In this document: piece after piece, positions 1 through 55,253 of the stretch
Numbering within the stretch: position 1 is the stretch's first letter
How the letters are laid out: each line of letters starts with the position of its first letter
DNA from: Terriglobia bacterium
GTDB taxonomy: Bacteria > Acidobacteriota > Terriglobia > Bryobacterales > Bryobacteraceae
Direction of reading: 5' to 3'
DNA length: 55,253 bases
NCBI GenBank assembly: GCA_020073345.1
Contig: JAIQFI010000043.1
Coordinates: 1-55,253 of the forward strand
The notes under the pieces: generated by a model
Told to the model about the DNA's origin: nothing
The model's database searches: none
The model's input: only the letters and a program-made list of their open reading frames with translations
Made by a program: the position numbers and the translations under genes

Positions 1-121
1 CCTGGGATTTACCGCGCTCATGCCAATCCCAGTAAATCAGCTCGATGCTGGGGCTCAGCTTTTCACTGAACCCCAGCCTGGTCTTGGCCCCGGAGTCGGC
101 GCTCAGCTTGCTTCCCAGCAT
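1..121 (-). CDS. Partial unrecognised ORF running off the left edge
   Basis: An ATG at 121 (minus strand) opens a frame that stays open for 40 codons to the window edge. GGAGGAT sits about 8 nt upstream, a good ribosome binding site. The frame also stays open upstream to a TTG at 178, so the start could be earlier. The peptide begins MLGSKLSADSGAKTRLGF and I do not recognise it. Too little is visible to assign a function. The frame and the binding site are the only evidence that it is a gene. Confidence 0.35.
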   Translation of the reverse strand, partial: MLGSKLSADSGAKTRLGFSEKLSPSIELIYWDWHERGKSQ

Positions 122-178
122 TGGCTTATCCTCCGCTCCGGCCGTCTGTAGTGTATCTACGAGAGCAAGTCTGTGCAA

Positions 179-788
179 CGGTGGAACGAAAAAAGAGCTT
201 GATTATCGCAGCGCTTTCAGACATACGAATTATCGGGCGATGATCTGCCGCCTGCAGCAGGGCAACGGACTGCCTCATAAGGTCAGCCCGAGTCGGCGAT
301 TACAAAAGTTAATGGACGGATAGCCGACCATGAACGAAGCCGCTGCGCGGCAGACGCTTCGCGTGTCTGTTGGTCGAGGCTTTCTCTTCGGCCGCTTGCT
401 TCGGCGATGCGGAGGGAGTAGTATTTTGAGCGATGCTCCTACTATGGAATGCTCACAATAGAGCCTTGTAGTTAACTAACGTCCGGTAGGATATCGATTC
501 AAACTCCAATAATGGCCCGCGTCTGCCTTAAAACGCGAGTGGCTTCCTTCTTGTCTCCTTATCGAAAATGCCCCGCCCAACTCTTGTCTGGGCCCGTCGT
601 TTGCGGCCGGGGCATTTCCGATCAAGGCTAGCGACAATCCGGACGGAACCCAAATCCTACGTTCCCAGAACGCCGTTTTTTGGACCCTTACGGCGCTTAA
701 CTCTCACCGTGCCGTTTGCTGGGTGGCCAGCCTCAAGACCATTCGGGGGCTTGGTGACCAATCAGAGCGACTTGTCTGCAACGCTCGC
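179..788. other. Gene-poor stretch with one long hairpin
   Basis: No frame here looks like a protein gene; the short open frames have arginine/serine/proline-rich shadow composition. The one visible structure is an inverted repeat: AAATGCCCCG at 566-575 pairs perfectly with CGGGGCATTT at 608-617 around a 32-nt GC-rich loop. No U-tract follows on either strand, so it is not a convincing terminator. Confidence 0.5.
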
Positions 789-1145
789 CTAGTTTTCCGT
801 GGTCGGGTTGACTTCACTCCCTCGACTCTCGCCGGTGGATCGGCCGGTGCCCAATCGTTCGCACATCGCTTGGCGGACTCGTTCCCGCTCCTCGGGGCTG
901 CGAAAACGGGAGGGTGAGGGACCCGAACTGTGCGACCCAAATCCGCCGAAGAGAATCCGGCAGAGCATCAGCAATCCAAGCCCCTGCCAGAAGGTGATCG
1001 CCGGTAGGCCGAACAACGGCGGCAGCAGCCAATTCCACAGGCTCATTACGAGTTTGCCGACGAGGAATACAAAGAGCGCCAGCCCAGGAGGACCAAGGAC
1101 CGCGACGAGAATCCAGATCTTTTTCTTGCTCAGCTTACGTTTCAT
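789..1145 (-). CDS. Small membrane protein downstream of an ECF sigma factor
   Basis: 118 aa. A lysine/arginine-rich N-terminus (MKRKLSKKK) is followed by two hydrophobic segments (about residues 10-38 and 43-70) and a charged, serine/arginine-rich cytoplasmic tail. It begins 11 nt after the sigma-factor stop, with GAGGAACG as ribosome binding site, so the two are co-transcribed. Small membrane proteins in this position are often paired with ECF sigma genes, but no anti-sigma motif (such as the zinc-binding HxxxCxxC) is visible. I therefore do not call it an anti-sigma factor. Function unknown. Confidence 0.7.
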   Translation of the reverse strand: MKRKLSKKKIWILVAVLGPPGLALFVFLVGKLVMSLWNWLLPPLFGLPAITFWQGLGLLMLCRILFGGFGSHSSGPSPSRFRSPEERERVRQAMCERLGTGRSTGESRGSEVNPTTEN

Positions 1146-1155
1146 GTTTCGTTCC

Positions 1156-1722
1156 TCATGCTTTCGTAAATTCGTCGTAGATGCTTTTCAGCCGCTTCCG
1201 CAGATGCAGCATCGCATATCGCTTGCGCGAGAGAAGGGTGTTCACGCTCACGCCCTTTTCGGCGGCCATTTCGTTGAAGCTTCGCCCTTCCAATTCGTGG
1301 GCGATGAACACGTCGCGCTGCTCCTCCGGCAACTCGTCGATGGCCAACTCAAGCGCATCGAGCAGCGCGTTGCGGGCGTAAAGCGCCTCTGGCCCGGCGT
1401 CGGGGGAAGGCAGCAGATCTTCCAAATGCAGCAGCTCATCGTTCTCGTCCGCGACAGCGGTATCGCTGAAGCTCTCCGGCCTCGTTTTGCGGAAGAGGTC
1501 GATGATGCGATTGCGCGCGACGCGAAACAGCCATCCCGTGACGTGCTCGATCGGCATCAGCAGACGGTTCGCTTCCACCAAAGCGTAGAAAACATCCTGC
1601 AGAATGTCCTCAGCGTCGCGCACGTCAGGCACACGTTGGCGAATGAAGTTGCGCAGGCGGATCTGCTCCCGCTTGACTACTTCCGAGATACGCCGATCCT
1701 GTTCGGGTGCCGCGGGCGCCAG
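1156..1722 (-). CDS. RNA polymerase ECF-type sigma factor
   Basis: Sigma-70 family protein that directs RNA polymerase to a small regulon. Region 2 is visible as RNFIRQRVPDVRDAEDILQDVF then GWLFRVARNRIIDLFRKTR (split here only by order), and region 4 as the DELPEEQRDVF...GRSFNEMAAEKGVSVNTLLSRKRYA helix-turn-helix. The frame is open to an ATG at 1836, but that start would overlap the upstream gene by about 100 nt. A perfect AAGGAGG lies at 1731-1737, overlapping the upstream stop region, 8 nt before an in-frame CTG at 1722 (188 aa). I prefer that start; TTG at 1803 is the alternative. It is the middle gene of a three-gene operon with a DUF6326-like membrane protein and a small membrane protein. 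Confidence 0.85.
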   Translation of the reverse strand: MAPAAPEQDRRISEVVKREQIRLRNFIRQRVPDVRDAEDILQDVFYALVEANRLLMPIEHVTGWLFRVARNRIIDLFRKTRPESFSDTAVADENDELLHLEDLLPSPDAGPEALYARNALLDALELAIDELPEEQRDVFIAHELEGRSFNEMAAEKGVSVNTLLSRKRYAMLHLRKRLKSIYDEFTKA

Positions 1723-1735
1723 ACTCGCCGCCTCC

Positions 1736-2188
1736 TTATATCTGTTCTGCCGAATACCCAGCTTCCGCTCTTTGTGCCGGCCATTTCCAGGCAGACCAAA
1801 CAATGTAGCCGGTAAACAGGATCTCCAAAGACTCAAAGTACCTGTAGGCGAGCGACGAAGGCATTGCCACGGTGTAAGCGGCGACTAGGGTATAAACCAC
1901 GCCTACGACGATATTGGACCAACGACTTTGGTGCGCCTTGAGGGCAAGCGAAAGGAAAATCATGATGGTCGGGATAGACATCATTGCTGCCATTCCGAGC
2001 ATCATTGGCTGAGTGATTGGAAACGGGAGCAAGGTTCCGTCCATTAGCCGGCGCAGCGACTTTGGATCGAAAAAAGCGAAAAGATCTGCATAGACATAGA
2101 AGAACATTACTGTGGTCCATAGCGCGGAAAGCTTCAATCGAGTGTTGACTCTCTCCTCCTGCCATTTGACCGTTTCAGTGGTTGCCAT
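1736..2188 (-). CDS. DUF6326-like four-helix membrane protein
   Basis: 150 aa. Four hydrophobic segments alternate with short loops (roughly residues 20-40, 58-80, 92-112, 122-140). The N-terminal pattern LSALWTTVMFFYVYADLFAFF matches what I know of the DUF6326 family (here broken by memory, not by a search). ATG at 2188 is the natural start. Its stop TAA sits directly on the AAGGAGG that serves the downstream sigma-factor gene, so translation of the two is probably coupled. Function unknown; an integral membrane partner of the sigma operon is an inference from position. Confidence 0.7.
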   Translation of the reverse strand: MATTETVKWQEERVNTRLKLSALWTTVMFFYVYADLFAFFDPKSLRRLMDGTLLPFPITQPMMLGMAAMMSIPTIMIFLSLALKAHQSRWSNIVVGVVYTLVAAYTVAMPSSLAYRYFESLEILFTGYIVWSAWKWPAQRAEAGYSAEQI

Positions 2189-2338
2189 CAGTCCTCACTT
2201 TGGATCGAAATTGTACTCTCTACGGTAGTAGGCGTATGAGGTGTCTGGATATTGTAGGGGCCAGACATAAAGCGGCGTTCTTGCCACTTCGGGCAGCGGT
2301 TTGGGTCCGGAGAGGGGATTTCCCAGGCGGTCTCGCTT

Positions 2339-2566
2339 GTGGCGTGGTTCGTCCGCACGGCGCCGTTCGTGATTCCGCGAACCGCCGTGCTAGGCGCGAT
2401 CATACTCACCGGTTGCTTGAGTGAAGCCATGACAACGCAAGTTCGCATAAATGACCCGCTATTCGTTGCTCCCCTCGTGTTTGGCATTCTGATCTGGTTC
2501 GGTGCCTGGTTGCGCGATGAACGACTTCGGGCCCTCATTCCCTTACTGTTTAGGCCGCGGACTTAA
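2339..2566 (+). pseudogene. 3' remnant of a DoxX-like membrane protein gene
   Basis: The 75 codons from a GTG at 2339 encode VIPRTAVLGAIILTG, then a TQVRINDPLF segment and a LRDERLRALIPL end. These resemble the second half of DoxX-like proteins, which are usually about 120-140 aa. The expected N-terminal helices are not in this frame, although the frame stays open back to about 2280, and no convincing start is present. I read this as the surviving C-terminal half of a decayed gene. A short re-started protein cannot be excluded. Confidence 0.5.
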
Positions 2567-2904
2567 CTCGGAAGGCGAACAAGTCGTTGAAGCGGTCAGG
2601 CGCTATTATCCAGAAGTCTCGTTCTTGGAAGTTACCGATTCGGTGTGTCAGAACCGTGTCGTTTTCGCACTGCCTGCACCGGGTGTCCGCTGGGCTGGGA
2701 ATCAGTCAATTAACGAGAAAATGCCCGACGTACCTTTCGGCACGCCGCGGGGATCGTTTCCGAGTTGCCGACGTCCGGACAGAACGGGCGGATGAACTTC
2801 CACAAGCCTGGCTTCAGAACACGAATGGCTTCTGAGACGAAATTTAGGGGATGGACGCTTATTGGCCTTGAAGTCTACAGCATGATGTAGTAGGATTAGG
2901 CAGA
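2567..2904. other. Intergenic stretch without a recognisable gene
   Basis: Frames here are short and have no family resemblance. The segment presumably holds the promoter of the BlaI-like operon starting at 2905, but I see no clear -35/-10 pair or palindromic operator. Confidence 0.4.
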
Positions 2905-3291
2905 TTGCGATTGGCCACTCTATCTCGTCTTGAACTTCGAGTCATGCAGACACTTTGGAGCAAAGGTCCGTGCTCCATTCGGGAGTTGCTCGAAAGCTTT
3001 CCCGAGCAGGAGCGGCTCGCCTATACAACGGTGCAAACCGTCGTGAACCGCCTAGAGGGCAAGCGAGCGATTCGCCGCGTGAACAAGGTTAGTAACGCTC
3101 ACGTTTTCGAGGCCGTGATCTCGCAGGCATCTGCACAGAGCCGCATGATCGACGAATTAGTCGCGTGGTTTGGCGGCAAACCACTACCTATCATGACGCA
3201 TCTGATCGAATCCGGAAGGCTAACGGAAGAAGAGATTCGAGAGGCTCGTAGAGCCTTGCGAAGCACGGCGCTGAAGGAGAGGAGCAAATGA
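2905..3291 (+). CDS. BlaI/MecI/CopY-family transcriptional repressor
   Basis: 128 aa, the usual length. The winged helix-turn-helix covers about residues 1-75 (LSRLELRVMQTLW, then YTTVQTVVNRLEGK, the family's recognition-helix signature). The C-terminal half is the dimerisation helix pair (LTEEEIREARRAL). Known members repress their own operon until a BlaR1-type membrane protease signals their removal. The start used is TTG at 2905. The stop overlaps the start of the M56 gene in ATGA (3288-3291), so repressor and sensor are translationally coupled. The target may be the TIGR03435-type gene downstream rather than a beta-lactamase, since none is present. Confidence 0.93.
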   Translation: MRLATLSRLELRVMQTLWSKGPCSIRELLESFPEQERLAYTTVQTVVNRLEGKRAIRRVNKVSNAHVFEAVISQASAQSRMIDELVAWFGGKPLPIMTHLIESGRLTEEEIREARRALRSTALKERSK

Positions 3292-5144
3292 TACCCAGTC
3301 AATTTCAGCCCATCGCGAATCATTTGTGGCAATCGACGTTATTTGCTGCCACGGCGGGGCTCTTGGCGCTGTTGCTCAGAAAATATGGCCCCCAGGCACG
3401 CTATGCGTTATGGTTGGCTGCCTCGGCAAAGTTTCTTGTTCCGTTTTCTCTGCTGATGGCGGCCGGCGGCTGGCTCAGCCGGAACGCGGATGTCCCGGTT
3501 GCACCACCCATCTCGCTCGCCATCCAACAAGTGAATGAGCCTTTTACCTCAGAACCATTTGTCACCGCCGCGCCAGGCGTTGCAACCGCGCTGCCGAACG
3601 AATCGATTTCTGCGTCAGAGTGGGTCCCAACCGCGCTCTGGACCGTATGGGGACTTGGCTCCACGTTCATTGTCTTCCGTTGGCTGAGCGGATGGCGCCG
3701 TATCAGGGCCACCCTCCGGGCAGCGTCACCGAATGCGGCCAGGGACGGTGTCCCCGTCCTGTTATCGCCTGAGATTCTGGAGCCCGGAATAGTGGGAATT
3801 TTCCACCCCATCCTGCTCCTGCCTCAGGGCATTGAGTCACACCTCACTCCGTTGCAACTCGAAGCCGTACTCCAGCACGAAATTGTCCACGTCCGTAGAC
3901 GCGACAATCTCACCGCCTTGATCCACAGAGCCGTCGAAGTGCTGTTTTGGTTTCATCCGTTGGTGTGGTGGATCGGCGCGCGGTTGATCGAGGCACGTGA
4001 GCGAGCCTGTGACGAATCGGTGCTACGTAGCGGAATCGAGCCGGAGGCATACGGAGAAGGAATTCTGAAGGTCTGTGAGCTGTATCTGAAATCACCGCTG
4101 CCGTTCGTAACAGGTGTGACGGGTTCGAATTTGAAAATCAGAATGGAGCTGATTATGAGTCGTTCGATCGCCCCTCAGCTCAGTTTTGCGAGGAAAGCCG
4201 TGCTGGTTGCCGCAGGGCTTGGCGCTCTGGCCGCCCCTATTGCTATAGGAATGTTGAGTGTGCCGATTCTGACGGCGCAGTCGCAGTCTCCGTCTCAACC
4301 CACGCCGCGGCCGATCGCTCAACTCGATTCTCAGCCCGCGTCTCAATCCAAGTCTCGGCCCCCGTCTCAGATCCAGGCGCAAGTGCAACAGCCGCGCCAG
4401 GCCACGTCACCGGAACCAGTGTGGACGCCGAGTTCGGGTGCCCCGGCTCGCCTGTTGACGGCACTCGAAGGGGGGCACCATGACAAATTCATCGAGCGAG
4501 CGCGTGCAGGAAACATCGATCTTGTCTTCTTCGGCGCGACGGACACCGAGATGTGGTCGTGGCCGGACAGCATCTTGGGTGGCGTGGACCGCGGCAAGCG
4601 GGTGTGGGATCAGGCCTTCGGATCGCTCAAGGCCGCGAATTTCGGCTCGCAGGGCACACATTCCGAGAGCTTGTTGTGGCGCATGCAGCACGGCGAACTG
4701 GACGGCTACGAGGCGAAGCTCGTCGTGCTGCACAGTGTCGGCGTCAAGAGCATCAGCGGAGGGCAACTGATCGGCAACAGTGGAGACCAACCGATCGGCG
4801 ACCGGCAAGCTGAGTTCGTCGCTGGCTACGCACGCCTCATCGCGGAGATCCGCGCGCGACAGCCCCAGGCGAAGATTCTGATCTTGCCGCCCTTTCCGCG
4901 GGGTCGGTTGCGTCGAGAGGAGTGGCGCACGGTCGCGGATGCGAACGCAGTGGCGTACAGGAGGCTCGCCGACGACAGCACCGTCTTCTACGCCAATTTC
5001 GGCGACCGCTTTTTCCTTCCCGACGGCTCCCACAACCAGGACATGTGGACCATCCCAGGTCCTCCAAACGCGGGGATCCACGAGCCCGGGTTCAAGGTGT
5101 GGGCGGAAGAGCTTCAGCCCTGGCTCGATCGCTTTGTACGCTGA
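3288..5144 (+). CDS. BlaR1-type M56 membrane metallopeptidase with a degenerate SGNH-hydrolase-like C-terminal domain
   Basis: 618 aa. The M56 part has N-terminal membrane helices (about 15-32, 40-60, 113-132), the zinc motif HEIVH at 197-201 and the downstream EARERACDE segment (235-243) that carries the third ligand. A further helix lies at 303-325. A Ser/Gln/Pro-rich linker (331-380) then leads to a roughly 220-residue domain resembling PAF-acetylhydrolase/GDSL lipases: NIDLVFFG, VWDQAFGSL, NFGSQG, LLWRMQHGELDGY, a final PDGSH and VWAEELQPWL. The catalytic block I serine motif (GDS) reads GAT, and the block III asparagine is not visible, so hydrolase activity is unlikely. It may be an external sensor domain. 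The gene follows blaI with a 4-nt overlap. Confidence 0.88.
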   Translation: MIPSQFQPIANHLWQSTLFAATAGLLALLLRKYGPQARYALWLAASAKFLVPFSLLMAAGGWLSRNADVPVAPPISLAIQQVNEPFTSEPFVTAAPGVATALPNESISASEWVPTALWTVWGLGSTFIVFRWLSGWRRIRATLRAASPNAARDGVPVLLSPEILEPGIVGIFHPILLLPQGIESHLTPLQLEAVLQHEIVHVRRRDNLTALIHRAVEVLFWFHPLVWWIGARLIEARERACDESVLRSGIEPEAYGEGILKVCELYLKSPLPFVTGVTGSNLKIRMELIMSRSIAPQLSFARKAVLVAAGLGALAAPIAIGMLSVPILTAQSQSPSQPTPRPIAQLDSQPASQSKSRPPSQIQAQVQQPRQATSPEPVWTPSSGAPARLLTALEGGHHDKFIERARAGNIDLVFFGATDTEMWSWPDSILGGVDRGKRVWDQAFGSLKAANFGSQGTHSESLLWRMQHGELDGYEAKLVVLHSVGVKSISGGQLIGNSGDQPIGDRQAEFVAGYARLIAEIRARQPQAKILILPPFPRGRLRREEWRTVADANAVAYRRLADDSTVFYANFGDRFFLPDGSHNQDMWTIPGPPNAGIHEPGFKVWAEELQPWLDRFVR

Positions 5145-5155
5145 GGAACGACATC

Positions 5156-6013
5156 ATGAGAAATCGGGTTGCACAAGCCGCCGTACTATCCGCTCTGGCG
5201 GGCTGGATCGCAATTTCAGCTCAGAACGTGACTGACCGCGACACCTTTGAAGTCGTGTCTATACATCCCGTCGATCTCCAGAAGCTTCCGGGCGGACTCC
5301 AGTTTGGGCCATGCACCGGAGGGCTCGAGCCGACTGCCGGCCGTCTCACAAGCACTGGCGCAACGGTTTACCGCTTGGTCACCTTGGCATATGGCATGTC
5401 ATGCGGTGCGGCGAGAGACCTGGAGCTCATCTCAGGTGGTCCAGATTGGCTGCGAAAGGAGGCATTTAGCATTCAGGCAACTCTGCCTCAGGGAACTCCT
5501 CTCTACACTTTCCAACAATTGCAAAACGGGAAGGCTCCGAAGATTCAGGCAATGCTACGCAACCTCCTGGCCGACCGATTTCACCTGGTCGTGCATCGCG
5601 CACCAAAGGACACTCCCATTCTCAACGTGTATTTTGTGAAAGAGGGCAAGGTCAAATTGTCCGCAGACCAAACAAAGCCAGGTCAAAATCCCGATAACCC
5701 GATAGCATCCCCACTTCTATTAGTGAACGATCCTGCGGCGGGGATTGTCCGGGTCCGCGGCAACGCAGTTCCTATGGGAACGTTGATTCTCGAAGGCTCC
5801 GTAAGAGAAGGCCGCCTCGTTGTCAATAAGACAGACTTGACCGGCCTCTATGACATCGAACCGAGCGCCATTGATGTCGGCACTGCTGTATTTCAAGCCG
5901 GATTCTCTGCGTGGCCCCAGGTGATGAGTTACTTGGGATTCAAGCTGGAATCGACACACGGACCCGTCGACTCGATTGTAATCGACCGGCTGGAGAGGCC
6001 GACTGAAAACTGA
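5156..6013 (+). CDS. TIGR03435-type acidobacterial secreted protein
   Basis: 285 aa. The opening FEVVSIHPVD after a signal peptide (MRNRVAQAAVLSALAGWIAIS), the middle LLADRFHLVVHRAPKDTPI and the terminal NKTDLTGLYDIE...SIVIDRLERPTEN layout are the hallmarks of this large Acidobacteria-enriched family of unknown function. ATG at 5156 follows the M56 stop by 11 nt with GAGGAAC as binding site; an upstream extension of the same frame overlaps the M56 gene and is rejected. These proteins are frequently encoded beside BlaI/M56 pairs, which suggests that they belong to the same signalling unit. The mature protein is probably periplasmic. Confidence 0.9.
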   Translation: MRNRVAQAAVLSALAGWIAISAQNVTDRDTFEVVSIHPVDLQKLPGGLQFGPCTGGLEPTAGRLTSTGATVYRLVTLAYGMSCGAARDLELISGGPDWLRKEAFSIQATLPQGTPLYTFQQLQNGKAPKIQAMLRNLLADRFHLVVHRAPKDTPILNVYFVKEGKVKLSADQTKPGQNPDNPIASPLLLVNDPAAGIVRVRGNAVPMGTLILEGSVREGRLVVNKTDLTGLYDIEPSAIDVGTAVFQAGFSAWPQVMSYLGFKLESTHGPVDSIVIDRLERPTEN

Positions 6014-6034
6014 AGCACTCGGATCCCTAGCAAG

Positions 6035-6589
6035 GTGTCGAGCATACTCATCTCTTGTCACGGTTGTGGCACTCTGTTTCCGCCCTACGAGGGACCCACC
6101 CATCGATATCTGGGCGCATCACCTGCCTGTTGGGCGCTGATGCTGTCGTACACCATGGGGCGTCCGCCAGAGGCTGAACTCCTCACGCAGTCAAGCGCCC
6201 CGCACGTCACGATCTCATGGTCTCAAAAGGAAGCGGTTGCCCTCGACTCGGTGTGGGGCGATGCCTATGGGGTTCAGCATCACGGCGAGGACTCGCCACA
6301 GGCGATCCAGTCCGTTGCCATACACCTGTTGACTCTCCACGGCGCCATAACGCGAAGGGCTGACGGGAGCTGGGTGAAGCGCCGGGCTTTGCGTACACGC
6401 GGTGTTTTTCACAAACTGGAACCTCCCCCACTGGGGTGCGCCCTGACCATGCGACATCTATACCCGATCGAAGAAACTGATACCGTCGTTACCCCCAGCG
6501 ACTACGCCTATTCGGTGTACAACGCCTGGATAGAACTCCATCGCACGACAGTCGAAAGGTGGTACGAACGCCATGTGGTCCGCGACTAG
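6035..6589 (+). CDS. DUF5946-like protein
   Basis: 184 aa from a GTG at 6035. The N-terminus carries CHGCG followed by PYEGPTHRYLGASPACWAL, the signature I associate with DUF5946, and the C-terminal part ends in a helical YAYSVYNAWIELHRTTVERWYERHV segment (quoted in part from the frame). The two cysteines may form half a zinc site. Function unknown. It begins 21 nt after the TIGR03435-type gene and may be transcribed with it. Confidence 0.7.
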   Translation: MSSILISCHGCGTLFPPYEGPTHRYLGASPACWALMLSYTMGRPPEAELLTQSSAPHVTISWSQKEAVALDSVWGDAYGVQHHGEDSPQAIQSVAIHLLTLHGAITRRADGSWVKRRALRTRGVFHKLEPPPLGCALTMRHLYPIEETDTVVTPSDYAYSVYNAWIELHRTTVERWYERHVVRD

Positions 6590-6800
6590 AGTTAAAGCGC
6601 CGTACCTCCGTACGAGTCGCCGACGAACCGGACCGGAGTCTATGATCGGCTCTCTAGCAACGAGCCGGACTCTTCCAGTAACGCGACGCAGGGCTACATT
6701 TCACGAGTCGTTTTCCAGGAACGCCAGCAGTGCGTTCTGGACAGATATCTGTCAATCCAGCTCACGTGAGGTTAACGAGAAAAGCTCACGGGCAGACCCG

Positions 6801-7796
6801 CTACGAAAGACCATTCCTGGGCGGACCGTTTACTAGGATCACAACGTTGCCGACCTTGTGGCCGCTCTCAGCATACCGATGAGCTTCTGCGATTTCGGTC
6901 AGGGGATAGGAACGGCCAATGACGGTCCTTAGGTTGCCCGCCTCGATCAGGCGTTTGAGGTAATAGAGATCCTCTTGAACGGGCCGAGCGGGCCCGAAGA
7001 GAAACCGAGCTGCACCGGTGACGTGAGCTAGACCGCCTCTCATGAGCACGGCGCTGATTGGCGCCACTCCCATGGGTAGGCCAACGTGAAGGTATCGCCC
7101 GCCGCGTTTCAGGGCGTGCAGGCTGCGAGGGAAACCGGCCTTTGCTAATACATCGCAAATCACGTCATAGCTTCCGGAGCGCTCAGTGAAATCCTGCTTC
7201 GTGTAGTCGATGACCTGGTCGGCGCCCAATGACTTCACTAGATCCAAGTTCGCGGGGCCGCAGACTCCAGTGACATGTGCGCCGAAGTGTTTTGCGAGTT
7301 GCACTGCGAAGATCCCTAGACTCCCGGAGGCGCCGTGAATCAATATCCTCTCGCCAGGCTGAATATTTGCTCTCCGCAGGAAGTATAAAGCGCAACAGCC
7401 GCCCACGAAAACCGTCGCGGCTTCTTCCAGGCCCATGTTAACGGGCTTCGGTGCCAAGAAGCCGTCTTCCGCCACACAGGCGTATTCAGCGTGCGCTCCG
7501 AACTTGTCTCCACGCGAACCGAAGACCTGATCTCCCGGGGTGAACTTTGTTACCGCCCCCCCGACGGATTCCACCACTCCAGCCAGATCGACTCCGAGGA
7601 CCTGTACTTTCGGCCTCAGTAACCCGTTCATGACCCGCACAAGAGGAGGACCTTTGCGAATAGTCCAATCGCCGTAGCAAACGGTTGAAGCCCGGATGCG
7701 CACCATCACTTCCCGGTCCCCCAGCACGGGCATAGGGACGTCGGCTAGGGTTAGGATCTCAGGCGGGCCGTAGCGTAGTGAGACAGCAGCCTTCAT
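6801..7796 (-). CDS. MDR-superfamily NAD(P)-dependent alcohol dehydrogenase / quinone oxidoreductase-like protein
   Basis: 331 aa. The N-terminal GroES-like catalytic domain begins MKAAVSLRYGPPEIL with VLGVDLAGVVESVG and FTPGDQVFG. The cofactor domain follows with ILIHGASGSLGIFAVQLAK, the A/GxxGxxG nucleotide-binding motif of this family. The structural-zinc cysteine cluster is absent, which fits the zinc-independent QOR branch. Such enzymes reduce quinones or enones with NADPH; the substrate here is unknown. It stands alone on the minus strand, convergent with the DUF5946-like gene across about 210 nt that show no other gene. Confidence 0.9.
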   Translation of the reverse strand: MKAAVSLRYGPPEILTLADVPMPVLGDREVMVRIRASTVCYGDWTIRKGPPLVRVMNGLLRPKVQVLGVDLAGVVESVGGAVTKFTPGDQVFGSRGDKFGAHAEYACVAEDGFLAPKPVNMGLEEAATVFVGGCCALYFLRRANIQPGERILIHGASGSLGIFAVQLAKHFGAHVTGVCGPANLDLVKSLGADQVIDYTKQDFTERSGSYDVICDVLAKAGFPRSLHALKRGGRYLHVGLPMGVAPISAVLMRGGLAHVTGAARFLFGPARPVQEDLYYLKRLIEAGNLRTVIGRSYPLTEIAEAHRYAESGHKVGNVVILVNGPPRNGLS

Positions 7797-8222
7797 CTCT
7801 TGTTAAGACGTGACTTCATCCTCGAAATTACGCCGGATCCCCGGGACGATATCTCCCGCGCCGCCCTTACCAATCTGATCGACGATTTCCAGAATCCGAG
7901 CTTGTCGACTCTGGCGAGCGACGTCGACGCGCATACAACCGTAGAACTCCGTAGAATGAAGCTCTTGGCAGCTTCGAGTAGATCGCGGACGAGTTACGCG
8001 CCACTCGGAGAAAGGTCTCGGACGCGTCGCGGGCGGATCCGCGTTCGAGCTCTGCGATCTTCTTCACCGTCGGGGTTCTTGCAAGCATGATCCGCTGCGC
8101 GCGAGGCCGGAACGACGCTAGTTGATGACTGCGGGCCGACTAGGCAAGTCCGTTGCGATTTCTCGCGGCTCACGTGCGAAACGGACTTGACAAAGCCTGA
8201 TTTCTTTTATATTGTCAAATAA
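7797..8222. other. Intergenic stretch; upstream region of the PadR operon
   Basis: Two overlapping frames of 96 and 73 codons occupy opposite strands of 7800-8090. Neither has a ribosome binding site or family resemblance, and I do not accept either as a gene. The last 40 bases hold the PadR promoter, listed separately. Confidence 0.4.
8187..8218 (+). promoter_or_regulatory. Promoter and possible PadR operator, likely leaderless
   Basis: TTGACA at 8187-8192 is followed after exactly 17 nt by TATTGT at 8210-8215 (TATATT at 8208-8213 is the alternative with 15 nt). The start codon of padR lies at 8223, about where transcription should begin, and no Shine-Dalgarno sequence precedes it. TTGACA (8187-8192) and TGTCAA (8213-8218) form an inverted repeat that spans the promoter and could be the autoregulatory operator. 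Confidence 0.6.
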
Positions 8223-8561
8223 ATGATTGGCGGTGATGATGACCTGTTAGGGACGCTGGAACTGATCGTGTTACTCTCCGTAATCTGTCTGGGCACGGAT
8301 GCCTACGGCATGCCGATCCGGGACGAAATTCATCGTCGCATCGGTCGCAACATTTCATTCGGTGCGGTGTACGTTACATTGCAGCGTCTCGAAAGCAAAG
8401 GCCTGGCCGAATCGCGGATGGGTGAACCAACCGCCGAACGCGGTGGACGCGCCAAGAAGTTTTTTCGCGTGACCAAGGCCGGACTCCAAGCCGTCCGGCG
8501 ATCACAGGACGCGATCGAGGCAATGAGCATTGGTCTGGGCGAAGCCGGTGGGGCAACGTAG
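8223..8561 (+). CDS. PadR-family transcriptional regulator
   Basis: 112 aa, normal for the short PadR type. The winged helix-turn-helix is clear: LGTLELIVLLSV, YGMPIRDEIHRR, ISFGAVYVTLQRLESKGL, then the beta-wing ERGGRAKKFFRVTKAG. PadR proteins typically repress a neighbouring operon. The stop TAG is immediately followed by the ATG of the next gene with no spacer, and that gene overlaps the third, so the three form one operon. The mRNA is probably leaderless (see the promoter entry). Confidence 0.93.
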   Translation: MIGGDDDLLGTLELIVLLSVICLGTDAYGMPIRDEIHRRIGRNISFGAVYVTLQRLESKGLAESRMGEPTAERGGRAKKFFRVTKAGLQAVRRSQDAIEAMSIGLGEAGGAT

Positions 8562-9113
8562 ATGGCGCTTCTCGATTGGGCTACCCATCTGTTGTCCTGG
8601 CTAATAGGCGAAGACGGCGCAACCGCTCTGCTAGGAGACGTGCGGGAGGAGTCCATGCGTCGTTCGAATTCCCTAGGCGGACCTGGGTTATTGCGTAGTT
8701 ACCACTGTGAAGTCTACAGGTCGGTCGCAAGCGCCCTGCGGCTGCGCGCGGTTGAGTGTGTGCGCTGTGCGCCGTGGGCAACCGTCTTTGGATCGTATGT
8801 GCTGGTGGGCGGGGTTCAGTGTGCCTCGACAGTCGCGTTTTCCTATGTATGGCCTCCGGCCGCACAAACCACCAGCCCGTTGAACTTGCTCGGCCAGTTC
8901 CCCGCAGTCGCTCTTGTCGCGTATGTGGCCGGGGCGTTCGATCGCGCGGCGCCGTTTTTCCTCGGCGCGCTGATGCTGTTCGCCGCTTTGCTTCTCATCA
9001 CTTTCAGTAGAGAGGAAATATCGACAGAGTATAGACTCGCGTTTCTCACGGTGGGCCCACTCGCCGCCCTGATAGGTGGAACACTCCACCGCACCGTTGG
9101 GAGGAAGCCATGA
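8562..9113 (+). CDS. Membrane protein of a PadR operon
   Basis: 183 aa. A soluble N-terminus (about 1-65; LLGDVREESMRRS) resembles the short prefix found in front of PadR-linked ABC-permease proteins in Acidobacteria. Four hydrophobic segments follow, at roughly 72-92, 108-125, 129-147 and 155-175. The permease domain proper is missing, so this is not a full ABC transporter subunit. ATG directly abuts the PadR stop, and the 3' end overlaps the next gene in ATGA. Function unknown; it probably depends on PadR for expression. Confidence 0.75.
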   Translation: MALLDWATHLLSWLIGEDGATALLGDVREESMRRSNSLGGPGLLRSYHCEVYRSVASALRLRAVECVRCAPWATVFGSYVLVGGVQCASTVAFSYVWPPAAQTTSPLNLLGQFPAVALVAYVAGAFDRAAPFFLGALMLFAALLLITFSREEISTEYRLAFLTVGPLAALIGGTLHRTVGRKP

Positions 9114-9700
9114 CAAACAGAATCTACATAGTCCTCATCATCTCGGCGGTCCTGACATGCACCGCGAGCGCTCAGGCGACCACAAACATGACCGACCCAA
9201 CGAAGACAACATACGGACAAAGAAATCAGAATGCGCCAAAGGAGCTGGACGTATTTTCGTTCCTCATCGGGACGTGGGAGGGAAAGGGGAAGACCAAGCT
9301 CGATGACGGGACGGTTGCGGAGTATACGGTTACTTGGATTGGGCGTTACATCCTAGATGGAACTGCGATAGCCGACGAGTGTCACGGACCAGCACCAGAC
9401 GGGAGTCCGTACCTTGGGATCAACCTTCGGCAGTACGATCGGAACCGACAGACTTGGGTCGTAGAGTACTTGAACGTGTCCGGTTCGTTCTTGCGAAAAC
9501 TGGTTGATCATCGCTTGGGGTCTGTTACGGTACGTGGTCGGAGCGTGACGGTTGCGTCGGAATCGCCTGGAATGTCATACCGCGAGCATTATGACGTGGA
9601 GGATGGCGGCAACTGGGTTTTTCGGGCGGATAGCTCCACCGATGGCGGAAAGAGTTGGAATGAGGTACAGGCGGAGATAAGATTTCAACGGGTCAAGTAG
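9110..9700 (+). CDS. Secreted protein with a lipocalin-like/DUF1579-like fold
   Basis: 196 aa. A signal peptide (MTNRIYIVLIISAVLTCTASA) precedes LDVFSFLIGTWEGKGK, DGTVAEYTVTWIGRYILDGTAI and repeated beta-strand segments (YLGINLRQYDRNRQTWVVEY). The pattern 'FLIGTWEG...' is typical of DUF1579-like and similar one-barrel secreted proteins. It starts at ATG 9110 within the ATGA overlap with the preceding membrane protein. It is likely periplasmic; ligand and function unknown. The family call is from memory of the motif only. Confidence 0.65.
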   Translation: MTNRIYIVLIISAVLTCTASAQATTNMTDPTKTTYGQRNQNAPKELDVFSFLIGTWEGKGKTKLDDGTVAEYTVTWIGRYILDGTAIADECHGPAPDGSPYLGINLRQYDRNRQTWVVEYLNVSGSFLRKLVDHRLGSVTVRGRSVTVASESPGMSYREHYDVEDGGNWVFRADSSTDGGKSWNEVQAEIRFQRVK

Positions 9701-9877
9701 AGGAGAACCAACTTGAGTCAATCGCGCATCCATCCGTTTCGGAAACTCGGGTGGGTCGAGCCTGGATTCGACTCGCCGCGGCGCAGTCCGAGCACATGGG
9801 CATACAGCCGGTTGTGGGGACGTTAAAATAGCAAGAAAGATCAAGATTATGAGAGATTGGCGGGTTAGACTCCTTCT

Positions 9878-10309
9878 ATGCTTCGTAGTCTGTTGTCGGT
9901 GCTAGCCGGGATTGCGGTGCTTACGGTGGCATCCTTCGCCATCGAAGCGGCAGTTAACCTTCTGTTGCTCCGGGTATTTCCCGAAGCCCTGCCCGGCCCA
10001 GAGGCACTCTCATCGAACCCGTGGGTCAGGACGCTAATGTTTGTCTATGGATTGATGTGTGTGGCCGCCGGGGGATACGTAGCGGCTCGCATTGCGCGGC
10101 AACTGCCGGTTCAACACGCGGCTGCGATGGGGATCATTCAGTCCGGTCTCACGATTATGGCCATGCTGTCGCCGGGCGGGAACCATGCTTCACGCTGGGT
10201 GTGGGTTGTCACTGCCATCCTAACCATACCTGCCGCACTGGTAGGAGGAGTTGTCTGCAAACGCCGCAAAGCCAATGATGGACTGGAAAAGGCTCCCGCG
10301 AGCGCTTAA
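9878..10309 (+). CDS. Four-helix membrane protein, unknown function
   Basis: 143 aa. Four hydrophobic segments: about 5-32, 50-70, 83-98 and 105-125, with a short basic tail (CKRRKAND). ATG at 9878 has no strong ribosome binding site. Coding composition and the clean helix spacing support a real gene. I do not recognise the family. It lies 177 nt after the PadR operon and upstream of the truncated pyrD. Confidence 0.65.
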
Positions 10310-10371
10310 AGACGCGAGACGAAGTCCCGGTAAGAACGTATTGCTGTCGAACTTGGCTGCCGGGAAGGAAT

Positions 10372-10800
10372 GTGCGAGAGACTGAAGGCACCTCGCTCTA
10401 CTCGCACCTCCTTCGCCCGGTTCTTTTTCGTTGTGACCCAGAATTCGCTCACGACCTGACCCTACAGACGCTTCACTACCTTGGTCCAGCCCTTGCTCTA
10501 ATCGCACCGTTCGTCAATCTCGCCGATCCGTTGCTTGAAACTGAATGCTTAGGCCTTCGATTCCACAACCCTATCGGCCTAGCAGCGGGTCTCGACAAAG
10601 ACGGAAAAGCTATTCACGCCTGGAAGCACCTCGGTTTTGGCTTCGCGGAAGTTGGGACCATCACGCCGCGCGCACAACCGGGCAATCCCCGACCTCGCTT
10701 GTTCCGACTGCGCACCCATCAAGCCATTATCAACCGCATGGGATTCAACAACGAAGGATCGGAGAGTCTCAAACGTCAGCTCCAAGGCCAACAACGCTCG
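10372..10800 (+). pseudogene. pyrD: 5' fragment of class 2 dihydroorotate dehydrogenase
   Basis: The first about 140 codons match quinone-dependent Pyr[21 protein letters not shown], then [48 protein letters not shown] and [10 protein letters not shown]. After [10 protein letters not shown] the sequence no longer resembles PyrD, so the remaining 60% of the gene (about 340 aa in total), including the catalytic serine and FMN phosphate site, is gone. The break falls near 10795, where the minus-strand DUF1330-like frame begins to end. The fragment cannot be functional. A GTG at 10372 was its likely start. Confidence 0.88.
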
Positions 10801-11236
10801 GCAACCGCCGTTCTACGAGCGGAAGAAGGCGTGAATCTTCCAAAGCGGCAATCCTGTGTCCGATGCCAGCCAAATACCCTCGATTCGACGCGAACGAGAG
10901 AAATGCTTCTACGCTATTCTGCCGGACTAGCATCGCCATGTCCCACAGTTCGCTTTCTGGCCCAATCAAGAACCGTCCACCATCTCCCAAAAACAGCACT
11001 TCGCCACCTGTTTCCGTGAGGTACGGCAGCGTATGACTGATGTATCGTTGAAAAGCCTCGGCACCGCTGATCGCCGTTGGCGGAGTAAGCTCCGGGCTTG
11101 CTGAATAATCTGCAATAGTGCGAAACCGCAGCAGGTTCAACATAACGACGCTGCCTCTGATCCCGCGCGCTACAAATGCCTGCCCCAGTTCCTGAGTCGG
11201 GGTCAGGTAGCAAGTATCTCTGTGTTCTTTGGTCAT
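10769..11236 (-). CDS. DUF1330-like protein with a C-terminal tail from a foreign junction
   Basis: 155 aa. The family pattern is visible as [51 protein letters not shown], and [17 protein letters not shown]. The dimeric alpha-beta barrel fold of this family is often found in small oxidoreductase-like or unknown proteins. The last dozen residues ([12 protein letters not shown]) read antisense through the pyrD fragment and look acquired when the two pieces were joined. Start ATG at 11236. The core is complete, so the protein may still work. Confidence 0.75.
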
Positions 11237-11291
11237 CTGAAACTAAACTCATTCATAAGATTCAATCGGGTCTCGTGGCCCACCTAGGGCG

Positions 11292-11630
11292 CTAAAGTGG
11301 TAGTGCATCCAATTGCGCAATCCAGTGATGTTTCTTTTCCTTGAGCAGATCCGTAATTGCCAAGAGAGACAGATCGTCCTCGAGTTCCTCCAGAATCTCG
11401 TACTGGAATGCCTGCTCACCGCAGGTGTTCCATTCGCACTGGAGTGACTTATCGGGATGAACCCCGCTGCGCAGGCAAAACCAAAAGCGGTTCTTCGTGG
11501 CATCCAGGTTCCGGGCGGATCCCACCCACGTCTGGGCGGCTGCCGTACAGCGCACTGCAAACACACCCGCGCGAGGTTTCCCCTCCTTGAATTTCCTGAT
11601 GGCGGCCTTCCTTTCCGCGGTCGAATGCAT
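11292..11630 (-). CDS. GIY-YIG nuclease-family protein
   Basis: 112 aa from ATG at 11630, preceded by GGAG in AGGGAGATAAAG. The reading frame is open further upstream, but that part overlaps the DUF2239 gene and is shadow. Family features: GVFAVRCTAAAQTWVGSARNL (the GIY-YIG strand pair in a degenerate form, 21 positions across), then NRFWFCLRSGVHPDKSLQ and FQYEILEELEDD. The canonical GIY and YIG tyrosines are replaced (GVF, WVG), which is common in this small subfamily. It follows the DUF2239 gene by 31 nt; the pairing suggests a joint role, unknown. Confidence 0.75.
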   Translation of the reverse strand: MHSTAERKAAIRKFKEGKPRAGVFAVRCTAAAQTWVGSARNLDATKNRFWFCLRSGVHPDKSLQCEWNTCGEQAFQYEILEELEDDLSLLAITDLLKEKKHHWIAQLDALPL

Positions 11631-11661
11631 CTTTATCTCCCTAAGACCCGAAGGCGGTTCG

Positions 11662-12312
11662 TCACTTAGCCAGGCCGGATGCAGCCGGCCCGGCTCCGTC
11701 GAATGCAACGGCCGCCAATTTCTTCGCATGGTTCCGGACATCAATGGGCCACGGTTCGACGATTTTGTCGAACTGTTCCCGCTTGCCGGCGAACAGGGCT
11801 CTCGTGGCCTCCTCAAAACCTGGTCTGTCTCCAGCCATGGCAGATAGGAATCGATACGCCGATTCCTGTACTCGTCGCTGGCGATCTCTTCCCTGGTTTG
11901 CCCGTCTGGCTTGCTCCACAAGCTTGCGCAACGCTACCGAGGCACCCCCAGGTTGGTTCGCGAGCCACTCCCAATGCCGCGGCATTAGCGTAACCTCCCG
12001 GGCCACGACTCCTAATCTTGGACGGCCAGGTCGCCGCGTTTCTCCCTCAGGTTGGGGTGGTGCGCTGCTTTGCATGGAACCGGCACCTTGGTCTTTGATT
12101 CGTCGCAAGACGTCCTCCGGACTCCCGCGAAAGTCCACCTCCACCAAATTGCTGGTCACGTCATCGAAAATCAGAATCTGCGCCCACTTGTCGCGATCCA
12201 TTACTGCCTTCGCCTTCAGTGCAACTCGTAGCAAGTCACCGGAAGCGATACGCTTGGTCCCAACAAATGCGGTGCAGCATGTAGTGGGAGACTCGGTCAC
12301 TAAGCGCCTCAT
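11662..12312 (-). CDS. DUF2239-family protein
   Basis: 216 aa. Recognised by the order FVGTKRIASGDL, ILIFDDVTSNLVEVDFRG, a RRPGRPRLGVVAREVTLMPRHWEWL segment, and GGASVALRKLVEQARR. The N-terminal half looks like a small beta-rich domain; the central RPGRPRLG is an AT-hook-like basic patch and the following helices suggest DNA binding. The function of the family is not established. The start ATG at 12312 lies 4 nt from a palindromic promoter/operator, and the GIY-YIG gene is downstream in the same operon. Confidence 0.85.
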   Translation of the reverse strand: MRRLVTESPTTCCTAFVGTKRIASGDLLRVALKAKAVMDRDKWAQILIFDDVTSNLVEVDFRGSPEDVLRRIKDQGAGSMQSSAPPQPEGETRRPGRPRLGVVAREVTLMPRHWEWLANQPGGASVALRKLVEQARRANQGRDRQRRVQESAYRFLSAMAGDRPGFEEATRALFAGKREQFDKIVEPWPIDVRNHAKKLAAVAFDGAGPAASGLAK

Positions 12313-12315
12313 TGT

Positions 12316-12360
12316 ACCCGGATGTAATTATATTATCCGGGTAAAACTGTGATTTGTCAA
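12316..12360 (-). promoter_or_regulatory. Promoter with palindromic operator for the DUF2239/GIY-YIG operon
   Basis: On the minus strand TTGACA (12360-12355) is followed after 17 nt by GATAAT (12337-12332), a near-consensus sigma-70 promoter. An inverted repeat, ACCCGGAT at 12316-12323 and ATCCGGGT at 12335-12342, straddles the -10 element with an 11-nt centre. A protein bound there would block RNA polymerase. The regulator is not identifiable from the window; the DUF2239 protein itself is a candidate. Confidence 0.75.
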
Positions 12361-12631
12361 GAGTGTTCCGCCTCTTGGGGCTCTGCTCAGGCCGGGTCTC
12401 TCTTCGCTCGTTCGCAGCAACGACCCGCATGCGAGCCAGGTTCGCGCGCGCCCGATTGAACCCTGCATCCACTCAGCGGTGAGAACGGTTGAGATGATTC
12501 GAGACTCTTTGCATACTGAATTCCTTCTTACTTGCTTTGCCCCGATGGACGGCAGAAAAGACGTGCGAGAGAAATGCCTTCCAATTCGCCAGTAGAGTAA
12601 ACCCGAGAAATGCGACGTGTAGACCACAACG

Positions 12632-12709
12632 ATGGATTACCCACTCATTGTTTTTGCGATCTCTCTCGTGGCGCTGTGGTTCTCAGCCCAAGCGGGAGTC
12701 GCCGAGTAG
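12632..12709 (+). pseudogene. 5' stub of a membrane protein gene (DUF4239-like)
   Basis: ATG at 12632 encodes a 25-residue peptide MDYPLIVFAISLVALWFSAQ..., ending at a TAG. It matches the typical first helix of a bacterial membrane protein family of about 250 aa (DUF4239-like in my recollection). Everything after the first helix is missing, and the sequence continues directly into a minus-strand fragment. I read it as the surviving start of a deleted gene. Confidence 0.45.
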
Positions 12710-12863
12710 GGTCGTTCAGCCAAGCGCCTGGGTCGATTTGATATGCGGGAGTCGCAAGACGAACGATTATCAGACTGGTCCCCATCAGCACCGAGAAGAT
12801 CACACCCGCAACCGCTGCTCCCCGCGGGGGTGCATGTGCTCGTGCAGGATCGCCGGCGGGCAT
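12699..12863 (-). pseudogene. 5' stub of a second membrane protein gene
   Basis: From an ATG at 12863 the frame reads through GAAVAGVIFSVLMGTSLIIV and LATPAYQIDPGAWLNDPTRR, which looks like the first helix and loop of a four-helix membrane protein of about 150 aa. At 12699 the resemblance stops abruptly, exactly where the plus-strand stub ends. The frame continues in both directions without family features. It is probably non-functional. Confidence 0.45.
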
Positions 12864-13907
12864 ATTCATTCCGTCCGATTCGACGGAAGAGCCTCGCGAT
12901 GCATTCCTTTTCGGTTGCCCTCTTTGGTGTCCGAGAGACCGACCCCTCACGGAACTGGAGTTGAAAGCCGTCCAGCAAAGCTTAGCTAGGTTGAGCGAAG
13001 ACGGGTCCAGCAGCCTTACCCGCAGGCTTGGGAAGACTGCCGGAGAAGGGGGAACGGATCTCGACAGCCAAGTCTGTTCAGCAGCCTGTACAGGCGTAAA
13101 TGTCGTTGTGGAAGTGGCGCTAGGTGCCACTTACCCCAACCCCAAAGATTGCTGCCACATTAGGCTTTATGATGTATCAATCCGATGCGAGTTCCTTGTG
13201 AACTGCATTCCCCGGCCGGATGGCCAAACCTCACCAAGCCGCCCTTGCTGATAGAAGCAAGGATTTTATGCTAGCCGAGTTCGTCCCAGGGGCTGGGCAT
13301 CTGATTGGCTCCACTCAGGTTAACCTGTCAGACAGCTGATTGTGCCTGTGTTACGGCGCATCCGGAAAGTAATTCCCATGACGCAAAGAGGACAGGGTCC
13401 CCCACACGTCTCGTGCCTGAACGCCAACGTAGCTTCCGCTATTGCTCCGTATCGGGACCGTCCAGATCAAGCTGCTGCGGCGCCAAAAGGCGTTGGTGAC
13501 GGTATCGTCACGCCTCGATCCGTTTCATTCGTCGAATGATAACGGCAACGCTCGGGCCGCGTGGCGAAGGGGAATCATTTCGGTGACCAGTTCAGCTTGT
13601 TCTCGCATACTCTCGCGTTCTTGATGTTCGGCGGCCACACTCCGCGAAGTCGTTGTCGCGCCATCCGCCATGGATGTAGAGCACTCCGGACTTCCGTGGG
13701 CCAAGAGCGTCGCAGCCTGGAGGGAATGCACCTTCGAAGAGGCCGGTCAGCAGGACGTGACATCGCCCATGGCTCCGCTTCCCCCTTTGAGAACACATCG
13801 CCGATTGTTAAACTTTTTCTATGATCAGATTGAGGCCACTGCCCTCCTGTGACAACCGATCGATAACGAAGGGCTAGCCCGTTACTGAGGGGAAACGACG
13901 GTCGAAG
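12864..13907. other. Long gene-poor stretch
   Basis: About 1 kb with only short frames of shadow-like composition on both strands. A hairpin (AAGTGGC at 13112-13118 with GCCACTT at 13126-13132) is present without a U-tract. A minus-strand frame around 13525-13731 (EHQERESMREQAELVTEMI) has protein-like composition and could be a gene remnant, but I cannot assign it. Confidence 0.45.
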
Positions 13908-14093
13908 ATGGCAATCGAGTGTCCGCACTGCCTCATGCTAACGGGGAACGATCGTGCTTCTCACTGCGTTGCTTGCGGAAGGAAATTCTTTCGTCGGGAG
14001 CGCAAGTTCAGAGGGTTGACCTCATGGTGGGCTTTCCTTCTCCCGGCTCTGTTTATTTTGATTATGGGCGTTCTCTTTCTCAGGCACTGTTAA
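13908..14093 (+). CDS. Small zinc-ribbon, single-helix membrane protein
   Basis: 61 aa. CPHC at residues 5-8 and CVAC at 20-23 form a plausible four-cysteine zinc ribbon. A basic stretch (RKFFRRERKFRG) and one hydrophobic helix (about 40-58) follow. The combination is common in small predicted membrane proteins of unknown role. ATG at 13908; the ribosome binding site is weak. Isolated, with no operon partner. Confidence 0.5.
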   Translation: MAIECPHCLMLTGNDRASHCVACGRKFFRRERKFRGLTSWWAFLLPALFILIMGVLFLRHC

Positions 14094-14256
14094 GAGTGTC
14101 TGGCCTTTCTGCGCACTTCGGCCATCGGGATCTGTCAAGTGCGTGTGATTCCGGCTCGTTTCAGTTGACGGGGTGGAGGTGCCGACTGCATTCAGGCAGA
14201 ATGGAAGATTATCGTTACAGGTCAAAACTGTGGATGGAACGGAAACCAGGTTGTAG

Positions 14257-15177
14257 GTGAGCCTCAATGTCCACGTCCCGTCGCGGAAAGGAAAGGCTGA
14301 GTTGAAGGCGCCGCTGGTTAGGCCAGGAGTTGCGCGCAAACGTTCAATCTTTATTCCATGCTTAATCGGGTTCGCAGGTATCAGTTTTACGTTGTGCCAG
14401 GAATTGCCAACTCCTGCTTCGCAATCAGTCCCAGCCCCAACGCCGAGGCAAGAGGAAGCAGCGAAAAATGCTGCTGTACCGTGTCTCAAGCCGGCGCCGC
14501 TGCCAGGTCTCAGCGATTACGACGGTCCGTTAAAAAAGACTGTCGGGATATTCGCTCGCGCCCTGGAGCGAAAGTCGGTCCAGCCACCCCGCTATAAGGT
14601 AGGCGTCAAGTTCTGCTCTCTCGAACTCGGCGATAAGTTCCTTTTGTTCGTTAAGGATTCCACTGACCCCGTGAATTTTATCGCCACGGGATTCAGCGCG
14701 GGAATCGATCAAGAATCGAATCGAGATCCCACCTTCGGACAAGGCAGCGCGGGATACGCCAGGCGTTATGGAGCGGATCTCGCAAGTACCGTGTCTGCAA
14801 AGTTTCTTAAGGATTTCGCGTATCCAGTGATCTTCTTCGAAGACCCGAGATACTACCGCCTCGGACACGGCGGCGTCGGAAAGCGTCTTCTTCATGCGGC
14901 CGGGCACCTGTTCGTGGCCCAACGCGAAGACGGAACGCACATGTTCAACTATTCAGAGTGGCTGGGGAGCGCGAGCTCTGCCGCACTGAGCAATATCTAT
15001 CACCCGGGCAATAAGCACGGTACCGGGGACACCGCACGGCAAGTGGGATACAGCTTCGCTTTCGACATCGGCTACGATGTGTTGCGTGAATTCTTGCCCG
15101 AGGTCACTCGTAAACTTAAGCTGCCTTTCCGAGGTGAACCCGTGCCAGCCAATCCGGGCTACATACCAAATCGCTGA
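14257..15177 (+). CDS. Acidobacterial conserved exported protein
   Basis: 306 aa from GTG 14257. A hydrophobic signal-like segment (SIFIPCLIGFAGISFTLC, about residues 30-47) precedes a proline-rich linker. The remainder, with DPTFGQGSAGYARRYGADLA, DFAYPVIFFEDPRYYRLGHG and SEWLGSASSAALSNIYHPG, resembles a family common in Acidobacteria and annotated only as hypothetical or membrane protein. The alternating beta/Gly-rich segments suggest an outer-membrane-associated fold, which is an inference. The true start may be downstream of GTG 14257, closer to the signal segment. Single gene. Confidence 0.75.
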   Translation: MSLNVHVPSRKGKAELKAPLVRPGVARKRSIFIPCLIGFAGISFTLCQELPTPASQSVPAPTPRQEEAAKNAAVPCLKPAPLPGLSDYDGPLKKTVGIFARALERKSVQPPRYKVGVKFCSLELGDKFLLFVKDSTDPVNFIATGFSAGIDQESNRDPTFGQGSAGYARRYGADLASTVSAKFLKDFAYPVIFFEDPRYYRLGHGGVGKRLLHAAGHLFVAQREDGTHMFNYSEWLGSASSAALSNIYHPGNKHGTGDTARQVGYSFAFDIGYDVLREFLPEVTRKLKLPFRGEPVPANPGYIPNR

Positions 15178-15335
15178 TTCCATCTGTGACGACTGTTTAC
15201 AACTGGGGATCTTAGCAGTACGATAGCTGCTTCCTCCGGAAGACGTTATTTGAACGCTAGAAGCGATTCAAGTTGATTGGTCTGCTCGCTCTCGACGCGA
15301 TCGGTAGGGAAGTGCACTGTGTCACTATTTCGAGG

Positions 15336-16084
15336 TCACCGTAGCCTTTGACCGTTGTCAGGCGTAACCGGTACGGCGGCTTCCGCCAGTCTGTATTCCG
15401 AATAGGTCAGAATACGATCGATCACTAGACTCTTCACGAAGAAGATTCTCGCAGCCGCTCGCACCTCGACGTGCTCCGGCACCCAGATTCCCTCGTCGGC
15501 GCGCATCTGTTCCATCGTAATGTGGGAGCCACGCAGCACGCGCGCCAGGAATAATCCGATTGAGAACGGCTCGATGACCTGCCCATCCGCCTTGATCCAG
15601 TCGAAGTCTTGCTTATCGATCCACAGCTTGCCCTCCAGCTTGGAGGCTTTGGGTATTTCCCGGACGAGCGACGTGATCTCCTCTTCCTCCTCGCGTAATC
15701 GCTCTGCCCGCTGCTCTGGAGTTTCCCCTTCAACTTGTCGAGCCTCCCTTGCTGTTTCCGTTCCTCCATTGCCGACGGAGGCCGCCCGTTGCGTTCCACG
15801 AGTTGCTCGAAGGGAACGCCGTTGACCAGAATCACTTTCGAGACATCCACCTTCACAGCCTTCACATTCCCGTCCGAGTCCAGGCGCCGCTCCTCATCGC
15901 GCTCTATATAAGTGAACCGGAGCCGCCTCCCCCAGGCCCGCTGTGTCGCCGCGATCGATGACTCTACGATCTAGCGGACGTCCGATAGCCTGGATGGACT
16001 CTGAGATTTGACCGGAAAATCGTTACTTTGAGCAAAGACAGCGGATGAAGCCGCGAGTAGGATGATGAGCTTTCTATGCTCCAT
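15336..16084 (-). pseudogene. Secreted-protein gene broken by an amber codon and a one-base slip
   Basis: From ATG 16084 the frame gives a clean signal peptide (MEHRKLIILLAASSAVFAQ) and then TAG at codon 38 (15973-15971). Past that codon the same frame continues as IVESSIAATQRAWGRRLR and VDVSKVILVNGVPFEQLVE to about 15728. There, one G missing from a run (plus-strand CCCC at 15725-15728) shifts the frame. The other frame resumes as ETPEQRAERLREEEEEIT, KLEGKLWIDKQDFDWIKADG and RVLRGSHITMEQMRADEGIW to the TGA at 15336. Joined, this is about 248 codons of one secreted protein, of a type common in Acidobacteria (outer-membrane lipoprotein-sorting-like repeats). Two independent lesions make a pseudogene most likely. 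Confidence 0.85.
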
Positions 16085-16606
16085 GATCCGCATCATCAAA
16101 AGATTCTAGCGTGAGCGCACTATAGAGTTAAGGCTGGCGCCCAGTGCGTGGCTGCCGCGATGATCACGCCCCGGTCTTTCGGCAGACAACACGGAGGTCG
16201 ACAAGGGACATGTTTTCAAAGCCGCGATAAAGACGCTTATAGATAGTTTTGCCACGGCGTAGCCGTGGTCACCGAGGGACAACGATTCTGCGAAGTCCCT
16301 GGTTCCTGAAGGATTCGTAACCGCGCTTTACCTAATCGAACCTTCGGTCATTTCGATCTTGGACGCCTATGATCCTGCCGATGAAGTAGCCGACCACAAT
16401 CGCGAGCACGAAACACAAGACCGGGACAAGTTGCGAATCCATACCCGCCTATCGGCGGGGGGATGACGGCACACTAGGGCTATCGTGTCGCATGAACATG
16501 AAATTCCCACTCTCACTACTTCTGAACGACAGCTTCCCCTGTCTGGCCACTGCGTTCGAGCCTGAAAGGTAATATACTGGCGCCTGCCCCAATGGAGGGG
16601 TGCAGA
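16085..16606. other. Intergenic stretch with one hairpin and a possible micro-gene
   Basis: CCACGGC (16253-16259) and GCCGTGG (16263-16269) form a perfect 7-bp hairpin with a 3-nt loop. There is no U-tract on either strand, so it is more likely a repeat-type palindrome than a terminator. A 36-codon minus-strand frame at 16332-16442 is listed separately. Nothing else is recognisable. Confidence 0.4.
16332..16442 (-). CDS. Possible 36-aa single-helix membrane peptide
   Basis: ATG at 16442 to TAG at 16332 encodes MDSQLVPVLCFVLAIVVGYF followed by IGRIIG and a charged tail. One hydrophobic helix (about residues 5-25) containing small residues and ending in arginines is typical of small membrane peptides. 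The ribosome binding site (AGGCGGG, directly upstream) is weak. Low confidence; evidence is composition only. Confidence 0.35.
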   Translation of the reverse strand: MDSQLVPVLCFVLAIVVGYFIGRIIGVQDRNDRRFD

Positions 16607-16858
16607 GTGTCACTTTTTGCCTGGATTGTGCTCGGATTGATTGCCGGTTTCGTTGGCAGCAAGATTGTCAACAAGAGAGGCGAAGGCATCGTGCTGGACA
16701 TCGTTCTGGGGATCGTGGGGGCAGTCGCCGGGGGATGGCTGGCGGGTTTCCTTGGCCTTGGAGGCGTTTCTGGTTTGAACCTCTACAGCCTCGTCATCGC
16801 AATAGTTGGCTCCATCATAGTGCTTCTGGTGTATCACGCGATTCGCAAAGCCGCGTGA
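16607..16858 (+). CDS. GlsB/YeaQ/YmgE-family stress-response membrane protein
   Basis: 83 aa. Transglycosylase-associated/GlsB family: a first helix SLFAWIVLGLIAGFVGSKIV, then KRGEGIVLDIVLGIVGAVAGGW and a third helix YSLVIAIVGSIIVLLVYHAI (each about 20 residues). The frame opens at ATG 16592, but family members begin at the SLFAW segment. A GTG at 16607 has GGAGGGG (16594-16600) 6 nt upstream, so I choose it. The protein sits in the inner membrane; expression in this family is often stress-induced. Single gene. Confidence 0.9.
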   Translation: MSLFAWIVLGLIAGFVGSKIVNKRGEGIVLDIVLGIVGAVAGGWLAGFLGLGGVSGLNLYSLVIAIVGSIIVLLVYHAIRKAA

Positions 16859-17103
16859 AATCTCAGACGCGCGCTGTACCATTCAGCCAAGCCATCGAGG
16901 GGCCCCGCTTGAGGGGCGTGGACGGGAGCCCGCCACTGACCCTCCCTCAAGGGGAGTGCAACCGTTCGCTAGTGCTGCAAGCCGCCGTAATACTTCAATT
17001 GCGACGGAATGAGCGGAGCCGGTGGGAAAACCTTACGTTTGAAGTTCGTCGGACTCAACTCGACCTCTCGCAAATCAAGCCGCTCGCTGGGGTATGAATC
17101 GAT

Positions 17104-19644
17104 TTACTTCTTCTCTCCGTCCTTCTTCTTCCGGAACTGATCGAACAGATTGATGATGCTGTCCTGGACGTTGTCGCCGGACTTGGTTTCGTCGGGCTTA
17201 ACATCGCGCTGCTTGCCAGTCATGGAGTCCACTAACCCCTTGATGCCGCTGGTAAGTGCGCCAGGATTAGTGGCCGTCGGCAAAAGGCCGCGCAGCTTCA
17301 AGTTAGCCATCTGTTCCGCATCGGGAGCGAATTTGGGTTGGGCGAAAGTACCGGTGACGAGCATAGGCACCACCAGTTCGCCTTGCTGGTTCGCCAGGAC
17401 CGTGCTGAGCAAACCTCCGATCTGGCCGGGAGCGTTGTTCTGCGCAAAATCCTTGCCCAGGACGGTCGTCACGCGGAGTTTTAGGCTCTGGTCGACCAGC
17501 CCCATTGTGCCAGCGCCCGAGAGCGTGCCGCCGCCCAGGTCCAAGAAGAGATCATTGGTCGAAGCGAGACCATTCTGGATACTCAGAGTGCCCGTAAGTT
17601 TCACTATGTTGGTAAATGCTTCCGGTTTCTTGCTGTATCCCAGGAATCGGCCTACACTTGCGACCTCGTTCAAGATCTGGACGCCCGCAAGGCGCCCTTG
17701 GCCCATCTGGACCTGGAGTTTGCCATTGAGAGTCTTAGCAATATCTTCGTTTGGCTTGAAAACGAACTGAAGATCCGCATTACCAGACAGCGCACCAGTC
17801 AGGACATTCTTGAGCGACGTGGTGGACGAGAGAAGCTGGTTGGCGTCGACGTTGCTTAGCTTAGCCTTGACGCTGTAGGTGGCTGCGGCGGTACCAAAGT
17901 TCGCCGTGATTGCGCCACTCTCCTGGCCACCGAAAACCAGTGCCGTAACAGGATCGAGTTTCAAAAGGCCATCGGCCAGACTTACGCTGGCTTTGACATT
18001 GCTCAACACGATCTGGTCGTACAGGATCTTGCCAATCGTGACGGTACCGGCGGCGCTGACGTTCCTGAAAAACCCGGAATCCGGCTGCGGCTGCTGCTTA
18101 CCGCCACCGACGCCCCATTCTCTTAGTTCAGCGACGTTCAGTTGGTCGACGTGAACGTCACACTGGATTCTGAGCCGGGCGAAATCCCGAAGCGAGCCGG
18201 AACCATCAACGTGCATCGAGCCGAGCCCTGCCTGGAGGTGATCGAAGGCAATGCGGTCGTCGGAGAACAGGATATTGGCGGTGGGCACAGTAACAGTCTT
18301 CGGCAGGTCGGGAGAGGTTAGAGAGACTTCGCGAAGGGAGCCCGAGCCCGAGTAACGGACGGTCTTTCCGGCCGCGGAGATTTTCATGTCGAGATTGACT
18401 GTGCCACTGCCTGTGAGTCCCGCCGGTTTGACCCCATACGCGCTGGCAATGCGGAGCAGTTCTTCCAGGCGAGCACCATTGGTTTGCAGCGTGGCGCTTA
18501 TTTGGGGCGCAGCGCCGCTATATCCGGTGATGGTGCCTTGAGCACTGATCCGCGTGCCGCCGGTTTCGAGCGTGAAAGGATGCGTGGTGAGCGAATCAGG
18601 TGTAAAGTCAATCTCGAGCTCCGAGCTTCGCACGGGTTCAGCGAGATCTTTGGCGGTGATCTGCGCTTTCGTGGCCTCGATCTTTCCGGCAAAAATAGGC
18701 TTCTCAGTCGTACCGGTGACCAGAATGTCAGCCTGGAGTAGGCCGTCGGCCTTCAGATCCGGGGGGACTTTAGCACCATACAGAGCCGCGACGCGGATGA
18801 GATCGGCAATCGGGGCATTAGGCGCCTTGATAGCGAGTTGGAGTCCCGGGGGCGTTTTTTGGGTGTCGATCGATCCCGTGACGGCCGCCGAAAGAGCGCC
18901 CAGCTTCGCCGTCAGCGAATTGATAGTGATCTGAGCACCGCCACGAAGGTCGAAGGTAATCTCCAATGGGTCTTTATTGTTGTCGGACTTAAGTGTTGCA
19001 GTACCTTTGGCCACGAAGGGATCGGTGTTCTCGAAATCGGCGGAGACTTTCAGTGCCGCTGCCATGGTGTCAAGACGCACGCTTCCCACGAGGGAGCCGT
19101 GGCGGTCTGGTCCGAGGTTTGTCAGCGTCACATCGACGTTCTTGTAGACATCCCGCGGGCTCGCGGATTTCCGATCGTCAATGGCGACCTGGCCGCCTTC
19201 CACGCGGAGTTCGTCCAAGGAGAAGGTGCTAGCGGATCCACCTTCGGACGGCTTCGTGCCGCCGATTTCATAGTTCCAGGCGCCATCGGGATTGCGGACA
19301 AGTTCGATCCGCGGCGATTCGAGCCGGATGGCATGGAGGTTGATCTGCTTGCGAATAAGCGGCCAGAAGGCGACAGCGACGTAGACTTGCTTGGCGGCCA
19401 GGAATGGCTGCTGCGAAGGAAAACCCTCAGGCTGACCCACGACGGCATCGGAGATTCGAATCGCTAGTGGAAACAGCTTCACGTCCATCTCTCCGAGCGA
19501 GGCAGGACGATGAAGTTGTTGCTGGAGTTGAGTCTGAAGCATCGGACGGAAGTCGTTGGCATCGATCAGGAACAAAAGCGCAACAACACCGAGCAACAGG
19601 AGTCCCACCAGAACTCCGACTCCGATGAAGAGCTTCCGAGGCAT
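17104..19644 (-). CDS. AsmA-family protein
   Basis: 846 aa. A cytoplasmic-membrane anchor (LFIGVGVLVGLLLLGVVALL, residues 5-24) is followed by IDANDFRPMLQTQLQQQL, the AsmA N-terminal signature, and then a long repetitive beta-rich periplasmic region (DGAWNYEIGG, GLLQADILVTG, GSGTVNLDMKISA and LSGNADLQFVF). AsmA-like proteins are thought to bridge the envelope and carry phospholipid or control outer-membrane assembly. ATG at 19644 has GGAGG 6 nt upstream. It is the last gene of mscL-DUF481-asmA, starting 14 nt after the DUF481 stop. Confidence 0.93.
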   Translation of the reverse strand: MPRKLFIGVGVLVGLLLLGVVALLFLIDANDFRPMLQTQLQQQLHRPASLGEMDVKLFPLAIRISDAVVGQPEGFPSQQPFLAAKQVYVAVAFWPLIRKQINLHAIRLESPRIELVRNPDGAWNYEIGGTKPSEGGSASTFSLDELRVEGGQVAIDDRKSASPRDVYKNVDVTLTNLGPDRHGSLVGSVRLDTMAAALKVSADFENTDPFVAKGTATLKSDNNKDPLEITFDLRGGAQITINSLTAKLGALSAAVTGSIDTQKTPPGLQLAIKAPNAPIADLIRVAALYGAKVPPDLKADGLLQADILVTGTTEKPIFAGKIEATKAQITAKDLAEPVRSSELEIDFTPDSLTTHPFTLETGGTRISAQGTITGYSGAAPQISATLQTNGARLEELLRIASAYGVKPAGLTGSGTVNLDMKISAAGKTVRYSGSGSLREVSLTSPDLPKTVTVPTANILFSDDRIAFDHLQAGLGSMHVDGSGSLRDFARLRIQCDVHVDQLNVAELREWGVGGGKQQPQPDSGFFRNVSAAGTVTIGKILYDQIVLSNVKASVSLADGLLKLDPVTALVFGGQESGAITANFGTAAATYSVKAKLSNVDANQLLSSTTSLKNVLTGALSGNADLQFVFKPNEDIAKTLNGKLQVQMGQGRLAGVQILNEVASVGRFLGYSKKPEAFTNIVKLTGTLSIQNGLASTNDLFLDLGGGTLSGAGTMGLVDQSLKLRVTTVLGKDFAQNNAPGQIGGLLSTVLANQQGELVVPMLVTGTFAQPKFAPDAEQMANLKLRGLLPTATNPGALTSGIKGLVDSMTGKQRDVKPDETKSGDNVQDSIINLFDQFRKKKDGEKK

Positions 19645-19658
19645 ATCGCCTCCTTTCT

Positions 19659-20750
19659 CTACTTTGCAAAGGTCAACCGCAGGCCCGTGCTGAACAGAGC
19701 GTCATTCTTCTTCCGGCCGGGCACTGGATTGCTCAAGAAGCGGTCGCTCACGGTGAACTGCCAGGACAGCCAACGGCGAATCGTGGTTACTAAGGTCGTA
19801 TCAAAGTTGACGCGGTAGTTGCCGCCGTCGGACATATTGGGAAAGAAGACCAGCTTTTCGTGGAGGGACGTGGTTGCCGTGAACTTGTGAACCAGATCCT
19901 CGCCCAAGAGCAGTTCTGCCGATGTGCGGTTCAGGCCCGTTGAGTAGAACTCCCGGTTTGCTGCGGCGCCGAGGTTCAAGTCGAGCTGGGTCTTCTCGGT
20001 TGCGATCGCATGATAGCCGATCCCGCCCGCAGGCACGAACCTCAGGTCCAGGCTCTGGAACTCGTCAGTCTCAAGATCGACGGACCCAAACACGAACATC
20101 TTTTTTCGCACGTTTAGGTTGTAGGCGATCCCGCCACGCTTGAAGTTGGCACTGGTGATACTTTTTCCTTCGACGTCGTTGCTGGCAAATAACGAGGTGT
20201 AATAGACCCCGATCTTGTCGCGGCTCGTGGCGCGGTTAGCATTGGCCGAGAGAGTAAACGACTGCGTCGTGGCATTGCCCTTACTGGCTGCATAGCCCAG
20301 GTCAAGAGTACCGGTCCACAGGTCAACCAGCCGCGGATTACGGTATCGGTCGATTTCCGTTTCGTAAGCCGTTTGTTCGTCCTTGCTGCGAATGAACTGA
20401 ATGGACTCCTTGTTGGCGGTAACGACACCGGCCGACTGGGTTGTCAGGGCGAACTTACCGTCGACGGTGGCGACTGAGCCTACAATGATCTGGCCGTCCT
20501 TCAGGCCGACATAGAGAGGACCCGGCGCGGAGATCGCCACCACGCCATCTTACGGAATGGTGACTGTGCCGGCGGACTCGGATTTCAGGACCAGATTCTT
20601 TTCGTCGCTCTTGAGCAGGCTGCCAGTGAGCCGGTCCCCATTTTTAAGCGTAATTTGGTCGGCCCAGGCAGCGCCCCCGAAAAGGCTTGCGAACCCTACC
20701 AGGACAACAAGTTGGCAAAGCGTGAAAAGCCGGTGATTCGATCGTTTCAT
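19659..20750 (-). pseudogene. DUF481-family outer-membrane protein gene interrupted by an in-frame TAA
   Basis: One continuous frame of 364 codons encodes a signal peptide (LFTLCQLVVLVGFASLFGGAAWA, split from MKRSNHR at 20750), the repeat ITLKNGDRLTGSLL, a second copy GLKDGQIIVGSVA, and a DUF481 beta-barrel with LWTGTLDLGYAASKGN, FKRGGIAYNLNVRKK and a terminal LFSTGLRLTFAK. A TAA at 20550-20552 cuts it after GTVTIP. A GTG at 20543 could restart the barrel part, but without a signal peptide. The first ATG overlaps the mscL stop (ATGA), and asmA follows by 14 nt. Nonsense mutation, readthrough or a base-call error are all possible. Confidence 0.75.
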
Positions 20751-21199
20751 GCGGGCTGCCCTTTCTGAGCCACAAGTTGAGAAGTACAGTGGGGGCACCG
20801 TGTTGCTGGAATCGGAATCGCTGTGAAGCAGTAGGCGCAGTCTTTAGTGCTCGGCGCCGCCGCTTCAGGCTTGCGTTGAAGCTTACTCGCTGTTCGCACG
20901 ACGAGGAAGATCACGAAGGCTATGATGAGGAAGTTAACCACTGTGTTAAGGAACTGGCCGTATGCGATGACCGGAGCCGCCGCGGCCTTTGCGGCCGCCA
21001 GGGTCGCGTAGGTCTGACCGTTCAAGCTGATGAACAGTTCTTTGAAATCCACATGGCCAAGCGCCATCCCAATCGGTGGCATGACAATGTCATTTACAAA
21101 TGAAACCACGATCGCACCGAACGCCGCGCCGATGATCACCGCCACGGCAAGGTCGAGTACGTTCCCCTTCATTACAAATGCTTTGAAGTCTTTCAACAT
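20747..21199 (-). CDS. mscL: Large-conductance mechanosensitive channel MscL
   Basis: 150 aa from ATG 21199, with AAAGGAAG upstream. The open frame extends to 21247 but the family begins at [19 protein letters not shown]. The first pore helix ([20 protein letters not shown]), the periplasmic loop and the second helix ([16 protein letters not shown]) are all present. MscL opens under membrane tension to release solutes after hypo-osmotic shock. The C-terminus has an extra CAYC...RCPHC segment after the cytoplasmic helix, a zinc-ribbon-like tail seen in some relatives. The stop overlaps the start of the DUF481 gene (ATGA), the first step of a three-gene envelope operon. Confidence 0.96.
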
Positions 21200-21504
21200 G
21201 TTCGCGCTTCCTTTCGTTTGATAAGGGGCCGCGAGACTGGTCACCACAGCTATTTAATCTGCCCCTCGTACTCCTGAATTGCAATTCCTACTTAGCAGGT
21301 TGAATACCAGAACCGATTTCCTTGTCAAAACGCTTGGCTACCGCCCAGAACCCATCGCACCTGCTCGGGGGACATGATACTAGTTCGATTGCCCCTGCGC
21401 CGGAGCACCCGCAGCCCGCGACGTATCGGGCGCGGACGGCTCGTGCCTGGCCCGCAATACGAGTGCGGCTTGCTTCCCGTTCCACCGAAGAATAGACTAC
21501 GGCC
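21200..21504. other. Divergent intergenic region, mscL operon and helix-hairpin-helix gene
   Basis: About 300 bases that must hold two divergent promoters. I see no clear -35/-10 pair, palindrome or RNA gene. A minus-strand frame at 21288-21629 has shadow composition. Confidence 0.4.
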
Positions 21505-21852
21505 ATGACTCCTCGATTCGCACGCATTTTGATTTCAGCCGTTTTAGGCTGTCTACTGGCCGTTGGCGTTAACGCCCAGTCGAAAGACTCTGGCAAGAAA
21601 ACGCCTGAAAAAGTCGCGGCGACTGCCAAGAAGGCTAGCTCGCCGTTGGATATTAACAGCGCGACGGCCGCTCAACTAAAGGCCCTGCCGGGCATTGGCG
21701 ACGCATACTCGCAAAAGATCATTGACGGCCGGCCCTACAGTGGGAAAGATGACTTGGTCAACAAGAACGTCGTCCCGCAGGCCACCTACGACAAGATCAA
21801 AGACATGATCATCGCCAAGCAAGGCGCCAAGAAGGCCAAGACGAAGAAATAG
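21505..21852 (+). CDS. Exported helix-hairpin-helix (ComEA-like) protein
   Basis: 115 aa. Signal peptide [18 protein letters not shown] (about 8-25), a lysine-rich linker, then the helix-hairpin-helix domain at about 49-105: [38 protein letters not shown]. This is the ComEA/PulA-type DNA-binding fold, which in competence systems binds incoming DNA in the periplasm; many short versions are of unknown role. The lysine-rich tail (AKKAKTKK) fits nucleic-acid binding. ATG at 21505. It stands alone, followed after 63 nt by the PEGA protein. Confidence 0.85.
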
Positions 21853-21915
21853 AGCCTCCCTACCCGACTCTCTTAGTTCGCGAAAAAGGAGCGGTAGGCA
21901 TTAGAGGATAGAAGC

Positions 21916-22425
21916 ATGCGTACCCTGATTCTGCTGGTAATCGTCTCGCTCAGCTGCCTAGCCGCGGCTGACACCGGACGCCTGAAGACGGAAGTCGACC
22001 CAGGACGCGCGGGTGTGTTCATTGACGGCAAGTACGTAGGTCCGGCAGCGAACTTCAAGATAGCCCGAACATACGACGTTTCACCGGGTGAACACGAGGT
22101 TCGGCTGGTCGAACCGCGGTACGAGGACTTCGTCACGAAAGTGACGATCTCCGGAGGCAAGAAAACCGTCCTGAAAGCGAAGTTGAAGCCACTGCCTCCC
22201 GCCAAGCCGCCATTTGGTCGACTGCGGACGGAGAATCCGGATCATTTCGCGGCCGTTTACGTGAACGAACACTACATGGGCCACGTCGATGAGTTCAGTA
22301 GCGTGACGCAGGGATTGCTACTGAATCCGGGGACTTACCAGGTCAAGATCGTGCCAGTCAACGGTCAGAACCAGATTACGAAGACCGTAACAATCGAAGC
22401 CGATAAGACAGTCTTGGTCAAATAG
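21916..22425 (+). CDS. Exported PEGA-domain-like protein
   Basis: 169 aa. Signal peptide LILLVIVSLSCLAAA, then two PEGA-like beta units: GRLKTEVDPGRAGVFIDGKY with VSPGEHEVRLVEP, and GRLRTENPDHFAAVYVNEHY with LNPGTYQVKIVPV. PEGA-type repeats are found on surface or periplasmic proteins and probably act in adhesion or protein contacts. A proline-rich hinge (PLPPAKPPF) separates the units. ATG at 21916. Likely in the same transcription unit as the helix-hairpin-helix gene. Confidence 0.8.
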   Translation: MRTLILLVIVSLSCLAAADTGRLKTEVDPGRAGVFIDGKYVGPAANFKIARTYDVSPGEHEVRLVEPRYEDFVTKVTISGGKKTVLKAKLKPLPPAKPPFGRLRTENPDHFAAVYVNEHYMGHVDEFSSVTQGLLLNPGTYQVKIVPVNGQNQITKTVTIEADKTVLVK

Positions 22426-22691
22426 GCCAGGCGCCAACTAACAAGGTGAACTCTGACGACCGACGGGGGGCTGCGGACCCCAGGTGGGTGACGTCCGCTC
22501 GAGGAGCGAATCGGCCACTTGAGGCAGTGTTCACCGACGGTGATGGGTGAGATCGCGCCGGATTGACCAAACCTGCGCCGCCTGACTCACATTCGATTCC
22601 GATCTCGGCAACGTCGACAGGGTCTTGCGCTTGAAAGCATTACGCAAACCTGGTCGAGCCATGGTCATTCAACTGCTCACATCAAGTTGCT

Positions 22692-23402
22692 ATGTCTCAC
22701 AAGACGATTCTCTCTTTGCTGACTCTGGGCCTCGTGCTGCCGGCCAATGCCCAGCTCGACAAGATTCTTGGAGGTCTCGGAAACCGCAGCAATCAGGGCG
22801 ATTCCAAGACCGCCTCCGGTCTGAAAGAAGCCCTTCAGATCGGGACCGATCATGCAGTGGATCTCACTGGAACCACGGACGGATATTTCAAGAATGAAGC
22901 CATCAAGATTCTCCTGCCCGAGAAGATCCGGACCGTTGAGAAGGGATTGCGAATGGCGGGCATGGGTGCCAAGATCGACGAATTCGAGCTCAGCATGAAC
23001 CGCGCTGCCGAAAAGGCGGCTCCTGCCGCACGCGGCATTTTCAAGGATGCCTTGGTGCAAATGACCTTTGATGACGCTCGCAAGATTCTGACGGGCGGAA
23101 ACACCTCAGCCACGGAGTACTTCAAGACGAAGACTTCCGAAAAACTCACGGCCACTTTCAGACCCACGGTGGAGTCGGCCATGGCTGATGTCGGAGTCGT
23201 ATCGCAATACAAGCAACTGACCGGTGCCATTCCAGCGTTGCCATTCGGACGCAGTCAGAGTTTCGATATCACCGACTACGTTGTGGGGAAGGCTTTAGAC
23301 GGACTCTTCTACATGCTTGGCCAGGAGGAGAAGAAGATCCGCACCAATCCTGCCGCCCAGATTACTCCTCTACTCAAAGAGGTCTTCGGCAAGCAGCGGT
23401 AG
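22692..23402 (+). CDS. DUF4197-family exported protein
   Basis: 236 aa. Signal peptide [16 protein letters not shown], then the family's helical region: [52 protein letters not shown], and [20 protein letters not shown] near the C-terminus. DUF4197 proteins are periplasmic or lipid-anchored and uncharacterised. No lipobox cysteine follows the signal peptide, so soluble periplasmic export is likely. ATG at 22692 with no strong ribosome binding site. A monocistronic gene, 266 nt from the PEGA gene. Confidence 0.88.
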
Positions 23403-23757
23403 CCTGGTGCCACTCTTTCAAGGGGGATCTGTAACAGCACTACCAAGGCTTGCAGTTTGAATGCATCTTCCGATTCCTTCCGATCTGGGACCATCAGACA
23501 GCCAAGGCAACGTCGTGTTAACGACGCCCGTTGATAACGCTTCCCACCTTTCTTTCGCGTGCCTGTCAGCTATGGAACTCGCCTTTTGACCTGATTCTTT
23601 GAGCTCGGTTTCTCTTTCTTCCTGCGAGCGGTCGCACCGTCACGGCCCCCGAAATGCTCACTCCTAAGCATGAAATCTGTTGGCCGAGACTCGTGCCAGT
23701 ACGCGCAAAACGCTCCAGCAGGTGACTATAGCGAACGCAACAAAGGAGAAAAAGCAA
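23403..23757. other. Intergenic stretch upstream of the IS-cut gene
   Basis: No gene is recognisable. The end of the stretch carries the strong AAAGGAG ribosome binding site (9 nt before ATG 23758) of the truncated small secreted-protein gene. Confidence 0.4.
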
Positions 23758-23997
23758 ATGACGGCAATTAAAGTAGTTCCGACAATGTTTTGCCTTGCGC
23801 TTTTTGGCGCAGCATTCTCACCCAGCGCAAAGGCAGACGACTATGACAAGAAAACGACCTTCACCTTCAGCCAACCCATCGAGATCCCGCCGGTCCACCT
23901 GCAGGGATTCCGCGTGTTACCAGCCGGAACGTATGTATTTAAGCTGGTAAACTCCAGTTCCAACCGGCACATCGTACAGATGTCAAGGGCGGAGTAA
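23758..23997 (+). pseudogene. Small acidobacterial secreted-protein gene truncated by IS21 insertion
   Basis: ATG 23758 with AAAGGAG upstream. Signal peptide FCLALFGAAFSPSAKA, then TTFTFSQPIEIPPVHLQGF, LPAGTYVFKLVNSSSNRHIVQ. The pattern is that of small secreted proteins frequent in Acidobacteria, usually 100-180 aa. At 23981 the IS21 left end begins, and the last residues (MSRAE and the TAA) come from the IS. The missing 3' half is not found on the far side of the element, at 26564 onward. The gene is therefore truncated and not simply split. Confidence 0.8.
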
Positions 23998-24030
23998 AAC
24001 TAGACCATTGGGGCGGAGAGAAAGTAGACC
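23981..24030 (+). repeat. IS21 istB-side terminus with two motif repeats
   Basis: The element starts TGTCAAGGGCGG. AAAACTAGACC (23996-24006) and AAAGTAGACC (24021-24030) are two direct copies of an AAAnnAGACC motif, which I read as IstA binding sites. The other end carries matching copies in inverted orientation. Confidence 0.65.
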
Positions 24031-24170
24031 GCTTCGTAGGCAGTGGATGCTTTGCTTTGAGGGATTTGCGGGGGCGGCGGGAGCGGAGGCCTGCGGCGCC
24101 CGTTAGGGCGGCGCGTTTAGGCAGGAGCAGACGCCGCTCCTGCAAATCGGCGCCGTAAACCAGCGGGTGA

Positions 24171-24935
24171 CTAGGAGCGAGGCTTCGCGGGGCGGCGTCG
24201 CTTGCTGTCTTTGAGCCGGTAACTTTCCCCGTTCATCTCCAGGATGTGGACGTGGTGCGTGAGCCGGTCCAGCAGGGCTCCGGTCAGCCGCTCCGATCCG
24301 AAGGCCTCGGTCCATTCGTTGAACGGCAGGTTGCTGGTGACCAGCGTGGCGCTGCGCTCATAGCGGCGGCTGAAGACCTCGAACAGCAGTTCGGCCCCGG
24401 TCTTGGACAACGGCACGAAGCCCAGCTCGTCGATGATCAGAAGCTCGAAGCTGGAGAGCATTTTCTGAAAGCGCATCAGGCGCCGTTCGTCCTTGGCTTC
24501 GATCAGCTCATGCGCCAGCGACGCCGCGGTCGTGAACCGGACGCGGAAACCCTTCTGGCAAGCGGCCAGGCCGAGGGCCAGCGCGATGTGCGTTTTGCCG
24601 GTGCCCGAGTTTCCCAGCGCCAGGACGTTCTCCTTGCGCTCGATGAACTCGCACCGGGCCAGATCCAACACCAGCGACTTATTTAAGGATGGGATCGCCA
24701 GAAAGTCGAAGGTGTCCAGGCTCTTGACCACGTCGAACTTGGCCTGGCGGATGCGACGCTCGGTGGCGCGCCGTTCGCGGTCCAGCAGTTCCAGTTCGCT
24801 CAAGCGCAGCAGGTAACGTGGAAAGTCCACGCCCTCGGCGGCGCACTGCTGCGCGACTTTGTCGTACTCGCGCAGGAACGTTGGCAGCCGCAACGTTTTC
24901 AGATGATGATCCAGTAAAACCTGGGGCGTGTCCAT
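24171..24935 (-). CDS. istB: IS21 helper ATPase IstB
   Basis: 254 aa. AAA+ ATPase with Walker A as GNSGTGKTHIALALG, Walker B as LLIIDELGF, and the sensor-1 ATLVTSNLPFNEW. Start MDTPQVLLDHHLKTLRLPTF at 24935; the frame is open further upstream but that part lies inside istA in another frame. IstB forms an oligomer on DNA that selects the target and activates IstA. The ATG is one base beyond the istA stop, so the two are translationally coupled. Confidence 0.96.
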   Translation of the reverse strand: MDTPQVLLDHHLKTLRLPTFLREYDKVAQQCAAEGVDFPRYLLRLSELELLDRERRATERRIRQAKFDVVKSLDTFDFLAIPSLNKSLVLDLARCEFIERKENVLALGNSGTGKTHIALALGLAACQKGFRVRFTTAASLAHELIEAKDERRLMRFQKMLSSFELLIIDELGFVPLSKTGAELLFEVFSRRYERSATLVTSNLPFNEWTEAFGSERLTGALLDRLTHHVHILEMNGESYRLKDSKRRRPAKPRS

Positions 24936-24936
24936 A

Positions 24937-26448
24937 TCAACCAGCACCCAAGAGTGCGAGGTAATCGGCGGCGGCGGTGGTCGCCACCTGCGCCAGAGGC
25001 AGGTGCGGATAGTTCTCCAGATCCAACCGCGCCGGCCTCTGCTCGATGCGGCACAGCAGCAGGTGCTTGACGGCGTCGAACGAGATGGTCCCCATCCGCA
25101 GGGCGTCGTCAATCGCCCGCTCTACTTCGGCCAGCGCGAACGTCTCCAGCAGCCGGAGGACTTGTACGCACTCGCGCTTGCCCTTCTTGCCCAGGCGCGC
25201 TTCCATCAGGCGGCGAAGTTCGTCGAAGCCGTCCGGCATCTTCCAGCCAACCAACGGCGCGGCCTGGTCCAGGGCGTTGGTCTTCTGCTCCAGCAGCGCC
25301 AGGTAATGCAGTGGGTTGAAGATCATGTCCTCGCGTTCATAGCTCCGCGGGTGACGCGCGATCACCTCGCTCCCGGCGCAGATCACCACTTCGTGCACGA
25401 ACCCTTTCACCAGCACTTCGCGATGTCCCCACTCCACCGGCACCGAGTAATCGTTGGTGCGATAGCGCACCAGCGACATCGAAGTCACCCGCGTGGATCG
25501 CTGGTCGCAGGCTTCATAGGGCGCCGCCGGCAGGGGCAGCAGCCGCTCCCGATCTTTCTCGAAACGCTCCCAGATCGTCTGCTGGTGTCCCCGTAGTTTG
25601 CGCTCCCGCCGCTTCTGAGATTGAACCAGCAAGTGAGCGTTGAACTCGTCCCAGGTGGCGAATCGTGGACGCGGCACCATGAAGTTCCGCCGCGCGTAGC
25701 CCACCAGTCCTTCCACCTTCCCCTTGTCATTGCCCTTGCCAGGGCGCCCGAACTTCTCCGCAAACAGATAATGGCTTTGCAGTTCGGTGAACGCTCGCGT
25801 TTTCGCCCGCGTCCCATCGCCCAAGATCCGCGCCACAGCGATCTTGGTGTTGTCGTACAGAATCGTGCGGGGCACGCCGCCGAAGTAGGCGAAGGCGTGG
25901 TTGTGCCCTTCCAGGAACGCCTCCGTCGTCTCGGCCGGAAAGGCCATCACGAAGCAGTCATCGGATTGCGGCAGGTCCATCGCCAGATAGTGCGCCTTGC
26001 ATTCCACACCGGCGATCACTACCATCGCTTCGCCGAAGTCGGCCTGCGCGTCTCCTGGCGGATGAGCCAGCGGCACAAACATCTCGCGCTGGCTCAGTTT
26101 CCTGAGCCGCACGTAGTCCTTCACGATCGTGTATCCGCCCGTGTAGCTGTGCTCGTCGCGCAGCCGCTCGAAGATCCGCTTGGCAGTGTGCCGCTGCTTC
26201 CTGCTTTCCGCCTTGTCTGCTTCCAGGATCTGGTCGATGGTTCCAACCCAGGCGTCCAGCTTGGGCCGACGCGCCGGTTGCTGCCGCCGGTAGCCCGGCG
26301 GCACCGAGTACCGCAGCATCTTCCGCACCGTCTCGCGAGCCAGCCCGAACTGCCGGGCCGCCTCGCGTTCACTCATCTTATCGACGACGACGGCTCGCCG
26401 CACCCGCGCGTATAACTCCACTGTGTACACCTCTCCGGTGTTCCACAA
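24937..26448 (-). CDS. istA: IS21 transposase IstA
   Basis: 503 aa. An N-terminal helix-turn-helix (SEREAARQFGLARETVRKML) is followed by a DDE catalytic core: first aspartate in AQADFGEAMV, second in TILYDNTKIAV, glutamate in GNDKGKVEGLVGYARRN. The start used is TTG at 26448; a GTG nine codons on, with a GGAGAGG-type site, is possible. IstA cuts and joins the element ends with IstB. Intact. Confidence 0.96.
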   Translation of the reverse strand: MWNTGEVYTVELYARVRRAVVVDKMSEREAARQFGLARETVRKMLRYSVPPGYRRQQPARRPKLDAWVGTIDQILEADKAESRKQRHTAKRIFERLRDEHSYTGGYTIVKDYVRLRKLSQREMFVPLAHPPGDAQADFGEAMVVIAGVECKAHYLAMDLPQSDDCFVMAFPAETTEAFLEGHNHAFAYFGGVPRTILYDNTKIAVARILGDGTRAKTRAFTELQSHYLFAEKFGRPGKGNDKGKVEGLVGYARRNFMVPRPRFATWDEFNAHLLVQSQKRRERKLRGHQQTIWERFEKDRERLLPLPAAPYEACDQRSTRVTSMSLVRYRTNDYSVPVEWGHREVLVKGFVHEVVICAGSEVIARHPRSYEREDMIFNPLHYLALLEQKTNALDQAAPLVGWKMPDGFDELRRLMEARLGKKGKRECVQVLRLLETFALAEVERAIDDALRMGTISFDAVKHLLLCRIEQRPARLDLENYPHLPLAQVATTAAADYLALLGAG

Positions 26449-26491
26449 AACATAAGCCTATGGGAATGTTCGATGGAACCAGTCTCCTGGC

Positions 26492-26563
26492 GGTCTGGTT
26501 TTGCTCCGCCAGTTAAGCCGCTCACGCGGCGTTTACTGGTCTATTTTGCATCCGGCGCTTATA
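26492..26563 (-). repeat. IS21 istA-side terminus with two motif repeats
   Basis: Read inward on the minus strand the end begins TATAAGCGCCGGATGC, followed by AAAATAGACC (26547-26539 region) and AAAACCAGACC (26502-26492). These mirror the two copies at the opposite end. The same terminus occurs at 55052 in the second copy. Confidence 0.7.
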
Positions 26564-26602
26564 GCAATTGAGTTCTGAAGGGGCAGCTAGGGAGAATAGG
26601 GA

Positions 26603-26628
26603 AAGCACCATCTTTTTAGATGGCGCTT
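26603..26628 (-). terminator. Hairpin ending putative ncRNA copy A
   Basis: AAGC-A-CCATCT, a TTTT loop, AGATGG-C-GCTT: two stem segments of 4 and 6 bp around an internal A/C mismatch. Read on the minus strand, a pyrimidine-rich run (TTCCC) follows. The U-tract is weak. Confidence 0.45.
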
Positions 26629-26903
26629 CAATGTTAAGCAAGACCCTGGGGTAAGTGCCTCCAGACGCTGACCTAATGTTTGTTCCTAATGCTTAGGGAA
26701 GTGGCCTTTGCTTCCTTAAACCAGTTGGCGCAGAATGGGGGCAAGTCCACAAAGACTGCGGGTGTGCAACCACCCGAAGCGACGATAGATGAGTAGACAT
26801 CCATCACCAGGACCAACCCCCGCTCGAACCTTCGAGAAAAGCTCAAGCGGAGCTTCGTCCGCATTCTTATCGCTTCACGCCGACTTCGTTGGAACACAAT
26901 CTA
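26603..26903 (-). ncRNA. Putative structured ncRNA, copy A
   Basis: About 300 nt without a conserved reading frame. On the minus strand TTGACA (26937-26932), 16 nt and TACTCT (26915-26910) form a promoter. Conserved blocks shared with copy B follow in the same order: GAATG (26866), the core (plus strand CATCCATCACCAGGA at 26798-26812, 25 of 26 bases over the full block), the hairpin CGGGTG/CACCCG (26759-26764 with 26771-26776), and GCTTAGGG (26691-26698). A hairpin at 26603-26628 ends the unit. It lies head to head with the 405-aa gene; the -35 element falls inside codons 5-6 of that gene. Strand assignment is an inference from promoter and terminator placement. Confidence 0.6.
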
Positions 26904-26919
26904 GACGGAAGAGTACCCA

Positions 26920-28137
26920 ATGACCGGAATCTGTCAAGTCTGCGGAAGACTCCTAGATCCGCGCGACCCGTCTCGCCTCTATCACGAACAAGATTGCGCT
27001 ATAGCTGCGCGAAGGGAACAGGGACGAAACGCGACAGGGCAATGGAATTTAAACATGAGAGCGTTGTGGGGGGACAACGGCTTTCGGAAGTACGAAGCCA
27101 ACCGCAAGTGGTTACGGAACTTCTCTCGTCGTGAGCTTTTATCCAATATGAACTCCCTCCTGCTGACAGCTCTTCTGGATAAGCAACCGTCCAGCGGAGG
27201 TGATCGCGAAGCCTACCAATTCGGGCAACTCGACCAAATCAGAGAATCCTTGATTGCCGGAGACCTCAATGGGGCCAGGATTAAAACCGCATCCTCATTA
27301 GCCCTAGCCAAGCTAACTCCTCCCCGAGATGCGGCACGCTTCCGGCTCTTGTGCGATGAGCTTCTGCGGGATGCCGGAGAACCGATTGAGGATATGACTC
27401 GCTCTTCTCTGGACAGTGCGTTTCAGCGCCTGCAGCAACGCACTCACTCCCTAATCCAGAGCTGGCTGGATTTTGGAGACTTCGATCGGGCAACAGCCGC
27501 GATGATCATGAGAGGAAATATCGAAGTAGAGACAAATCCGTCGGGCAGGAGCGACTACAAGAGAGCCGTAGGATATCTCGAAGCTGCCTACCGAATTCTG
27601 GATACCCAGCGGGCGCAAACTTCCAGGATCAAAAAGCTCAAACACCAGGCGTTGAGTCGCAAGATCAGCTTCATATCAGCATCTGGAGAACCGAAAGCTG
27701 TAAAACGCAGGGAGTTGGCAGACATGCAAGCGCTTGCCGATGAAATCAATACACCTCGCACTCTGCAGGAGACACATAAAGTTCTAGCGGCATATGAGAC
27801 GTCCTGGGGGGATCCACGGCGGGCCAACGAGGCGCTAGGCCACTTGAACCAAGTCAAGGCGATCGGCAACCTGACTCTCATCACCTCCTTTTCAATAATT
27901 CGCAGTGAGATCGATGCCCGCTTGGTGCGCAATGGGGCTGAAGATCGGGGTGTAGTACGTGATCTTGTGGAGCAGTGGGGGAGTTCCATCGCAACGTACG
28001 CCGGCGAAGGACAAACTCGAGTAATTCGTAGTTTGGACGTGCCGACTCGAACACCGATTCTGCGGTCTGGATTGGCGGTAGTCGAGGGCTACATCCCTTA
28101 TATGTATGACGAGCCAGAACTATTGAAATCCGATTAG
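26920..28137 (+). CDS. Unrecognised 405-aa protein with an N-terminal zinc-finger-like motif
   Basis: 405 aa. Residues 5-26 hold C-x2-C-x14-H-x3-C (CQVCG...YHEQDC), a plausible zinc site, followed by basic residues. From about residue 60 to the end the protein is almost entirely amphipathic helix (for example ARIKTASSLALAKLTPPRDAARF, RAVGYLEAAYRILDTQRAQT and KAVKRRELADMQALADEI), reminiscent of TPR-type solenoids but without a clear repeat consensus. I do not recognise it. ATG at 26920. It is divergent from putative ncRNA copy A, and the ncRNA promoter overlaps its first codons. Likely element-specific cargo. Confidence 0.7.
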   Translation: MTGICQVCGRLLDPRDPSRLYHEQDCAIAARREQGRNATGQWNLNMRALWGDNGFRKYEANRKWLRNFSRRELLSNMNSLLLTALLDKQPSSGGDREAYQFGQLDQIRESLIAGDLNGARIKTASSLALAKLTPPRDAARFRLLCDELLRDAGEPIEDMTRSSLDSAFQRLQQRTHSLIQSWLDFGDFDRATAAMIMRGNIEVETNPSGRSDYKRAVGYLEAAYRILDTQRAQTSRIKKLKHQALSRKISFISASGEPKAVKRRELADMQALADEINTPRTLQETHKVLAAYETSWGDPRRANEALGHLNQVKAIGNLTLITSFSIIRSEIDARLVRNGAEDRGVVRDLVEQWGSSIATYAGEGQTRVIRSLDVPTRTPILRSGLAVVEGYIPYMYDEPELLKSD

Positions 28138-28179
28138 CCAGGCCGCCTAACCTCCAGCAGACCAAGAACTGAAAAGAAA

Positions 28180-28202
28180 CCTCGACTCCTACTGAGTCGA
28201 GG
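28180..28202 (-). terminator. Rho-independent-type terminator of putative ncRNA copy B
   Basis: CCTCGACTC (28180-28188) and GAGTCGAGG (28194-28202) form a perfect 9-bp stem with a 5-nt loop. On the minus strand the stem is followed by TTTCTTTTC, so termination works for minus-strand transcripts; on the plus strand no U-tract follows. Confidence 0.75.
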
Positions 28203-28472
28203 CATCGACATCCAACCTTTCTACCCCTTAACCCTCCAGTCTTTGGGACGCCCCATTGCTTAGGGACGCACTTTTCGAAACCCGAGCCAAATTTCTTCAC
28301 ACTGAGGCTCGGGGATCAATCCCCGAAGGCTACGGGTGGTCGAAACACCCGGAGCGATGAACAGATGACTAAGGCATCCATCACCAGGATCAACCCCCGC
28401 ATAAGCTCCGCAACGCGAGCTCAGGCGGAGGCTCATTCCTGCCGGTTCCGGCATCCGTCCTTCCTCCGATTC
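28180..28472 (-). ncRNA. Putative structured ncRNA, copy B
   Basis: Second copy of the sequence at 26603-26903. Minus-strand TTGACA (28506-28501), 16 nt and TAGGCT (28484-28479) form the promoter. The block order is the same: GAATG (28438), core (plus strand CATCCATCACCAGGA at 28375-28389), hairpin CGGGTG/CACCCG (28333-28338 with 28346-28351) and GCTTAGGG (28258-28265), then a strong terminator at 28180-28202. Copy B alone has two mutually exclusive hairpins: CCCGAGCC/GGCTCGGG (28281-28288 with 28306-28313) or CGGGGAT/ATCCCCG (28310-28316 with 28319-28325), which could form a switch. It lies head to head with the 118-aa gene. No frame is shared with copy A. Confidence 0.62.
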
Positions 28473-28516
28473 GCCCTAAGCCTATCAAACCACGGCAGTT
28501 TGTCAAGGGGATCATC

Positions 28517-28873
28517 ATGAACACAAATAACCAGCGTCAGATTCTTTCCAGTCTATTAACGATATTGAACCGCCTCGCGCACGATTCGGACGGGAAGCTC
28601 AAAGAATGGGCGTTCAAGGCCAAGGTGGATGTTGCGGGCCACCTAATCGTTCGGGATTGGGCGGTGGTTAACGGTTCGCGGCCAAACGGAACTGTAGGCT
28701 TAACCGTCGCTGGCAAGAAACCCGCCCACGTGCCGCTAAGCTTGCTCGAACCCGACGCGCGCGCTCGCGCTCGGCAGCAGATTCGGTCCGTCCGCGCTAC
28801 GGCGCCGTTATCCGAATTCCTAGATGCCAAACAGCTTGAACCTCTTCGGCGGGCAGTCGGCGAGCGAGGATAG
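28517..28873 (+). CDS. Unrecognised 118-aa protein of the element cassette
   Basis: 118 aa. An N-terminal helix (QRQILSSLLTILNRLAHD), a beta-rich middle (VAGHLIVRDWAVVNGSRPNG) and a C-terminal helical, arginine-rich part. ATG at 28517; AAGGGGATC upstream is a fair ribosome binding site. It begins the 118-87-533 aa operon and is divergent from putative ncRNA copy B. The frame spacing to the next gene is 5 nt. Family unknown. Confidence 0.65.
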   Translation: MNTNNQRQILSSLLTILNRLAHDSDGKLKEWAFKAKVDVAGHLIVRDWAVVNGSRPNGTVGLTVAGKKPAHVPLSLLEPDARARARQQIRSVRATAPLSEFLDAKQLEPLRRAVGERG

Positions 28874-28878
28874 CCCAA

Positions 28879-29142
28879 ATGAGAATCCGGAGCGGTGACA
28901 GCCTTGGATTGTTTGAAGACGCTCTCGTGTCACTCCGGCGCGATGCAGAAGTCTTGGAGTCGATTTTTGAAGCTGTTTCGATCGGATTGCGCAGCGGTTC
29001 CCTTAGAATCCAGGCTCAGGCACTTCACGGTATGGCGCGGCAAGTGTCGGGGCTGACCGCTGAGTTTCTGGCGGAATCTTCGAAACGCAAACGCAAGGAA
29101 TCGCAGTTCTGCACAATAGCTGCGCCATGGGAGTACGTATGA
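28879..29142 (+). CDS. Unrecognised 87-aa helical protein of the element cassette
   Basis: 87 aa, predicted as mostly alpha-helical (EDALVSLRRDAEVLESIFEA, IQAQALHGMARQVSGLTAEF). It starts 5 nt after the 118-aa gene and its stop overlaps the next start in ATGA (29139-29142), so it is expressed together with the VWA-like protein. Possibly a small partner of that protein; this is inferred from the coupling only. Family unknown. Confidence 0.65.
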   Translation: MRIRSGDSLGLFEDALVSLRRDAEVLESIFEAVSIGLRSGSLRIQAQALHGMARQVSGLTAEFLAESSKRKRKESQFCTIAAPWEYV

Positions 29143-30740
29143 TCCCTCAGCCAGACACACTGACGGACGCGTATCGCCTGGCTCGCGACGGCGTCACCAG
29201 CCTTATTTCCCGGGCACAGAGCTACTCAACCTATGAGCGTCAGGAGATCGAACTTACCAATCAACCTAGAATTGCCGAGTTGGAAACCAGGAGAGAATTC
29301 CTCGTCGATAAACGTCGTGGGCTGCTACGTCGGATCGCCGAGGTTCCAATAAATCCTGCCAGCACTAAGTCTGGGCTTTCCAACCTGCTCGTCGCCGTCT
29401 TTCTCACAGGTGCAAGTTTTGGTTTGGCCGAGGCAACGGTCCAGCCTTTCAACTGGGGACTTCCGGGACACCTCTTTTGTGCAGGGATCGCCATTCTAGC
29501 GCCGTATGCCACCCATCAGTTCTTAAAGCACTATCCCTGGATAAATGTTGTTCGCATCATTGTTGCCCTCAGCTTCCTTTCGGCAATAGGAGCATTGCTT
29601 CCGTTAGCGGATATTAGGGCGAACCAGTTCGCTCGCTCTTTCACCAACATCAGTGATGCCGTCGTGCTTGACCGGATAGAGGAACCGCTGTCCCTGGCAG
29701 GTCGCGATTCCCAGCGCGATGTTGAACTCTTAGGCTGGGCTATGATTTTCGCGGCGCTAGGGCTGGAACTGACTTCCGGGCTTGCCTGGCACAACTTCAG
29801 CGAGGCAAGAAGCCTCGCAAACTTTGGTCTTTACCAGCGACTTCAAAAGGAACTCCTAAAAACGGAAAGGGAACTGTTGGTGGTAACCGTTGCTCTGAGG
29901 GAGCATCTATCGGCACCTGGTCGAAACTACGCGACGTTCTGGCGCGCCTTTCAGAAGGGCTTGTTGGATGGAACAGCCAGAGAGGGTCGCTCCGCGCGTC
30001 TCGGTTTGATGCTATTGGCAGTAATTCTTGCCACTCACACGCTGCAAGCTGCGGATACACTTCATTTGATTACCGCCATAGATGTCACCAAGACTGAGGC
30101 GGCGATAAGCAATACCGGCCAGTCGGAGTTTGATGAGAACAAGCGCGCGGTATCGCGCTTACTGGCCAGCCTTCCTCCCGGCGCCCGCGTAACGGCTCTA
30201 GGTGTGACGGACAGAAGTTTTACTAGTCCGTTTGTAATCTTTGAAGCGCGCCTCTCCGAGGACACGGGCTACTTTGGCAGTCGGCTTTCGGCCGGTAGGC
30301 GCCAGGTCGTTTCCGAATGGGAAAGGCGAACTCATAAACTTAGACCCATCGCCCCTCATACTGACCTACTGGGACTCTTCCAGCTCGCAGCGGAAGTCTT
30401 CTCACATTCCGACGCCGACCGCAGAACGATGGTAGTTTTCAGCGACATGAGGAACGACACTGGCGTTGATCTGGAGCATCCGGAGTCCATTGATGTGGGG
30501 AAGAGTATGGCTTACGTGGAGAAGCAAGGTCTATTTGCACCCCTCAAAGGAGTTGAAATTTTCGTGGCGGGAGCCGGAGAGCACGCAGGAAAGAAAGACA
30601 TTGGGTACTCGCTCGGGCTCAAGCGGTTCTGGGCCGAATATTTTCGACGCAGCGGAGCCACCCTTCGGATGTTTTCCACCACACGTGACATACAAGGGCT
30701 TGCGAAGGCGGTTTCCGTTGGAGTGGCACCAAAAAGGTAA
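29139..30740 (+). CDS. Membrane-anchored VWA-like protein of the element cassette
   Basis: 533 aa from ATG 29139, chosen because it forms the ATGA overlap with the preceding gene (an ATG 12 nt earlier is possible). An N-terminal helical region precedes four hydrophobic helices (about 80-99, 111-129, 137-157, 199-214). A coiled-coil-like linker and a further hydrophobic segment (288-304) follow. From 309 on a von Willebrand A-like domain is visible: LITAIDVTKTEAA (a D-x-T-x-T variant of the MIDAS motif, 315-319), ARVTALGVTD, and TMVVFSDMRND (435 onward). VWA domains bind protein partners through a metal ion. Location of the domain (outside the membrane or in the cytoplasm) is not certain. Family not otherwise recognised. 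Confidence 0.7.
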   Translation: MIPQPDTLTDAYRLARDGVTSLISRAQSYSTYERQEIELTNQPRIAELETRREFLVDKRRGLLRRIAEVPINPASTKSGLSNLLVAVFLTGASFGLAEATVQPFNWGLPGHLFCAGIAILAPYATHQFLKHYPWINVVRIIVALSFLSAIGALLPLADIRANQFARSFTNISDAVVLDRIEEPLSLAGRDSQRDVELLGWAMIFAALGLELTSGLAWHNFSEARSLANFGLYQRLQKELLKTERELLVVTVALREHLSAPGRNYATFWRAFQKGLLDGTAREGRSARLGLMLLAVILATHTLQAADTLHLITAIDVTKTEAAISNTGQSEFDENKRAVSRLLASLPPGARVTALGVTDRSFTSPFVIFEARLSEDTGYFGSRLSAGRRQVVSEWERRTHKLRPIAPHTDLLGLFQLAAEVFSHSDADRRTMVVFSDMRNDTGVDLEHPESIDVGKSMAYVEKQGLFAPLKGVEIFVAGAGEHAGKKDIGYSLGLKRFWAEYFRRSGATLRMFSTTRDIQGLAKAVSVGVAPKR

Positions 30741-30742
30741 GT

Positions 30743-30955
30743 ATGCTCCAGGCCAGGCCACGGCATAATAGTAACGTCGCTAGACGGCTCCTGAACGTTG
30801 AAGAAGCCGCGCAGTATCTCGGCCTACAAGTGGACACAGTCTACAAGAAAGCCAGACTGCGCGAGCTTCCTAGCGTCAAGGTTGGGCGGTCGTTGCGGTT
30901 CGACGTAGTAGCGCTAGAACGCTACGTTGAGCAGCACACAATCCAGGCACTTTGA
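30743..30955 (+). CDS. Excisionase-like helix-turn-helix protein
   Basis: 70 aa. The motif LLNVEEAAQYLGLQVDTVYK then LPSVKVGRSLRFDVVALERY is the AlpA/excisionase-type winged helix. Such proteins bend DNA at att sites and steer an integrase towards excision. It begins 2 nt after the VWA-like stop, and the integrase starts 15 nt later, so it is positioned as the directionality factor. ATG at 30743. Confidence 0.85.
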   Translation: MLQARPRHNSNVARRLLNVEEAAQYLGLQVDTVYKKARLRELPSVKVGRSLRFDVVALERYVEQHTIQAL

Positions 30956-30970
30956 AAGGAGTCGTGACAG

Positions 30971-32080
30971 ATGTCGATTCAGAGAGTAAGCGACGGAGTT
31001 TGGGATGTCCGTTGGCGAGAAGGGGGAAGAAACCGAAGCACTCGGGTGAACGGATCGCACGAGCTGGCGAAGAAGGTACTTCGTAAGAAGATGTCAGCTC
31101 GGGACGAAAACCGGCACCTGGATGTAAGGCGAGAGGTCAATTTCCGAATGTCTGCTTTGGTCAAACGGTACGAGGAAACGTATTCGAAGCACAAAAAATC
31201 CTATGACCGCGAGAAAAGCATCCTCCAAGGAATTCGTGGAGAACTCGGCCAGTTATTTGTTCGGGAAGTGGACGGCCCGGCCGTTCACCGCTGGTACCGG
31301 GGACTAACGGAAAGTAAGAAGCTATCCGCTGGAACTGCGGTTCGGCACTTCAACGTTATGCACCACATGATGGAGAAGGCTTCGACGCTTTGGTCGAAGG
31401 AAACCGGTCTTGACCGGAATCCGGCTGATCTGATCGAAGTTTGCCGACCGGATGACCAGCGGGAACGCTACCTTTCCGGAGAAGAGATCGTCGCTCTCAA
31501 AGCTAACCTCGATCAGAAAATGCATCGAGCCGATAGCCGCGAGATCAACCGCACGTTTTTCCGGTTGCGCATGATCGTACTGATCGCGCTAACAACCGGG
31601 ATGCGGATGGGCGAAGTCTCCGATCTGGTTTGGAGTGACCTCCGTTATAGTGAACGGCTTATCGCTGTGCGCTCGAAGCTCAAAGGCGGGAAGATTCGGT
31701 ACGTGCCGATGACTCCGGAACTTGCCGAAGAACTTCGCAGGTATCCTGTCGAAATAGGGGAGGGTAAGCTCTTCCCACTGCGGCAGGATTCTAAGGGCGA
31801 ACGGCAGCGGGTCGAACATAGCTTCGCAACCATCCTCAAGCTAGCTGGTATTTCAGGCTTCCGTTTTCACGATCTCAGGCACACGTTCGCATCTTGGTAC
31901 ATGATGAACGGCGGAGATCTCTACGAGTTGGCAAAGATTCTGGGTCATTCGAACATTCGGATGACCGAGCGTTACGCCAAGCTGGGCAAAACGCACATCG
32001 CGAGGACCGGCGATACGGCGCGCGGAATGTGGAAACTAATGGCGGGAGAGAAAGGCGAACAGGCGAACGTAGCTGTTTGA
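30971..32080 (+). CDS. Tyrosine-type site-specific integrase
   Basis: 369 aa. The catalytic tetrad is complete: Arg212 in TTGMRMGEV, His300 and Arg303 in FHDLRHTFASW, His326 in LGHSNIR and Tyr335 in ERYAKLG. The N-terminal SAM-like core-binding domain spans about 60-155. Phage-type integrases of this kind recombine at tRNA genes. A good ribosome binding site (AAAGGAG) precedes ATG 30971. It ends 67 nt from the CCA end of tRNA-Phe, which is the likely attachment site. Confidence 0.95.
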   Translation: MSIQRVSDGVWDVRWREGGRNRSTRVNGSHELAKKVLRKKMSARDENRHLDVRREVNFRMSALVKRYEETYSKHKKSYDREKSILQGIRGELGQLFVREVDGPAVHRWYRGLTESKKLSAGTAVRHFNVMHHMMEKASTLWSKETGLDRNPADLIEVCRPDDQRERYLSGEEIVALKANLDQKMHRADSREINRTFFRLRMIVLIALTTGMRMGEVSDLVWSDLRYSERLIAVRSKLKGGKIRYVPMTPELAEELRRYPVEIGEGKLFPLRQDSKGERQRVEHSFATILKLAGISGFRFHDLRHTFASWYMMNGGDLYELAKILGHSNIRMTERYAKLGKTHIARTGDTARGMWKLMAGEKGEQANVAV

Positions 32081-32081
32081 A

Positions 32082-32100
32082 TGTTCGACTATTGTTCGAC
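32082..32100. repeat. Direct repeat between the integrase and tRNA-Phe
   Basis: TGTTCGAC occurs twice, at 32082-32089 and 32093-32100, 3 nt apart. Pairs of short direct repeats flanking a tRNA attachment site are typical integrase arm-type binding sites. Role inferred from position. Confidence 0.4.
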
Positions 32101-32146
32101 GAGGTAAAAAGTCGTGTTTCTGGTTGCCGACAAGTTGTTTAGAATG

Positions 32147-32222
32147 TGGTGGCCAGGGACGGAATCGAACCGCCGACGCCAGCCTTTTCAGGGCTGCGCT
32201 CTACCAACTGAGCTACCTGGCC
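32147..32222 (-). tRNA. tRNA-Phe (anticodon GAA), CCA encoded
   Basis: Clover-leaf on the minus strand: acceptor GGCCAGG pairs with CCTGGCC. The D arm (GCTC...GAGC), anticodon stem CAGCC/GGCTG with loop CTGAAAA (anticodon GAA), and T arm (GGCGG TTCGATT CCGTC, a stem with near-complete pairing) are all present. Discriminator A is followed by an encoded CCA (TGG at 32147-32149 on the plus strand). The 3' end faces the integrase, so this gene is the probable attachment site of the neighbouring element and remains intact. Confidence 0.97.
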
Positions 32223-32252
32223 GGGAGAAAACTACGGAGCCTTCACATTTTA

Positions 32253-33590
32253 TCACGCGGCGCTTTTGAACCGCCATGCTCGCGACCACTCCCGCGCCGT
32301 GCGCCACCAGAACGCCGTCAGCACCAGACCGATCGCGATCAATCCGGCCGAGAGTCCCATCCATAATCCCGGCGCTCCCAGACCGCGGCTGAAGCAAAGC
32401 ATCGCGCCCAACGGCAGTCCCATCACCCAGTACCCGATGAAGTGGCACACCATCGGCGTGCGCGTGTCGCCCGCGCCTCGCAATGAGCCCGTGACCACGA
32501 TCTGCAACCCGTCGAACAACTGAAAGAAGGCCGCCACGCGCAGGATCGTCGCCGCCGCGGCGATTACCGCTGCATCCGGAGTAAACAGACGCGCGATCCA
32601 CTCAGGCATCGTCAGCAAAACGATCGCTGCCGCCGACATCACTGCAGCGCCCAGTCCCAGGGCCGTCCATCCGGCGCGAGCCGCTGCACGCCGGTCTCCC
32701 GTCCCCAGTGCGAATCCTACTCGCACCGCTGCGGCCGAGCTGACGCCCAGCGGCATCATGAACGTCGTACTTACAGTGGTCAGAGCGATCTGGTGTCCGG
32801 CGAGGGCAGTCGCGTTCAACCTGCTCACCAGCACCGTTACGGTGGCGAACACGCCGATCTCCACGGCCATCTGGGCGGCCGCCGGCGCCCCCAGCTTGAG
32901 AAGCGCCCACATCCGTCCCGCGTCTGGCCTCCAGGAAATGCGTAAAACTTCTGCGTCATGCTTCAACAAAACATAGGCCAGTGCGGCCGCCATGTAGATG
33001 CGGGAAAAACAGGTGGCCCATCCGGATCCCTCCGCACCCAGCCGCGGCGCTCCCAGATGACCCAGAACCAGTATCCAGTTTCCCGCCAGATTCACCAAGT
33101 TCGCCGTGATCAACGTGATCATCACCGGCCTCGCCATGTGCAGGGCTTGCAGATACCGCCGCAACGCGAAGTAGATCAACAAAGGAGGCGCGCTCCAGAT
33201 GAGAGCGTGTAGATACGGCCGGGTCGCGAGCAGTACCGTCTGGTCGACTCCCAGGCTTGGCAGGATTCCTTCCAACACCCAGACCGCGCCCATCACCAGC
33301 GGGATCATCAGGACCGCCAGCCACATGCCGGATACCCAAGAGCGGTGACAGTCTTCCCTATCTCCGGCGCCGAATGCCTGTGCGACCAATGTGTCGAGCC
33401 CTAGCAGAACGCCAGCCGCACAGATGGCGATCCCGTAGAACACCATCGTGCCCAATCCCACCGCGCCGATCGCTTCCGCTCCCACGCGGCCCACGAACAT
33501 GGTGTCCACCACGCCCATCGCCATCCAACCCAGCTCGGCGAGCACCAAGGGGCCAGCCAATCGGATCATCTGTAGAAGGTCTTCACGCAC
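32253..33590 (-). CDS. MATE-family multidrug/Na+ or H+ antiporter
   Basis: 445 aa with about 12 hydrophobic segments in two homologous halves. Features: LAGPLVLAELGWMAMGVVDTMFVG at the start, the first-half LRRYLQALHMARPVM, and LNATALAGHQIALTTVS in the second half. MATE transporters (NorM type) export cationic drugs in exchange for Na+ or H+. The ATG at 33590 lies 10 nt after the mnmE stop at 33600, so it is the last gene of the rpmH-to-mnmE block by position; its link to that operon is probably incidental. Confidence 0.93.
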   Translation of the reverse strand: MREDLLQMIRLAGPLVLAELGWMAMGVVDTMFVGRVGAEAIGAVGLGTMVFYGIAICAAGVLLGLDTLVAQAFGAGDREDCHRSWVSGMWLAVLMIPLVMGAVWVLEGILPSLGVDQTVLLATRPYLHALIWSAPPLLIYFALRRYLQALHMARPVMITLITANLVNLAGNWILVLGHLGAPRLGAEGSGWATCFSRIYMAAALAYVLLKHDAEVLRISWRPDAGRMWALLKLGAPAAAQMAVEIGVFATVTVLVSRLNATALAGHQIALTTVSTTFMMPLGVSSAAAVRVGFALGTGDRRAAARAGWTALGLGAAVMSAAAIVLLTMPEWIARLFTPDAAVIAAAATILRVAAFFQLFDGLQIVVTGSLRGAGDTRTPMVCHFIGYWVMGLPLGAMLCFSRGLGAPGLWMGLSAGLIAIGLVLTAFWWRTAREWSRAWRFKSAA

Positions 33591-33599
33591 GAGAGGTTG

Positions 33600-34952
33600 T
33601 TATTTCCCGATACAAAATGTAGAGAAAATACGGTTGAGAATATCATCGGCGGTGGTCGCGCCGGTGATCGCGTCGATCGGACGCAAGGCGGCGTAGAGGT
33701 CGAGCAACAGCATCTCATGCGGAATGCCGACACTCGTCGCGGTACGCGCCTGGGCCAGAGCCTCGCCCGATTCCCGCAAGAGTTGTTCATGGCGCAAGCT
33801 GGTGATGAACCCGCCTTCCTGCTCCAGCCGCCCGAGCGGGGCAATTGCTTCCATCACTGCGTTCCGCAGTTCTCCGATTCCCGCGCCTGTGAGCGCGGAA
33901 ACAGGCAAGGCCTCCGGAACGTCCAGCTGGCGCGCCAAGTCCGATTTGTTCGCGACGACCAGAGTTCTGCCGTCCCCCTGCGCGCGTCTGATTAGAGCCT
34001 CATCTTCCTGCGTCAAAGTCTGCGACGCGTCCACCACAACCAGAGTCAGGTCAGCGTCCGCCATAGCCTGATAGCTGCGCTCGATTCCCAGCGACTCGAC
34101 TACATCCTGCCCGCGCCGGATTCCCGCCGTATCCAGAAGCTTCACCGGAATCCCGCCGAGCGAAGCCGTTTCCGAAACCACGTCGCGCGTGGTTCCTGGG
34201 ATCTCGGTCACAATGGCCCGGTCTTGCTCCAACAACCTATTAAAGAGGCTGCTCTTGCCGACATTCGGCCGCCCCACGATAGCCAGCGTGAATCCTTCAT
34301 GCACCAGCTTGCCGTAGGCAAAGCTGGCGATAAGATCGGCGATAGCCGATTCAATGGGCCCCAGACGCCGCAGGATCTCCTCCGCGGGCGCGACGCTGAT
34401 GTCGTCCTCGGCGAAATCAATCCCGGCTTCGAGCAGCGCGATCAGTTCCAGCAGTTGCTCCTTGACCGGCTTCAGGCGCCGCGAGACCGATCCTTCCGCC
34501 TGCTGCGCGGCAATACGTGCCTGATACAACGTAGTTGCATCAATGAGATCGCGGATCGCTTCCGCTTGCGGCAGATCAATGCGGCCGTTGAGGTAAGCCC
34601 GCAGAGTGAACTCACCCGGTTCCGCCAGCCGCGCACCGGCCTGGCAGACACGCTCCAGAGCGTAGCGCAACACCACTGGCGATCCATGACAAGCGATCTC
34701 GATCACGTCTTCGGCAGTGTAGGAACGCGGCGCCGCGAAGTACGTGGTTACGACTTGATCCACGGCGTGGCCGTCCGCATCCGGCAACGTCGCCAGCGCC
34801 GATGACCACGGCTTCCAGGCGGGTGGTACTTCGGCGAATCGCAGAACACTTGATACGATCGCGCGCGCATCCGGTCCGGAAATTCGCACGATGCCGATCC
34901 CGCCACGGCCGGGAGGCGTAGAGACAGCCGCGATCGTGTCACCGGTGCGCAC
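33600..34952 (-). CDS. mnmE: tRNA uridine-5-carboxymethylaminomethyl modification GTPase MnmE
   Basis: 450 aa. N-terminal tetrahydrofolate-binding domain ([20 protein letters not shown]), central helices, the G domain with Walker [14 protein letters not shown]2/G3 IPGTTRDV and LLDTAGIRR, and G4 ANKSD, and the C-terminal CIGK whose cysteine is required for activity. With MnmG it modifies the wobble uridine (U34) of several tRNAs. Placement next to jag, yidC, yidD, rnpA and rpmH is the conserved chromosomal order. Overlaps nothing; the MATE gene follows by 10 nt. Confidence 0.97.
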
Positions 34953-35056
34953 AACTGGAGTTTACGAAAGGAATCTCGAAGCGCAAAGGGCGCGGCGCGC
35001 ACCATGCTCGGAGACGAAGAACTGATCGCGCCGCGATCCGTTTTGCGCGATGCACA

Positions 35057-35713
35057 TCAGTAACGCGGGCCGCCACGAGGGCCATCCCGGCGAGGTCCAC
35101 GTGGTCCGCCGCCAGGACCACCACGACGATCGCGTCCTCCGCCAAAAGGACGGCGGCCACGAGGCGCATCATCCTCGGGACGCGGACGCGGCGGACGAAT
35201 CGGCTCCGGCAACACTTTCATATCCGCCGGGACCACGACTACCTGCCGGATGGGACCTTCGCCCACGCTCTCGCTGCGCACCTCGGTCTCATCGCGCAAC
35301 GACAGGTGCAGGATGCGGCGCTCGCGGCTGTTCATGGGGCTGAAGTGGAACGGCATGCGCGATTTCTTAACGCGCTCGGCCGCCGCCTGGGCACTCATGC
35401 GCAGTTCCTGAATGCGGAGCATGCGATGGTCGTTGGCGTCGAAGCACAGGAGCGAATGTTCCTCCGGAGCCATTCCCAGCGCCTCGCTGGTCAGCTGTTC
35501 CATGGCCAGAAGCAGTTCTGCCTTGTTCCCCAGCAGCAGGTCCACATCTTGGCCGCTGAACCGCACCAGAACATCTGGATTCTCGAAGTCCGGATGCACG
35601 GTTTCACCCGCACTCACCTTGTAGGTAAGCGCGAATCCGGCTCTGCTGAGCATCAAGTCCAGGAACTGCCGGATGCGCGGCTCGGAGTCGGCAAGCGTAA
35701 ACTTCTTCGACAC
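35057..35713 (-). CDS. jag: Jag/KhpB-type RNA-binding protein (KH-R3H)
   Basis: 218 aa. A KH-like region (DVLVRFSGQDVDLLLGNKAE, about 48-67) is followed by the R3H motif region: ARSMNSRERRILHLSLRD-type sequence visible as MNSRERRILHLSLRDETEV. The C-terminus is a glycine/arginine-rich tail (about 175-218) absent from most homologues, which may add RNA binding. Jag/KhpB proteins bind RNA with KhpA and influence cell division and elongation. The gene lies between yidC and mnmE as in many bacteria. It follows yidC by 44 nt. Confidence 0.9.
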   Translation of the reverse strand: MSKKFTLADSEPRIRQFLDLMLSRAGFALTYKVSAGETVHPDFENPDVLVRFSGQDVDLLLGNKAELLLAMEQLTSEALGMAPEEHSLLCFDANDHRMLRIQELRMSAQAAAERVKKSRMPFHFSPMNSRERRILHLSLRDETEVRSESVGEGPIRQVVVVPADMKVLPEPIRPPRPRPEDDAPRGRRPFGGGRDRRGGPGGGPRGPRRDGPRGGPRY

Positions 35714-35757
35714 GGTGTCAGGTCCTATTTCTTCTTTTCTACCTATTTCTTCTTTAT

Positions 35758-37434
35758 TTATTTCTTCTTCTTTTGCGGCGGGCTAGGTACAACCACCGCT
35801 GGCGGAGGCGTTCCCCGGTTGAGCAACCATTGCTGCGCGATACCCACCAGACCGCCGGTCATGTAATAGAGTACCAATCCCGCCGACAGGTAGTAAAATA
35901 TGTAGCCCAACACCAGCGGCATGAACAGCATCATCTTCTGCTGCGCCGGATCCATACCCGGACTGGGCGTCATCTTTTGCTGCAGGAACTGCGTGCCCAC
36001 CATCAGAATCGGCAACACGTGGATGGCCAGCGTTTCCGGCTGCGAAAGATCGTGCACCCACAGCCAACTCGCTCCGCGCATCTCGATGGCCACCCTCAGC
36101 ACCGTGTAAAAGCCGTACAGGAACGGGAGCTGGATCAGCATCGGGACGCACCCGCCCACGGGATTGACGCCGTGCTTCTTGTACAGATCCATCATCTCCG
36201 CCTGCTGTTCCTGCTTGCGGGGATCGCGCATCGGCATATCTTTATACTTGGCGTTGATCGCTTGGATCTGCGGCTGCAGGGCCTGCATCTTCTTGGACGA
36301 CTTCATGCTCGTGAAGCGTAGCGGGAAGAGCACCATATTGATGCCGATCGTGACCACTACGATGGCCCAGCCGAAATTTTCACCGGTCACATGTTTCGCC
36401 GTCCAAGTCAGGACCAGGAACAGCGGCTTGGCGATGAACCCGAACCATTTCCCCCAGTCGATCAACTGGTCCAGCTTGGGGTTGACCGAGCGCAGAATCT
36501 CAGTATCCTTGGGGCCGATGAACGCACTGAACGAATTCAGGCCGGAACCGCCCGCGCCTGCCCCGATCCGTTTCTCTTCGGCTCCAGTTGGGCCAAGGAC
36601 CGGATCGGAATAGGTGGTCAATTCCAGACCACCGCCCGCCGCGGCGGGAAGAAATACGGCGGAAAAATAGCTGTCTTCAATCCCGGCGAAGGAGTACTGG
36701 CCGCTGGTGGTTACCGGGCCCTTATCCGCCGACTTCAGAGCGTTCTGTACCAGCTTCGTGTTCGCTTCGTCGTAGTAGAGTGTGTCTTCAACGCCGGCGG
36801 GGGCCGGGAGTGTCTGATCGCCGAAACCTCCGCGCCACGTGAGTTCGTGCGGCACCAGCACGCCGTTGTCGACCACCTGGGAAGTAATCTGCACCAGGTA
36901 ACTCTTGGGCATGAACTGGAAGGTCTTCTTGGTGGCTGTGCGTCCATCCGAGTATTCGAACGTTAGCCCAAGATCGTCCTCGGACCGTTCCACCTTAAAG
37001 AGCCCTTTGTTGGGATCGTTGGGCGGCGCCTGGCTGCGGAAGGCCAGCGCGAACGGCGCCGGGACTTTCGACAGCGCCCTGGTATTGACCAGCTCCAAGG
37101 GCTTCCCGTTGCCATCTTTGTACTGTTTGAGAATCCAGCTCCGAACCACGGCGCCTTGATTCGAGAACTGGACGCGATAGAGGTCGGTTTCGATGGTGAA
37201 CTCTTCCGCTTGGCTGGCCTCTACCTGTCCTGGAAGATCGGCCACCTGTGTGGGCGGCGCAGTAGGCGCGGGAGCTGGCTTCGGCGCTTCGGCAGCGGGC
37301 TGCGCGGTCTGCGCGGGCGCAGTCACGGGCGGCGGAGGTGGCTTGTAGATGTAATTCCAACCCACCAGCACGATCCCCACCAGCACAAATGCGAGGAGGA
37401 GCCGTGTCTCCATTGTCAGGTCTTTGTTGGGCAT
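35758..37434 (-). CDS. yidC: Membrane protein insertase YidC
   Basis: 558 aa. An N-terminal helix (LLLAFVLVGIVLVGWNYIY) and a large Pro/Ala linker precede the periplasmic beta-sandwich (about 85-330). The conserved insertase core follows, with GWAIVVVTIGINMVLFPLRF, KYKDMPMRDPRKQEQQAEMM and VGGCVPMLIQLPFLYGFYTV. YidC inserts membrane proteins alone or with the Sec translocon. The C-terminus ends in KKKK. A second ATG (METRLLLAF, codon 8) could be the actual start. Conserved neighbour of yidD, jag and mnmE. Confidence 0.97.
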   Translation of the reverse strand: MPNKDLTMETRLLLAFVLVGIVLVGWNYIYKPPPPPVTAPAQTAQPAAEAPKPAPAPTAPPTQVADLPGQVEASQAEEFTIETDLYRVQFSNQGAVVRSWILKQYKDGNGKPLELVNTRALSKVPAPFALAFRSQAPPNDPNKGLFKVERSEDDLGLTFEYSDGRTATKKTFQFMPKSYLVQITSQVVDNGVLVPHELTWRGGFGDQTLPAPAGVEDTLYYDEANTKLVQNALKSADKGPVTTSGQYSFAGIEDSYFSAVFLPAAAGGGLELTTYSDPVLGPTGAEEKRIGAGAGGSGLNSFSAFIGPKDTEILRSVNPKLDQLIDWGKWFGFIAKPLFLVLTWTAKHVTGENFGWAIVVVTIGINMVLFPLRFTSMKSSKKMQALQPQIQAINAKYKDMPMRDPRKQEQQAEMMDLYKKHGVNPVGGCVPMLIQLPFLYGFYTVLRVAIEMRGASWLWVHDLSQPETLAIHVLPILMVGTQFLQQKMTPSPGMDPAQQKMMLFMPLVLGYIFYYLSAGLVLYYMTGGLVGIAQQWLLNRGTPPPAVVVPSPPQKKKK

Positions 37435-37453
37435 GCCGGGAGTGACCCTGACC

Positions 37454-37729
37454 TTAACGGACCGGGTCGAAACCTCCTTGATGGAAAGGATGGCAGCGCG
37501 AAAGACGACACAGACCGAGACCCACGCCTTTCACCACACCATGCTTTTCGATGGCTTCCTTCATGTAGTCCGAACACGTCGGATGAAAACGGCACGCCGA
37601 GGGGAGCAAAGGAGAGACAAACAACTTGTATGCATTCAGGAGCGCAAAGGCGGCGGCGCGCGCCGCCCGAGAAGAACAAGAACTGATCGCGCCGCCGTCC
37701 GTTTTGCGCGTTAGAACTTGGTATTGCAT
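37454..37729 (-). CDS. yidD: Membrane protein insertion efficiency factor YidD
   Basis: 91 aa. The family motif is present: AYKLFVSPLLPSACRFHPTC then SDYMKEAIEKHGVVKG, LGLCRLSRCHPFHQGG. YidD assists YidC in membrane insertion. The N-terminus overlaps the 3' end of rnpA by 19 nt in a different frame; the start at 37729 may be slightly long, since the conserved region begins near codon 22. It precedes yidC by 19 nt. Confidence 0.95.
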   Translation of the reverse strand: MQYQVLTRKTDGGAISSCSSRAARAAAFALLNAYKLFVSPLLPSACRFHPTCSDYMKEAIEKHGVVKGVGLGLCRLSRCHPFHQGGFDPVR

Positions 37730-38049
37730 TGCTCGATCACTTTCCTGAGAGCCCGCTCGAGGTCCGTAAAAGGCGCTGCGAGCGCCGTGCGGCGGGGATT
37801 AATGACGATGTCCCACTGTGGATTGAGCTCCGTCCGGTGCAGGCGAAACGCCTCCCGCAAGCGGCGCTTGATACGGTTCCGGTCGACACTTCCGCCGATC
37901 GCGCGAGGAACGGTGAGTCCCAATCGGGCACCCGAACCTTGGTCGCGTGCCAGGCAAAAGGCGGCGAACAGGGGGCCGGAAACGCGCGTGCCATGGTCAT
38001 ACACTTTGCGGAAGTCGGCGGTGCGCAGAGCCCGGGGCCACGGAGAAAT
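37711..38049 (-). CDS. rnpA: Ribonuclease P protein component RnpA, non-canonical start
   Basis: The family signature RVSGPLFAAFCLARD and VPRAIGGSVDRNRIKRRLRE is clear. The C-terminus (INPRRTALAAPFTDLERALR) is typical. RnpA binds M1 RNA to mature tRNA 5' ends. A GTG at 38004 gives 97 aa but would omit the conserved N-terminal ALRTADFRKV, which lies in frame upstream. Between the in-frame TAA (inside rpmH) and 38004 no ATG, GTG or TTG exists; only an ATT at 38049 (112 aa) and a CTG are available. I use ATT 38049 provisionally. It follows rpmH by 22 nt. Confidence 0.88.
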   Translation of the reverse strand: MSPWPRALRTADFRKVYDHGTRVSGPLFAAFCLARDQGSGARLGLTVPRAIGGSVDRNRIKRRLREAFRLHRTELNPQWDIVINPRRTALAAPFTDLERALRKVIEQCNTKF

Positions 38050-38071
38050 GGGCGCACCACCACCGGGTGGA

Positions 38072-38245
38072 TCAGCTCGCCTTGGCGTAGCGGACGGCCT
38101 TCTCGTCGCTTACGGTGAGTTTGTGGCGGCCGCGGGCCCGGCGGCGCGACAACACGGCCCGGCCGTTCTTGGTCTTCATGCGCTCTCGAAATCCGTGCAC
38201 CTTGGCGCGCTTGCGATTGTTAGGTTGAAATGTCCGTTTCGGCAT
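38072..38245 (-). CDS. rpmH: 50S ribosomal protein L34
   Basis: 57 aa: [40 protein letters not shown] and an extension [13 protein letters not shown]. The basic, short sequence and the [11 protein letters not shown] start are diagnostic of L34, a late-binding protein of the large subunit. ATG at 38245, TGA at 38072. It is the first gene of the rpmH-rnpA-yidD-yidC-jag-mnmE block. dnaA, often the upstream neighbour, is not here. Confidence 0.97.
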
Positions 38246-38379
38246 ATTAGCTTACTAGCGCGCGCAACGCCCAGAGCGGAGGCGCCTCTTTCGATGGGTC
38301 CTTGTAGACGAATCTAGTATAACAAACGGATCGGCCCGGCCCGGTGTTCCTTGTTTTCAACATATCTTAAGATGGTCCG

Positions 38380-38763
38380 ATGCCCAATAACCTCACACAC
38401 TTCGCGATTAACGCCGACGACACGGCCCGGGCCCGCCGTTTCTACGAGAGCGTCTTCGGCTGGCAGTTCCAGGCCTGGGGGCCGCCCGACTTCTTCCAGA
38501 TCAGCACTGGCGACAAAACGAACCCACCGGTCCAAGGTGCCCTCCAAAAACGGCGCGAGATCGTGCCGGGCGCGCACATGATCGGCTACGAGTGTTCGCT
38601 TTCAGTGGCCAACGTGGACGCCATCGCCGCGGCCGTCGAGGCGAACGGGGGCACCATCGTGATGCCCAAAGTCGCCATTCCGGGCGTCGGACGGCTGATC
38701 TTCTTTCGGGACACCGAGGGCAACATCGCCGGGGCGATCGAGTTCGACCCGGCATCAGCATGA
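38380..38763 (+). CDS. VOC-family (glyoxalase/extradiol dioxygenase-like) protein
   Basis: 127 aa, one complete VOC module pair: LTHFAINADDTARARRFYES with FGWQFQAWGPPDF, and ANVDAIAAAVEANGGTIVMP with IFFRDTEGNIAGAIEF. Conserved metal-ligand positions are one histidine near the N-terminus and one glutamate near the C-terminus, both present. Members range from glyoxalase to drug-binding proteins, so the substrate is unknown. ATG at 38380. A monocistronic gene. Confidence 0.92.
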   Translation: MPNNLTHFAINADDTARARRFYESVFGWQFQAWGPPDFFQISTGDKTNPPVQGALQKRREIVPGAHMIGYECSLSVANVDAIAAAVEANGGTIVMPKVAIPGVGRLIFFRDTEGNIAGAIEFDPASA

Positions 38764-38774
38764 GCCGGTCCCGA

Positions 38775-39266
38775 CTAGTTCCCTTCCGAGACGACCGAGC
38801 GAATCACGAACACGCCCAGGCAGTCGCCATCGTTTGCCGCCCCGAAGCAGCTATAAGTTCCATCCGCGTGCCGGAACGTGCGGAGCCAAGGTCGTTTCGC
38901 CAAGACCCCAACTACTGTGAAACGGTAAGAACTTAAAGTGCCCCCGACCCTCAGTGTTCCCAAACGGCGCAGAAAGTCGAGATTCAGCCGGGTTTGATCG
39001 TCGGTTAGCTGCACTCCAAGCCACGAGAAGAGCGCTAGACCTACACTGGCAGGGGAAGTGAAATAGCGCCTGGGCCAGCCCGGACACGGTTCATCGCCGC
39101 TCTCGTCGGTTAAGAAGTATCCATGGTACCCTCCCCCGATCACGCCTCGCACTGTTACCTCCTGGCGCTCACGAGTGGAACTCAACATCTGGCACACCGT
39201 CAACGGCTCGCCATGCGCCACGGCGACGTACGAGAGAACTAAGAGAGCAAAACCCAACGCACTCAT
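38775..39266 (-). CDS. Exported hypothetical protein
   Basis: 163 aa. Signal peptide ALGFALLVLSYVAVAHG, then a domain with several cysteines (QVC-type, DEPCPGWPRR, YSCFGAANDGDCLG) that could form two disulfides. Repeats of VTVRGVIGGGYHGYFLTDE look like an OB-fold-like strand set seen in small exported proteins. It is convergent with the VOC gene, whose stop lies 12 nt away. Function unknown. Confidence 0.7.
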   Translation of the reverse strand: MSALGFALLVLSYVAVAHGEPLTVCQMLSSTRERQEVTVRGVIGGGYHGYFLTDESGDEPCPGWPRRYFTSPASVGLALFSWLGVQLTDDQTRLNLDFLRRLGTLRVGGTLSSYRFTVVGVLAKRPWLRTFRHADGTYSCFGAANDGDCLGVFVIRSVVSEGN

Positions 39267-39312
39267 CGATTAAGGAGACGTGGCGCACGCACTTTGCGTG
39301 CAGTGTCGAGAC

Positions 39313-40293
39313 TCATCTCAACACGATCTCGGCCAGCAGATCCAAATCCACGTTTCCGCCGGACAGCACAATCCCCACGCGCCCCAAGCCCGCAGGCAGC
39401 TTTCCGAACAGTGCCGCCGCGGCTCCTACCGCTCCGCTGGGCTCGACCAGAATCTTCAGCCGCGTCAGCAGGAACTTCACGGCGGCCCGGATCTCGTCGT
39501 CACTCACCAGGACGACGCGCTCGACGTTCCGCTGCAAAATCGGAAAGGTGAGTGCACCCGGCACCGGCGTGCGGAGCCCGTCGGCGATGGTGTCCGGCGG
39601 CGGGATTTCGATGCGCTTTCCTGCTTCAAGCGATAAGAACGCGTCATTGCCTTTCTCCGGTTCCACGCCGATGATCCGAATCCCGCGCCGCAGGTGCTTG
39701 GCGGCGATCGAGCAGCCCGACATCAGCCCGCCGCCCCCTATGGGCGCGATGAGTGCGTCCAGATCGGGAACTTCTTCCAGCAACTCCAGCGCCGTGGTTC
39801 CCTGCCCGGCGATGATCCAGGGATGATCGAACGGCGGCACCAGCGTGGCCCCTGTTTCGGCCGCGATGCGTGCCCCGATGGCTGCGCGATCGTCGCGAAA
39901 ACGGTCGTATTCGACGATTTTCGCTCCCTGCGCCCGAGTCGCTTCGAGCTTCGAACGGGGTGCATCGGCCGGCATCACCAGCGTCGCCGGTATTCCCACG
40001 GAGCGCGCGGCGATCGCCACGGCCTGCGCATGGTTGCCCGAGGAAAACGCGACCACTCCGCGCGGAAGGTCCGCCTTGGGAATGGAAAACACGAAGTTCG
40101 ACGCGCCGCGGATCTTGAACGCGCCTCCGGTCTGGAAGTTTTCGCACTTGAAAAATGCCTCGATTTTGGCCGCGGCGTCGAACCCATGGGAACGCATCAC
40201 CGGCGTGTGCTTGGCGATCGACTGAACGCGTACGGCGGCTTCGCGGATATCGTTAAATGTGACGTCCGAACGGACGGTCTCAGTAGCCGGCAT
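39313..40293 (-). CDS. Threonine/serine dehydratase-type PLP enzyme
   Basis: 326 aa. Fold type II PLP enzyme: the cofactor lysine is in FQTGGAFKIRGASNFVF, the phosphate-binding glycine loop is in IAPIGGGGLMSGCS, and the substrate loop is in VVAFSSGNHAQAVAIAAR. No C-terminal regulatory ACT domain is present, so it is of the catabolic or serine-racemase-like type rather than feedback-controlled IlvA. Deamination of threonine or serine to a keto acid is the likely reaction; racemase or threo-hydroxyaspartate lyase activity is possible. It overlaps the upstream gene by 14 nt (40280-40293). Confidence 0.92.
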   Translation of the reverse strand: MPATETVRSDVTFNDIREAAVRVQSIAKHTPVMRSHGFDAAAKIEAFFKCENFQTGGAFKIRGASNFVFSIPKADLPRGVVAFSSGNHAQAVAIAARSVGIPATLVMPADAPRSKLEATRAQGAKIVEYDRFRDDRAAIGARIAAETGATLVPPFDHPWIIAGQGTTALELLEEVPDLDALIAPIGGGGLMSGCSIAAKHLRRGIRIIGVEPEKGNDAFLSLEAGKRIEIPPPDTIADGLRTPVPGALTFPILQRNVERVVLVSDDEIRAAVKFLLTRLKILVEPSGAVGAAAALFGKLPAGLGRVGIVLSGGNVDLDLLAEIVLR

Positions 40294-41251
40294 GTTTGTC
40301 CACCAGGTTCAGCAGCGGCTCGTTGGCTCGAAAGCGGCGCAGGTTCTCGAGAAAACACTCGACCGCAAGATGAATGAAGTCCTGCACGTGATCCGCGGTG
40401 TGCGGCGACAGCAAGACGTTTTCCATCTTGTAGAAAGGATGCCCGGCGGGAAGCGGTTCCACCGCGAACACATCCAACGCAGCCCCGCGGATTGTGCCGG
40501 ATTCGAGAGCCTGGACCAGCGCCGGCTCATCCACCACCGCTCCGCGCCCCACGTTGATCAGCACGCCAGTAGGCTTCATCGCGGCGATCTGCTGTGCGCC
40601 GATCATCCCGCGCGTTTCTTCGGTCAGGGGCGCCGCCAAGAGCACGTAATCGCTCGCTGCCAACATGTGACTGAGTTTCGCAGGAGCGAAACTCTCGTCC
40701 ACTAAGGGGTCTTGGTTGAACAGTTCCGGACGCCGCCTCAATGCTGCTATCCGCATGCCAAACGGCCGCGCCAGCTCGGCCGCCATGCTGCCGATTCCTC
40801 CGTATCCTACAATCCCCAGCGTCTTGCCCTGGATTTCCTGGGTGGTGAACGCCTCCCACACGCCGGCCTGCTGTTGCCGGATCATGCGCCGCATGTTGTA
40901 GGCGAAGTACAGCATCGCCCCGATGGTCCACTCGGCCAGCGGCCTGCGGAACACACCGCGGCCATTGGTGAGCGGCAGAGGACTTGCCAGCACCTCAGGG
41001 CAGAGGACGTTATCGACCCCGGTCCACAGCGAGTGAATCCATTTGGCGCGCCGGGCCGGTGGAATCGCGGCACTCAGTAACGGCGGATTGGACGTTCCGT
41101 TCACGATGACGTCGGCCTGTGGGGCGCATTCGCGGACCTTTGCAGGATCGTTGCTGACGATCACGTTCACCTCGGGACCCAGCGTTCCCAGCAGTTTCAG
41201 CCACGAAGCCGAAGGATCGGCGAGGACGAGCAGCGTCAGAGACATAGCCAC
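40280..41251 (-). CDS. D-2-hydroxyacid dehydrogenase
   Basis: 323 aa. The NAD-binding signature GIVGYGGIGSMAAELARPFG, the LINVGRGAVVDEPALVQALE block and the catalytic-histidine region LSPHTADHVQDF are present. This family reduces 2-oxoacids to D-2-hydroxyacids. The substrate cannot be inferred. ATG at 41251. The 3' end overlaps the threonine-dehydratase-type gene by 14 nt, so the two are co-translated and may act in a linked pathway of keto and hydroxy acids. Confidence 0.92.
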   Translation of the reverse strand: MAMSLTLLVLADPSASWLKLLGTLGPEVNVIVSNDPAKVRECAPQADVIVNGTSNPPLLSAAIPPARRAKWIHSLWTGVDNVLCPEVLASPLPLTNGRGVFRRPLAEWTIGAMLYFAYNMRRMIRQQQAGVWEAFTTQEIQGKTLGIVGYGGIGSMAAELARPFGMRIAALRRRPELFNQDPLVDESFAPAKLSHMLAASDYVLLAAPLTEETRGMIGAQQIAAMKPTGVLINVGRGAVVDEPALVQALESGTIRGAALDVFAVEPLPAGHPFYKMENVLLSPHTADHVQDFIHLAVECFLENLRRFRANEPLLNLVDKHAGY

Positions 41252-41280
41252 CCCTCAGAATAACGTGGCAAACTGGAGAT

Positions 41281-41889
41281 GTGCCTGAGTATTGTACTTG
41301 CGGCGTCCAGCTTCCGCCCGACGCGCGGTTCTGCCATAAATGCGGCAAGCCGCAGCGCGAAGAAGATGTGCCGGTCGAGGAAAAGCCGGTCGTCGTCCTG
41401 CCACCACCGCCGCCGCTTGAGCAGCCGCCTCTGGCAATCAATTTCCACAATGCGATTGCCGTGCGTGTCGCACTGCTCGCGGGGGCGCTTGCGTTTTTAA
41501 TATCGGCCGTCTTGGGGCCACTAGGCTTAGTTGCACTGGCAGCCGGAGGGTTCTTTGCCGTCTACCTCTACCGTCGCCGCACGGGGACCAGGCTCTCGGT
41601 CGCGAATGGCGCCCGCTTGGGCTGGATTGCTGGGATTTTCATTTTCGCCATCGCCATCCTGGTGTTCACCATCCAGCTGGTCGCGGTTTCACCGGCGGAA
41701 ATGATGAACCAGTTGCGCGTGCAAATGGCTAAGAACTATTCCGTAACCGAAGCCCAGGTCAATCAAGTGATCAGTTTTCTGCAGAGCCCCTCCGGAATCG
41801 CGGCCATCGTGCTGTTTTCATTTTTCCCGATTACCCTGCTGCCCGCTCTGGGAGGCGCGGTCGGCGCGAAGCTTCTGAACCGGAACTGA
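41281..41889 (+). CDS. Zinc-ribbon membrane protein, unknown function
   Basis: 202 aa. The N-terminal CTCG-x9-CHKCG (residues 5-22 approximately) is a double-cysteine zinc ribbon, followed by a proline-rich linker and three hydrophobic segments (about 63-95, 112-136, 174-195). The third segment is preceded by SVTEAQVNQVISFLQ. ATG at 41281. It is divergent from the hydroxyacid dehydrogenase across 29 nt. Its 3' end overlaps the convergent EamA gene by 72 nt. Confidence 0.8.
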   Translation: MPEYCTCGVQLPPDARFCHKCGKPQREEDVPVEEKPVVVLPPPPPLEQPPLAINFHNAIAVRVALLAGALAFLISAVLGPLGLVALAAGGFFAVYLYRRRTGTRLSVANGARLGWIAGIFIFAIAILVFTIQLVAVSPAEMMNQLRVQMAKNYSVTEAQVNQVISFLQSPSGIAAIVLFSFFPITLLPALGGAVGAKLLNRN

Positions 41890-42780
41890 AGCCGCCCGCC
41901 GCACCATCGCCACACCCGCGAAAATCACAGCCATGGCTCCTGCCTCGCGCAGGCCGAATGGTTCCCTGTAAACCAACCAGCCCAGAAAGACCGCAACCAC
42001 CGGATTGATGTAGGTATAGATCGATACGGTCGCGGGCGGGAGCCGGCTGAGCGCCAGCGCGTAGCAGCTGTATCCGACGATCCCTCCGAAAATCGCCAGG
42101 TACACGATCGCCGCCATGCCGCGAATCGTCCAATGCGCGGAAGGAAATTGAAAAAGGCTCGGCAGCAGAAGAGCCAGCCCGGTGCTGAGCTGCTGAACGC
42201 CGCCGATCACGAACGGATGGGCGCGCGAGCGGCGGTTTCGCTGCAGCAGCGAACCCAGAGCCCAGGTCGCGCCGCTCACCTGCAGGATAAAGAACGCCAG
42301 AACCAGCGTGCCGGACGCAAAGCTGTGCTCTGTAAGGGCGCTCCAGGCCGCCGGCGCCACCAGCAGCAGCACTCCCGCGAATCCCAGCAGCAGTCCCCGT
42401 ATCGTCGGCGCATGCAGCTTCTCGCCACCCGGCAGCAACGCATCGATGCCGACGAACCAAAACGGCGAAGTCGTCACGAACAGGGACGCCAGACCGCTGG
42501 GAATCCACTGCTCGGCCACGGCCAGGGTGCCGTTGCCCATGGCAATGATCATCAAGCCGTAGCCCGCCGTAATCCACAGGTCGCGCCCGCGCGGTAAATG
42601 TGCCCCGATCATCGCCGCTACGCTCAGGGTGATGGCTCCCGAAATCAGATTTCGCAGGCACACCAGCACGGTGGGCGAGAAAGACTCCAGGGCGATGCGG
42701 ATTCCCAGATACGTGGTGCCCCAGAACACACACACACAAAGCAGCGCCAGATACGCCGTAAAGTGTGGATGATCCCGCAA
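41818..42780 (-). CDS. EamA/DMT-family transporter
   Basis: 320 aa with ten hydrophobic segments in two EamA repeats: AYLALLCVCVFWGTTYLGIRIA at the start and the second-half VSIYTYINPVVAVFLGWLVY with EPFGLREAGAMAVIFAGV. The family exports metabolites such as amino acids or drugs; the substrate is not inferable. The start is TTG at 42780, since no ATG precedes the first helix in frame. Only 20 nt separate it from the divergent hexose-kinase start. The 3' end overlaps the zinc-ribbon gene. Confidence 0.9.
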   Translation of the reverse strand: MRDHPHFTAYLALLCVCVFWGTTYLGIRIALESFSPTVLVCLRNLISGAITLSVAAMIGAHLPRGRDLWITAGYGLMIIAMGNGTLAVAEQWIPSGLASLFVTTSPFWFVGIDALLPGGEKLHAPTIRGLLLGFAGVLLLVAPAAWSALTEHSFASGTLVLAFFILQVSGATWALGSLLQRNRRSRAHPFVIGGVQQLSTGLALLLPSLFQFPSAHWTIRGMAAIVYLAIFGGIVGYSCYALALSRLPPATVSIYTYINPVVAVFLGWLVYREPFGLREAGAMAVIFAGVAMVRRAASVPVQKLRADRASQSGQQGNREK

Positions 42781-42800
42781 GGTCGAGTTACCATGTTAAC

Positions 42801-43730
42801 TTGATTCTCACGCTCACCATTAATCCCGCCATCGATCGCACCATCATTTCCGACCGTCTCGCATTTGAAGATCGCGGATACATTTTGTCGCGCGGCGAGG
42901 CAGCCGGAGGCCGCGGCGTCAACGCCTCGCAGGTGATTCACGCCTTCGGCGGAAAAACGCTCGCGCTGCTGACGTCCGGAGGCGAGATTGGCAAACGCAT
43001 GGAACACTTTCTTGGCGAGATGGGGTTCCCTTTCGAAGTGGTCCGCGTGCACGCGGAGGGTCGCGCGAATCTGACGATCTCGGATAAGCAGGGCCTGACC
43101 ATCAAGCTGAACGAGATCGGCGCGCCGCTCGAGGAAAAGGAAGTCCGAGCCGTGTACGACCTGGTCGAAGCCCGTCTCAAGAAAGCCAGCTGGCTGATGA
43201 TTTGCGGCAGCACGCAGCCGGGCGTTCCGCCGCAATTCTATTCGGAAATCATCGCGCTCGCCAAGAGCCGCGGCGTTCGGACGCTGCTCGATACCGACGG
43301 CGAAGCGCTCAATCACGCCCTGGAAGCCAAGCCGTCTGTCATTTCTCCCAATCAACAGGAAGCCGAGCGTCTGCTGGGGCGCGCCATCATCACCCGCAGC
43401 CAGTCCCTGGAAGCAGTGAAGCGCATTCATGACATGGGACCGGAATCTGTAATTCTGTCGCTGGGAAGCCGGGGGGCGCTGGCCTCGTCTGCGGAGGGAA
43501 TCCTGGAGGCGCTCCCGCCGCGCGTCGAAGCTCTTTGTCCCATCGGCTCCGGAGATGCGCTGGCGGCCGCATTTGTCTGGGCTGTCGAGAAGAAGAAGCC
43601 GTTCGCCGATGCACTCCGTTGGGCCGTAGCGGCGGGAACAGCCACCGCCTCGCTGCCCGGGATGAGCTTTCCGACTCTCGACCAGACCCGGGCAATCTAC
43701 AAGCAGGTGGAAGTTCGCCCGGCGCGTTAG
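42801..43730 (+). CDS. 1-phosphofructokinase-family hexose/sugar kinase (PfkB)
   Basis: 309 aa. PfkB fold: start LILTLTINPAIDRTI, the GEAAGGRGVNASQVIHAFGG substrate loop, and the C-terminal CPIGSGDALAAAFVWAV motif whose aspartate is catalytic (GxGD). The frame is open to 42765, but that start overlaps the divergent EamA gene, and family members begin at ILTLTINPA. A TTG at 42801 precedes it directly, so I choose it. Phosphorylates a sugar phosphate at C1 or a related site; exact substrate unknown. Confidence 0.9.
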   Translation: MILTLTINPAIDRTIISDRLAFEDRGYILSRGEAAGGRGVNASQVIHAFGGKTLALLTSGGEIGKRMEHFLGEMGFPFEVVRVHAEGRANLTISDKQGLTIKLNEIGAPLEEKEVRAVYDLVEARLKKASWLMICGSTQPGVPPQFYSEIIALAKSRGVRTLLDTDGEALNHALEAKPSVISPNQQEAERLLGRAIITRSQSLEAVKRIHDMGPESVILSLGSRGALASSAEGILEALPPRVEALCPIGSGDALAAAFVWAVEKKKPFADALRWAVAAGTATASLPGMSFPTLDQTRAIYKQVEVRPAR

Positions 43731-43739
43731 CGTGGCCGC

Positions 43740-43961
43740 CTACCGCTTCTTTTTGCGCTTCTTGAAAAACGGATCCGGCGATTTCAGCCGCGTCGCGATC
43801 AGGACGAGAAACATCACCAGCAGAGAGACCAACGTTGCAATGGAACCGATCACCAGGTAATCGGAATCCTTCAGCGGAGCGGGCATGATCGCGACCATCA
43901 CGGCCGCCGCCACGGCGAACACGCAGACGCCGCCCAGAACTAGCAGGATCTGCCGCATCAC
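43740..43961 (-). CDS. Small two-helix membrane protein
   Basis: 73 aa. Two hydrophobic segments (about 5-27, 38-58) and a basic C-terminal tail (FKKRKKKR). ATG at 43961. It precedes nothing obvious and ends 10 nt from the convergent sugar kinase. Short distance (14 nt) from the ferredoxin-reductase-like gene suggests it is the last gene of that operon. Family unknown. Confidence 0.65.
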   Translation of the reverse strand: MMRQILLVLGGVCVFAVAAAVMVAIMPAPLKDSDYLVIGSIATLVSLLVMFLVLIATRLKSPDPFFKKRKKKR

Positions 43962-43975
43962 CTATTTCCACTCCA

Positions 43976-44665
43976 TCAATCGTATTTCTCGTAGAAGATT
44001 TGCTTGCGGTCGAAACCTTCGGCCTTCAGAATGCCCCGGACTTCATCCACCATTTCTTTCAGCCCACACAGATAAAAGTCTAGATCATGCCGTCCGCCGA
44101 TCGCTTCCGCAAGATGCGTCTGCACGCGGCCATGGCGGCCAATCCATCCGGCTTCTGGACGGGTCAGCGTCGGCCAGAATCGAAAATGCGGATAGCGCAG
44201 CGCCATTTCCTCAAATTCCTCGCGGTACAACAAATGTGATTCATGCCGCACGCCGAACAACAATGTGAATGCTGGCCCGGATGCGTTCAAATGCGCTTGC
44301 AGCATCGACCGGAACGGAGCGATGCCGGTACCGGTGGCGATGAAAATGGAATCCCGCGGAGGCTGCCGCAGCACGAACATACCCAAGGGCTGGCGCATCT
44401 GGATGCAATCGCCCGGCTTCATTTCAAACAACCGCGGAGAAAGATGACCGGGCTCCACGCGGTTCAGGCACAGCTCAAACCGGTTGGTTCCCGATGGCGT
44501 TGATGCCAGGGAATACGCACGCGTGATTTCCTTGCCTCCGATCACGCCGGTGAACGACGTGAACTGTCCCGGCACGAATTCCAGCTTTTCCACTCCCAGT
44601 GCCTCGAATTCAAAGTGCCGCACGCCGGGCGCGATCTCCCGTGAGTCGATCAACCTTGCTTCCAT
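43976..44665 (-). CDS. Ferredoxin/flavodoxin-NADP(+) reductase-like flavoprotein
   Basis: 229 aa. FAD domain with RAYSLAST (the RxYS motif) and FEMKPGDCIQMRQPLGMFVL. NAD(P)-binding domain with IFIATGTGIAPFRSMLQAHL and LDFYLCGLKEMVDEV. The layout is that of the FNR superfamily; the electron partner is unknown but could be a ferredoxin for sulfite reduction or the reductant of the nearby sulfate pathway, which is an inference from location. ATG at 44665. The next upstream gene, the cobalt/iron chelatase, ends 9 nt away. Confidence 0.9.
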   Translation of the reverse strand: MEARLIDSREIAPGVRHFEFEALGVEKLEFVPGQFTSFTGVIGGKEITRAYSLASTPSGTNRFELCLNRVEPGHLSPRLFEMKPGDCIQMRQPLGMFVLRQPPRDSIFIATGTGIAPFRSMLQAHLNASGPAFTLLFGVRHESHLLYREEFEEMALRYPHFRFWPTLTRPEAGWIGRHGRVQTHLAEAIGGRHDLDFYLCGLKEMVDEVRGILKAEGFDRKQIFYEKYD

Positions 44666-44674
44666 CTTGTGAAT

Positions 44675-45055
44675 TTAAAATGCTTCTCGCGCCCGGTCCA
44701 GTAGTGCCTCCACCATCGCAGGATGCTGATCCAGGGGCGGTGTCACTTCGATCACCAGCCCCGGATGCGCGCGTTTGACCTTGTCGATCAGCCTCGGCAG
44801 GTCGCGCTGCAGGTGCAAACCGAGGGTCAGGAAATAGGGCACCACCACCACGCGCGAAACATTTTTTGCGAGCGCCTCCAGCGCTCCGGGCAAGTCCGGT
44901 TGGCCGCCTTCAAGAAACGCCGCCACGACGGTTCCCAGTCCTCCGCGGCGGGACATCTCTGCAGCGACCGCCCGAACCGCGTCGTTGGCCGATTCAATGC
45001 TCGAACCGTGCGCGAAAACCACGTAACCTGTTGAAACGCCCGCAAGCTCGCTCAT
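44675..45055 (-). CDS. CbiX-type sirohydrochlorin chelatase
   Basis: 126 aa, a single CbiX module. GYVVFAHGSSIESANDAVRA carries the catalytic histidine, and VVVVPYFLTLGLHLQRDLP carries the second metal-binding part. The short (about 120 aa) form inserts cobalt or iron into sirohydrochlorin; in a sulfate-assimilating genome, siroheme formation for sulfite reductase is the natural role, but cobalamin synthesis is possible because the host uses a B12-dependent reductase. The start ATG overlaps the previous gene's stop in ATGA. Confidence 0.9.
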   Translation of the reverse strand: MSELAGVSTGYVVFAHGSSIESANDAVRAVAAEMSRRGGLGTVVAAFLEGGQPDLPGALEALAKNVSRVVVVPYFLTLGLHLQRDLPRLIDKVKRAHPGLVIEVTPPLDQHPAMVEALLDRAREAF

Positions 45056-45678
45056 GAGGCGACCACCGCAGGCGGTGGCGCCTGCACCGGAAAGTATGTG
45101 CGTAGAAAATCGAAAAACGCGCGCCCGCGCCGCCTGCCATTGTTGTGTTGCAGCTCGAGTCTTTGCAGGAAAACCAGGGTGCCCAGAACATCGGCGTCCC
45201 GCAGCGTCTGCATGCCGCTGGTTTCGGCCAGCCGCTTGCGGAGCTCGTCAATTGCCTGCTTCAGCGCTTCCTGGATATCGGCCGCGTAGGGATTGTTCGG
45301 CCGCGTTTCATAGATCAATCCGGATTCGAGCGTCCGGTAGGTCTTGATGAGCGATTCGAGACCTTCGCGCGCATCGCCGTCGACCGACCGGCGCGTTTCC
45401 ATGACCCGCGCCAACGCGTTCCCCAGCCACATCACCACGTGCTCCTGCTTGCGGATGAAATCCTCGCTCACGTGGATGTCCTTGTTGGGAAGATCGGCCT
45501 CGCCGATGGGGACGGGCCGGTCCCGCAATCGCGCCTCCCGCAGATACTCGCAATCCGGCGGACAATCCACGGTGTTTTCACGTTCTGTGCCGCAACAGGC
45601 CGGACAGATTTCGCCCTGCACCCCGGGACAGTACCGTTTCGCGCGCCTCTTTTCACACAATTTGCAAGGAGTGCTCAC
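45052..45678 (-). CDS. Cysteine-rich hypothetical protein
   Basis: 208 aa. The N-terminus holds eight cysteines: CKLCEKRRAKRYCPG, ICPACCGTERENTVDCPPDC, a two-site zinc or iron-sulfur region. The rest is helical with MQTLRDADVLGTLVFLQRLE near the end. Similar N-terminal cysteine patterns are found in many acidobacterial hypotheticals. Start ATG at 45678; its stop overlaps the CbiX start (ATGA). Function unknown; part of the same operon as CbiX and the reductase. Confidence 0.75.
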   Translation of the reverse strand: MSTPCKLCEKRRAKRYCPGVQGEICPACCGTERENTVDCPPDCEYLREARLRDRPVPIGEADLPNKDIHVSEDFIRKQEHVVMWLGNALARVMETRRSVDGDAREGLESLIKTYRTLESGLIYETRPNNPYAADIQEALKQAIDELRKRLAETSGMQTLRDADVLGTLVFLQRLELQHNNGRRRGRAFFDFLRTYFPVQAPPPAVVAS

Positions 45679-45728
45679 GCTGGGTTATCGAATGGGACAC
45701 CTTCATCGTATCGTATGACTGGCGTCGT

Positions 45729-45896
45729 ATGATCAGAAATGTGCCGCGCACCGACGTGTACTTAAAAGTGGAACTCGATCTGGACCCGAAAGAAAAGCCG
45801 GAGCGCGTGGCCGCCGAGATCTGCCGCGTGATCCGCAGAGTCTACGGCGTCCGCAAGGCTGAGGTTTCGAGCATGGTGGAGCGGGAAGAGTCGTAA
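45729..45896 (+). CDS. Small conserved-looking hypothetical protein
   Basis: 55 aa, ATG 45729 to TAA 45896. Sequence starts MIRNVPRTDVYLKVELDLD and continues PKEKPERVAAEICRVIRRVY. The strand-helix-strand composition with a well-balanced charge pattern looks like a real small ferredoxin-like half-fold, and the codon composition matches neighbours. No strong ribosome binding site. It is divergent from the cysteine-rich protein across 50 nt. Family not recognised. Confidence 0.6.
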   Translation: MIRNVPRTDVYLKVELDLDPKEKPERVAAEICRVIRRVYGVRKAEVSSMVEREES

Positions 45897-45993
45897 CGAA
45901 ACCGCTTCCGGGTCCATCCAACATTGGGTACGATTTATGCGCCGCGTATGCGATGATGCTTACAAAGCGGAGCATGAATTAGGAGGAGAACCG

Positions 45994-46665
45994 ATGAAGC
46001 TCAAATTGATCGCCGCAGCGACCCTCGGAGCCGGACTGTTGTCCGCCGCCGAAGCGCCGGAACGCCTGGAAGCCGCCGCCGATGCCCTCAAAGAAGTCAT
46101 GGGGATCCCCGATAAGTCCATTCCACAAGACCTTCTCAGCCGAGCCCAGTGCATCGTGATCGTCCCTGGCCTGAAGAAGGGCGCCTTTATCATAGGCGCT
46201 AAATACGGAAAGGGCTTCGTCAGCTGCCGCCGCCCGGGTGGCGTAGGCTGGTCCGCGCCCGGCTCCATTCGCGTGGAAGGCGGAAGCTTCGGTTTTCAGA
46301 TAGGCGGCACAGATACGGATGCCTTCATGCTGGTGATGAATGAGAAAGGTATGGACCGGCTGCTCTCGACGAAATTCACGCTCGGCGGAGACGCTTCCGT
46401 GGCGGCTGGACCGGTCGGCCGGTCCACGCAAGCGGAAACCGACGCGGCTCTGACTGCGGAGATCCTTACCTGGTCCCGCCAGAGAGGTCTTTTCGCCGGC
46501 GTTTCCTTGAGTGGGGCGACCTTGCGCGAAGACGAGGACTGGAACAAGGACTTGTACGGCAAAAAGATCACCAATCGCGACATCATCATGAAGGGCGGCG
46601 TGGCAGCCCCTAAAGCAGCGGCCGCCCTGATGACCGAGCTCAACCGCTATTCCAGCCGTAAATAG
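45994..46665 (+). CDS. Lipid-binding SYLF-domain exported protein
   Basis: 223 aa from ATG 45994, with AGGAGG upstream. The frame is open to 45937 but a signal peptide starts here (KLKLIAAATLGAGLLSAAEA). SYLF domain: IPQDLLSRAQCIVIVPGLKK, GAFIIGAKYGKGFVSCR, FGFQIGGTDTDAFMLVMNEKG and TAEILTWSRQRGLFAGVSLS. SYLF proteins bind lipids; the bacterial ones are periplasmic and of unknown role. A single gene, with the methyltransferase 28 nt downstream. Confidence 0.92.
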   Translation: MKLKLIAAATLGAGLLSAAEAPERLEAAADALKEVMGIPDKSIPQDLLSRAQCIVIVPGLKKGAFIIGAKYGKGFVSCRRPGGVGWSAPGSIRVEGGSFGFQIGGTDTDAFMLVMNEKGMDRLLSTKFTLGGDASVAAGPVGRSTQAETDAALTAEILTWSRQRGLFAGVSLSGATLREDEDWNKDLYGKKITNRDIIMKGGVAAPKAAAALMTELNRYSSRK

Positions 46666-46693
46666 CATGGGCCTCAAGTGACACGCCGTTAAT

Positions 46694-48010
46694 ATGGACG
46701 ATTCCGAAGTCTCCGGGCGCATGCGTGACGATTGGAACGCCCGCGCCCGCGATGACGCCGGCTACTACGTCGCCTTCGGCCGCCGCGAACAGAACGACGC
46801 GGATTTCTACGCCACCGCCACCGAAGTCATCAATAGCCTGGAATCCGAACTGCGCCGTGTGCCTCCGCCGCAGCGCAGCGCGTGGAAAGCGCTTGAGATC
46901 GGCTGCGGCCCCGGCCGCCTGATGCGTCCCATGAGCCGCCACTTTGCGGAAATCCATGGCGTGGACGTTTCCGATGAGATGATCGCCCTGGCGCGAGAGC
47001 GGCTCCGCGACACCCCCAACGCGCATCCTCATGTCACCGATGGGGCGACTCTGGCCGAGTTCCCCGAAGAAACGTTCGATTTTGTCTATTCCTATGCCGT
47101 GTTCCAGCATGTGCCCAGCCGCGATGTCATCGCCACGTATATGCGCGAGACCCACCGCGTGCTGAAAACCGGCGGCTTCGCGCGGCTCCAGTTCAACGGA
47201 ATGCCCGCGCGCGGCGGAGATTCGCCGTTCGACACGTGGGCCGGCGCGCGCATTACGTCCAGCGAGGTCCTCGAATTTACGCAACTGCACGACCTCCAGC
47301 TCCTGGCTTTGGAAGGCGCCGGAACACAATACATGTGGACCACCTGGCGGAAGCAGCCGCACGGCTGGCAATCCCAACAGGACGCACGTCAATTTCCCGC
47401 CGGCACCTCGCGCATCCGCCGCGTGACCAACTCTCACAGCTCGGAACCCGGAGCGCCGTCGCGCGGCCGCTACGCTTCCATCTCCCTGTGGGTCGAAAAT
47501 CTTCCTCCCGACGCGGGACTTCACCACTTGCGCGTTCAGGTAGGCGACTCGCTGGGAACCGTCACCTACATCGGTCCGTTGATGAAGGACGGTCTGCAAC
47601 AGGTGAGCGTGGTGCTGCCCGAGCTCGAGGCCACCGGATTGCTCCCGATCGAATTACGCTGGCTGGAGGGGCCTCTGGCGCCGCTGGCTACCTTACGGGT
47701 GATTCCTCCGGGCCCCTCGGTGCCGTGTATCCACTCGGTTACCGACGGAATGAACCTGGTGGCCGACCGACGCATCGAGACGCGCCACGTGAAGATGATT
47801 CTGGAGGAGGTCGCGCGGCCGCATGAAATCGAAGCGTTCGTGGACGGCGTGCCGGTGGGGGATCGGGAATTTCTTTGTACCGATCCGAAGCCGCAGCGTT
47901 TCGAAGTGAACTTTCGGCTGCCCGAGGAGATCGGGCCGGGACGGCACGAGCTTCAGGTACGCGTCGGCCGGCGCCGGCTCGCGCCTGTAATGCTGGAAGT
48001 TACTTCTTGA
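46694..48010 (+). CDS. SAM-dependent class I methyltransferase with extra C-terminal domains
   Basis: 438 aa. N-terminal methyltransferase domain with the SAM motif ALEIGCGPGRLMRPM (about 66-80), motif II IHGVDVSDEMIALARERL, and FDFVYSYAVFQHVPSRDVIA. The C-terminal half (about 240-438) is not part of the methyltransferase fold; it is beta-rich with repeats such as GLHHLRVQVGDSLG and GPGRHELQVRVGRRRLAPV, perhaps Ig-like sandwich domains. The combination suggests a surface or glycan-related substrate, which is an inference. The 3' end overlaps the convergent TauE gene by 11 nt. Confidence 0.85.
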   Translation: MDDSEVSGRMRDDWNARARDDAGYYVAFGRREQNDADFYATATEVINSLESELRRVPPPQRSAWKALEIGCGPGRLMRPMSRHFAEIHGVDVSDEMIALARERLRDTPNAHPHVTDGATLAEFPEETFDFVYSYAVFQHVPSRDVIATYMRETHRVLKTGGFARLQFNGMPARGGDSPFDTWAGARITSSEVLEFTQLHDLQLLALEGAGTQYMWTTWRKQPHGWQSQQDARQFPAGTSRIRRVTNSHSSEPGAPSRGRYASISLWVENLPPDAGLHHLRVQVGDSLGTVTYIGPLMKDGLQQVSVVLPELEATGLLPIELRWLEGPLAPLATLRVIPPGPSVPCIHSVTDGMNLVADRRIETRHVKMILEEVARPHEIEAFVDGVPVGDREFLCTDPKPQRFEVNFRLPEEIGPGRHELQVRVGRRRLAPVMLEVTS

Positions 48011-48764
48011 CTGTGACTTCTTGAGCTTGCGTCTTCCAGTAATCCGAAACGCCCTTCCAGCACAGATTCCCGCCCAGCAGCACCAGGGCCACGCACAGCA
48101 CCAACCTCAGTTTCTTCGAGGGCAGCCGGGATGCGAGTAGACCGCCTGCCAGCGCTCCAGCCGCGCCGCCGATCAGCAACTTGATCAGCACTGGAGTGTT
48201 CAAATCGCCCATCGCGGCGTGAATCCCGCCGCCCACCGTAGACAGCACCAGGCCGAAGCTCAGATCGGTTCCGACCACGGCGGCGGGAACCATCGTGGTC
48301 ATATTCATCAGGCAGAGCGCGCCCAGCGCTCCGGCTCCCGCGGACGAAAAACCTACCTCCACGCCGATCGGCAAGCCGACCGCGGCCAGCCACGGAGTCC
48401 GGTCATGCCGGGTAATGTTGGAAAAGCGGAAAAGATTGATGGTCGCGATGCTCACGATCGTGAATCCGACGAACGCGGTCAGCAGATCGCTCTTGAAGCC
48501 TTGCAGTAACAGAGTGCCGATAAGCACTCCCGGCAGGCCGGTCGCCAGGAGGAACCCAAACGCGCGCCAGTCCACCTGACGCCGCGCGATGTACAGCGGC
48601 GTTGTCAGGATCTTCACGGCGGCTCCGAAGATCAGCGCCGTGCCCACGGCCTGCCTGGTCGGCATGCCGAGCAGAAGGATCAGCAGCGGCGTGGTCATGG
48701 AGCCCGCGCCGACTCCGGTGATCGCGATGAAGATCGCAATAATGAACCCCAGTGCGATTTCCAT
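48000..48764 (-). CDS. TauE/SafE-family sulfite/sulfonate exporter-like transporter
   Basis: 254 aa with seven to eight hydrophobic helices. Family features are the first IAIFIAITGVGAGSMTTPLL and the later GAGALGALCLMNMTTMVPAA. TauE/SafE proteins move sulfur compounds such as sulfite or organosulfonates. It lies 6 nt from cysH at the end of the cys operon, so a role in sulfate import or sulfite export is likely. ATG at 48764. The end overlaps the methyltransferase gene by 11 nt. Confidence 0.9.
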   Translation of the reverse strand: MEIALGFIIAIFIAITGVGAGSMTTPLLILLLGMPTRQAVGTALIFGAAVKILTTPLYIARRQVDWRAFGFLLATGLPGVLIGTLLLQGFKSDLLTAFVGFTIVSIATINLFRFSNITRHDRTPWLAAVGLPIGVEVGFSSAGAGALGALCLMNMTTMVPAAVVGTDLSFGLVLSTVGGGIHAAMGDLNTPVLIKLLIGGAAGALAGGLLASRLPSKKLRLVLCVALVLLGGNLCWKGVSDYWKTQAQEVTVKK

Positions 48765-48770
48765 CCAGCC

Positions 48771-49451
48771 CTATTTCTCTTGGATGTGAATACCGCACTC
48801 GAGCTTGCCCTGCCCCTGCCAGCGGCCCGAACGAGGATCATTCGGATCGAGAGGCAGCGCAGTGCACGGTTTGCAGCCGATGCTGGTGTAACCGAGATCG
48901 TAGAGTGAAAGCTCGGGGATACTGTGTGCCTGCATATATTGCCAGACGTCGCGGGTGGTCCAATCCGCCAGCGGGCTGATCTTCTGGATCACTTTACCGC
49001 CGGGCAGCTTGAAGGGCTCCACCCGTTGAAGATTCGCGCGCGTGGGCGACTGGTCGCGTCTGAGTGCCGTGAACCATGTGTCATATGGTTCCAGCCCGCC
49101 GAACAGAGGCTCGACTTTCCGCAGTTTGCAGCAGCGCGTCGGATCGGTCTGATTCAGAATCCCAAACTGCGCTTCCTGGTCGGCTACACTTTGCTTGGCT
49201 TCGAGATTAAACAAGTTGAGTTTCCACTCTGAGGCCAGTTTGTCGCGATACTCGAGGGTCTCCGGGAAGTGATATCCGGTTTCGAGAAACAGCACCGGGA
49301 TCCGCGGCTTTTGCGCCAGTAGCATATGCACCAGCACCACGCATTCGGATTGGAAGCTGGACGTGATGCAAGGCGCGGCAGCGTCTCCCAGAACCCTCGT
49401 GATGAGTTCGAGAGCCTGCTCCGTCTTCGATTCTATGGTGGCAACACTCAT
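48771..49451 (-). CDS. cysH: Adenylyl-sulfate reductase, CysH type with iron-sulfur cysteines
   Basis: 226 aa. PP-loop fold: SSFQSECVVLVHMLLAQK, then TGYHFPETLEYRD. The pair RCCKLRK (about 128) and the pair GCKPC (about 193) are the CC...CxxC ligands for a [4Fe-4S] cluster that mark enzymes acting on adenylyl sulfate, and the C-terminal ECGIH carries the catalytic cysteine. The reaction reduces APS to sulfite using thioredoxin. Its start overlaps the cysN stop by 4 nt (49448-49451). No sulfite reductase gene is in the window. Confidence 0.94.
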   Translation of the reverse strand: MSVATIESKTEQALELITRVLGDAAAPCITSSFQSECVVLVHMLLAQKPRIPVLFLETGYHFPETLEYRDKLASEWKLNLFNLEAKQSVADQEAQFGILNQTDPTRCCKLRKVEPLFGGLEPYDTWFTALRRDQSPTRANLQRVEPFKLPGGKVIQKISPLADWTTRDVWQYMQAHSIPELSLYDLGYTSIGCKPCTALPLDPNDPRSGRWQGQGKLECGIHIQEK

Positions 49452-50878
49452 TTCAATACGCCTTTGAGTAATCTACGGACCACTTCCATCGCCTGCGCGT
49501 CATCGGCCGGCAGATTCAGCCGCGCTCCCTCGGGAACCGCCGCGCGCACCAGCCGGACCAGGCGATCCGCGGCATCTTCGAGTGATCCTTCGGCCTCGGC
49601 CAGAATCATGCCGGCGCCCGCTGTATGGTTGGTCTTCCGGTCGATCAGAATGAAGCTTCCGGTGACCCGATTCTCCCGGTATGGATCGAAGAACAGCGGC
49701 TTGGCTGTGGCGATCCGTACTACGCCGATTTCGTTCATCGCCAGGCTGGACGCTGGTTCGGTCTCAAGCGTCGCGACGTTCACCAGATGCCGCACGCCGT
49801 CCACCCGGGCCGGAACGGTGTGCGAAGTGTGCTTGACCAGATAGTCGTGCGCCGGATCGAGCGGATGGGCGTCGAACCAGACCATGGTCGCGTCGAATAT
49901 GCGCGCCGATAGCGGAGGCGTTCCGGATGAAATCATGTCGCCACGGCTGATGTCGATCTCATCGGCCAGCGTGAGCGTGACCGACATGGGCGCGTGCGCC
50001 ATCTCCAGGTCGCCGTCGAACGTGACGATGCGGCGAACTTTGGAGCGGCGGCCTGACGGCAGCGCCTGCACCTCATCGCCCGGCCGAATGGTCCCGGACC
50101 CGATCAGTCCGGCGTATCCCCGAAAATTTTGATCCGGCCGAACGACTCTCTGGACGGCCATGCGGAAGGGCGCCTGGATCATGCTGGCGGCGGGTTCCAC
50201 GGTTTCCAGATACTCCAGCAGACAGGGGCCTTCGAACCAGGGCATGTGCGAGCCGCGGTCGACCACGTTGTCGCCTTTGAGGGCGCTCAACGGGAGGAAG
50301 TAGTAATTCTTGGTGTCGATGCGCTCCAGGAACGGCTCGAATTCCGCGCGGATGCGGTTAAAAACCTCCTGGTCGTATCCCGCCAGGTCCATCTTATTCA
50401 CGGCGATCACGAAATTCGGGATTCCCAACAGCGTCGCGATGAAAGCGTGCCGGCGGGATTGCGTGGTCAGCCCGCGATGCGCGTCCAGCAGGATGATCGC
50501 GAGTTCGGCAGTGGAGGCTCCCGTGGCCATATTGCGCGTGTACTGCTCGTGGCCGGGGGTGTCCGCCAGAATGAATTTACGCTTGGGCGTCGCGAAATAG
50601 CGGTACGCCACGTCGATGGTGATGCCCTGCTCACGCTCCGCGCGCAGCCCGTCGGTCAACAGCGAAAAATCGATCTCGCCGCCGCGAATCGCCGATTTCA
50701 GCTGGTCTTCGTAAGCGCCCTTGGCGTCATGCAGCAAACGGCCGATCAGCGTACTTTTGCCGTCGTCCACGCTTCCAGCCGTGGTCAGACGCAGCAAGCC
50801 CTTGGACTCTTCCGCCGCGAGGAATTGCTCGATGTCGAACGACTGCTGGGAAGGCTGTTCCACGAAGGCCGCAGACAT
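49448..50878 (-). CDS. cysN: Sulfate adenylyltransferase subunit 1, GTPase
   Basis: 476 aa. EF-Tu-like GTPase: G1 GSVDDGKSTLIGRLLHDAKG, G3 DTPGHEQYTRNMATGAS, G4 NKMD, followed by two beta-barrel domains (YAGLIGSGTIRPGDEVQ). It drives ATP sulfurylase: with CysD it makes adenylyl sulfate from ATP and sulfate. No C-terminal kinase domain (CysC) is fused. It begins 4 nt after the cysD stop and overlaps cysH, so cysD-cysN-cysH form a tight operon. Confidence 0.97.
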   Translation of the reverse strand: MSAAFVEQPSQQSFDIEQFLAAEESKGLLRLTTAGSVDDGKSTLIGRLLHDAKGAYEDQLKSAIRGGEIDFSLLTDGLRAEREQGITIDVAYRYFATPKRKFILADTPGHEQYTRNMATGASTAELAIILLDAHRGLTTQSRRHAFIATLLGIPNFVIAVNKMDLAGYDQEVFNRIRAEFEPFLERIDTKNYYFLPLSALKGDNVVDRGSHMPWFEGPCLLEYLETVEPAASMIQAPFRMAVQRVVRPDQNFRGYAGLIGSGTIRPGDEVQALPSGRRSKVRRIVTFDGDLEMAHAPMSVTLTLADEIDISRGDMISSGTPPLSARIFDATMVWFDAHPLDPAHDYLVKHTSHTVPARVDGVRHLVNVATLETEPASSLAMNEIGVVRIATAKPLFFDPYRENRVTGSFILIDRKTNHTAGAGMILAEAEGSLEDAADRLVRLVRAAVPEGARLNLPADDAQAMEVVRRLLKGVLK

Positions 50879-50882
50879 AATT

Positions 50883-51785
50883 TTAGAAGTACCCCTCGCG
50901 TTTCTTCAACTCCATGGATCCTTCGCGGTCATGATCGATCACGCGGTTCTCGCGCTCCGAATTGCGAACCGCCACCAGCTCCGCGATGATTTTGGGCAGC
51001 GTATCGGCATCCGAGCGGATCGCGCCCGTGCATGGCGAGCACCCCAGCGACCGCATCCGGCACCGGACGGTCTCTAAACGATCGCCCAGTTGCGGTTTCA
51101 CGAAATCCTGCTCGGGCATAATCAGCGAATTCCCCCGCACCAGCACCTGCCGGTCTTTCGCGAAATACAGCGGCACGATGGGGATGTTTTCCACGTGGAT
51201 GTACTGCCACACGTCCATCTCGGTCCAGTTCGAAAGCGGAAATACGCGGATACTCTCGCCTGGTTCCACGCGGCCGTTGAAGAGATTCCAGAGCTCGGGA
51301 CGCTGGTTCTTCGGATCCCACTGCCCTAGAGAATCGCGGAAAGAGAAAATCCGCTCTTTCGCGCGCGATTTTTCTTCATCGCGACGGGCGCCGCCAAAGG
51401 CCGCATCGTAGCTGCCCGCGCGCAGCGCATCGAGCAAGGATTGCGTCTTCAGCAACCCGCAGCAGCGCTCCGTCCCGAGGCGAAACGGGTTAGCTCCAGC
51501 TTCGAGCGCCGACGTATTCGAGTGCACGATTAGCTTCACGCCCAGCTCGGCCGCGAACTTGTCCCGAAATTCGATCATTTCTTTGAATTTGTAGGTGGTG
51601 TCCACGTGCAGCAGCGGAAATGGGATGGGACCGGGGTAAAACGCCTTCTGGGCCAGCCTGACCATGACCGACGAATCTTTGCCGATCGAATACAGCATCA
51701 CGGGACGCTGGAATTCCGAGGCCACCTCACGGATAATATGGATGCTTTCCGCCTCTAGAGCCTGTAAGTGACTGAGCCTGCTCAC
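50883..51785 (-). CDS. cysD: Sulfate adenylyltransferase subunit 2
   Basis: 300 aa from GTG at 51785, the family's usual length and start position ([20 protein letters not shown]); a long upstream extension of the frame to 51869 is rejected. PP-loop motif [16 protein letters not shown]; the C-terminal [14 protein letters not shown] region is conserved. Makes adenylyl sulfate with CysN. On the minus strand TATACT (51798-51793) lies 7 nt from the GTG, so the mRNA may have almost no leader; a -35-like TCGACA is 15 nt upstream of it. Confidence 0.96.
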
Positions 51786-51792
51786 GTACCTG

Positions 51793-51819
51793 AGTATAGC
51801 ACGAAAGGTACATTGTCGA
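51793..51819 (-). promoter_or_regulatory. Likely promoter of the cysD operon
   Basis: Minus-strand TCGACA (51819-51814), 15-nt spacer and TATACT (51798-51793). The spacer is short for a sigma-70 promoter, but the -10 element is good and transcription would begin at about the GTG start of cysD. Confidence 0.45.
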
Positions 51820-51888
51820 TTAAGAATGTGGTGATTCCAAAAATCTGTTGATTCGTCAGTGGCATACAATTACTCGGGTGTTTTCTGA

Positions 51889-51917
51889 TTGACACCTCCA
51901 GATGTTGGGGTTAACAT
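51889..51917 (+). promoter_or_regulatory. Promoter of nrdJ
   Basis: TTGACA (51889-51894), 17-nt spacer, TAACAT (51912-51917): a strong sigma-70 promoter pair. Expected transcript start is about 51924, giving a 57-nt leader. No cobalamin riboswitch is recognisable in the leader, although the enzyme is B12-dependent. The leader codes for a zinc-ribbon-like fragment in one frame (see findings). Confidence 0.75.
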
Positions 51918-51980
51918 GACCGACATGCGCCATTTTTATCTCGGTGCTGCTACAAGTGCGAAAGCTGCGGGGGAAGCGAC

Positions 51981-54801
<2,821 letters not shown>

Positions 54802-54815
<14 letters not shown>

Positions 54816-55056
54816 CAAGAACTCTATAAAGCAGGTTCTTGACCTCACTCCGCGGTTAGCGGTGGAACAGAACTGTCGTGTTTGTGGCCAAGCCGTGCGA
54901 TCCGAAGGTCAGCTTCCGTTCAACTCGATTCTAGTGTTGTCGTACGGAATGTGTCCGTCGTGTCGACAAAAGGTACCTGAAGAGATTAAGGAGAAGAACG
55001 GCTATCGAAGTCGTTGGCTGCGAAGGATTCATCAGATCGGGCAGAGGCGTGTATAA
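54802..55056 (+). CDS. Small zinc-binding-like hypothetical protein truncated or ended at the IS
   Basis: 84 codons from GTG 54802, which overlaps the nrdJ 3' end, to a TAA that lies in the IS terminus (55054-55056). The part from about 54860 has NCRVCGQAVRSEGQLPFNSI and SYGMCPSCRQKVPEEIKEK, a four-cysteine zinc ribbon. A later GTG at 54861 may be the real start. The last codons are from IS DNA, so the native C-terminus may be lost. Family unknown. Confidence 0.4.
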
Positions 55057-55253
55057 GCGCCGGATGCAAAATAGACCAGTAAACGCCGCGTGAGCGGCTT
55101 AACTGGCGGAGCAAAACCAGACCGCCAGGAGACTGGTTCCATCGAACATTCCCATAGGCTTATGTTTTGTGGAACACCGGAGAGGTGTACACAGTGGAGT
55201 TATACGCGCGGGTGCGGCGAGCCGTCGTCGTCGATAAGATGAGTGAACGCGAG
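55052..55253 (+). mobile_element. Second IS21-family copy, truncated by the window edge
   Basis: The 202 bases from TATAAGCGCCGG (55052) to the end match the istA-side terminus of the first copy (26563 to 26362 on the minus strand) with no difference that I can see. The orientation is opposite to copy 1, and the element's body continues outside the window. Confidence 0.9.
55167..55253 (+). CDS. istA: 5' part of IS21 transposase IstA, second copy
   Basis: The frame from TTG 55167 reads MWNTGEVYTVELYARVRRAV and continues to the window edge, as in the first copy. The rest lies outside. The sequence is identical to the corresponding part of copy 1 (26448 downwards), including the possible GTG start nine codons on. 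Confidence 0.9.
   Translation, partial: MWNTGEVYTVELYARVRRAVVVDKMSERE

Follow-up and report, generated by a model that had tools for sequence, protein, structure and literature searches.

What are the two similar units that lie on the same strand, on either side of a single gene, in an integrase-bearing island of a Terriglobia bacterium, and what might they do there? Within a window of 55,253 bases (the whole stretch of DNA analysed), the original prediction read them as a non-coding RNA gene, about 290-300 nt long and present in duplicate, with a common order of parts and nearly equal spacing in both units. The duplication is borne out: local alignment of unit against unit scores 79 and the shuffle maximum is 28 (n=1000), the core alone scores 46 (equalled by 0/1000 shuffles), and the shared features described before are all found again, namely the 26-nt core stretch GCGGGGGTTGRTCCTGGTGATGGATG, identical between copies at 25 of its 26 positions, the CGGGTG/CACCCG hairpin, whose loop measures 6 nt in one copy and 7 nt in the other, and the TCCCTAAGCA motif, which starts 124 nt (copy 1) and 134 nt (copy 2) past the start of the core strand. 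Identity reaches 27/29 when 26795-26823 is set against 28372-28400, and CTGGAGG stands 159 and 161 nt past the core-strand start in the two copies. The divergence claimed outside the core also holds, the 5' parts (119/1000 shuffles as good) and the 3' parts (289/1000) aligning no better than chance; sequence homology is limited to a core of about 125 nt, beyond which the copies are related through order, spacing and short motifs only. Considering how widely the copies have diverged there, the RNA family is probably old. The positions of all features are collected in Table 1.

Table 1. Features of the two units and of the island that carries them (positions count from the first base of the window)
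Feature	Positions	Strand	Basis or remark
RNA copy 1, predicted transcript	26606..26903	minus	alignment, fold z; start inferred from -10 position
RNA copy 2, predicted transcript	28180..28472	minus	alignment, fold z; start inferred
Conserved core, copy 1 (hairpin P0, helix P1, hairpins P2, P3)	26735..26862	minus	
Conserved core, copy 2	28309..28441	minus	
Central strand GCGGGGGUUGGUCC, copy 1	26810..26823	minus	
Central strand GCGGGGGUUGAUCC, copy 2	28387..28400	minus	
P0 upstream partner of central strand, copy 1	26847..26860	minus	
P0 upstream partner of central strand, copy 2	28425..28439	minus	
P1 downstream partner of central strand, copy 1	26737..26748	minus	
P1 downstream partner of central strand, copy 2	28311..28322	minus	
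P3 (CGGGTG/CACCCG hairpin), copy 1	26759..26776	minus	also listed by terminator scan
P3 (CGGGTG/CACCCG hairpin), copy 2	28333..28351	minus	
TCCCTAAGCA motif, copy 1	26690..26699	minus	
TCCCTAAGCA motif, copy 2	28257..28266	minus	
Promoter-like TTGACA-N16-TACTCT, copy 1	26910..26937	minus	overlaps SD and first codons of 405-aa ORF
Promoter-like TTGACA-N16-TAGGCT, copy 2	28479..28506	minus	-35 overlaps SD of 118-aa ORF
Terminal hairpin, copy 1	26606..26626	minus	weak terminator, stem then only TTTCCC; absent from scan list
Intrinsic terminator, copy 2	28179..28203	minus	terminator scan; rated good
IS21-like element (istA, istB), left boundary of island	23985..26563	minus	Pfam; ends approximate
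405-aa ORF (P0002), between the two RNAs	26920..28137	plus	N-terminal CxxC...HxxxxC
118-aa ORF (P0003), divergent from RNA copy 2	28517..28873	plus	
87-aa ORF (P0004)	28879..29142	plus	
537-aa ORF (P0001)	29127..30740	plus	membrane segments by eye, weak von Willebrand A-like C-terminus
Tyrosine integrase (P0005)	30971..32080	plus	Pfam PF00589 3.2e-32; PHROGs integrase
tRNA-Phe	32147..32222	minus	

What kind of product the units make is best approached through the way their bases pair. A core structure of 41 pairs, consisting of hairpin P0, helix P1 and hairpins P2 and P3 and derived from the same two sequences on which pairing was scored, has standard pairs in 81 of 82 cells on the minus strand versus 65/82 on the plus strand, and the varying pairs are kept in both copies in 11/12 cases on the minus strand versus 2/12 on the plus. 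The copies differ at 14 of the 82 paired columns versus 24/44 unpaired ones, and pairing falls to 41-49% when the partners are slid by 1-3 columns. The consensus fold of the core on the minus strand reaches -54.6 kcal/mol, as low as none of 500 column shuffles (-23.3 ± 3.5 kcal/mol) and none of 500 in each of two controls in which the substitutions were relocated (-29.7 ± 4.8 and -28.0 ± 4.9 kcal/mol), and the plus-strand consensus fold is -27.5 kcal/mol, with 1, 3 and 9 of 500 controls as low; pair shuffles reach the observed covariation value in 127 of 500 cases, a two-row alignment being without power for this measure. Since the minus strand retains its pairing where the plus strand does not, and the consensus fold beats its controls, the predicted product is a structured minus-strand RNA and not a protein, and each unit would be transcribed as a non-coding RNA of about 295 nt. 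Folding of the individual copies gives z scores against dinucleotide shuffles of -4.17 (26606-26863) and -4.32 (28180-28450) for the minus-strand units and -4.83 (copy 1) and -5.81 (copy 2) for their cores; the plus-strand values are -2.07 and -4.28 for the units and -2.86 and -4.74 for the cores, and strong hairpins fold better than shuffles on both strands.

The signals that would start and stop such transcripts give a mixed picture. The promoter expected for both units is present as TTGACA-N16-TANNCT in register in each, and the window contains 4 matches to the looser TTGACA-N16-18-TANNNT versus 0.25 expected; on the negative side, a generic promoter scan, whose yield is no higher than in shuffles (2 vs 2.7), lists neither RNA promoter, because their -10 hexamers match TATAAT at only 3/6 positions. 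GAATG, at 26866-26862 and 28438-28434, had been taken for the transcript start, a role that it is unlikely to have since it lies 44 and 41 nt downstream of the ends of the -10 hexamers, and we therefore infer starts near 26903 and 28472. Likewise, the terminator predicted at the end of both units is good in copy 2 and weak in copy 1; for the latter the terminator scan lists the P3 hairpin and not the closing hairpin, and terminator-like sites number 9 versus 6.1 ± 2.2 in shuffles.

Could the same conservation serve something other than a minus-strand RNA? Both units stand directly upstream of a plus-strand ORF, with 57 and 75 nt between core and start codon, and the plus strand also beats shuffles, as might be expected if the 405-aa and 118-aa genes had them as long 5' leaders of a riboswitch-like or attenuator kind. 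However, the pairing of a cis-regulatory leader is what the plus strand lacks, in all cells and above all in the varying pairs, folding energy is lower on the minus strand in both copies, and TTGACA and the terminator stand on the minus strand, making this reading quite unlikely. G-U wobble accounts for many of the pair changes and leaves a mismatch on the opposite DNA strand, and this speaks against a DNA site, that is, a pair of recombination, replication or transposition hairpins flanking the 405-aa gene as a cassette; direct repeats around one gene in an integrase island and strong hairpins would fit such a site, but TTGACA in register, the terminator in copy 2 and the lack (by eye) of an integron-like core site leave it very improbable. 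Minus-strand open frames of 74 and 28 aa hold RGLVLVMD and RGLILVMD respectively, from which one might suspect the remnant of a protein gene. The frames part immediately after these 8 shared residues through one-base indels, found at four columns of the core between copies, and a protein is unlikely for this reason; in addition, the single difference within RGL[VI]LVMD is non-synonymous and substitutions track base pairing, so that even a remnant is extremely improbable and a protein gene as such is rejected. The earlier statement that no reading frame is shared thus holds, with that peptide as the only common part, and the duplicated RNA gene is supported as a candidate by the minus-strand pairing, the fold controls, the frame evidence, the promoter hexamer in register and the terminator of copy 2, as well as by the Rfam searches.

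Those searches, with Rfam 15 at gathering score, found only tRNA in the 55,253 bases and, up to E 10 over the copies, one match, Bp2_287, at 13.6 bits (cut-off 70) and E 4.2, in keeping with the view that the RNA belongs to no recognised class. Two known RNAs were considered by name and rejected: there is no RF00013 match for 6S RNA, and no RF00023 or ARAGORN match for tmRNA, at the copies, and the genome has its own 6S and tmRNA on contig C50. A covariance model built from the core of the two copies (R1) found no third copy in the window, the next best score being 15.8 bits (E 0.18) on the opposite strand of copy 2, and, when run on 399 genomes drawn from the class and 396 from the phylum, it found only the own genome with its two copies, in draws that overlap and whose matches are shown mostly under stricter filters with eight scored candidates. 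Among 200 family genomes the core pattern with at most 3 mismatches occurs in 49 (own genome included) at 58 places, of which 2 are the copies; 31 of the other 56 were inspected and all have 2-3 mismatches and look by eye like chance or coding sequence. One look-alike in a family genome (L030) has CCTAAG downstream as well, and nothing else alike.

Searches beyond the relatives of the genome gave a similar answer. In viral contigs, exact core patterns gave 13 and 5 stretches (15 distinct, all inspected), none convincing, three with paired hits being a glycine-rich coding repeat and the remainder resembling chance; ten further viral stretches reached at best 14.7 bits with R1 (E 0.44), and the last core pattern gave 0 stretches. 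A species-genome collection held 9 core-pattern stretches without an R1 match up to E 10, blastn gave no match in plasmids, phages gave a 37-base stretch in three records, the 4 regions around relatives of the 537-aa protein gave at best 12.5 bits (E 0.75), and the 20 regions around tRNA-Phe ends gave nothing up to E 10. In one open-licence library of papers, no description of the RNA was found by title or start of abstract. This absence elsewhere may come from rarity or from gaps in the collections.

The mobile context that had been proposed is supported by the surroundings of the units. A tyrosine integrase adjoins a tRNA-Phe gene, as in tRNA-associated integrative islands, the stretch of tRNA-Phe and MatE is matched in 21/21 genus genomes, and integrases 68-71% identical occur in 3 of the 20 tRNA-Phe-end regions with other cargo (judged by ORFs). 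Considering these similar integrases with other cargo, and the RNA in 0/20 regions, the candidate RNA pair is, on present comparison, variable cargo of an integration hotspot. An IS21-like element lies about 40 nt from RNA copy 1; its right end is set by a match to a relative that runs up to 26563 and its left end by eye, and an ORF starting at 23758, beyond the element, seems cut off (by eye). For the repeat of the tRNA 3' end that would mark the far end of the island, the window holds no same-strand copy of at least 14 bases (the longest is 12), copies of the tRNA-Phe end longer than 12 bases are on contigs C1 and C61, partial tRNA-Phe ends are found elsewhere in several genus genomes, the own one included, and the IS21-like element may mark the place where the island lost its left end. 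Ordinary-looking genes flank the island, with MatE, MnmE and YidC on the right and DUF4197, MscL, DUF481 and AsmA on the left, and since a look at the 20 tRNA-Phe-end regions from relatives found neither DUF4197 nor MscL, this tRNA-Phe may originally have had another neighbour than the present left flank.

Three of the island proteins, those of 405, 118 and 87 aa, match no family at cut-off in Pfam/NCBIfam and none in PADLOC or PHROGs, and the 118-aa protein has no viral or plasmid relative. The 537-aa protein matches VWA_2 below cut-off (E 0.012) and has distant relatives in four genomes besides its own among 299, plus one plasmid. Its von Willebrand A-like part prompted the idea of a Ro60/Y RNA pair, which was dropped on account of its membrane segments (by eye) and the absence of TROVE in Pfam to E 0.1 and of any PDB match to E 1; similarly, a guide RNA of the OMEGA/TnpB-like kind was rejected as the scanned island ORFs include no Pfam transposase of that kind.

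What, then, would the RNAs do? The best functional clue is the overlap of promoter and ribosome-binding site, which is repeated in both units: the -10 of copy 1 shares bases with GGAAGAG, which precedes the ATG at 26920, and its -35 falls within the first codons of the 405-aa ORF, while the -35 of copy 2 shares bases with AAGGGGA, which precedes the ATG at 28517. On this basis the likeliest function, to which we give a probability of roughly 0.4, is that each candidate RNA is a local regulator of the island gene with which it stands head to head, copy 1 acting on the 405-aa ORF and copy 2 on the set of 118-aa, 87-aa and 537-aa genes. With the RNA promoter placed over the ribosome-binding site of its neighbour, transcription of the RNA would hinder the mRNA, and the leader of any mRNA that began further upstream would be fully complementary to the RNA's 5' end, so that the RNA could limit expression of the neighbour through competing transcription together with antisense pairing to the leader. 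The antisense overlap is an assumption here, since the promoter scan lists nothing just upstream of the divergent 405-aa and 118-aa ORFs. The folded core might provide RNA stability or protein contact, and it may refold once the mRNA leader captures the 5' strand of the RNA.

This last step could be taken further, to a new class of two-state small RNAs that are flipped by the divergent mRNA leader and sense transcription of the neighbour gene, an extension that I consider unlikely. It is suggested by the conserved strand in the centre of the core, the nearly invariant GCGGGGGUUGRUCC, which has two alternative partners: with the upstream one it would form hairpin P0, with the downstream one the three-way junction P1-P2-P3, and the change between these states would be brought about by an mRNA leader able to pair with the upstream strand. 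The two alternative duplexes are nearly equal in energy (copy 1, -20.2 and -20.0 kcal/mol; copy 2, -18.7 and -18.1 kcal/mol), complementarity as good is found in 39 and 13 of 1000 shuffles for the upstream stretch and in 23 and 8 of 1000 for the downstream one, and the sole change in the central strand (G to A) has a counterpart, C to U, in each of the two partners. Counting against the switch, P0 is favoured by 8.2 and 16.4 kcal/mol when the full length is folded, and the substitution controls are strong in a single direction, chance doing as well in 0.006 and 0.39 of trials for P1 and in 0.005 and 0.59 for P0; these controls left out P0 column 8, where both copies have a G-G mismatch, and column 5, which has no partner in copy 2.

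A trans-acting or protein-bound role is nearly as likely as cis regulation, because the core is conserved beyond what antisense pairing needs, being far more conserved than the flanks, as the 25/26 stretch illustrates. The RNAs might then act in trans or in complex with an island protein (the 405-aa or the 537-aa one) as antitoxin, decoy or scaffold, with the order RNA-gene-RNA as the working unit. The CxxC...HxxxxC with which the 405-aa ORF opens would suit such a role, as would possible conflict-type genes near distant relatives of the 537-aa protein, namely a weakly CARF-like protein (E 0.0056, below cut-off) with an array of 61 repeats in one genome (L074) and an NYN-domain gene in another (L126). 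However, a search of the 200 family genomes finds the 405-aa protein itself and no other, viral contigs, plasmids and phages hold no relative of it, the four other matches among the 396 phylum genomes stand at E 0.005-0.009, with no likeness in the two inspected (L076, L077), and its single-sequence structure model is uninformative (mean pLDDT 36.7). PADLOC gives no match and tandem repeats of the type III antitoxin kind are absent. Pairing of either RNA in trans to the starts of other island genes gives no clear signal either (at best, 9 of 100 shuffles are as low). Of the two, local control of the head-to-head gene is the reading I prefer, with action in trans or in complex with an island protein somewhat less likely.

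If the RNAs are expressed, they would make up a family that matches nothing in Rfam and occurs in no other genome searched, with two diverged copies in one island, and an island of this sort is the expected place for a mobile element's own control or conflict RNA. The head-to-head layout, together with the two alternative helices, offers a concrete mechanism that can be approached at a single locus. If they are not expressed, the locus would still be a clean case of strand-specific structural conservation in a variable integration hotspot.

How do the candidate RNAs compare with systems already described? GOLLD and ROOL are structured non-coding RNAs of unknown function that are known from mobile DNA, and the RNAs here are like them in being structured and in mobile DNA and unlike them in matching no Rfam family; GOLLD and ROOL are also much longer than units of about 300 nt. 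Acido-1, Acido-Lenti-1 and STAXI are bacterial candidate RNA motifs, the first two carrying Rfam accessions and the third occurring in tandem near integrase genes and consisting mainly of repeated pseudoknots, as described in PMC2864571. Unlike Acido-1 and Acido-Lenti-1, the RNAs here match no Rfam family, and repeated pseudoknots of the STAXI kind were not noticed in them. A type III toxin-antitoxin RNA was rejected, with no tandem repeat in 26560-28560 and no nuclease family among the island proteins. By analogy, the closest mode of working would be that of the cis-encoded antisense RNAs of mobile elements and of type I toxin-antitoxin loci such as hok/sok, where RNAs of the hok kind use alternative foldings. 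The candidate RNA differs from these in that no small toxin-like frame is recognised on the RNA strand (frames of at least 15 aa there show none by eye, and the products of the divergent genes are 405 and 118 aa long), in its length of about 300 nt and its strongly conserved core of several hairpins, and in the presence of two paralogous units beside two different genes; the likeness lies in the predicted arrangement, a small RNA opposite a gene of a mobile element, near or over the start of its translation.

The 3' end of tRNA-Phe is an integration hotspot with changing cargo, as seen from the partial copies of this end that lie elsewhere in the same genome (49 bases at 100% and 63 at 95%) and likewise in several other genomes of the genus, together with integrases 68-71% identical to that of the island in 3 of the 20 regions examined. 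On the opposite, left side of the island, an ORF that starts at 23758 and appears cut off is followed by the IS21-like element, at which the possible target duplication amounts to a 5-base match only. No copy of the tRNA end is present on this side, and the left end of the island seems to have been lost through rearrangement.

Coordinates of features in and around the island, of tRNA-Phe end copies elsewhere in the genome and of the regions holding relatives of the 537-aa ORF
Feature	Sequence	Position
IS21-like element and preceding ORF of truncated appearance	window	23758-26563
tRNA-Phe 3' end stretch matched by the partial copies	window	32132-32197
tRNA-Phe 3'-end copies, partial	own-genome contigs C1 and C61	C1:10737-10785, C61:10390-10452
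L074, distant relatives of the 537-aa ORF	G214 contig 14	6267-17001
Palindromic repeat pair, GGTGTCTGTCCCT type	L074	9134-9218 and 10777-10860
L126, locus of a protein related to the C-terminal portion of the 537-aa ORF	plasmid NZ_CP043858.1	33450-43812

Distant relatives of the 537-aa ORF in L074 comprise a membrane protein (by eye) and a VWA-like protein, adjoined by a weakly CARF-like protein and by a reverse transcriptase-like ORF (by eye) that the palindromic repeats bracket, in a neighbourhood that includes an array of 61 repeats resembling CRISPR repeats. On the plasmid, the neighbours of the C-terminal relative encode zinc-ribbon, OmpA-family and NYN-domain proteins, the first showing no similarity to the 405-aa ORF located between the two RNA copies, and these plasmid genes may form a conflict-system gene set.
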